From: Acidobacteriaceae bacterium
GTDB taxonomy: Bacteria > Acidobacteriota > Terriglobia > Terriglobales > Acidobacteriaceae
Length of the DNA: 34,445 nt
Assembly: GCA_003152195.1 (NCBI GenBank)
Contig: PLZN01000495.1
Span: 1-34,445 of the forward strand
Direction of reading: 5' to 3'
In this document: positions 1-34,445 of the stretch, one piece after another
Position numbering within the stretch: the stretch's first letter is position 1
How the letters are laid out: every line of letters starts with the position of its first letter
The notes under the pieces: model-generated
Databases searched by the model: none
Told to the model about the DNA's origin: nothing
What the model saw: only the letters and a program-made list of their open reading frames with translations
Translations under genes and position numbers: made by a program

Positions 1-134
1 CCAATCGAGTTGATCGCCTGGTGGGCCGTTCTGGGTTGATTGCCGGTTCGCGTCCTGGCCGGGCCTCACGCTGCAAACGAATTGCTCGTAATTCTCACAG
101 AAGGGTGCCGTCCTTTTCCGGGTACCGCCAGCGG

Positions 135-962
135 TCAATCTCCTAGTTCCGCGCGAGCTCTCAGCCGCCCGCCGTTGCGGTTACGCGGATAATCCAGCAT
201 CAGCAGGGCCAGAATGTACCAGGGTTCCAGGAGATAGCGAGTAAAGAGACGGCGGGGCTCATTTGCCAGCCGGAAGATCCATTCCATCCCCAGCTGGCCC
301 GACCAACGTGGCGGCGTCGGCATTGATCCGGCAACATACTCGAGGGCCGCTCCGATCGACGAAAGAATTACATGCGCCTCCAACCGCGCAAAATTTTCCT
401 GCGTCCAAAATTCCTGCCGCGGTACGCCCATCCCCACCATCAACAGGTCGGGCCTGTAGGCATTAATGCGCTCCAGCAAGGCTTCATTTTCCGCGCTGCC
501 ATGGCGCACGTCAAAATATCCATCACATACTTCTATCTGCAGGGCCGGGTAGAGTTTGCGCAACTGCGCCATCCCCTTTTCCGCGCAGGCCTTGGATGAC
601 CCAAGATAGAAGACACGCCAACCTCTGTTGGCAGCCAGCTCCATCAGCGGACAAAGCCAATCTGCCAATGTCACACGTTGCTTGCGCTCCAGGGGATAGC
701 CGTAAAGGCGTCCCAGAGCCACCAGCGGCATACCGTCGATATGAATCCAGTGCACGCATGAATAAAACTCACGCAGTCGGGCATGCCTATGAAAGAGGTA
801 CAGGGTATGCAGGTTATGGTTGCTGATAATCCACTTTCGGCGCTCGCGAATCCCCTGCTCCACCAGCGCGTTCAATTGCTGTAACGACTTCGGTTGCAAC
901 GTCACTCCCAGAAAAGAAATCGTATCGGTTTCTTTAGCGGAGGTCGGACTTAAGGCTATCAT
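135..962 (-). CDS. WecG/TagA/CpsF-family glycosyltransferase
   Basis: 275 aa; family-typical motifs 'ISNHNLHTLY', 'WIHIDGMPLVALGRLYG', 'RVFYLGSS', 'MVGMGVPRQEFW', 'SIGAALEYVAGSMPTPPRW..GMEWIFRLANEPRRLFTRYL'. Confidence 0.93.
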   Translation of the reverse strand: MIALSPTSAKETDTISFLGVTLQPKSLQQLNALVEQGIRERRKWIISNHNLHTLYLFHRHARLREFYSCVHWIHIDGMPLVALGRLYGYPLERKQRVTLADWLCPLMELAANRGWRVFYLGSSKACAEKGMAQLRKLYPALQIEVCDGYFDVRHGSAENEALLERINAYRPDLLMVGMGVPRQEFWTQENFARLEAHVILSSIGAALEYVAGSMPTPPRWSGQLGMEWIFRLANEPRRLFTRYLLEPWYILALLMLDYPRNRNGGRLRARAELGD

Positions 963-1086
963 TCAAGGGTTCTCCTCATCAGTTGGAGAGGGTTCTCCAG
1001 TTGCCACTTACATCAAGGATGATGGAAGCCAGAGCAGCAGGTGCTTCAGACACTGAGGGTACGAACATGCGGGTCATTGACTATTC

Positions 1087-1125
1087 AATCTAGGCAAACG
1101 GTGACAGAACGCCCGTTGGAAATCA
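1087..1125. promoter_or_regulatory. Conserved non-coding motif (copy P) upstream of wecG-like gene / GT gene
   Basis: AATCTAGGCAAACGGTGACAGAACGCCCGTTGGAAATCA matches 35/39 with 7211..7249, inside otherwise diverged duplicated intergenic DNA. Confidence 0.5.
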
Positions 1126-1177
1126 TCAAAAATCAACCACGGTTTCGAGGAAAGCAAGGTACTTACGATGCACCCTG

Positions 1178-1322
1178 TTCTAAGTTGGAACGCACGTCTC
1201 CTGTTTCGGGTCAAATCGATTATCACTGGCACGTTACCGAAGCTTAGAGTCGTCTTAGAAGACGCACTTATCCACCAGATCCTAACTTGGAACCGATGTG
1301 TCCTGTTTTGGATCAACCCGAT
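1178..1322. repeat. Two diverged direct repeats of about 43 bp (1178..1220 and 1280..1322)
   Basis: TTCTAAGTTGGAACGCACGTCTCCTGTTTCGGGTCAAATCGAT vs TCCTAACTTGGAACCGATGTGTCCTGTTTTGGATCAACCCGAT; a third degraded relative lies at about 7282..7327. Confidence 0.6.
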
Positions 1323-1493
1323 GACCGTCAGCGCATGAATTCAGTTGGGGCGGTATTTGTAAGCTTAAGATAGCTATCCATGCGCTGGCAGTTGCAGTGA
1401 TCCGCCCTGCTTCCTCTGCGGGCTTATCCACACTTCAAGAAAAGCCGCACCTGGCCGCAATTAGCAGGATGCAGCAATCGGAGAAATGGCCTC

Positions 1494-2621
1494 ATGCCTA
1501 ACACCACCTATCATCTTCTGACCGAAGCCGAACCCTTTTCTGAATTCTATGGAGGTGCGATCTCACGCTGGGCCGGCAATGTACTCCGCAACGCATCGAA
1601 CTCCGTGGTTGTCTGTCCCTCCGCGGATGACACCTGGAAATTTGCGGCGGAATCCATCACCCTGCTTGATGGCTTGAAACGTTACAGGCGCTTCCGGGGA
1701 TACCTTTCACGATTGCCGTGGTCTTTTCATCGCTTGGTCATACAACGTATCTTCCGCCCTCTCCTTGAGCGCGTGCGGCCCGGGGACATCGTCTGGATTC
1801 ACAATCGGCCAGAGTTCGCCATCGCTCTCACTTCGTGCGTTCATCGCGCGGGAGGGCGCATCATTCTCCATATGCACAATACGCACCTGGTCGAAGGGCG
1901 CGAAAAGCTGATGCGGCAGGTTCGAGTGGATAGATTGGTCTTTGTGAGTGAGTTTCTGCTGGAACAGGCACGGCGGAAGTTTCCCTCGCTCGGCCCATCG
2001 TCTGTAATCTATAACGGCGCTGATGAAACGATTTTCTATCCTGCGGCAGGCGGGCAAAAGAATTCGCAGACGCCCACAGTCCTCTTCGCGGGGCGGCTGG
2101 TTGAAGACAAGGGTGTTCACGTTTTGCTTGGCGCTATGAAGCTTCTCAATGAACAGGACGTGCGGCTCCAGGCACGAATCGTCGGCTCCTCTGGCTTCGG
2201 AGTTGGCGAAGAAACGGACTACATCAGGCGCCTCAAAGCGAACTCGCCCGAAACCGTTAGGTTTTTTCCCTATCGCAGCGGCGCCGCCCTGGGTGATCTC
2301 TTCCGAGAGGCAGACATCTTTTGCTCACCCTCTGTCTGCGAGGAGGGCTTCGGCCTGGTGAACGTCGAGGCGCTTGCCTCGGCTGTGCCGGTCGTCAGCA
2401 CGTACAGCGGTGGTGTCAGGGAGATATTTACCGCCGGTGGGGGGATCTTGGTGGAGCGCGGATCTGTCGTTCAGCTTGCCGGTGCACTCCGGCGGCTCGC
2501 GCAGGATCCGGAGCTCCGGACGTGTCTTGGCCAGCAAGGCTACGCTGTATTTCGTGAGCGTTTTACCTGGTCTCTCGCACGCACGCACGTTCAAGAGATC
2601 GAGAAAATGCTCTCCGCGTGA
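1494..2621 (+). CDS. Glycosyltransferase family 4-like
   Basis: 375 aa; 'VLFAGRLVEDKGVHVLLGAM' and 'EEGFGLVNVEALASAVPVVSTYSGGVREIF' donor-binding motifs. Confidence 0.92.
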   Translation: MPNTTYHLLTEAEPFSEFYGGAISRWAGNVLRNASNSVVVCPSADDTWKFAAESITLLDGLKRYRRFRGYLSRLPWSFHRLVIQRIFRPLLERVRPGDIVWIHNRPEFAIALTSCVHRAGGRIILHMHNTHLVEGREKLMRQVRVDRLVFVSEFLLEQARRKFPSLGPSSVIYNGADETIFYPAAGGQKNSQTPTVLFAGRLVEDKGVHVLLGAMKLLNEQDVRLQARIVGSSGFGVGEETDYIRRLKANSPETVRFFPYRSGAALGDLFREADIFCSPSVCEEGFGLVNVEALASAVPVVSTYSGGVREIFTAGGGILVERGSVVQLAGALRRLAQDPELRTCLGQQGYAVFRERFTWSLARTHVQEIEKMLSA

Positions 2622-2629
2622 CGCATGGG

Positions 2630-3739
2630 TTACGCCTGGCTGTATATGGCATCGAGTGCTCGTGCGAGCAGCACTCGATTGTGGCGCTGCTCGATGCCGG
2701 CGATGGCGGCTTGGCTGAGCTGTTCGAGCTCGCCGGGAGCTGCGGCGAGGGCGCGCAGATGGGCGAGCGCCTGGTCGGTCATCGATTCATATGCCTCGTC
2801 AAGCATGTCCCAGTAATCGGGAGAGCGCGGTTCTTCAACGTGGCTCCAGCAGCCGCGATGGTCTCTGGGCAGGTGGACAAGGAAGCCGTTGGCGTTCGCC
2901 GCGGGAGCGGGGAAGACGAATTCAGGCAGGGCACAGACGTCGGTCGTGATGGCGGGGAGTCCACTGGCGAAGCCTTCAAGAACAGAAAAGCCGTAAGTGT
3001 CATGCAGCGTGGCAAGAAAATTGAGGTGACATGTGCCCATCAGCTCGAGGACCTGTTGGTTGTTCATTGCGCCATGGAAGCTGACGTTCGGTAGATCCAT
3101 GCTCTTCAGATCCGTTTGATACCGCGTCGGGTCTGGGTGGTCGGTATGGGACCCGGAGCAGATCATCTTGGAGGAGACAATGTTGATCTGCAAACGAAGC
3201 CCTTCGGCCAAGGCTTTCCTCGCCAGCCGTAGGGCGACGATTCCGCCTTTCCGGGAAAAGTTGTTGCCTACGAAGATGAGCCGGATGGTTGCACCCTTTT
3301 TAAGCGTGCGCGGAGTTGAGGCGCGAAGAGGGATAGCCGGTTGCAGCACATAAGCTTTGGCGAGGACCTTGTCCAGGCCGTCCCACCCGGCATTGATGCG
3401 CGTGAAGCTGGCCAGGGCCCAGGCGGACATGGCGACGATCGCCAGACAAGCAGGCGAGCAGAGCTGGCGGCGCAAATGGTCCCTAAGCGACTCGCTGGGT
3501 GGAAACATGCGGGGCAGGGCGGACTCGAACGTGACCACCCAGGGCTTGCGCAGGGCAACCGGTATGTTGTTGATGAAATGAGCTAGATCAAAGGATCGCA
3601 TGGGGGGATAGGCAGCGATGGCTTCCGCCGGCCTCCACAAGCGGCCGAGGTTGACGAAACGGGCTCGCTCGATCGAGTGCTGTGCTTGGGGTGGAACAGT
3701 GAAGTGAGAGCAGTAATGATTGCTAGTCAGAATTTGCAT
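2630..3739 (-). CDS. Glycosyltransferase (GT4-like); start probably internal Met of the 3835 ORF
   Basis: ORF 2630..3835; 'IRLIFVGNNFSRKGGIVALRLA' and 'DTYGFSVLEGFASGLPAITTDVCALPEFV'. The preceding about 32 aa look non-homologous; MQILTSNHYC is the likely start. Confidence 0.85.
   Translation of the reverse strand: MQILTSNHYCSHFTVPPQAQHSIERARFVNLGRLWRPAEAIAAYPPMRSFDLAHFINNIPVALRKPWVVTFESALPRMFPPSESLRDHLRRQLCSPACLAIVAMSAWALASFTRINAGWDGLDKVLAKAYVLQPAIPLRASTPRTLKKGATIRLIFVGNNFSRKGGIVALRLARKALAEGLRLQINIVSSKMICSGSHTDHPDPTRYQTDLKSMDLPNVSFHGAMNNQQVLELMGTCHLNFLATLHDTYGFSVLEGFASGLPAITTDVCALPEFVFPAPAANANGFLVHLPRDHRGCWSHVEEPRSPDYWDMLDEAYESMTDQALAHLRALAAAPGELEQLSQAAIAGIEQRHNRVLLARALDAIYSQA
2651..2679. 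terminator. Perfect 10-bp inverted repeat between convergent GT genes (possible terminator, no U-tract)
   Basis: ATCGAGTGCT - 9 nt - AGCACTCGAT at the extreme 3' end of the minus-strand GT gene, 30 nt after the plus-strand GT stop. Confidence 0.3.
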
Positions 3740-3892
3740 GGTTCTCTCTTGTTTGCCGTTCATCCGACGATAGGTAATCGTAACGGTTCGTCGCGGTTCT
3801 CCGAATAAGGCGTCAGCCCGATCCAGTACCAGCACTAGGTTTCCGACTGAAAACTCCAGTAACTATGCGAACTCCTGCAGATAAGACATTTC

Positions 3893-5380
3893 ATGAACCA
3901 GAGGTGTCCCATGTGTAGCAACGTGCGCCCCGTACTAACTCGCCGCCGTCTCTTCCAGGGAGCAGCGTCTCTGGCTGCGTCCGGTGTACTCTCGGGTTGC
4001 GGCTACCACGCGAACTACACTCCGCCCTCCGGCCCTCCCCTTCCCACACCCTCTGGTCCGATCGTCGAAGGCTCCCTCACCGTGACGACGGCCTCCACCG
4101 GCAACATTCCGTCGCGCTTCATGGGTTTGAGCTACGAGAAGGAGACGATGAGCTATTCTTACTTCCACGCCTCCAACCACAATCTCATCGCACTCTTTCG
4201 GCGCCTCGGTAACGGTGTTTTGCGGATCGGCGGTGGCTCTGTCGATCAAGTTCTATGGACACCGAATGCCAACGGCACGCACTCGCAAGTCACGGCCTCT
4301 AACATCAGGGCTCTCGCTGGCTTCCTGCAATCGACCGGTTGGCCGTGCCTCTACGGTGTCAACCTCGCTACCTCCACTCCCGCTCTGGCAGCCGCCGAAG
4401 TGGCTTTCGCAGTCTCGGCTCTAGGCTCCAATCTTCTCGGTATCGAGATCGGCAACGAGTCCGACGAGTACGGCGTAGCGGGCGGCTTTTTCGCCGGGAA
4501 CTGGACTTTCCAGGACTTCCTCACCCGCTGGGATTCCTTTCGCTCGGCTATCATCGAGGTTGCGCCCAACGTTCCGATCACAGGTCCGGCCACCGCCGGT
4601 GGCAACCACATCTCCACCTGGACCTTGGCCTTTGGCCAGGCAGCCACACCGAGTGAGATCACTCTCCTGACCCAGCACTACTATCGCGCCAGCGGAGGAA
4701 TTCCCACCTCCACCGCCTCCTTCCTCATCAGCCCTGACACCCAACTTACCGGGGAGCTCACAACGCTGAACCTGGGAGCCCAGCAACTGGGCATTCCCTA
4801 CCGCATAGGCGAATGCAACTCCTTTTCCAACGGCGGGGCTGCCGGCGTGAGTAACAGCTACGCTTCCTCGCTATGGGTCATCGACTTTCTCTTTTCCGCA
4901 GCTCTCGGCGGCTCCACCGGTGTAAACATGCATGGCGGCGGTAACGGTCAAGGCTATACTCCGATCGCCGACGACTCAGGTGGCGTCATCGAAGCGCGCC
5001 CCGAGTACTACGGTCTGCTCCTCTTCACGCTGGCTGGTCCAGGCACCTTGCTCGAGACACAACTGTCGGCCGGAACCGTCGACGCCACGGCCTATGCCGT
5101 CAGGACCGCGAGCGCAGGCTTGAGCGTGATTCTCGTCAACAAAGACACGATCCAAAATCTAATCCTCACCATCCGGACGAACCAGATCATCCAGACAGCA
5201 ACCCTGATAACGATGACGGGACCGAGCCTGGCTGCCACCTCCGGAGTCACCATCCAGGGCGCCACCGTGGAAAAGGACGGCAGCTTTGCCCCGGCAAGCC
5301 CCGACACACTGACCCCTTCGGGAACGCAGGTGACTTGCTACATCCCGGCACTCAGCGCTGGACTTATCAGCATCACGTAA
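3893..5380 (+). CDS. GH79-like (beta-glucuronidase/heparanase-type) glycoside hydrolase, Tat-dependent lipoprotein
   Basis: N-term 'TRRRLFQGAASLAASGVLSGC' (twin-Arg plus lipobox-like Cys); 'RFMGLSYEKE', 'VLRIGGGS', 'LGIEIGNESDEYG' (acid/base region), 'YRIGECNSFSNGG' (nucleophile region), C-terminal beta-domain. Confidence 0.82.
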   Translation: MNQRCPMCSNVRPVLTRRRLFQGAASLAASGVLSGCGYHANYTPPSGPPLPTPSGPIVEGSLTVTTASTGNIPSRFMGLSYEKETMSYSYFHASNHNLIALFRRLGNGVLRIGGGSVDQVLWTPNANGTHSQVTASNIRALAGFLQSTGWPCLYGVNLATSTPALAAAEVAFAVSALGSNLLGIEIGNESDEYGVAGGFFAGNWTFQDFLTRWDSFRSAIIEVAPNVPITGPATAGGNHISTWTLAFGQAATPSEITLLTQHYYRASGGIPTSTASFLISPDTQLTGELTTLNLGAQQLGIPYRIGECNSFSNGGAAGVSNSYASSLWVIDFLFSAALGGSTGVNMHGGGNGQGYTPIADDSGGVIEARPEYYGLLLFTLAGPGTLLETQLSAGTVDATAYAVRTASAGLSVILVNKDTIQNLILTIRTNQIIQTATLITMTGPSLAATSGVTIQGATVEKDGSFAPASPDTLTPSGTQVTCYIPALSAGLISIT

Positions 5381-5389
5381 CCCATAGCG

Positions 5390-5421
5390 CCTGTTTTGCA
5401 AGGAATCAATAACTCAGGAGA
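5390..5421 (-). mobile_element. Solo terminal remnant of the MITE-like family (end abuts CTAG at 5422..5425)
   Basis: Reverse complement TCTCCTGAGTTATTGATTCCTTGCAAAACAGG matches the left end of the 27062 element TCTCCTGAGTCATTGATTTCTTGCAAGAAAG over about 30 nt. Confidence 0.65.
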
Positions 5422-6888
5422 CTAGATGCCCTTCATCGCGAAAAACAAAGTGTGAAGAAGAATCGCGAGATCGAGAAAGATCCCGCGATTCTCGACATAG
5501 TACAGGTCATACTCAATCGCGTCATTGATCCTGAACCTACGGTCGCCGCTGAGTTGCCAGAGGCCGGTCAGACCTTGCGGAACGGAGAGCCTGCGACGCT
5601 CCAGCGGGGTATAGGCTTCTGTTACATACGGCATCTCCGGACGAGGTCCGACCAGAGACATGTCTCCCGTGAGCACGTTCAGGAGCTGAGGAAGCTCATC
5701 CATACTCGTTTTTCTTAGAAATCTTCCCGCCGGTGTGACGCGATTGTCCCTGGAGCTTTCAGGAGACCGCCCATATTTTGGAGTGCCTGCATACATGCTC
5801 CGGAACTTGAACATGACGAATAGCTTCCCGGATTGTCCCGTCCGCTCCTGGCGAAAGAAAATTGGTCCCTCGGAAGTCGCTTTGACCATAACGGCGGCGA
5901 CCAGCCACATGGGTAGCGTTAGAAGAATGAGGAGACAAGACAACAGCAGGTCAGTGAGCCGCTTGAAGGCAATGTAAGCGAGCGGGTGCTCACCATCTGC
6001 ATCGAACGTGGTGACGATCAGACCATCAATCATTTGCACTGATGTGCAGCGCTCCGCAACATAGGGGTGTCCTGCGCCCAGCAGAGAAACGCTGACCCCG
6101 GCTTCTGCGGCTAAAGCCATAAGTTCATTCATGCGCGGCTGCGAGGCCGTAGGGGTGACGAAGATCTCCTGCACGTCGAGAGACCGCAGAAGAGATCGCG
6201 AAAGCGGTTCGGAAATAACCGGCGCGTGGTCTTTAAGGCTGTAATCATGGCTATAGATGACGCGGCGATTATCAAAGCCGCTTTCATCCAGAAATCCTAC
6301 CGGAATCCGGCCCAGGTCGGGGCAGTGCAGCAGGTAAGAAAAAAGACGCCGGGTCTCGCGATTTGTGCCGCAGATGAGCACCCTCCGCTTGTGAGCCGTA
6401 AGGGACCTCCAATGCCGGATGAGTTTGCTCGTCGTGTGCTTCTGAATGACCAGCAGGAGCGTTGCCAGGACCCAGAAATCCGCCAGCAGCAAGCGCGGCA
6501 TATCCGACTTGGTGAAGTAAGTGCCTACAGAGAGAAGAGTCAGGCTGTAAACAGAAACGCTTAGGATCTGTGCCGTGTCTGCGACCCGCAGCAGAGTGTC
6601 GCGTTGGGAGTAGAGGTGGTGCGCCCGCGCGAGAATAACAAAAGCCAGCCCATACTGGAGGAAAAGTTCTGCCCAAAGCAGCCAGGCACCGCGCCCGTCC
6701 AGCGGTCTATGCACCTCATAGAGCAGGATGCCGGCGACGCATGCGATGGCGATGCAACAGAAATCGAACACCACAGGAATCGCCACTCCCACGGCACACT
6801 GCAGGATCATGAAAGGTCGAGCCGGGGCTGAGGGAGAGTGGAACCCCCCAATCTGCTCCGGAGCCGGGAAAGGAAAGTCGGTCGCCAT
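5422..6888 (-). CDS. Undecaprenyl-phosphate sugar phosphotransferase (WcaJ/WbaP-type polyprenyl glycosylphosphotransferase)
   Basis: 488 aa; N-terminal TM segments, 'KRLTDLLLSCLLILLTLPMWLVAAVMVKATSEGPIFFRQERTGQSGKLFVMFKFRSM', 'RKTSMDELPQLLNVLTGDMSLVGPRPE'. Confidence 0.95.
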   Translation of the reverse strand: MATDFPFPAPEQIGGFHSPSAPARPFMILQCAVGVAIPVVFDFCCIAIACVAGILLYEVHRPLDGRGAWLLWAELFLQYGLAFVILARAHHLYSQRDTLLRVADTAQILSVSVYSLTLLSVGTYFTKSDMPRLLLADFWVLATLLLVIQKHTTSKLIRHWRSLTAHKRRVLICGTNRETRRLFSYLLHCPDLGRIPVGFLDESGFDNRRVIYSHDYSLKDHAPVISEPLSRSLLRSLDVQEIFVTPTASQPRMNELMALAAEAGVSVSLLGAGHPYVAERCTSVQMIDGLIVTTFDADGEHPLAYIAFKRLTDLLLSCLLILLTLPMWLVAAVMVKATSEGPIFFRQERTGQSGKLFVMFKFRSMYAGTPKYGRSPESSRDNRVTPAGRFLRKTSMDELPQLLNVLTGDMSLVGPRPEMPYVTEAYTPLERRRLSVPQGLTGLWQLSGDRRFRINDAIEYDLYYVENRGIFLDLAILLHTLFFAMKGI

Positions 6889-6906
6889 GAACTGCCACCT
6901 GTGCTT

Positions 6907-7036
6907 TTAATAGATTTCGAGCAACTTCCCGCTTGCGCGTGGGGCTCTGAGCTTCCCGCCGTTGCGGTTGCGCGGATAATTCAGCGTGAGCAGGACCAGA
7001 ATGTGCCAAGACTCAACGAGATACTGACTCGGGCAT
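6907..7036 (-). pseudogene. Internally deleted relic of a second wecG-like gene
   Basis: Reverse strand encodes QYLVESWHILVLLTLNYPRNRNGGKLRAPRASGKLLEIY*, matching RYLLEPWYILALLMLDYPRNRNGGRLRARAELGD* of the intact gene. A CAT at 7034..7036 aligns with the intact start region, and most of the gene is missing out of frame. Confidence 0.85.
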
Positions 7037-7335
7037 GATCAGGGTTGATGTAACTTAAAATGTCGCACTCAGCGTGGCCGTGTGAGCATGAGATCATCCC
7101 TATAAGTTGGAGGGATTAATTTATTGTCTCTTGCATCCAGACCAATCGAAGCCAAAGCAGTAGGTGCTTCAAAAAGTGTCTATGCGAGCACATTATTTGC
7201 TTTGTTACTAAATCTAGGCAAACGTTGACAGAATGCCCGACGGAAATCAACCTCAGTTTTAGGGAAATAATGGACTAATAATGAGTAGTGTTCCAATTTA
7301 GGGCGGCAGGCGTCCGGTTTTAAGTCACCTTGATT
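7037..7335. repeat. Diverged duplicate of the 963..1250 intergenic/promoter region
   Basis: Shared blocks: GAAGCCA[GA]AGCAG[CT]AGGTGCTTCA and AATCTAGGCAAACG[GT]TGACAGAA[CT]GCCCG[..]GGAAATCA, in the same order and orientation. Confidence 0.8.
7211..7249. promoter_or_regulatory. Conserved non-coding motif (copy Q) between sugar transferase and flippase genes
   Basis: AATCTAGGCAAACGTTGACAGAATGCCCGACGGAAATCA; 35/39 with 1087..1125. Confidence 0.5.
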
Positions 7336-7406
7336 ACCATGGACTAAGTTGCGAACAATTCGGGTCGTGCCCGAACGACATACTTATCAATCAAGATCTA
7401 GTAACG

Positions 7407-8888
7407 ATGTCGGGTATCGCCGGGTCGGTAATCACCAAGGAACCGCGAGCGGAGAATGAACCAAGGGATGCGCGAGGCATTCCAGCCGAAAGAGGTGTGC
7501 CGCTGAAACTGAAACAGGGCTTGATGCGCAATCCGCTAAGGCGGTTTCACAATTACCGTGTCCCTAGACAGATCGCTAGGTGTGGTTTTCCTTGGGACAG
7601 GGTCTACACCTATTGTGAAACCGCTTTAAGCGGCCAACTCGCTAAGAACGCCAGCTGGATGTTCCTCGGCCAAGGCGTCAGCTTCGCTGTCCAGGCATGT
7701 TACTTCGTCCTGCTCGCACGCTTGCTGGGCGCCGACCAGTATGGAATTTTCGTTGGTGCCGCTGCCGCCGTCTCGCTGCTGAGCCAGTACAGCACGCTCG
7801 GCTCAGGCATGGTCCTGCTCCGCCAGGTGAGCCGCCACAACGGCGAATTCCCGCAGTACTGGGGCAACGTGCTCCTCACCACGCTCAGCGTCGGGCTCCT
7901 TGTCATCGTGAGCCTCGCCATGTTTGGTAAGTGGATGGTTGGCCCAGCCAGCGCCTCTGTCATCGTTCTCGTTGCCGTGGGCGAATGCACCTGCGCGCGC
8001 CTCGCCGAGGGCGGCGGGCAAGCCTTCCAGGCCTTTGAACAACTCAAGCTCACCGCCGCTCTCACCTCCCTCACAAATATCGCGCGCCTCGTCACCGCTG
8101 CAGGCATGGTGCTTGTTCTCCACCGCGCTACCGTGCGTCAGTGGGTCATTGCTTCGCTCGCGGTTTCCTGCCTCTCCGCCGCTATGGCCCTCATCCTGGT
8201 GACCACTCGTCTCGGCTTGCCTAAGTTCGACTTTCACTTGCTTCGTAAGCGGGCCCTTGAAGGCATCGGCTTCTCCATTGCCGCCAGCACCACGTCCATC
8301 TACAACGACATCGATAAGGCCATGCTCAGCCGCTACGGCATGCTCGCCGCCAACGGAATTTACAGCATGGCGTATCGCGTCGTCGACATGAGCTGCACTC
8401 CTATCCGCTCGCTCCAGTCAGCCGCCTTTCCGCGCTTTTGCCAGATGGGGAGGAACGGGGCGCGCGGCTCGATCGGTCTCACGCGGAGACTGCTCGGCAA
8501 GACATTGCCCTTCGGCCTGCTGGCAGCCGTTGTCATGTTTCTGGCTGCGCCCATTATTCCTTACGTAGTAGGCCGGAGCTTCGCCAACAGCGTCTCCGCA
8601 CTGCAATGGTTGTGTCTGCTGCCGGTCTTCCGCAGCCTTCACCTCAGTGCTGGGGACACGCTTACCGGCGCCGGCTACCAGCGCTACCGCACCGCCGCGC
8701 AGCTCATCGCCGCAGCGTTGAACTTCGGCCTCAACCTCTGGCTTATCCCCGCCTACTCATGGCATGGAGCAGCCTGGTCGAGCCTGGTGACCGATGGAGC
8801 CCTTGCCGCCGGCAACTGGATCGTGCTCAGCCTGTTGATTCGCAGGGAGAACCACACCGTCCTCGAAAGTCAAGTCGCCGCCATATAG
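7407..8888 (+). CDS. Oligosaccharide flippase (Wzx/MATE-like); N-terminal about 75-90 aa uncertain
   Basis: Multi-TM protein; family-like start 'LAKNASWMFLGQGVSFAVQACYFVLLARLLGADQYGIFVG'. True start may be downstream of 7407. Confidence 0.88.
   Translation: MSGIAGSVITKEPRAENEPRDARGIPAERGVPLKLKQGLMRNPLRRFHNYRVPRQIARCGFPWDRVYTYCETALSGQLAKNASWMFLGQGVSFAVQACYFVLLARLLGADQYGIFVGAAAAVSLLSQYSTLGSGMVLLRQVSRHNGEFPQYWGNVLLTTLSVGLLVIVSLAMFGKWMVGPASASVIVLVAVGECTCARLAEGGGQAFQAFEQLKLTAALTSLTNIARLVTAAGMVLVLHRATVRQWVIASLAVSCLSAAMALILVTTRLGLPKFDFHLLRKRALEGIGFSIAASTTSIYNDIDKAMLSRYGMLAANGIYSMAYRVVDMSCTPIRSLQSAAFPRFCQMGRNGARGSIGLTRRLLGKTLPFGLLAAVVMFLAAPIIPYVVGRSFANSVSALQWLCLLPVFRSLHLSAGDTLTGAGYQRYRTAAQLIAAALNFGLNLWLIPAYSWHGAAWSSLVTDGALAAGNWIVLSLLIRRENHTVLESQVAAI
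7533..7633. repeat. Large inverted repeat in the 5' part of the flippase ORF
   Basis: GCGGTTTCACAAT (7541..7553) / ATTGTGAAACCGC (7612..7624), perfect 13 bp; nested TGTCCC/GGGACA and CCTAG/CTAGG pairs; extended ends CCGCTAAGGCGG / CCGCTTTAAGCGG. Confidence 0.8.
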
Positions 8889-8931
8889 AGCCGATTTCCG
8901 GTTGCTAATTCCCAGCCGAGTACATCCAAAG

Positions 8932-8957
8932 GCGGCCTTTCTTGCCAGAAAGGCCGC
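8932..8957. terminator. Perfect 10-bp hairpin downstream of flippase gene (terminator-like, no U-tract)
   Basis: GCGGCCTTTC-TTGCCA-GAAAGGCCGC. Confidence 0.4.
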
Positions 8958-9285
8958 GCCATCTTCGGCGGCTTCGCTGTACACCCTTGCGAGCTGAGTA
9001 AGGGAGGGTGCCAAAACCTCGCCTTCCCTTTGAGACCTGCATTCTGACGGCGTCGGCGGCCATACGGTCTGATGTCCTCTGGCCTGCAGTTTATAGTCAG
9101 GGACGAAGCATCTCTGGACAACTGAGACCTGGCCTAAAGCGAAGACAAAGGAAAGCCAATTCGGGCTAAAATCTTCGCGATGGGAGGGCCTTCACAATCG
9201 GCGTACCGCCATTGCAGTTTTTTCGCGGAGACCGGCCCGGGCACACCTATAGTAAAAAAGCGCTCTAGATGCTTGTCAGGAAAGG

Positions 9286-9672
9286 TTGCATAGCATGCGC
9301 ACGCTCTTGATCACGGCGGCACTTCTACTCCCCCACGTTTGCGCACATGGGCAGACTGTCCAGCAGAAGGCAGCTACGAAGACACTTGCCCGGAAGGCGC
9401 AGGCCCAGTGCGATGCACAGACCCCAAAAGTCGCCAGGACACTTACGGCCTTGGTTAAAGAAACGCGGGTTTATGCCGTTTTCTATTCGCCTAAGTTTTC
9501 GAAATGCATCGCGGCGGTCTACCTTCCGATCGACAAGTATCTCATCGCGGCTAGCCTGATTAACTTAGATCCTGCTGCCGGGACGCAGCATATCGTTTGG
9601 GAAGACCTCTTTCCCAAACCGTTTGATGCCATCTCCGCACTCGATTTGCAGATTGATAAGCTAAGCAAATGA
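9286..9672 (+). CDS. Small secreted protein of unknown function
   Basis: 128 aa; signal peptide-like MRTLLITAALLLPHVCAHGQ; two Cys in mature part; no family recognised. Confidence 0.65.
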   Translation: MHSMRTLLITAALLLPHVCAHGQTVQQKAATKTLARKAQAQCDAQTPKVARTLTALVKETRVYAVFYSPKFSKCIAAVYLPIDKYLIAASLINLDPAAGTQHIVWEDLFPKPFDAISALDLQIDKLSK

Positions 9673-9750
9673 TAAGAGCCCTGTGTCCATCCAGGCGAAG
9701 ACCGCCGGGCTGGCTGAGCCGGCTCGAACGAAATACGAGAGCCGGCAAGG

Positions 9751-11067
9751 GTGCAAAAGATGTTGAAACGACGCTGCGCGTTCGCACTTAAGATCGGCTG
9801 TCTGGCGGCACTCATGGTGGGCATCGCCTGGAATGTGCGCTTTGGGATCGCCGATCTTTTGGCCCGCCGGAAGCAGCCGGACGATACTCGCATGGCCATG
9901 CGCCTGCTGCCCGCAACTGCGGTCTATCCAGCGCAACTTGCCGATGAGGTTTATGCCATAGATCCCGCATCCGCGAAATCGCTGCTGCAGGGGGCAGTGA
10001 AACTCGACCGCTATGACGCGTCGAGCTGGATCCGGCTGGGGCTCTTGTATGAGTCCGAGGGCGATCTTCCCCAGGCCGAAGAGGCGCTGTTGCGCGCGGC
10101 GGGTGCGGATTCTACCTTTCTTCCCAGCTGGTCGCTGGCAAACTTTTATTTTCGCCGTGAGAATGCTGCCCGCTTCTGGTACTGGGCCCGAAGAGCCGCT
10201 CAGATGGCTCCGGACGACGCTACACCCCTATTCCGTCTGGCCTGGTACGTTAGTCCGAATGCCCGGGAAATTGCAGGCCGTCTGCAAGTGCAAAGGCCGG
10301 TAATCGAAGTCCAATTCGTCAATTTTCTAATGGCCCAGGGAGATCCCGAGGCCGTGACTGAGGCCGCATCGCATCTGCTGGTGGCGGGGAAGGAGGCCGA
10401 AACCCTGCTGGAGGTATGCGACTGGCTCATCGACCACCAGCATCCCGATCTGGCGCTACCACTCTGGAATGAGCTTGCGGAGCGTCATCAGATCCCGTAC
10501 GCACAACTTGTGGCAGGGTCCACAGACGCGGTTACGAACGGCGGATTCGGCAAATCGCCCGCATCCCGGGGCTTCGATTGGCACCTGAAGCCTGTAGAGG
10601 GGGTAAGCTCTTTTTTGAACGTCAATCCGAATGCGCTTGGTTTCGATTTCTCTGGAGAGGAGCCAAACAGTTTTCTGATCATGAACCAGGCCGCTCCCGT
10701 TCAGCCGCAGAAGCATTATGTCCTGGCCATCGACTACGAGACCTCCGGCATTCCTCCCGGCAGCGGGATTGAATGGTTGGTGACGGATGTTGCATCAGGC
10801 GCCGTATTGGCCAGGACGGGCAGCCTTTCCGCGGAGCGAGGAGGAGAGACATCCGCTTGCGTCGCGGCCACTGATGGAACTAAGTTCGTCAATTTATCGC
10901 TACTTTACCAGCGGCAGCCAGGCACCGTGCGGGTCGAGGGGAAGCTAACCCTCAAAGGAGTGAGACTCTCCGGCGCTCCCGCAGAGGCTTGCATGACGGG
11001 AAAATCTCCGCTTCCGGACCTGTCTCCCCGGGGTTATGAGCCTACACTCGTGGTTAATGGAGGTTGA
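9751..11067 (+). CDS. TPR-like protein with C-terminal beta-sandwich-like region
   Basis: 438 aa; N-terminal TM, helical repeats 'DASSWIRLGLLYESEGDLPQAEEALLRAA'; C-term 'NGGFGKSPASRGFDWHL...' resembles carbohydrate-binding jelly-roll starts. Confidence 0.7.
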   Translation: MQKMLKRRCAFALKIGCLAALMVGIAWNVRFGIADLLARRKQPDDTRMAMRLLPATAVYPAQLADEVYAIDPASAKSLLQGAVKLDRYDASSWIRLGLLYESEGDLPQAEEALLRAAGADSTFLPSWSLANFYFRRENAARFWYWARRAAQMAPDDATPLFRLAWYVSPNAREIAGRLQVQRPVIEVQFVNFLMAQGDPEAVTEAASHLLVAGKEAETLLEVCDWLIDHQHPDLALPLWNELAERHQIPYAQLVAGSTDAVTNGGFGKSPASRGFDWHLKPVEGVSSFLNVNPNALGFDFSGEEPNSFLIMNQAAPVQPQKHYVLAIDYETSGIPPGSGIEWLVTDVASGAVLARTGSLSAERGGETSACVAATDGTKFVNLSLLYQRQPGTVRVEGKLTLKGVRLSGAPAEACMTGKSPLPDLSPRGYEPTLVVNGG

Positions 11068-11198
11068 TCGATCGTCTCCCTGGCGAAATGAACTGGATGA
11101 CATCCGGGATCATCAGGCGTATAAATGGGCCAACCGCTACGGGCAACTTAGCAGGTGACTGCCCAAGAGTGGATTAATAAGTTGGCTCCACATCCCCC

Positions 11199-12233
11199 AT
11201 GACTCACCATAAGATCACTGCCATCCAACTTGTGTCCCGGGAAGCAGACTATCCGCAATGCCTGCGGATTAGTTCTTTGGCGTGGCTGGGTCTGTGCTGG
11301 CTGGTATTGGGCGGCTCCGTTTATGCGCAGCAACCTGAGCGGGCCATTTCTGCGGTATCGAACCTCGATTACGTCTACTCAAATTTGCCGACGCAGCCGG
11401 TAGGGCCCGACGATCTGCTGGCGTTATCCGTCTACGATTCTCCGGAACTCACGCGCACCGTGCGCGTGGATGCCGATGGCAATATCCGCTTGCCCATGCT
11501 CAGAGACCCCATCCAGGTGCGCGGCATGGTTCCGGCACAGGTGGAATCCACGATTGCCAACTCCCTGACGAAGGGAAAAGTGCTGGTGGATCCCATCGTG
11601 ACCGTAACCATTGTGGAGTACCAAAGCCGGCCGGTCAACGTGGTTGGAGCGGTCAAGACTCCGCTGGTTTTTCAGGCGACACGGCCCGTTCCGCTGCTGG
11701 ATGCAATCGCTCGGGCAGGGGGGATCAGAGAAGATGCCGGCTCCGACATTGTCGTCAGCCAGGAAGTCATGCGGGAAGGAAAGCAGGCCAGGATCACCCA
11801 GACCATACCTGTTCGGAATCTGATTGATAATGCCGATCCCAGTCTTAACGTGATGCTGCATGGCGGCGAGGAAGTTCTGGTTGCCGAGGCACGGAAGATC
11901 TACGTGGTTGGGAACGTCAAGAAGCCTGGAGCTTACCCGATCCGCAATGACGAAGAGGCCACAATCCTGCAGGTACTGGCCCTCTCGGAAGGCCTAAGCC
12001 CCTATCCGGGCAAGGTGGCGTATGTATATCGCAGATCGGCTGCCGGCACAAGGACGGAGGTTCCCATTGCCCTGGCGAAGATTATGAAGCGCAAATCGCC
12101 GGACGTGGCGCTGATGGCCAACGACATACTCTACATACCGGATAACAAGGGGCAGCGTATCACGGCAGAAACGCTGGATCGGATCACCGGCTTTGGCGCC
12201 CAAACCGCTACCGACTTCGTTATCTGGCACTGA
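11199..12233 (+). CDS. Polysaccharide export protein (Wza-like, SLBB domains)
   Basis: 'VGPDDLLALSVYDSPELTRTVRVDADGNIRLPMLRDPIQVRGMVPAQVESTIANSL', 'VNVVGAVKTP', 'IYVVGNVKKPGAYPI'. Confidence 0.95.
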   Translation: MTHHKITAIQLVSREADYPQCLRISSLAWLGLCWLVLGGSVYAQQPERAISAVSNLDYVYSNLPTQPVGPDDLLALSVYDSPELTRTVRVDADGNIRLPMLRDPIQVRGMVPAQVESTIANSLTKGKVLVDPIVTVTIVEYQSRPVNVVGAVKTPLVFQATRPVPLLDAIARAGGIREDAGSDIVVSQEVMREGKQARITQTIPVRNLIDNADPSLNVMLHGGEEVLVAEARKIYVVGNVKKPGAYPIRNDEEATILQVLALSEGLSPYPGKVAYVYRRSAAGTRTEVPIALAKIMKRKSPDVALMANDILYIPDNKGQRITAETLDRITGFGAQTATDFVIWH

Positions 12234-12243
12234 GATCCGCAAT

Positions 12244-14457
12244 ATGCGCAAAGAAGAGATCGCAATCCCAGAGGTAAGCGCCAACGGTTTCGATCGCCAA
12301 CCGATCTCCCATCCGGTTGTTCTTCCTGCGCTTGAGAAGGAAGCGGCGCTCAGCGGACCTTCTCTCTCCCAGTATCTCTGGATGGTTAAGCGCCACCGCT
12401 GGAAGCTGGTTGCATTCGTGGCTTTTTCCGTAGTTGCCACAGTGATCGTTTCTAAGCGATTGACTCCGCTCTATGAGTCTACCGCGGTCATTGATATCGA
12501 TCGTCAAACGCCGGCCGCCGTCCTTGGCGATGAGAGTAGGGCCGCCAACAACTCCGCGGATGTGGAGAACTTTCTTACCACGCAGGAGCAAATCGTCCAA
12601 TCGGACGCCGTTCTCCGCCCCGTCGTGGAGAAATATCATCTCACTACGCCGGCTCTTCGAAAGCTGGCAAAAAATAAGCTCCTCTCCTCGCGGCTCAAGG
12701 ACGCACCGATCGAACTGCCCGGCCTGAAAGTCACTCGTCCTTTGCATACCTTTCTGCTTCTGATCAGTTACCGTTCTCCGGATGCGCAGCTTTCCGCCGA
12801 TGTCGTCAATGAGATCGCCAGGAGCTACATACGTCATACCTATGACATTCGCTTTCAGGCAGCTTCCCAGATGACGGGCTATATGGAAAAGCAGCTTGAA
12901 GAGCTGAAGGCCCAGATGGAGCGGTCCGCGGGCGCGTTGGCTAACCTCGAGAAGGATCTCGATGTGATCAACCCGGAGGAAAAAACTGACGTCTTTTCCG
13001 CCCGGTTACTGCACCTCGATAACGACCTCACCGCGGCCGAGGTGGATCGGGCAAGCAAAGAAGCTGCGTACAACGCGGTGAAGAGCGGTTCCTTGCCGGC
13101 TGCGGAAGCGTCCGGCCAAGGGGAGCAGCTGCGTGCCCTGGAAGAAAAGCTGAACGAGTCCACAGAGAAGTTCGCTGAAATTCAGACGCAGTTCGGTTCA
13201 TCCCACCCCGTATTCAAGAAGGCGTCCAGCCAGATAACCGAATTACAGTGGCAGGTCGATGTTCTACGGCGGCGCATCGTCCAAAGAGTAGGCAGCGATT
13301 ATCAGCAGGCCGTGAATCGGGAATCTCTCCTGCGCCAGGACATGACACAGGCCAAGGCTGAATTCGACCAGATGAATGCCCGTTCCTTCGAATACAAGGC
13401 CCTGAAACAGGAAGCGGACACCGACAAAGCACTCTATGAGGAGCTCATCCGCAAGATTCGGGAGGCCGGTATCAACGCCAGTTTTGAAAGCAGTTCGATC
13501 CGGCTGGCGGATATTGCTCGTCCCGCGCTCTACCCCTCTTTCCCCAAGGTCGCCCTGAATGCTTTACTGGCCTTATTCGGCTCTACCATCATCGGCCTGA
13601 GCATCATCCTCCTCATGGATGCTTTGGATACGACTGTCCTGGACAGCGAACACCTGCAGCGAGAACTGCGGGTTCCCATGCTTCCTTCCCTTCCCGTGGG
13701 GAAATTTACCATGGGCACCTTGCCTATGCAGGAGATGCCTGCGGATCCGGACGCAAGGTTCAATAGAAGCGCTGTTAAAGATGCGCTGGCTGCGCCGAAT
13801 CGCGCTTTCGATGAAGCCATTCGTACCTTGAGAAGTTCTATTCTGCTATCCGCGGGTCTTGAGCACCATCCCAGAAGCATGCTCGTGACCTCCGCATCCC
13901 CTGCTGAAGGAAAGTCGACGATTGCGCTCTACCTGGCGGCAGCTCACAGCCAGCAGCAGCGGAGGACTTTGTTGATCGACGGCGATATGCGCCGGCCCGT
14001 GATTAAGCTAGGCGTTTCCAATGACCGTGGCCTTTCCGACGTCGTCAATGGCACGATGCACTGGCGTGAAGCCGTCCAGACTCCATATGCCTATCCGGAT
14101 CTGGATATTCTGTCGGCTGGTCCGTCATCGCGCCGGGTGGCAGACCGCATCGGAATTGTGCTGAGGTCGATCCTCGATGAGGCGGAACGTGAGTACGACC
14201 TGGTGGTCATCGATTCGCCTCCGCTGCTTGGCTTTGCCGAACCCCTGGAAATTGCTGCATTGGTGGACGGCGTAATCGTGGTTGCGCGCGCGGGGCGCAC
14301 GAACCGCAGTGCGGTAGCCAGCGTGGTAGAACAACTCAAGCGCGTACGCGCCGACATCATTGGCATTGTTCTCAATGGGGTCCGGGCAGACATGAGTGCG
14401 CAATATTACTACTACAGTGCTCGCTATTACAGTCACTACACCACTCATGATCGCTGA
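12244..14457 (+). CDS. Wzz/Wzc-like chain-length determinant fused to BY-kinase domain
   Basis: ORF 12193..14457; ATG at 12244 lies after the wza stop. Wzz TM/coiled coil; 'VTSASPAEGKSTIALYLAAAHSQQQRRTLLIDGDMRRP' Walker A/A', 'YDLVVIDSPP' Walker B; C-term YYYYSARYYSHY Tyr cluster. Confidence 0.95.
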   Translation: MRKEEIAIPEVSANGFDRQPISHPVVLPALEKEAALSGPSLSQYLWMVKRHRWKLVAFVAFSVVATVIVSKRLTPLYESTAVIDIDRQTPAAVLGDESRAANNSADVENFLTTQEQIVQSDAVLRPVVEKYHLTTPALRKLAKNKLLSSRLKDAPIELPGLKVTRPLHTFLLLISYRSPDAQLSADVVNEIARSYIRHTYDIRFQAASQMTGYMEKQLEELKAQMERSAGALANLEKDLDVINPEEKTDVFSARLLHLDNDLTAAEVDRASKEAAYNAVKSGSLPAAEASGQGEQLRALEEKLNESTEKFAEIQTQFGSSHPVFKKASSQITELQWQVDVLRRRIVQRVGSDYQQAVNRESLLRQDMTQAKAEFDQMNARSFEYKALKQEADTDKALYEELIRKIREAGINASFESSSIRLADIARPALYPSFPKVALNALLALFGSTIIGLSIILLMDALDTTVLDSEHLQRELRVPMLPSLPVGKFTMGTLPMQEMPADPDARFNRSAVKDALAAPNRAFDEAIRTLRSSILLSAGLEHHPRSMLVTSASPAEGKSTIALYLAAAHSQQQRRTLLIDGDMRRPVIKLGVSNDRGLSDVVNGTMHWREAVQTPYAYPDLDILSAGPSSRRVADRIGIVLRSILDEAEREYDLVVIDSPPLLGFAEPLEIAALVDGVIVVARAGRTNRSAVASVVEQLKRVRADIIGIVLNGVRADMSAQYYYYSARYYSHYTTHDR

Positions 14458-14481
14458 GCCTTTCCCCCGTAGATTTCTCCG

Positions 14482-16149
14482 ATGCCATCAGAACAGTCCG
14501 CAGGATGCAAAGTGATACCGATGGCGAAGGGTGGTGTCGTTTATCTGTGTGTCTGGTCGGGAGACGCGAAACGTGCGCGCGATCTGGTGGGCAATCGCCG
14601 TCCTGGGATCGAGATCAGGGAATTCCCGCATCGCATGCTGCGAGTAAGTGGGTTCACCGAGCGGATTCGTCTGCTGCGCGGGTTTCGGGGCCGGGCCATC
14701 GTCTTTTACTTCCAATCCCTCACTGACTTCAAGCACAGGCAGATTCTCGGATGCATCCAATTTCTGCACCGATGCCAGGAAACAGTACTGTGCGATCAGG
14801 AGGGACGTTGGGAGTCGATTGGAAATGTCGATATCCTCCGGTCGGCCTCCGGAGTTCTGGTCAGCATCCTGCTTGACGTGAAGACCCTGATCTTCTGGTG
14901 GTGTTATCTCCACCTCTGGCTTATGCGCGCTAAGCTCGTTCCCGCCCATATAGGCGGCGCTAACCCCGAGATCGCTTATCTGATTCCGAACCCTGCAAAC
15001 ATGGGCTCCGGGGGAGGGGCGATAAGTCACATTCGCGGTTTCCTGTACGGTCTGAAGGCCGCCAGAATAACCTGCCGAGTCTTCAGCGGTACGGCGTTGG
15101 CACAGGATGCTTTTGAGAACGAGATCATAGCCGCCGGAAGCCGTCCTTACTTCTTCTGGGGGGCCGCCATGCTTTCCTACAACTTCGTATTTGCCCGAGG
15201 AGTACAAAGATATCTCGCCTCGGACGCTCCACGTTTCTTTTATCAACGGCATTTCGCTTTTTCGATTGCCGGAGCGCTCCTCTCCAGACGCTTGAAGGTC
15301 CCGTTAATTCTTGAATACAACGGTTCGGAAGCGTGGGTCGCGAAACACTGGGACCCTAACCCTCTCCGAAACTGGATCAGGTTGTGCGAGGACGTGACGC
15401 TGCGCTGCGCGGCCAGGATCATTGTGGTTTCCGATGTGCTAAGGGAGGAATTACTGGAGAGAGGTATTCCGGCAGATCGCATTCGGGTGAATCCGAATGC
15501 CGTAGATCCGAACTATTTTTATCCCGGACGGGGGAGGGAATTGGGACGCAGACAACTTGATGTAGAACCCGATGAAGTGCTGATCGGCTTTGTGGGAACT
15601 TTCAGCCTATGGCACGGAATTGAGATACTCCAGCAGGCAATCGTCAGTTTGCTAAGCAGTTCTCCGCCACGCCGCTTGCGCTTTGTTCTGATCGGCGATG
15701 GTTTGCTCCATGGAGAAATGCGTTCCGCCCTGGCCGCGTACGAGAGCACCGGAGAGGTGATATTTACCGGACCTCTGCCACGCGATAAGGTCGCCGAGTT
15801 CCTGGACGCTTCGGACATCCTGGTTTCACCTCATATTCCCATGCCGGATGGCAGCAGGTTCTTTGGGTCGCCAACCAAGCTTTTTGAGTACATGGCAATG
15901 GGCAAGGGCATTGTTGCCAGCCGCCTTGATCAGCTCGCCGAAGTTCTCGAGCATGACCGGACCGCGTGGCTGATCACCCCCGGCAACGTCGAAGAGCTTG
16001 CAGAGGCGATTTTGCGCCTTGCGCTGGATCAACCGAAACGTGAGGCGCTTGGGTCTGCCGCCCGGCGTGCCGCGGTGGAGCGCCATTGTTGGTCACACAA
16101 TGTTGCCTGCGCGCTGGGCGATTTCAACCTGGCCCCGTCAAGACGATGA
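14482..16149 (+). CDS. Glycosyltransferase (GT4-like)
   Basis: 555 aa; 'VNPNAVDPNYFYPG', 'IGFVGTFSLWHGIEIL', 'PTKLFEYMAMGKGIVAS'. Confidence 0.9.
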   Translation: MPSEQSAGCKVIPMAKGGVVYLCVWSGDAKRARDLVGNRRPGIEIREFPHRMLRVSGFTERIRLLRGFRGRAIVFYFQSLTDFKHRQILGCIQFLHRCQETVLCDQEGRWESIGNVDILRSASGVLVSILLDVKTLIFWWCYLHLWLMRAKLVPAHIGGANPEIAYLIPNPANMGSGGGAISHIRGFLYGLKAARITCRVFSGTALAQDAFENEIIAAGSRPYFFWGAAMLSYNFVFARGVQRYLASDAPRFFYQRHFAFSIAGALLSRRLKVPLILEYNGSEAWVAKHWDPNPLRNWIRLCEDVTLRCAARIIVVSDVLREELLERGIPADRIRVNPNAVDPNYFYPGRGRELGRRQLDVEPDEVLIGFVGTFSLWHGIEILQQAIVSLLSSSPPRRLRFVLIGDGLLHGEMRSALAAYESTGEVIFTGPLPRDKVAEFLDASDILVSPHIPMPDGSRFFGSPTKLFEYMAMGKGIVASRLDQLAEVLEHDRTAWLITPGNVEELAEAILRLALDQPKREALGSAARRAAVERHCWSHNVACALGDFNLAPSRR

Positions 16150-18089
16150 AACCGCGCACCCTCTACAGGCATTTACGCGAAAAGCCCGTCGTGACGCTGG
16201 TGGGGGAAGCAACATGGCGCGGAATCAAAACCATTCGGCAATGGCGACTGCGGAATGTGAGCAGGAATGGCGATTGCCCTGTCCGCTTTCGTCCCATCGG
16301 CTATTATCGCTGCCAGAGGGAGCTTGTCTCTGAGCAGTCCAGACAGAGCATCCTTGGTTATGCAGATGCAATTCTAAGCGGGGAGTATCCGCTGATGGGA
16401 TACGGAAGCCCCAGTCTCGGAGTGAACCCCGACTGGCATTGCGATTGGGTTTCCGGGAAGCGCTGGCCTCTCGAGGCATCCAGGAATCTGCTCATCGTTC
16501 GTCACGACGGGTCGGACGTGAAAGTCCCCTGGGAACTCTCCCGCCTGCAATTCGCTCCGGTTGTTGCCAAGGCGCATTTGTTGACCGGCGATAACAAATA
16601 TAGGACCGGTCTGCAATGTTTGCTGACAGATTGGACTGTGCGCAATCCGCTGGAGATGGGAGTGAACTGGACCATCGCGATGGAGGCGGCGCTGCGGGGA
16701 ATCAGCCTCTGTCTCACCATGGATCTATTGTGGCCTTTTACCAGCGAAGAACAGCCATGGCTCGATCTGCTAACGAGATCCCTCTGGCAGCATCTTCGTT
16801 TCATCGAGGCTCACAGCGAGTTTTCCCATGTGCTGCGGAGCAATCATTATCTGAGCAACATCGTCGGGCTAACGACCTTGTCTGCATATCTCCACGGTCC
16901 AGGGATGTCGCATCGGCTGGAAAAATATGCGCGAGCGGTTGACCGTGAAATCCTGCTTCAGACGTATCCGGATGGCGGCGATTGCGAGGCCTCGACTGGG
17001 TATCACGTTCTGGTTGCGCAGATGTTTCTACACTCCTTTCTAGTGCAGCAGCGGTGCGGGAGAGCAATCGGCCGGGAGTTTGAGACTCGTCTGGGACTTA
17101 TGTTCCAGTGGCTTTCCGTGCTGGCCGGTAACGAGGGGAAATTGCCTCACATAGGGGACTGCGATAATGGGAGGGTCGAGTTGCTCCTCGACGATATCTC
17201 GCAATCGGTACTTTCCTCTTGTGCGCGCCATTCGCTGCGAGTGGGTGGTCTCTCCGGCTTGGCATCGTATTTGCTCAAGCTGGGCTTCGGCGGCGATCGG
17301 GCCGATGCGGTATGGTTTGGCTACGTGGGCGGGTCCACCCTAAGGAGCGAGGATAAGCCTATCTCGCTGATGCCTGACTCGGGAGTTGCGATTGCGCGCT
17401 CGCGCGAGGCCGTTGCTGTTTTTTGCGCGATGCCGAATGGGATTGGAGGGAAAGGAAGTCATACCCATTGCGACAAACTATCTGTCATTTTTCGCCTGGG
17501 TGCTGACGAAGTTTTCTGCGATAGCGGCAGCCGCGGCTATACGCGTTCGGCAGAGCTTCGTAATCTGTACCGCTCGACGAAGGCGCACAATACCCTGGTT
17601 GTCGATGACGCAGACCAGAATATTATTCCCTCTGGCCATCAATGTCTCTTCCAATGCGGCAACGAGGCTGCTGTGTCCGCGATCGAAGTATCCGGTGACG
17701 CCGAGGAGACACGAGTGCTGCGAGCTTCGCATCGGGGCTATTCCCGGTTTGGTATTGAGCACCAGAGGACGGTCCACTTGAGCGAGACTGCATTGCTGCT
17801 CATCGACGAGCTGAGTGGCACCGGAGAGCATATGCTTGATCTGCGATTCTTGTTGGGGCCCGAATGGCATGTTTCTTCTGAGACGGGCACTGGACAGGCA
17901 GTGAGTTGCGTTATCGATGGATCACGGCATCTTACTCTAAGATGTGAGGCAGAGAGTTCACTGACGCTGAGGGTTCTACCCGCGGAGATCTCACGTGAAT
18001 ATGGTTCGTATTTACCTGCGAGTTGTATCCAGATCCAAACTATGGCCAGCCTGCCCGCCAGCGTGCAGACTCGTGTGAGATGGGACTGA
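16146..18089 (+). CDS. Heparinase II/III-family protein (polysaccharide lyase-like)
   Basis: ATG at 16146 overlaps the preceding TGA (ATGA). 'RSNHYLSNIVGL', 'YPDGGDCEASTGYHVLVAQMF', 'GSHTHCDKLSVIFRLGADEVFCDSGSRGYT'. Confidence 0.9.
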   Translation: MKPRTLYRHLREKPVVTLVGEATWRGIKTIRQWRLRNVSRNGDCPVRFRPIGYYRCQRELVSEQSRQSILGYADAILSGEYPLMGYGSPSLGVNPDWHCDWVSGKRWPLEASRNLLIVRHDGSDVKVPWELSRLQFAPVVAKAHLLTGDNKYRTGLQCLLTDWTVRNPLEMGVNWTIAMEAALRGISLCLTMDLLWPFTSEEQPWLDLLTRSLWQHLRFIEAHSEFSHVLRSNHYLSNIVGLTTLSAYLHGPGMSHRLEKYARAVDREILLQTYPDGGDCEASTGYHVLVAQMFLHSFLVQQRCGRAIGREFETRLGLMFQWLSVLAGNEGKLPHIGDCDNGRVELLLDDISQSVLSSCARHSLRVGGLSGLASYLLKLGFGGDRADAVWFGYVGGSTLRSEDKPISLMPDSGVAIARSREAVAVFCAMPNGIGGKGSHTHCDKLSVIFRLGADEVFCDSGSRGYTRSAELRNLYRSTKAHNTLVVDDADQNIIPSGHQCLFQCGNEAAVSAIEVSGDAEETRVLRASHRGYSRFGIEHQRTVHLSETALLLIDELSGTGEHMLDLRFLLGPEWHVSSETGTGQAVSCVIDGSRHLTLRCEAESSLTLRVLPAEISREYGSYLPASCIQIQTMASLPASVQTRVRWD

Positions 18090-18093
18090 AATC

Positions 18094-19293
18094 ATGAGTC
18101 TTGGATTAGAGGGTGAAAGCATTGTCTGCTTCGCGGGTGAGGACTGGTGGTATCACCACCCTCACTCGAAGAATCATCTGCTCAAGCGCTACGCAACGCG
18201 TAATAAGGTGCTCTTTGTGAATTCCATCACCATGGGGCTTCCATCGATGTCGAATCCTGATTTTTTCCTCAAGATCAGGCGGAAGTTGAAGAGCTATATG
18301 CGCTGGTTGCGAAAGGTTCCCGAAGGCCTGTGGGTGATGACGCCGGTCAATGTGCCGCTCTACGGGTCCAGAATGGGCAGATGGCTCAATCGAATTCTGT
18401 TGCTCGCACAGGTGCGGCTGGCCATGCTCCTGCTCAAAATGTCGCGTCCGATTCTGTGGGTGGCGATTCCCACCGCGGCTGAGATGGCAGGATGCTTCGA
18501 TGAAAAGATACTGCTCTATCAGGTGTCGGACAAATACGAAGCCAACCAGGATAGCGCGTTATCCGCGCAAGTCATCCGGAACTTCGATCATCAGCTCAAA
18601 GAGGCGGCGGACGTGGTGATGTATTCGGGCCGGAAGTTGTTTGAGGAAGCGACGGAGCCGAATCGGTTTTTTCTGGAACAGGCTGTGGATTTCGAACTCT
18701 TCTCGAATCTGAAAGTCCAGCCTGCGCCGGAACTGGCCGGCATGCCTCATCCGATCCTAGGTTATTTCGGCACAATGGATTACGTAATGGATACGGATCT
18801 GATGGCAGAGGTCTCGCGGTTACGTCCCGAGTGGCATTGGGTGTTGCTTGGTCTCAAGTCCAACCTGGTGAAAATCTCCGCTCCGAATGTTCATTTTCTG
18901 GGTTCAAAACCGTACCAGGATCTACCCCGATATATTCGTCACTTCGACGTGTGTGTTTTGCCATGGCGCCAGAAGAACGCTTTCACCAGCTATGGAAGCG
19001 CGATTAAGGTACGCGAGTATCTGGCGACCGGGAAGCCGGTAGTTATTTCGCCCCTCTATGAATACCTGAACACTCGGGGACTGCGGATCTATCGCAGCAC
19101 GGAGGAGTTCATAAGCCACATCGAAAGCGTGCTGGAAAGTGACACTGCGGAGTTGGCCGCGCAACGGCAGGCGGTGGTGAGAGATTGCACATGGGATGCA
19201 AGGGCGCGGCAATTGGCGGCGCTGATCGACTCCGTTCTGCGCGGCCGGCGGTACACATATCCCTACTCAACAACCTTGCTGGAGGGCAATTGA
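18094..19293 (+). CDS. Glycosyltransferase
   Basis: 399 aa; 'FAGEDWWYHHPHSKNHLLKRYATRNKVLFVNS', 'GYFGTMDYVMDTDLMAEVSRLRPEWHWVLLG', 'IKVREYLATGKPVVIS'. Confidence 0.88.
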   Translation: MSLGLEGESIVCFAGEDWWYHHPHSKNHLLKRYATRNKVLFVNSITMGLPSMSNPDFFLKIRRKLKSYMRWLRKVPEGLWVMTPVNVPLYGSRMGRWLNRILLLAQVRLAMLLLKMSRPILWVAIPTAAEMAGCFDEKILLYQVSDKYEANQDSALSAQVIRNFDHQLKEAADVVMYSGRKLFEEATEPNRFFLEQAVDFELFSNLKVQPAPELAGMPHPILGYFGTMDYVMDTDLMAEVSRLRPEWHWVLLGLKSNLVKISAPNVHFLGSKPYQDLPRYIRHFDVCVLPWRQKNAFTSYGSAIKVREYLATGKPVVISPLYEYLNTRGLRIYRSTEEFISHIESVLESDTAELAAQRQAVVRDCTWDARARQLAALIDSVLRGRRYTYPYSTTLLEGN

Positions 19294-19347
19294 GACCAAA
19301 CGATTCACAGCCGGCAACTCGCGTTCCTTCGACCTTCCGGGGAAGGC

Positions 19348-21516
19348 ATGATGCGCGCTTTACTTGAAGATCTGAAGTCGGGTGAAGTCTCTACACACGA
19401 CGTGCCTGCCCCCGAGATTCAGGCAGGAGGCATTCTCGTACGCACGGCTTTCTCAGCGATCAGCGCCGGCACGGAGAAAGTGACGGTGGAATCTGGCCGG
19501 AAGTCTCTGCTCGGCAAGGCAATGGCCCGCCCCGATCTGGTAAAGCAGGTGCTGCAATACGCGCAATCGAACGGAGTCAAGGCTGCGTATCAAAAGGTGC
19601 AGGCCCGCCTGGACACACTCTCTACCCTGGGTTACTCATGCTCCGGCCATGTGCTCGAAGCGAGTCCGAACGTTGCCGGGTTTCAACCCGGCGACCGGGT
19701 CGCGTGCGCAGGAGTCGGTTATGCCAACCATTGTGAGGTTAACTTCGTGCCCTGCAATCTCGCGGTCCGCGTTCCGGAGAATGTCAGCCTGGAGGCGGCT
19801 GCGCTGACGACGATTGGAGCGATCGCGATGCAGGGCGTGCGCCAGGCGGACGTCGCGGTCGGGGAGACGGTAGCGGTCATTGGGGCTGGGCTGGTAGGCG
19901 TTCTGGCAATTCAGATCCTGCGCGCCGCCGGCTGCAGAGTGATCGCGATCGATCTTTCCAGCGAACGCGCTGCGAATGCTATAGCGCTCGGCGCGCACCT
20001 CGGGCTGAGCACCAGCGATCCTGCATTGGAAAGCGCGGTTAAGAGCTTCTCCCGGTATGGAGTGGATGCCGCGCTGATAACAGCGGCTACCAAGTCGGCC
20101 GAGCCGTTGGAGCTGGCGGCAAAGCTGCTCAGGGACCGGGGCCGCATCTCCGTCATCGGAGACGTCGGCATGGGCGTATCCCGAACCAACATGTACATGA
20201 AAGAGATCTCGCTGTCGATGTCTCGATCCTATGGTCCTGGCCGCTATGATCCGCAATACGAAGAAGGGGGCCAGGATTATCCGATAGGCTTCGTCCGCTG
20301 GACGGAAAAGCGGAACATGGAGGCTTTCCTGGATCTGCTTGCGGCCGGTGCGCTTCATGTCGAGCCGCTGCTTGCACATCGTTATCCGGTCGAAGAAGGC
20401 GGCAAGGCTTATGCCGGCCTACAGACCAGCATCTATACCGGGCTTATCGATTATCATGCACCTTCCGATTTCCAAATTCCTGACAAAAGGCATGTTGCGC
20501 CGCGTCCTGTGCTGCCGCGGCCGGTGGGCAAGCTGCGTGTGGGATGCGTCGGCGCAGGAGGATTTGCTCGCGGCGTTATCTTTCCCCACCTGCGCTCCTC
20601 TGCCGGGCTGATCCTGGAGTCTGTAGCGACGAGTTCGGGCGCGGCTGCCGAATCTGCTCGCAAGGGATTTGGTTTCAGGATTGCGGAGTCGCCCACCGAA
20701 CTACTTTCTAATCCCAATGTGGACGCGGCATTCATTCTTACACGGCATGACAGCCACGCAGCTTACGTCAAAAGCGCACTCGAGCAGGGGAAAGCCGTGT
20801 TTGTCGAGAAACCCCTTGCCGTAGACCGTGAGCAGTTGGAGAGGGTGCGAATGGCGTACGCAAAAGCGTTGTCAGAAAATCGCTCTCCATTTCTCATGGT
20901 GGGATTCAATCGCCGCTTCTCACCCTTCACGGAGAGGATGATGAAATTCTTTGCCCGCCGCAGCGATCCAATGCTGGTGCATGTCCGCTGCAACGGAGGG
21001 TTCGTCCCTCGCACCAGTTGGATTCAGCATCCGGGCAATGGGGGAAGGATCATTGGTGAGTTGTGTCATTTTGTCGATTGGGCGCGAGCTATTGTGCGAT
21101 GCCCAATGCGGACGGTCACCGCCGCGGCCCTGCCGGACACCGGACGCTACAACCGGGATAACGTAACCAGCACCATCTCCTTTCAGGACGGATCTTTGGC
21201 GAATCTGCTGTATCTCGCCAATGGCGATCATGCAGTGGCGAAGGAATATTTCGAGGTATTCTGCGAAGGAAGCGTCGCGCGCTTGGATGATTTCAAGACT
21301 CTTTCTCTGTCCCGCAACGGCAAGACGGAGACGATCAAAGGTGGCCGGGATAAAGGCCATCACCGGGAAATGGAGCTGACTATCGAAGCAATGGAGCAGG
21401 GTAAAGATGCGCCAATTCCCTTCGCAGAGCTAATCGAGGTGACGGAGGCAACCTTCGCTGTGGAGGAAGCGATCAGGACTCAAAAGACGGTGTCTCTCAA
21501 CCCACCGGCCCGTTGA
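19348..21516 (+). CDS. Bi-domain oxidoreductase: zinc-type alcohol dehydrogenase + Gfo/Idh/MocA
   Basis: N-term 'AFSAISAGTEKVTVESG', 'VAVIGAGLVGVLAIQILRAAGCRVIAIDL'; C-term 'LRVGCVGAGGFARGVIFPHLR', 'AVFVEKPLAVD'. Confidence 0.93.
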   Translation: MMRALLEDLKSGEVSTHDVPAPEIQAGGILVRTAFSAISAGTEKVTVESGRKSLLGKAMARPDLVKQVLQYAQSNGVKAAYQKVQARLDTLSTLGYSCSGHVLEASPNVAGFQPGDRVACAGVGYANHCEVNFVPCNLAVRVPENVSLEAAALTTIGAIAMQGVRQADVAVGETVAVIGAGLVGVLAIQILRAAGCRVIAIDLSSERAANAIALGAHLGLSTSDPALESAVKSFSRYGVDAALITAATKSAEPLELAAKLLRDRGRISVIGDVGMGVSRTNMYMKEISLSMSRSYGPGRYDPQYEEGGQDYPIGFVRWTEKRNMEAFLDLLAAGALHVEPLLAHRYPVEEGGKAYAGLQTSIYTGLIDYHAPSDFQIPDKRHVAPRPVLPRPVGKLRVGCVGAGGFARGVIFPHLRSSAGLILESVATSSGAAAESARKGFGFRIAESPTELLSNPNVDAAFILTRHDSHAAYVKSALEQGKAVFVEKPLAVDREQLERVRMAYAKALSENRSPFLMVGFNRRFSPFTERMMKFFARRSDPMLVHVRCNGGFVPRTSWIQHPGNGGRIIGELCHFVDWARAIVRCPMRTVTAAALPDTGRYNRDNVTSTISFQDGSLANLLYLANGDHAVAKEYFEVFCEGSVARLDDFKTLSLSRNGKTETIKGGRDKGHHREMELTIEAMEQGKDAPIPFAELIEVTEATFAVEEAIRTQKTVSLNPPAR

Positions 21517-21626
21517 GTCCATCATTCAACCGTCCCTGGCCGTGTTTCTTAACCTACCCCGCACCCGTGCTGGGCTATTTTAGCCAGAGCTGTCTAATTT
21601 AGCGGATAGGCGGGCTGACCAACGGG

Positions 21627-21789
21627 GGGTGCCCCACGTTCGCCCCAGCGTACGTGGGACGAAAGAGAGGGCGAAGCCCCACCATTGTTTTTTGCCCTAG
21701 CGGAATTAAGCGCGGTTGCGCCCTTCTGGGAGAGCAATGGAAACTAATCATCATTGTCCCAGGTACGCTGGGGCGAACTTGGGGCACCC
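21627..21789. repeat. Long-armed palindromic repeat (34-bp arms, 32/34 complementary)
   Basis: GGGTGCCCCACGTTCGCCCCAGCGTACGTGGGAC (21627..21660) vs GTCCCAGGTACGCTGGGGCGAACTTGGGGCACCC (21756..21789); each arm also folds on itself. Confidence 0.9.
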
Positions 21790-21957
21790 AGCGCTTCGCT
21801 TAGGAGCGGGCTAACTGCTAACCGTTGTCCGTGAATGTTTCAGGTGTTGCCCAGATTGAACGGTCGGAAAGGCTAATTTGGGCAAAACTGAACTTCAACC
21901 GTCCGTCTTTAGCGGACGTTAGATGGTTTCAAATGAACGTATCTGGTCTTTATCTTT

Positions 21958-23460
21958 ATGGAACTATTTAAAAACCCCGCTGCGGCGCCGGATGTAGGAT
22001 CGCCGGGCACGACGCGTCCGCTGTGCTGGATGCTCGTCTTTCTATCTTTGGTGCCGACCGCGATCGTGCTCCCGATGGCTCCTACGAAGATTGGCATCGC
22101 CATCCTTGCGGGATGGATCGTGCTGATCTGGATTGCAATCACCTTTGCGCGCGGTCAGTTCCATTACGTCGTTCCCATGTGGGTGGCCGTATACCCATAC
22201 TGCTACTATTTCTTCACCTTCCCGAGGGAGCGGTCCATCTTCACCGTTGACCGCGCATTTATCGTACTGCTGGTCATTGAGATGCTTGTTATCTCGCGAA
22301 AGGCCTTCGCCGCGCCGCTCACGCGCGACGTGCGTATCAGCGCGTATTTTTGGGGTCTCTATCTACTGGTCTGCATTTTCTCTCTTGCGGGTCACGCCCC
22401 CTCTGAAGCATTGCCCTTCTACCGTTTGTTAGTAGAGGGCATGCTGATGCCTGCCCTGCTTGGTTTGTATGCGATGCGTTACTTCCCGCTGCTTAAGGAT
22501 CTTCAGAAGCTCCATTTAGGTGCCTGCCTCCTGGGTCTTGGCCTATGCATCACCGGGCTCATTGAATTGACGACGGAGATAGATCTATTTCCCTGGAACG
22601 AATCAGAACCGATGTTTACCGACACCCACCTCCGGCGAGCCGATGGGCCTTTCGAGCAGCAGGTTGTCTTATCCATGGTGGCTATACTCGCCTTCTTCTT
22701 CATCATCTATTTGCGGCGCCTTATGCCGCATCGAATCTCCCTTCGGCAAACGCTGCTCCATAAGACAGGCGCTGTGGCTGCGTTCACGGCAGCGCTGATT
22801 CCGTTAAATCGCGGTCTGGTATTTGCGTTGGTCCCGATTGCCGTCGTCGACTCCTGTTCGAGGCACCGTTTGATTTCGCGGCGAACGTGGGCCACACTTT
22901 TCGGGATGATCCTGCTCGCAGCTGTTGCGGCAAAGCTGCTCGATCCCCGCCTTTATGATGATCGTGTTTCCAGCCCAGACAACGTTTATCAACGGGTTGC
23001 ACAGCATATGGAAACGCTGCGAGTGGTTCATGAGTATCCGTTCTTCGGGGTGGGATTCGGTTTATACCACGATGTTGCTTCCCGGAATCCACGATACATG
23101 GCGAAATGGAAGGGCATCGAGTCGATGAACTATCCGCACAATGCGCTGATGACAGTTCTTTCGGAAGAGGGCATCGTCGGCTTGCTGTTCTATGTTGTGG
23201 CCCAGGTTTTTCTGGTACGAGCGATGTGGAGGATCCGCAAAGCCTATCCACCGGGTTGGCTGGCGTTTCTTTACTGTTTTCTTGTTTACGTGCTGATCGG
23301 CCTGGACTACGGCACCGTTTACTTTTCTGACATCAATCTGTTTTATCTTTTTATCCTTGGCGTGCTCTACCAGCTGCAGATAAGAATGGCGCACGAACAA
23401 GAGTTCGCTGTCCTGAACTCGCCTAATCAAAGTTCGTCTTTGCAAGTCGTGGAATGCTAG
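21958..23460 (+). CDS. O-antigen ligase/polymerase (Wzy/WaaL-like) membrane protein
   Basis: About 12 hydrophobic segments; 'RVVHEYPFFGVGFGLYHDVASRNPRYMAKWKGIESMNYPHNALMTVLSEEGIVGLLFYV' matches the Wzy_C-type H-N signature. Confidence 0.87.
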   Translation: MELFKNPAAAPDVGSPGTTRPLCWMLVFLSLVPTAIVLPMAPTKIGIAILAGWIVLIWIAITFARGQFHYVVPMWVAVYPYCYYFFTFPRERSIFTVDRAFIVLLVIEMLVISRKAFAAPLTRDVRISAYFWGLYLLVCIFSLAGHAPSEALPFYRLLVEGMLMPALLGLYAMRYFPLLKDLQKLHLGACLLGLGLCITGLIELTTEIDLFPWNESEPMFTDTHLRRADGPFEQQVVLSMVAILAFFFIIYLRRLMPHRISLRQTLLHKTGAVAAFTAALIPLNRGLVFALVPIAVVDSCSRHRLISRRTWATLFGMILLAAVAAKLLDPRLYDDRVSSPDNVYQRVAQHMETLRVVHEYPFFGVGFGLYHDVASRNPRYMAKWKGIESMNYPHNALMTVLSEEGIVGLLFYVVAQVFLVRAMWRIRKAYPPGWLAFLYCFLVYVLIGLDYGTVYFSDINLFYLFILGVLYQLQIRMAHEQEFAVLNSPNQSSSLQVVEC

Positions 23461-23707
23461 TGTGGTGAGTTGTTAATTCGCATAACAATTTTGTCATCTC
23501 GACCGGAGCGCACCCTGGATTTCCTACTGCGCGGCACTAACAATGGCCACGTGTGCGGCTTTCTTTCAGGAAAGCCGCATGAAGTTCGCTGATCCCACCA
23601 AGCCCGACAGGAAATCCGGGGGTAGCGGAGTGGAGAGACCTGCGGTTTCTACGATCTACGCCGCGTCTCCGCTCTTTGATGATGTGACGAACTAATGACT
23701 CACCACA
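23461..23707. mobile_element. MITE-like element 1 (247 bp), TSD CTAG (23457..23460 / 23708..23711)
   Basis: TIR TGTGGTGAGTTGTTAATTCG / revcomp of right end TGTGGTGAGTCATTAGTTCG; body homologous to element 2; internal hairpin TGCGGCTTTC-N6-GAAAGCCGCA (23554..23579). Confidence 0.88.
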
Positions 23708-23731
23708 CTAGGGCCTGAAGGGGAATACCTA

Positions 23732-24508
23732 TTAGTGCTTGCGTCTCAAGCAAAACATCCAACCGGAAACAAGTGGCAACGGAAGGTGGTCAGCGATGGC
23801 TGCATTCAGGCGGATAAAGAACTCAAATCTGCCCAATAGATGCAATATAAGAGGACCCGAAGCCAGGGACGTCCCGCGGGTCTCGATTAGCAGCAAGTTA
23901 TTCCGGTTGAAGATTTTGCGCAAGCGTGAAACGGTGAACCGCTGTGTGTGCGGACTTCCGTCGTCTGACCCCGCGAGGTACTGCTTATATTTGCCGTTCT
24001 TAAATACTGAGTACAGCCACGCAACCAGCTTGTCAACATGCAGCGCCTGATATGACCGTCGATCCAGCTCAAACTCCCCATAGCCGTTCGGCACGGTGAT
24101 AATGAGTATGCCAGATTCGGCCAGATAGGGTAGCGCCATGCCTAGTAGCATCTCGGGAGCATCGAGATGCTCCAGGACTTCGGAGATAATGACACAATCA
24201 AACTTGCTCTGTGGGAGATCGCTCACCACTCCATGATGAAACCGAACATCAGGTGCCGACCTTCGGCCACGCTGGATCGATGGCCCGTGCGGATCAACGG
24301 CCGTCACCTGGTACCCGCCATCGGCCAGAGGAATAGCAAGTTGCGAACCATTTCCGCATCCAATATCCAATACTCTAAGTTCGAACCTCTTCTTCCCGGG
24401 AAACTCGCGCTGCATCGCGTCGTCCACAAAACGAAGCCGCTTCCCGTATCCCCACAGATTTTCCTGGAGGTATGGTGCTCGCGCATCCCTCTCTGACATA
24501 GAATCCAC
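23732..24508 (-). CDS. Class I SAM-dependent methyltransferase
   Basis: 'LRVLDIGCGNGSQLAIPLADGGYQVTAVDPHG', 'FDCVIISEVLEHLDAPEMLL', 'ILIITVPNGYGEFE'. Confidence 0.92.
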   Translation of the reverse strand: MDSMSERDARAPYLQENLWGYGKRLRFVDDAMQREFPGKKRFELRVLDIGCGNGSQLAIPLADGGYQVTAVDPHGPSIQRGRRSAPDVRFHHGVVSDLPQSKFDCVIISEVLEHLDAPEMLLGMALPYLAESGILIITVPNGYGEFELDRRSYQALHVDKLVAWLYSVFKNGKYKQYLAGSDDGSPHTQRFTVSRLRKIFNRNNLLLIETRGTSLASGPLILHLLGRFEFFIRLNAAIADHLPLPLVSGWMFCLRRKH

Positions 24509-24712
24509 TGACGACCGCCTTCGCTACCTTTGGACCCTCAATCCTTTCTAGCATCTTCGCTGAACAGCGGGAAAGCATGTTGGCTGGTACCTCTTCGCCC
24601 CCGCAATCAAGTAGGTACATAACTCATGGAAGGTGCAAATTCAATTGCGAATCTCTAGCCCATAGGCATAAAATCGTCCGCGTCGGGGTCGAATGCTCTT
24701 GAGGAGGTATGC

Positions 24713-25768
24713 ATGTTCGTCAAGTTACAGTCGGCAATCTCGCTGTTCACCTGCGGCTGTCTTGTCAGTGCGGCTGCTTCCCCGTCGAGCATAGGGTTTG
24801 TTGTGACAAATGGGCAGGCACAGATCGATGGCATGGCCGTACATGGCAACTCAACCCTGTTTCAGGGGAGTGTAGTACAGGCTGGGGACGTGACAACGGA
24901 TCTCATGTTCTCCGGAGGTTCAAATCTGCTCCTCCAGCCGGGCTCCGCGGTGAAGGTCTACCGCGAGTATGCCGTTCTTCAACACGGGATGGCCATTCAG
25001 CGCCGTACTCACGGCTATACGCTGGTTGCAGACGGGTTAAAGGTATCTTCCTTATCTCCGCAAGGCGCAGTTGTCGTTGCCCGGAAAGACAGGTCTCATC
25101 TTGAAGTAGCTGCTCAGGGTGGACCCGCCGAGGTTCGCACGGCTGCAGGCGATTTGGTCGCTCGCCTGGAGCCGGGCAAGGCCCTGAGCTTTGCCATCCA
25201 GGTTTCGCCGCAGAACCCATCCAGTATCCCTTCCCAGCAGGACTCATCTCCCACTCCTGCGGGGCAGAATTCACCCCCTGCCCCCTCGGCACAGGCCGCA
25301 CCACCACCACCGGTGCAAATAACGCTGCACGGTATCCTTCGTAAGGACCATGCCGGGCGATATGGGCATTATCTGCTGACTGATTTAGCAACGAACGTTG
25401 TCTATGAACTCCAAGGGCCAGATCTCGAAGATCTGGTTGGTGCGTCCGTCGAGGTCAAGGGTTCAACTTTCGATGCAATGCCCGCGGAAGGTGCTTCCAA
25501 AGTGATGTCCGTCTCTGACATCCAGCAGGTGCCTCTCGGTAGGGGAAATACAACGGTGACTGCTGGTACGGCCGCTCCTGCTGCGTCGCCCACAGAACCT
25601 GCACCTTCGGGCGAGGCCAGTAATGGGAGCAGTCCCACGACTCCAACGGCATCGCAAAACAACAACAATAAGAAGATCTTGATCATCGTGGGCATCGCGG
25701 GTGCAGCCGTCGTTGGGGTGGCTGTGGGCCTGGCGGGTGGCAAATCACCGACTGTCAGCCCTGAGTAA
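24713..25768 (+). CDS. FecR-like secreted/membrane protein with Pro/Ser linker and C-terminal TM
   Basis: RBS GAGGAGG upstream; 'LFQGSVVQAGDVTTDLMFSGGSNLLLQPGSAVKVYREYAVLQHG', Pro-rich linker, 'NNNNKKILIIVGIAGAAVVGVAVGLAGG' TM. Confidence 0.75.
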   Translation: MFVKLQSAISLFTCGCLVSAAASPSSIGFVVTNGQAQIDGMAVHGNSTLFQGSVVQAGDVTTDLMFSGGSNLLLQPGSAVKVYREYAVLQHGMAIQRRTHGYTLVADGLKVSSLSPQGAVVVARKDRSHLEVAAQGGPAEVRTAAGDLVARLEPGKALSFAIQVSPQNPSSIPSQQDSSPTPAGQNSPPAPSAQAAPPPPVQITLHGILRKDHAGRYGHYLLTDLATNVVYELQGPDLEDLVGASVEVKGSTFDAMPAEGASKVMSVSDIQQVPLGRGNTTVTAGTAAPAASPTEPAPSGEASNGSSPTTPTASQNNNNKKILIIVGIAGAAVVGVAVGLAGGKSPTVSPE

Positions 25769-25822
25769 ATCCTTGCAGTTCAACGAACCCAAAGTTCCTC
25801 CGGCTGCTTAGTCGGCATGGAA

Positions 25823-27043
25823 TCAGAAGTCGAGCCAACCGTCGCGCTTCGCACGCTGGGTGGCTGCTGCCATGGAAAGAATCAGAATAGGCCACGCGCC
25901 AACAGCCGGACGCGAAAACGGGTAGTCGAACGCCGCATGGATTAGGACGGCTATCACGCCGATTCCCCAGATTGACTGAATCGCTGGCCTGAGCCCCCAA
26001 AGAGCGAGAGAAAGCATGGCCACCCCAACCGGCAAGCCTCCTTCCGCAGTCCATTGCAGCCAGTCGCAATGTGCCTGATTGACGATGGCTCCAGCGTCGA
26101 ACGTAGCAAAGGCCGGATATGCCGCAGGCCAACAACCAAGCCCCCAGCCAATCAAGGGATGCACAGCAATCATGTGCAGCGTGGAGATGGCGAACTGGAG
26201 GCGCCCCAGGGTCAAGGCCTCCGAGGAAAACCGCTCCGATACTGTCTCGAATCCCACAATCAACGCCAGAACGGCTGTAACGCCTGCCAGGGCCAATGCC
26301 AGCAATCCGATTTTCCGTCCCGCCGCGGGTTTCCGCAGGTGCGACAGCACCAATACGCAAACGATCTCGGCCAAGGCGATGATAAGGCCGCCGCGCGAGG
26401 CGCTGACCACCACTGCTGTAAGTAACACTGCCGAGACTCCGAGAAAGGTATACGACCTTCGGACGTCGCTAAGTGTGAGAAAAAGGGCAAAAGGCAGAAT
26501 CGTCTCGATAAACGCAGCAAAGTGCGTGTGATAAACAATCGGCCCCATCACAAAATCATGGTAGTCCGTAGGGAAAAGACCAAATACTTTGCCCGGAGAT
26601 ACGTACGTCTGAAGAATGGCTTCGACCGCAACTGCAAAGCCAAACCACACGATAACCTCGCGAACACGTTCGGCCAGACTTTCCTCTTTCAGGGTAGAAG
26701 CGCCTATGCAATAGACGGCGGCCCACGTCATCCACTGTAAAGTGGCGCGTTCTGTCTCAAAGCGGTCGATGGTCCGGCCGGTGGTCAGTTGAAAACATCC
26801 CCACAGAACGATGAAGCTCAACACGAACAATGGATAGTACGTCCCCGTCGCGGGTTGTCTTCGACCAACAATGGCTATTCCTGCAAGCAGGAACACGAAT
26901 ATCTCAAGGAGCCCGACGGGCCAGTATGCTGGTATCCAAAGCGTGAGCGTGGCCAGACAGAGAGCTACTATGAGCAGCAGCGCAAGTGGCGCACTACTGA
27001 TGAAGAGCCGGTCGCGGAAAGCAGAATGTCCTGTCGCAGTCAT
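25823..27043 (-). CDS. O-antigen ligase-family membrane protein
   Basis: Multi-TM; 'VSASRGGLIIALAEIVCVLVLSHLRKP', 'HPLIGWGLGCWPAAYPAFATFDAGAIVNQAHCDWLQWTAEGGLPVGVAML'. Confidence 0.9.
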   Translation of the reverse strand: MTATGHSAFRDRLFISSAPLALLLIVALCLATLTLWIPAYWPVGLLEIFVFLLAGIAIVGRRQPATGTYYPLFVLSFIVLWGCFQLTTGRTIDRFETERATLQWMTWAAVYCIGASTLKEESLAERVREVIVWFGFAVAVEAILQTYVSPGKVFGLFPTDYHDFVMGPIVYHTHFAAFIETILPFALFLTLSDVRRSYTFLGVSAVLLTAVVVSASRGGLIIALAEIVCVLVLSHLRKPAAGRKIGLLALALAGVTAVLALIVGFETVSERFSSEALTLGRLQFAISTLHMIAVHPLIGWGLGCWPAAYPAFATFDAGAIVNQAHCDWLQWTAEGGLPVGVAMLSLALWGLRPAIQSIWGIGVIAVLIHAAFDYPFSRPAVGAWPILILSMAAATQRAKRDGWLDF

Positions 27044-27061
27044 TTCCTAGACATCCATTAG

Positions 27062-27307
27062 TCTCCTGAGTCATTGATTTCTTGCAAGAAAGTTGTCATC
27101 CTGACCGGAGAGAACCCGGATTTCCTACTGCGCAGCGCCAGCCAGCGCCGCGTGTGCGGCTTTCCGTAAAGAAAGCCGCATGAAGTTCCCCTGCGCCACC
27201 AACCTCAACAGGAAATCCGGGGGAGCGAAGTGGAGGGACCTGCGGTTCAACCCTTTCGCTCTCCCAGATTTGTTCGCGTTTCTACGTGGAACTTTAGACT
27301 CAGGAGA
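27062..27307. mobile_element. MITE-like element 2 (246 bp), TSD TTAG (27058..27061 / 27308..27311)
   Basis: TIR TCTCCTGAGTC at both ends; body homologous to element 1; CCCGGATTTCCT/AGGAAATCCGGG and TGCGGCTTTC-N6-GAAAGCCGCA nested stems. Confidence 0.9.
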
Positions 27308-27500
27308 TTAGATACCTGCAATCCTCAAGGCTGGGGGACTTTAGCGACGACGTTGTGTTGAGCACGGTAGGTAGCGCCACGACGGTGTGCACCAACATTT
27401 GTGGCATCCCACCCTTGCCGGAAAAGCACCTTCAAGGCTGGGCACCCCAGATTTGTTGCACTTTCCGTTGAGAAACATCTAATCCTGCTCCCAAATCGCT

Positions 27501-28178
27501 CTAAGCCTTGGTGAGAAATCCCGCCTGAGGCTTTCGGTCCTTGACTACTAAATACCAGCCGAACAATGGAGCCAGGAACTCGAATGGCTCGCACTGATGC
27601 TTTTCAATAGAAATACTGGGGCCGAATAGTCGCCGTAGCTTCCGTCCGGTGTAGAGATCGGTATGGACTGGCGCCTCACTGTTTTCGATGTGCCGTTTCC
27701 ATTTCCTGCCATTCCTGAGAAAACTCCACAGCGTGAAGTATGACCAGAAGCCATAGACATGGATGTTGATCCTACCGCCGGGACGAAGAACACGGAAGAT
27801 CTCACGCACCACTTTCTCCGGCTCGTCGGAGTGATGGAGAACACCGTGCGAATAAACGTAATCAAAGCTTTCGTCTTCAAGAGGAAGATGCCGCATGTCG
27901 GCTTGAAGAACGACCGCGAGGTCGCCGAGGCGCTTGCGGGCCAGCTCTACATGTCTCGCAGTCAAATCTACGCCCGTCGCGATGGCCCCGTGCTTTGCAA
28001 ATTGCAGCAGGTCGGCTCCGGTTCCACATCCGATTTCGAGGACCTTGTCTCCTGCATGTTTGCGAAACTCGGCCACATCGTAGAGCCAGGGATATGTGGA
28101 GTAGCGCTCCTGCTCGGTTAGAAACAAGGGGGTCTCATTCCAGTGGGCTTGGGCAAGCTGTGCAGCGTCAGGCATCAT
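27501..28178 (-). CDS. Class I SAM-dependent methyltransferase (UbiE/UbiG-like)
   Basis: 'KVLEIGCGTGADLLQFAKHGAIATGVDLTARHVELA', 'FDYVYSHGVLHHSDEPEKVVREIFRVLRPGGRINIHVYG'. Confidence 0.93.
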   Translation of the reverse strand: MMPDAAQLAQAHWNETPLFLTEQERYSTYPWLYDVAEFRKHAGDKVLEIGCGTGADLLQFAKHGAIATGVDLTARHVELARKRLGDLAVVLQADMRHLPLEDESFDYVYSHGVLHHSDEPEKVVREIFRVLRPGGRINIHVYGFWSYFTLWSFLRNGRKWKRHIENSEAPVHTDLYTGRKLRRLFGPSISIEKHQCEPFEFLAPLFGWYLVVKDRKPQAGFLTKA

Positions 28179-28234
28179 TTACACTAGGCCAAAGAATGTG
28201 TTGCTATCAGGCTACTCCATACCGTGTTGCAAAA

Positions 28235-30184
28235 TTATTGCGTGGCAACCAGAGATTCCGTTTGATTCGCCATGGAGGGCCTCTTGCCCTCGATAAATTC
28301 CTTCCACCAGAGAGCAAAGTTCAGCAGAAACCAGGCATGTGCGCCCTGGCCTGACTGGACCAGGTTCATCACCGCAGATCTATCCAGGAAGTCGGTCCTG
28401 GCGCAAAACTCCGAAAGTTCGCGCTGCGCAAATTCGCCGAATTGCTCGAAAAACCAATCGTGAATCGGCACGCCAAACCCCTGCTTCCTGCGATCGATAA
28501 TGTCATTGGGAATGAGGCCCCGAACGGCATTCTTCAGGATGTGCTTTGATTCGTTGCCGCGCGTGATGACCTGCTCCGGAATGCTCATCGCAAGCTGCAC
28601 GAACTTGTGATCAAGAAAAGGAACCCGGGTCTCAAGGCTTACGCCCATCCCCATTTTGTCGAGCCGCATGAGAAGCAGCTCCGGCAGGCGCAGGTTCAGG
28701 TCGACATAGGTCATCCACTTGACCGAAGTCTTTTCCCAGGCTTTCTCCATGAACCGTTCGTGCGTAGGGCGTATCGCCTGCCAGGAAGTCTGGTTCCCGA
28801 AACGCCTCCGCAGGCGTGGTGAAAGCACGTCTAGTTTGGCGCGCTGTGAGAAGGCATCCACCCCGCCCCAGAAGACCGGGAGGCCCACGCTTGCTCGCCG
28901 TAGTAGTTCGTACGCTGGGCTGTGGGATTTGCCGAGGGCGCTCAGTCCAAGGAGGCCAAGCTTCTTGGCCGCGCGTGGAACCGGATAGCTATTCCAACGA
29001 ATCAGATTCAGGATCCACTTCCAATGTCTATAGCCCCAGAAGAGCTCATCCGCTCCTTCTCCAGCCTGAGCAACAACAACCCCGTTATCACGCGCCAGCT
29101 TGGATAGGAAATAGACAGGCATGCAAACGGGATCAGCGATGGGCTCGTCTTGCAGCTGAATCATGCGCGGCAGGAAGTCGAGAAAGTCCTGCTGGGTGAG
29201 AACCCGTTCCTGGTGAACCGCTCCTATGTGAGCTGCGAATTCTCTGGCTTGCGGCAATTCGCTTGGACAGCCGCGATAGTCTTTGTCATATCCGACCGAA
29301 AATGTTTTCACCTTTCCCGTAGCGCACTCGGAAAAAAGCGCCGCGTTGGTACTCGAGTCGATTCCGCCGGAAAGAAAGACTCCAACGGGAACGTCGCTGA
29401 CGGTACGCAGCGCCACGCTGGTGCGCAGTTCCGCGAGCAGGCGCTCAGCAATTTCTTCTTCTGAAACGCCCGTCAGTGGAGTGGTGTGTTCGAGAACATC
29501 CCAGTACCGCTCTTCGTGGCGCTGCCCGTCAGCGTCGATGGTCAGGAACGAGCCCGGCGGTAGCTTATGAATCCCTGCAAACAGGGTATCGGGCGCCGGG
29601 GTGGTGATAAAGGATAGATAATGAAAAAGAGCTTCTTCGTTGACGGCACGAACCTGATCCGGATCCTGAAGGAGCGCTTTGATTTCCGATGCGAATGTGA
29701 TGCGCCCATGATGAATGCTGTAATAAAGCGGCTTGATGCCGATGCGGTCGCGAATCAACCACAGGCGGCGCGCCTTTGCATCCCAGAGCGCGATAGCGAA
29801 CATGCCGCGAAATCTCTGCAGACATTCGATGCCCCACTCTTCAAAGGCTTGCAGGATAACCTCGGTATCCGAGTGATCCGTTTTCCAGCGGCGTCGTCCG
29901 TGTTCTTCAAGCTCGCGCCTGATCTCCGCATGGTTATAAATTTCCCCGTTAAAGACAATCTGCAGCGATCCGTCCCCATTGCTCATGGGCTGTGACGCGG
30001 TATGGGAAAGATCGATGATCGAAAGCCGCCGATGCGCCAAACCCACCCGGAGGTCTGGTGAAATCCATAAACCAGCGCCATCAGGGCCGCGATGGACCAT
30101 CGTCTCCCGCATGCGGACAAGATATTCCGCCGTCACGTGGAAGTTGCCGCTTTTGAATGCCAGTACGCCGGAGATTCCGCACAT
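28235..30184 (-). CDS. asnB: Asparagine synthase (glutamine-hydrolysing)-type amidotransferase
   Basis: MCGISGVLAF Ntn Cys2; 'RGPDGAGLW', 'FNGEIYNHAEIRREL', 'VGVFLSGGIDSSTNAALF' PP-loop. Confidence 0.95.
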   Translation of the reverse strand: MCGISGVLAFKSGNFHVTAEYLVRMRETMVHRGPDGAGLWISPDLRVGLAHRRLSIIDLSHTASQPMSNGDGSLQIVFNGEIYNHAEIRRELEEHGRRRWKTDHSDTEVILQAFEEWGIECLQRFRGMFAIALWDAKARRLWLIRDRIGIKPLYYSIHHGRITFASEIKALLQDPDQVRAVNEEALFHYLSFITTPAPDTLFAGIHKLPPGSFLTIDADGQRHEERYWDVLEHTTPLTGVSEEEIAERLLAELRTSVALRTVSDVPVGVFLSGGIDSSTNAALFSECATGKVKTFSVGYDKDYRGCPSELPQAREFAAHIGAVHQERVLTQQDFLDFLPRMIQLQDEPIADPVCMPVYFLSKLARDNGVVVAQAGEGADELFWGYRHWKWILNLIRWNSYPVPRAAKKLGLLGLSALGKSHSPAYELLRRASVGLPVFWGGVDAFSQRAKLDVLSPRLRRRFGNQTSWQAIRPTHERFMEKAWEKTSVKWMTYVDLNLRLPELLLMRLDKMGMGVSLETRVPFLDHKFVQLAMSIPEQVITRGNESKHILKNAVRGLIPNDIIDRRKQGFGVPIHDWFFEQFGEFAQRELSEFCARTDFLDRSAVMNLVQSGQGAHAWFLLNFALWWKEFIEGKRPSMANQTESLVATQ

Positions 30185-30218
30185 CTGTGGATACCGAGTA
30201 AAGTTATTAGAACATTAG

Positions 30219-30231
30219 CAGAGTTACTCTG
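30219..30231. promoter_or_regulatory. Perfect palindrome CAGAGTTACTCTG abutting the wecB start codon
   Basis: 13 bp, CAGAGT-T-ACTCTG, in the 47-bp divergent asnB/wecB intergenic region. Confidence 0.35.
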
Positions 30232-31389
30232 ATGGCGAACGTACATCCCAGCCGCCGCCTAAGGATCATGAGTATCGTGGGCGCCAGGCCTAACATGATG
30301 AAGGTGGCCCCGCTCATGGCAGAGTTGCGCCTGCATGAGGAAATTCAGGCGGTTCTGGTGCATACCGGTCAGCATTACGATTACTCCATGTCGCAGGTTT
30401 TTTTCGATCAGCTGCACATGCCACATCCTGATTACAATCTGGAAGTGGGGTCGGGCACGCATTACACGCAAACGGCAGAAATTATCGTTAGATTCGGGGA
30501 GCTTGTACAGCAGGACCGGCCAGACATGGTGCTGGTTGCGGGCGATGTGAACTCAACCATTGCCTGTGCGCTGGTAGCGGCAAAAGAAAGAATTCCGGTT
30601 GCGCATGTCGAAGCAGGATTGCGCAGCTTCGACCGGAGCATGCCGGAGGAGATCAACCGCATCCTGACGGATGCAATGTCAGACCTTCTTTTTACCACTG
30701 AGGAGAGCGGCAACCGGAATCTTGCGAACGAGGGAATCGCGCCAGGCAAGGTTTTCTTTGTCGGCAACCTCATGATTGATTCTCTTGTGAGGGCTCTGGA
30801 GATGGCGCGAGAATCTTCATTGCGCTCGGAGTTGGGGCTGAACGCGCAACGTTACGCCGTGCTTACGCTGCATCGTCCTTCCAACGTGGATGACGGAGAT
30901 CGGCTGACGCGCACGCTCGATGCGATCGCGCAGATTGCGCAGCGCATTCCGGTACTTTTTCCAGCCCACCCTAGAACCGCACGAAACATAGCGCAGGCTG
31001 GGCTCAAGGCGGTGAGAACCTGGGAAGGTGGAGAAATCGCCGAGCCGGCTCTATGGATGATGCCTCCCGCTTCCTATCTGGATTTTCTGGGCCTTCTCCA
31101 GCGCGCTGTCATGGTCATCACGGACTCTGGTGGAGTGCAGGAGGAGACGACTTTCCTCGGCGTACCATGCCTGACATATCGCGAAAACACGGAACGGCCG
31201 GTGACCGTTTCCATGGGCACGAACAAAGTGGTGGGATGCGACCCTCAGCGCCTGTTGCACAGTGCTCTCGCGGTGCTTGAGAACCCCGGTCAAGGCAGAT
31301 CTGCTCCTGTGCGGCCTCCTCTATGGGATGGGCAGACAGCACCGAGAATTGTACGTATCCTCAGGGAGTATTGGCATAGCCATTCCTGA
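30232..31389 (+). CDS. wecB: UDP-N-acetylglucosamine 2-epimerase (non-hydrolysing)
   Basis: 'IVGARPNMMKVAPLMAEL', 'HTGQHYDYSMSQVFF', 'VAHVEAGLRSFDRSMPEEINRILTDAMSDLLFTTEE', 'TDSGGVQEETTFLGVPCLTYRENTERPVT'. Confidence 0.97.
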   Translation: MANVHPSRRLRIMSIVGARPNMMKVAPLMAELRLHEEIQAVLVHTGQHYDYSMSQVFFDQLHMPHPDYNLEVGSGTHYTQTAEIIVRFGELVQQDRPDMVLVAGDVNSTIACALVAAKERIPVAHVEAGLRSFDRSMPEEINRILTDAMSDLLFTTEESGNRNLANEGIAPGKVFFVGNLMIDSLVRALEMARESSLRSELGLNAQRYAVLTLHRPSNVDDGDRLTRTLDAIAQIAQRIPVLFPAHPRTARNIAQAGLKAVRTWEGGEIAEPALWMMPPASYLDFLGLLQRAVMVITDSGGVQEETTFLGVPCLTYRENTERPVTVSMGTNKVVGCDPQRLLHSALAVLENPGQGRSAPVRPPLWDGQTAPRIVRILREYWHSHS

Positions 31390-31432
31390 TTCCGGCGGCT
31401 CGTGGGTGGGTGTTGACTGACCAAAAAGGAGC

Positions 31433-32677
31433 ATGTTTCCAGCGGTGAAGCAGAGCGCGTTGAACGAGTCTCCAGGCCTGGTTCCGGCGCTTGAGGCACT
31501 GCGCGCGTGGATAGAAACCAGGCAATTCGCGGGATATGAGCCGTTTGACTTGCTCAACTCGCCGTATCTGGGCGGAGCCTGGGCGCGGAAACCTCTGCCC
31601 AGTCTCCTGCTCATTCAATCCGGCAAGCGTTTTGGCGGTCTGCGACTTCGTCAATCCCTGAAAATCCCGCCCAGCCGTAATCCCAAGGCTCTGGGTCTTT
31701 GCCTCGCCGCATATTGTGATCTCGCGCAAACAGGTTACGACGTCTCCGCGGAGGCAGCCTGGCTCAAGACCGAGCTGATTCGGCTGCGTTCGCCGCATGA
31801 ACCCGAATTCTGTTGGGGATACGACTGGGATTACATGTCGCTTCGAGGCCCGCGGCTGCCGGCGTTCTCCCCTAACTGCATCGCGTCCTACTTTTGCGCG
31901 ACTGCGATGCTGGAGATGAACGAAGTATTTGGAGACTCCGAGGCGCGCGAGATTGCCGAATCGGTGGCGCGCTTCCTGGCTACGCGTTTGCATCACTCAT
32001 TCGAGTCCGCTGACGAGGTCTGTTTCAGCTACACGCCCAATGACAAAACGTTGATTTACAACAACAGTGCGCTGGCGGGCGTTTTTTTGGCGCGCGCAGG
32101 CAAGTTGTGTGGGAACGAGACGTATCTTTCCCTGGCGCACAAAGCCATGGTTTTCCTGCAAAGGGGCCAATTGCAAACCGGTGGATGGTATTACGGACGG
32201 CTTCGCCGCCAACGCTGGATCGATAGCTTCCATACCTCGTACAACGTCTGCGCGCTGCTCGATTATCAGAGGATCACAGGCGACCCGGCCTTTGAAGAAG
32301 CCATGCTTCGCGGGCATCGCTACTATCAAACCAGCTTTTTTACCCAGGAAGGAGCGCCCAAGTACTTCCACAACCGGACATTTCCCATCGATATTCACGC
32401 ATGCTCTCAGGCGATACTGCACTTCATCGCATTTTCTTCGATTGACCCGAATGCTCTGGAGCGTGCCACAAAAACCTTTCAATGGACGATGAGAAACATG
32501 GCGGCGCCGGATGGTTCCTTCTACTACCAGCGTCACCGCCTCTGGACCAACCGCGCGCCTTACATGCGGTGGGGGCAAGCGTGGATGCTGCGCGCGCTTG
32601 CCAGACTGCTCCGGTCGAGCGCTTCGCCACTTGGGGCAGGTCCTGGAAAGCGATTACTGTGTCCGATCCGGCCTTAA
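31433..32677 (+). CDS. (alpha/alpha)-toroid polysaccharide-biosynthesis protein, VpsJ-like (function unknown)
   Basis: 414 aa helical repeats; 'YTPNDKTLIYNNSALAGVFLARAG', 'QLQTGGWYYGRLRRQRWIDSFHTSYNVCAL'. Confidence 0.65.
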   Translation: MFPAVKQSALNESPGLVPALEALRAWIETRQFAGYEPFDLLNSPYLGGAWARKPLPSLLLIQSGKRFGGLRLRQSLKIPPSRNPKALGLCLAAYCDLAQTGYDVSAEAAWLKTELIRLRSPHEPEFCWGYDWDYMSLRGPRLPAFSPNCIASYFCATAMLEMNEVFGDSEAREIAESVARFLATRLHHSFESADEVCFSYTPNDKTLIYNNSALAGVFLARAGKLCGNETYLSLAHKAMVFLQRGQLQTGGWYYGRLRRQRWIDSFHTSYNVCALLDYQRITGDPAFEEAMLRGHRYYQTSFFTQEGAPKYFHNRTFPIDIHACSQAILHFIAFSSIDPNALERATKTFQWTMRNMAAPDGSFYYQRHRLWTNRAPYMRWGQAWMLRALARLLRSSASPLGAGPGKRLLCPIRP

Positions 32678-32845
32678 TGAAGTGGGGCTTAACGTGGTGG
32701 AAAGCCCCGTGTGAGGCATTACCTATCGTGAAACCGCTGAGCCTGCATTTCTCACCAGATAGAGCAATTGAGAGCAGGGCTCGATCTTGCGGAGGAACGT
32801 CAAGCTCTGTTCTTAATGTTGGACTATGATTCTCTGGGATTTAAA

Positions 32846-33955
32846 ATGCGCATCTGGATCGACCTGGATAACTCTCCTCACGTTCACTTCTTCGCTCCTA
32901 TTATCAGGAGACTCGAAGACGCCGGCTATGGAGTAGTGATCACAGCCAGGCGCTTCGGTCAGACAGAAGAGATTGCGCGATCGCATGGTCTTCACTATCT
33001 GGTCATCGGCCGGCACCGCACGCCTCATTTCTTTCTGACACGGGCAATGGCTACTGTCGTCCGCGCCCTGCGGCTTACGGTGTACGGTCTTCAGAGCCGC
33101 CCCGACCTTGCGGTGAACCACGGTGCCCGTGCCCAGGTACTCGCCGCGTGGCTCTTGCGCATTCCGGTAATGACCATTTACGACTACGAATTCGTTTACT
33201 CAGAAATATTCTCGAGAATGGCAACGAAAATCCTTTTGCCGGAGACGATTCCTTCCGTCACGCTGGAGCGCGAACACGTAAATATGAAAAAGGTGATCCG
33301 CTATCCGGGTTTCAAGGAAAGCGTCTATCTGAGCGGCTGGCACATTTCGCCGGACGTGATCGAGCAGCTGAAACTGGATCCGGGCCGGCTGATTATCACC
33401 GTCCGTCCTCCCGCTACCTGGGCTCATTACCAAAATGCTCATTCGGAAGTTCTTTTCCGAGCGCTGGTTGAGCGTTTGTGTGGAGAGCAGGACTCACAAG
33501 TCATTGTGCTGCCCCGAACCCGGGAACAGGGAGCAGATCTGAAAAGTTCCTATGGAATGCGGTCGCCTCCCTTCCAGGTTTTAGACACGGCCGTGGACGC
33601 GCTCAGCTTAATGGCGCATTCCGATGCGGTATTGAGCGGAGGCGGCACCATGGTCCGTGAAGCCGCAATCCTTGGAACACCTGCTTACAGCCTGTTTGCG
33701 GGGAAGCCCGGCGCACTCGATGCAGCTCTCGAGCGCGACGGGAAGCTTACGATCCTGAGAACAATCGAAGAAGTAAGAAATCTGCGATTCGAGAAGAACG
33801 CCCGTGCCTTTCGCTCCAACAGCGCGGATGCCCGGACGGGAGAAGTCATCTTGCAACACATCATTGCCCTGGGAAAGCCGGCCGCCAAAAGGCCGCCACC
33901 ATTAGGGCAAATGCAGCCATTGTTGCCTGGGTCACGATCGGAAGATACGCCATAA
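32846..33955 (+). CDS. DUF354-family protein (GT-B-like)
   Basis: ORF 32768..33955; internal start MRIWIDLDNSPHVHFFAPIIRRLEDAGYGVVITARRFGQT; 'SGGGTMVREAAILGTPAYSLFAGKPGALD'. Confidence 0.9.
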   Translation: MRIWIDLDNSPHVHFFAPIIRRLEDAGYGVVITARRFGQTEEIARSHGLHYLVIGRHRTPHFFLTRAMATVVRALRLTVYGLQSRPDLAVNHGARAQVLAAWLLRIPVMTIYDYEFVYSEIFSRMATKILLPETIPSVTLEREHVNMKKVIRYPGFKESVYLSGWHISPDVIEQLKLDPGRLIITVRPPATWAHYQNAHSEVLFRALVERLCGEQDSQVIVLPRTREQGADLKSSYGMRSPPFQVLDTAVDALSLMAHSDAVLSGGGTMVREAAILGTPAYSLFAGKPGALDAALERDGKLTILRTIEEVRNLRFEKNARAFRSNSADARTGEVILQHIIALGKPAAKRPPPLGQMQPLLPGSRSEDTP

Positions 33956-34088
33956 TGGGATCGGGCGCGATTGCCCAGCGGCGGCCAACGGTTGTCGGCA
34001 ACCTTGCGCGTCTGGCCGGTTTTGCACCTGAGGCCGGCGATTCGCAAGCATCGTTGGGGATTGATTCTGAAGGAACGAGGAAGCTATT

Positions 34089-34445
34089 GTGAGCCGATGG
34101 ATCGGGTTCGTATTCCTGGCAACGACTATATCGCTCGCGGCCCAGGATCAAAGCGTTGGATGGCAACCGGATCTTACCCGCCAACAGACTTACACCTCAC
34201 ACCGCGCCTCCAGCTCGGACCCAACCGGCGCGAATGCGGACGCCCGCAGGATCGAGCCCACCGCAACGCTGACCCTGTTGGACACCGACGGGCCGGGGAC
34301 CGTTTCACATCTTTGGTTTACTATCTCGAGCGATGAGCCCTACCACCTCAAACGCATCGTGCTCCGCATATATTGGGATGGCGAGACCACACCCAGTGTT
34401 GAGGTACCCATAGGCGACTTCTTTGGATTGGGCTTGGGCGAATAC
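34089..34445 (+). CDS. DUF2961 (GH172-like) secreted protein, 3' truncated by window end; GTG start
   Basis: My translation: VSRWIGFVFLATTISLAAQDQSVGWQPDLTRQQTYTSHRASSSDPTGANADARRIEPTATLTLLDTDGPGTVSHLWFTISSDEPYHLKRIVLRIYWDGETTPSVEVPIGDFFGLGLGEY; signal-peptide-like N-term, family-like LLD..GPG.ISH(L)WFT, RIYWDGE..PSVEVPIGDFFG. RBS-like GGAACGAGGAAG upstream. Confidence 0.85.
   Translation, partial: MSRWIGFVFLATTISLAAQDQSVGWQPDLTRQQTYTSHRASSSDPTGANADARRIEPTATLTLLDTDGPGTVSHLWFTISSDEPYHLKRIVLRIYWDGETTPSVEVPIGDFFGLGLGEY

Follow-up and report, generated by a model that had tools for sequence, protein, structure and literature searches.

Bacterial polysaccharide clusters carry pseudogene remnants that were left by duplication and internal deletion. 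The locus described here is like these in that a redundant glycosyltransferase copy is cut to one end beside a functional gene, but unlike them in that the lost gene has left behind a leader that is still recognizable, at ~68% identity. Promoter capture by rearrangement has a putative example in Pseudomonas protegens, in the region upstream of aws (PMC8370652), and the Lenski experiment has provided local capture linked to deletion (PMC12803068); the hand-over of a promoter is thus a kind of event already known from experimental evolution. In these cases, as in ours if our reading is true, a rearrangement puts a new gene under a promoter that already exists. Unlike them, the event considered here is old and is deduced from sequence only. 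Genes for WecG/TagA/CpsF proteins and for polyisoprenyl-phosphate sugar transferases are also neighbours at six loci of relatives (L230, L009, L091, L214, L215 and L222). Those loci differ from ours: their wecG is intact and, wherever its clade was checked, proved to be of a different one (25-29% identity); several of them have it on the downstream side of the transferase gene.

The polysaccharide cluster

The window spans an entire contig (G000:C425; 34,445 nucleotides) of the 6.8-Mb genome, 77% complete, of an uncultured Acidobacteriaceae bacterium. It carries a polysaccharide cluster with wecG, several GT4 glycosyltransferase genes, a sugar transferase gene, a flippase gene, Wza- and Wzc-like genes and two Wzy-like genes; our literature search on the sugar-polymer cluster of this contig found no paper. 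The intact wecG gene (135-962, minus strand) encodes a protein of 275 aa with a Glyco_tran_WecG domain (PF03808), and its leader occupies 963-1282 on the same strand. The polyisoprenyl-phosphate sugar transferase gene (5422-6888, minus strand), whose product has Bac_transf (PF02397) and CoA_binding_3 domains, heads its minus-strand unit. The gene at 3893-5380 encodes a 495-aa product without a Pfam match and is an unnamed companion of the wecG type found in the window. A scan of positions 1-8000 for RNA families gave nothing above noise.

The contig also contains several repeats. Two copies of a dispersed repeat of ~160-180 nt with a central hairpin lie at 23480-23660 and 27093-27247; this repeat has ~40 strong copies in the genome and short flanking inverted repeats such as CTAGTGTGGTGAGT, and its appearance is that of a MITE-type element. 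A 34-nt inverted repeat (21627-21660 and 21756-21789; 94% identity) precedes the Wzy-like gene at 21958. On the upstream side of the intact wecG leader, the stretch GGTGCGGCTTTTCTTGA at 1435-1460 is part of a further hairpin repeat that occurs genome-wide; full copies elsewhere in the genome pair GGTGCGGCTTTTCTTGA with GGAAAAGCCGC, whereas 1435-1460 is only a fragment. The intact wecG leader has a 53-nt direct repeat (1168-1220 and 1270-1322; 74% identity, 102 nt apart) that is possibly a paired binding site. Its counterpart in the second leader described below is weak, the first copy scoring just above all 500 shuffles and the second being borderline (P 0.016), and we make no claim of an operator.

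A decayed wecG copy upstream of the sugar transferase gene

Directly upstream of the sugar transferase gene we found a decayed copy of wecG and its leader, homologous to the intact locus and in the same order; among the genomes searched, this duplication is specific to the present lineage. The coding part of the copy is a 3' remnant (6907-7026, minus strand) that keeps the last ~39 codons in one frame, translated as QYLVESWHILVLLTLNYPRNRNGGKLRAPRASGKLLEIY*, with the stop codon TAA at 6909-6907. In a self-search of the whole window, it shares 82.5% identity with the intact gene over 80 nt (6944-7023 versus 157-236; E ~2e-16), and its local alignment score is 109, whereas none of 300 dinucleotide-preserving shuffles scored above 44. 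A protein search of the organism's own genome also recovered the remnant (6937-7050, E 2e-8, with one TGA). The first-pass annotation had placed the tail of a WecG paralog at 6907..7036 with about 35 codons; the homology holds, and we have corrected its extent. Thus, 6907-7026 has above-chance homology to a wecG gene and is a PF03808 remnant. It is not a functional PF03808 gene, as it retains residues from ~242 onward only, has an in-frame TGA just upstream and lies in a frame without a usable start. Past the wecG stop, on the downstream side, no homology is found. The remnant stop and the transferase start codon (ATG at 6888) are 18 nt apart, as originally annotated, with AGGTGG just before the ATG.

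The second block (~7086-7400, minus strand) is a diverged copy of the intact wecG leader, with 67-68% identity to 963-1282 in a gapped alignment and a local score of 167 versus a shuffle maximum of 60.5. The similarity of the wecG locus to the remnant region therefore exceeds chance outside the coding tail too. A copy of the upstream DNA had been noted previously, as 7037..7335 matching 963..1250; our alignment supports the homology and moves its edges. The comparison of the window with itself returned 7124-7249 versus 1001-1125 at 72% identity. The best-kept block of the leader copy (~7210-7259; core 7211-7233 versus 1087-1109) reaches 84-88% identity, which is suggestive, but the identities do not cluster significantly (P 0.10-0.29), and we could not demonstrate that selection has preserved the leader. 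No wecG-locus homology extends beyond 7400. Both blocks lie on the same strand and are collinear with the intact locus, so that the minus strand reads leader copy, gutted wecG and transferase, in agreement with the order first proposed.

Between the two blocks, a joint or filler of 59 nt (7027-7085, minus strand) stands in place of ~720 nt of missing wecG coding sequence. The first-pass annotation had aligned a CAT in this region with the start region of the paralog, and this did not hold up: 7027-7087 scores 12 against the wecG start region (shuffle mean 12.7, P 0.74) and 18 against any part of wecG (shuffle mean 19.4, P 0.74). These 59 nt show no similarity to wecG anywhere along its length, which prevents an exact placement of the deletion joint.

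The differences between the two copies have the character of ordinary duplicate decay, and 6907-7400 is a real, well-marked gene remnant. In 27 codons of the tail there are 16 nucleotide differences from the intact gene, with eight codon changes being replacements and four silent. Their distribution over the three codon positions (5, 4 and 7) is indistinguishable, with only 16 differences, from an even one or from the spread among orthologs, and does not separate drift from earlier constraint. The leader copy has drifted toward AT (52 GC-to-AT versus 29 AT-to-GC differences), and its GC content is 42% versus 49% in the intact leader. The leaders differ by 32% and the tails by ~18%, as expected for weakly constrained leaders and for constraint on just one of the two tails. 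Compared with orthologs, the relic scored lower than the intact gene in four of four comparisons, indicating that the relic evolved faster.

Origin of the duplicate

The nearest intact wecG orthologs (L171-L174) show 65-73% identity. PRNRNGG is common to the tails of the intact gene and the relic, at a place where the orthologs have YLRTGG or FVRKGG, and no ortholog is as close to the relic as the intact wecG of the window. The leader was found at no other place in the organism's own genome or in 60 relatives at E 1e-3, and 399 genomes of the class gave just four matches of 20-35 nt (E 0.003-0.008), which we take as chance. The duplication therefore looks lineage-specific among the genomes searched; it would have taken place either in this lineage or in a donor lineage outside the sample. 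Two of the orthologs, L171 and L172, have wecG in divergent orientation to a homolog (45-46% identity) of the 3893-5380 gene. The window preserves this relative orientation of its intact wecG and the 3893-5380 gene, with two GT4 genes lying in between. We therefore regard 135-962 as the probable original site and the relic as a derived copy, on the moderate evidence of two orthologs with that neighbour.

We also surveyed the neighbourhoods of the best transferase relatives (37-49% identity) in 398 sampled genomes of the family. A wecG gene lies directly upstream of the transferase gene in only one of them, G545 (L230), directly downstream in L214, L215 and L222, and ~1 kb downstream in L008/L179 and L216, while most relatives have none nearby. 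Genes of these two kinds thus often adjoin, but not in the arrangement first proposed for this locus. An undeleted intermediate or pre-deletion arrangement occurs in none of these best relatives, although the nearest sisters may be unsampled. Searching the genome contigs with the transferase turned up nothing closely related to it, the best full-length match having 40% identity; its nearest named relative, L091, comes from an Acidobacteriaceae genome.

These results bear on how the remnant came to lie before the transferase gene. It had been suggested that an ancestral operon of promoter, wecG and transferase lost wecG by internal deletion, in which case 5422-7400 would be the old locus and 135-962 a secondary copy. 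The operon-like spacing of 18 nt agrees with this, and so do G545, where wecG precedes a transferase of 48% identity, and G017 (L009), where wecG abuts a short transferase. However, the G545 gene is of a different clade (27% identical to the wecG of the window), an intact wecG of the window's own clade was looked for and adjoins this transferase, upstream or otherwise, in no relative examined, and the intact copy remains divergent to the 3893-5380 gene. An ancestral operon is thus unsupported, and we consider it unlikely. A shared regulatory element set independently before two polysaccharide genes, with no duplication of wecG, would account for the best-kept leader block being the most alike part of the two loci. 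This explanation is highly improbable, given that the leader copy and a same-strand wecG tail are collinear and that the leader occurs at two sites of the genome only, with no convincing match in the relatives or the class.

On the best reading, the transferase gene was once immediately preceded by a leader-wecG copy, which then lost its coding body; this part of the original proposal we retain. We infer the following order of events, direction of copying and promoter use. A segment of ~1.15 kb, comprising the wecG leader and coding region, would have been duplicated in this lineage and placed directly upstream of the transferase gene, with 18 nt from the wecG stop to the transferase start. 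The redundant copy would then have lost ~720 nt of its coding body and drifted, while the stop-proximal tail and the leader stayed. The transferase gene is probably transcribed through the remnant, most likely from a promoter in the leader copy. Taken as a whole, from lineage duplication through decay to transcription from the copied leader, this account has about an even chance of being right.

The promoter of the sugar transferase gene

The transferase gene is the first of its minus-strand unit and its upstream neighbour is the divergent flippase gene on the plus strand, the conserved part of which begins at ~7638; its promoter must therefore lie between 6907 and ~7640. About two thirds of this interval is the wecG-derived block (6907-7400). 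The DNA before the flippase gene that does not derive from wecG is only ~240 nt, about half of it a dispersed hairpin repeat (7523-7634; ~110 nt, ~40 copies in the genome) situated between the leader copy and the flippase gene. The flippase open reading frame from ATG 7407 reads through this repeat at its 5' end, so that a start at 7407 is doubtful; the conserved part begins only after the repeat.

By elimination, with little other DNA available, no other single site is as likely to hold the transferase promoter as the leader copy, and the chance that the promoter lies in this copy is a little better than even. The DNA that was upstream of wecG (7086-7400) is now upstream of the transferase start on the same strand, as in a promoter capture, and a hand-over of the wecG promoter to the transferase gene is a plausible and reasonable reading of this arrangement. 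A scan of the leader copy for promoters, covering the sigma-70 consensus only, found nothing above chance; the one consensus promoter, TTGCCT-18-AATAAT (7221-7192), is no more frequent than chance predicts and has no counterpart in the intact leader. The terminator scan was likewise at chance level. It is accordingly quite conceivable, at somewhat below an even chance, that the remnant is inert and that the transferase promoter lies in 7401-7522, in the hairpin repeat, or newly formed in the relic tail or filler. The promoter scan fits such an inert remnant, and the divergence and AT drift of the leader copy are compatible with the absence of constraint; against it stands the shortness of the non-wecG DNA before the flippase gene, about half of which is repeat. 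A stronger version of the hand-over, in which the duplicated leader has been kept as a working transferase promoter so that wecG and the transferase gene, with starts ~6 kb apart, stay co-controlled, seems doubtful to us.

If the leader copy drives the transferase gene, this locus would be a natural case of a promoter outliving its gene, and it would match the control of two steps of a polysaccharide pathway. Otherwise, it would be an ordinary decaying duplicate, useful mainly for ordering the rearrangements in this cluster.
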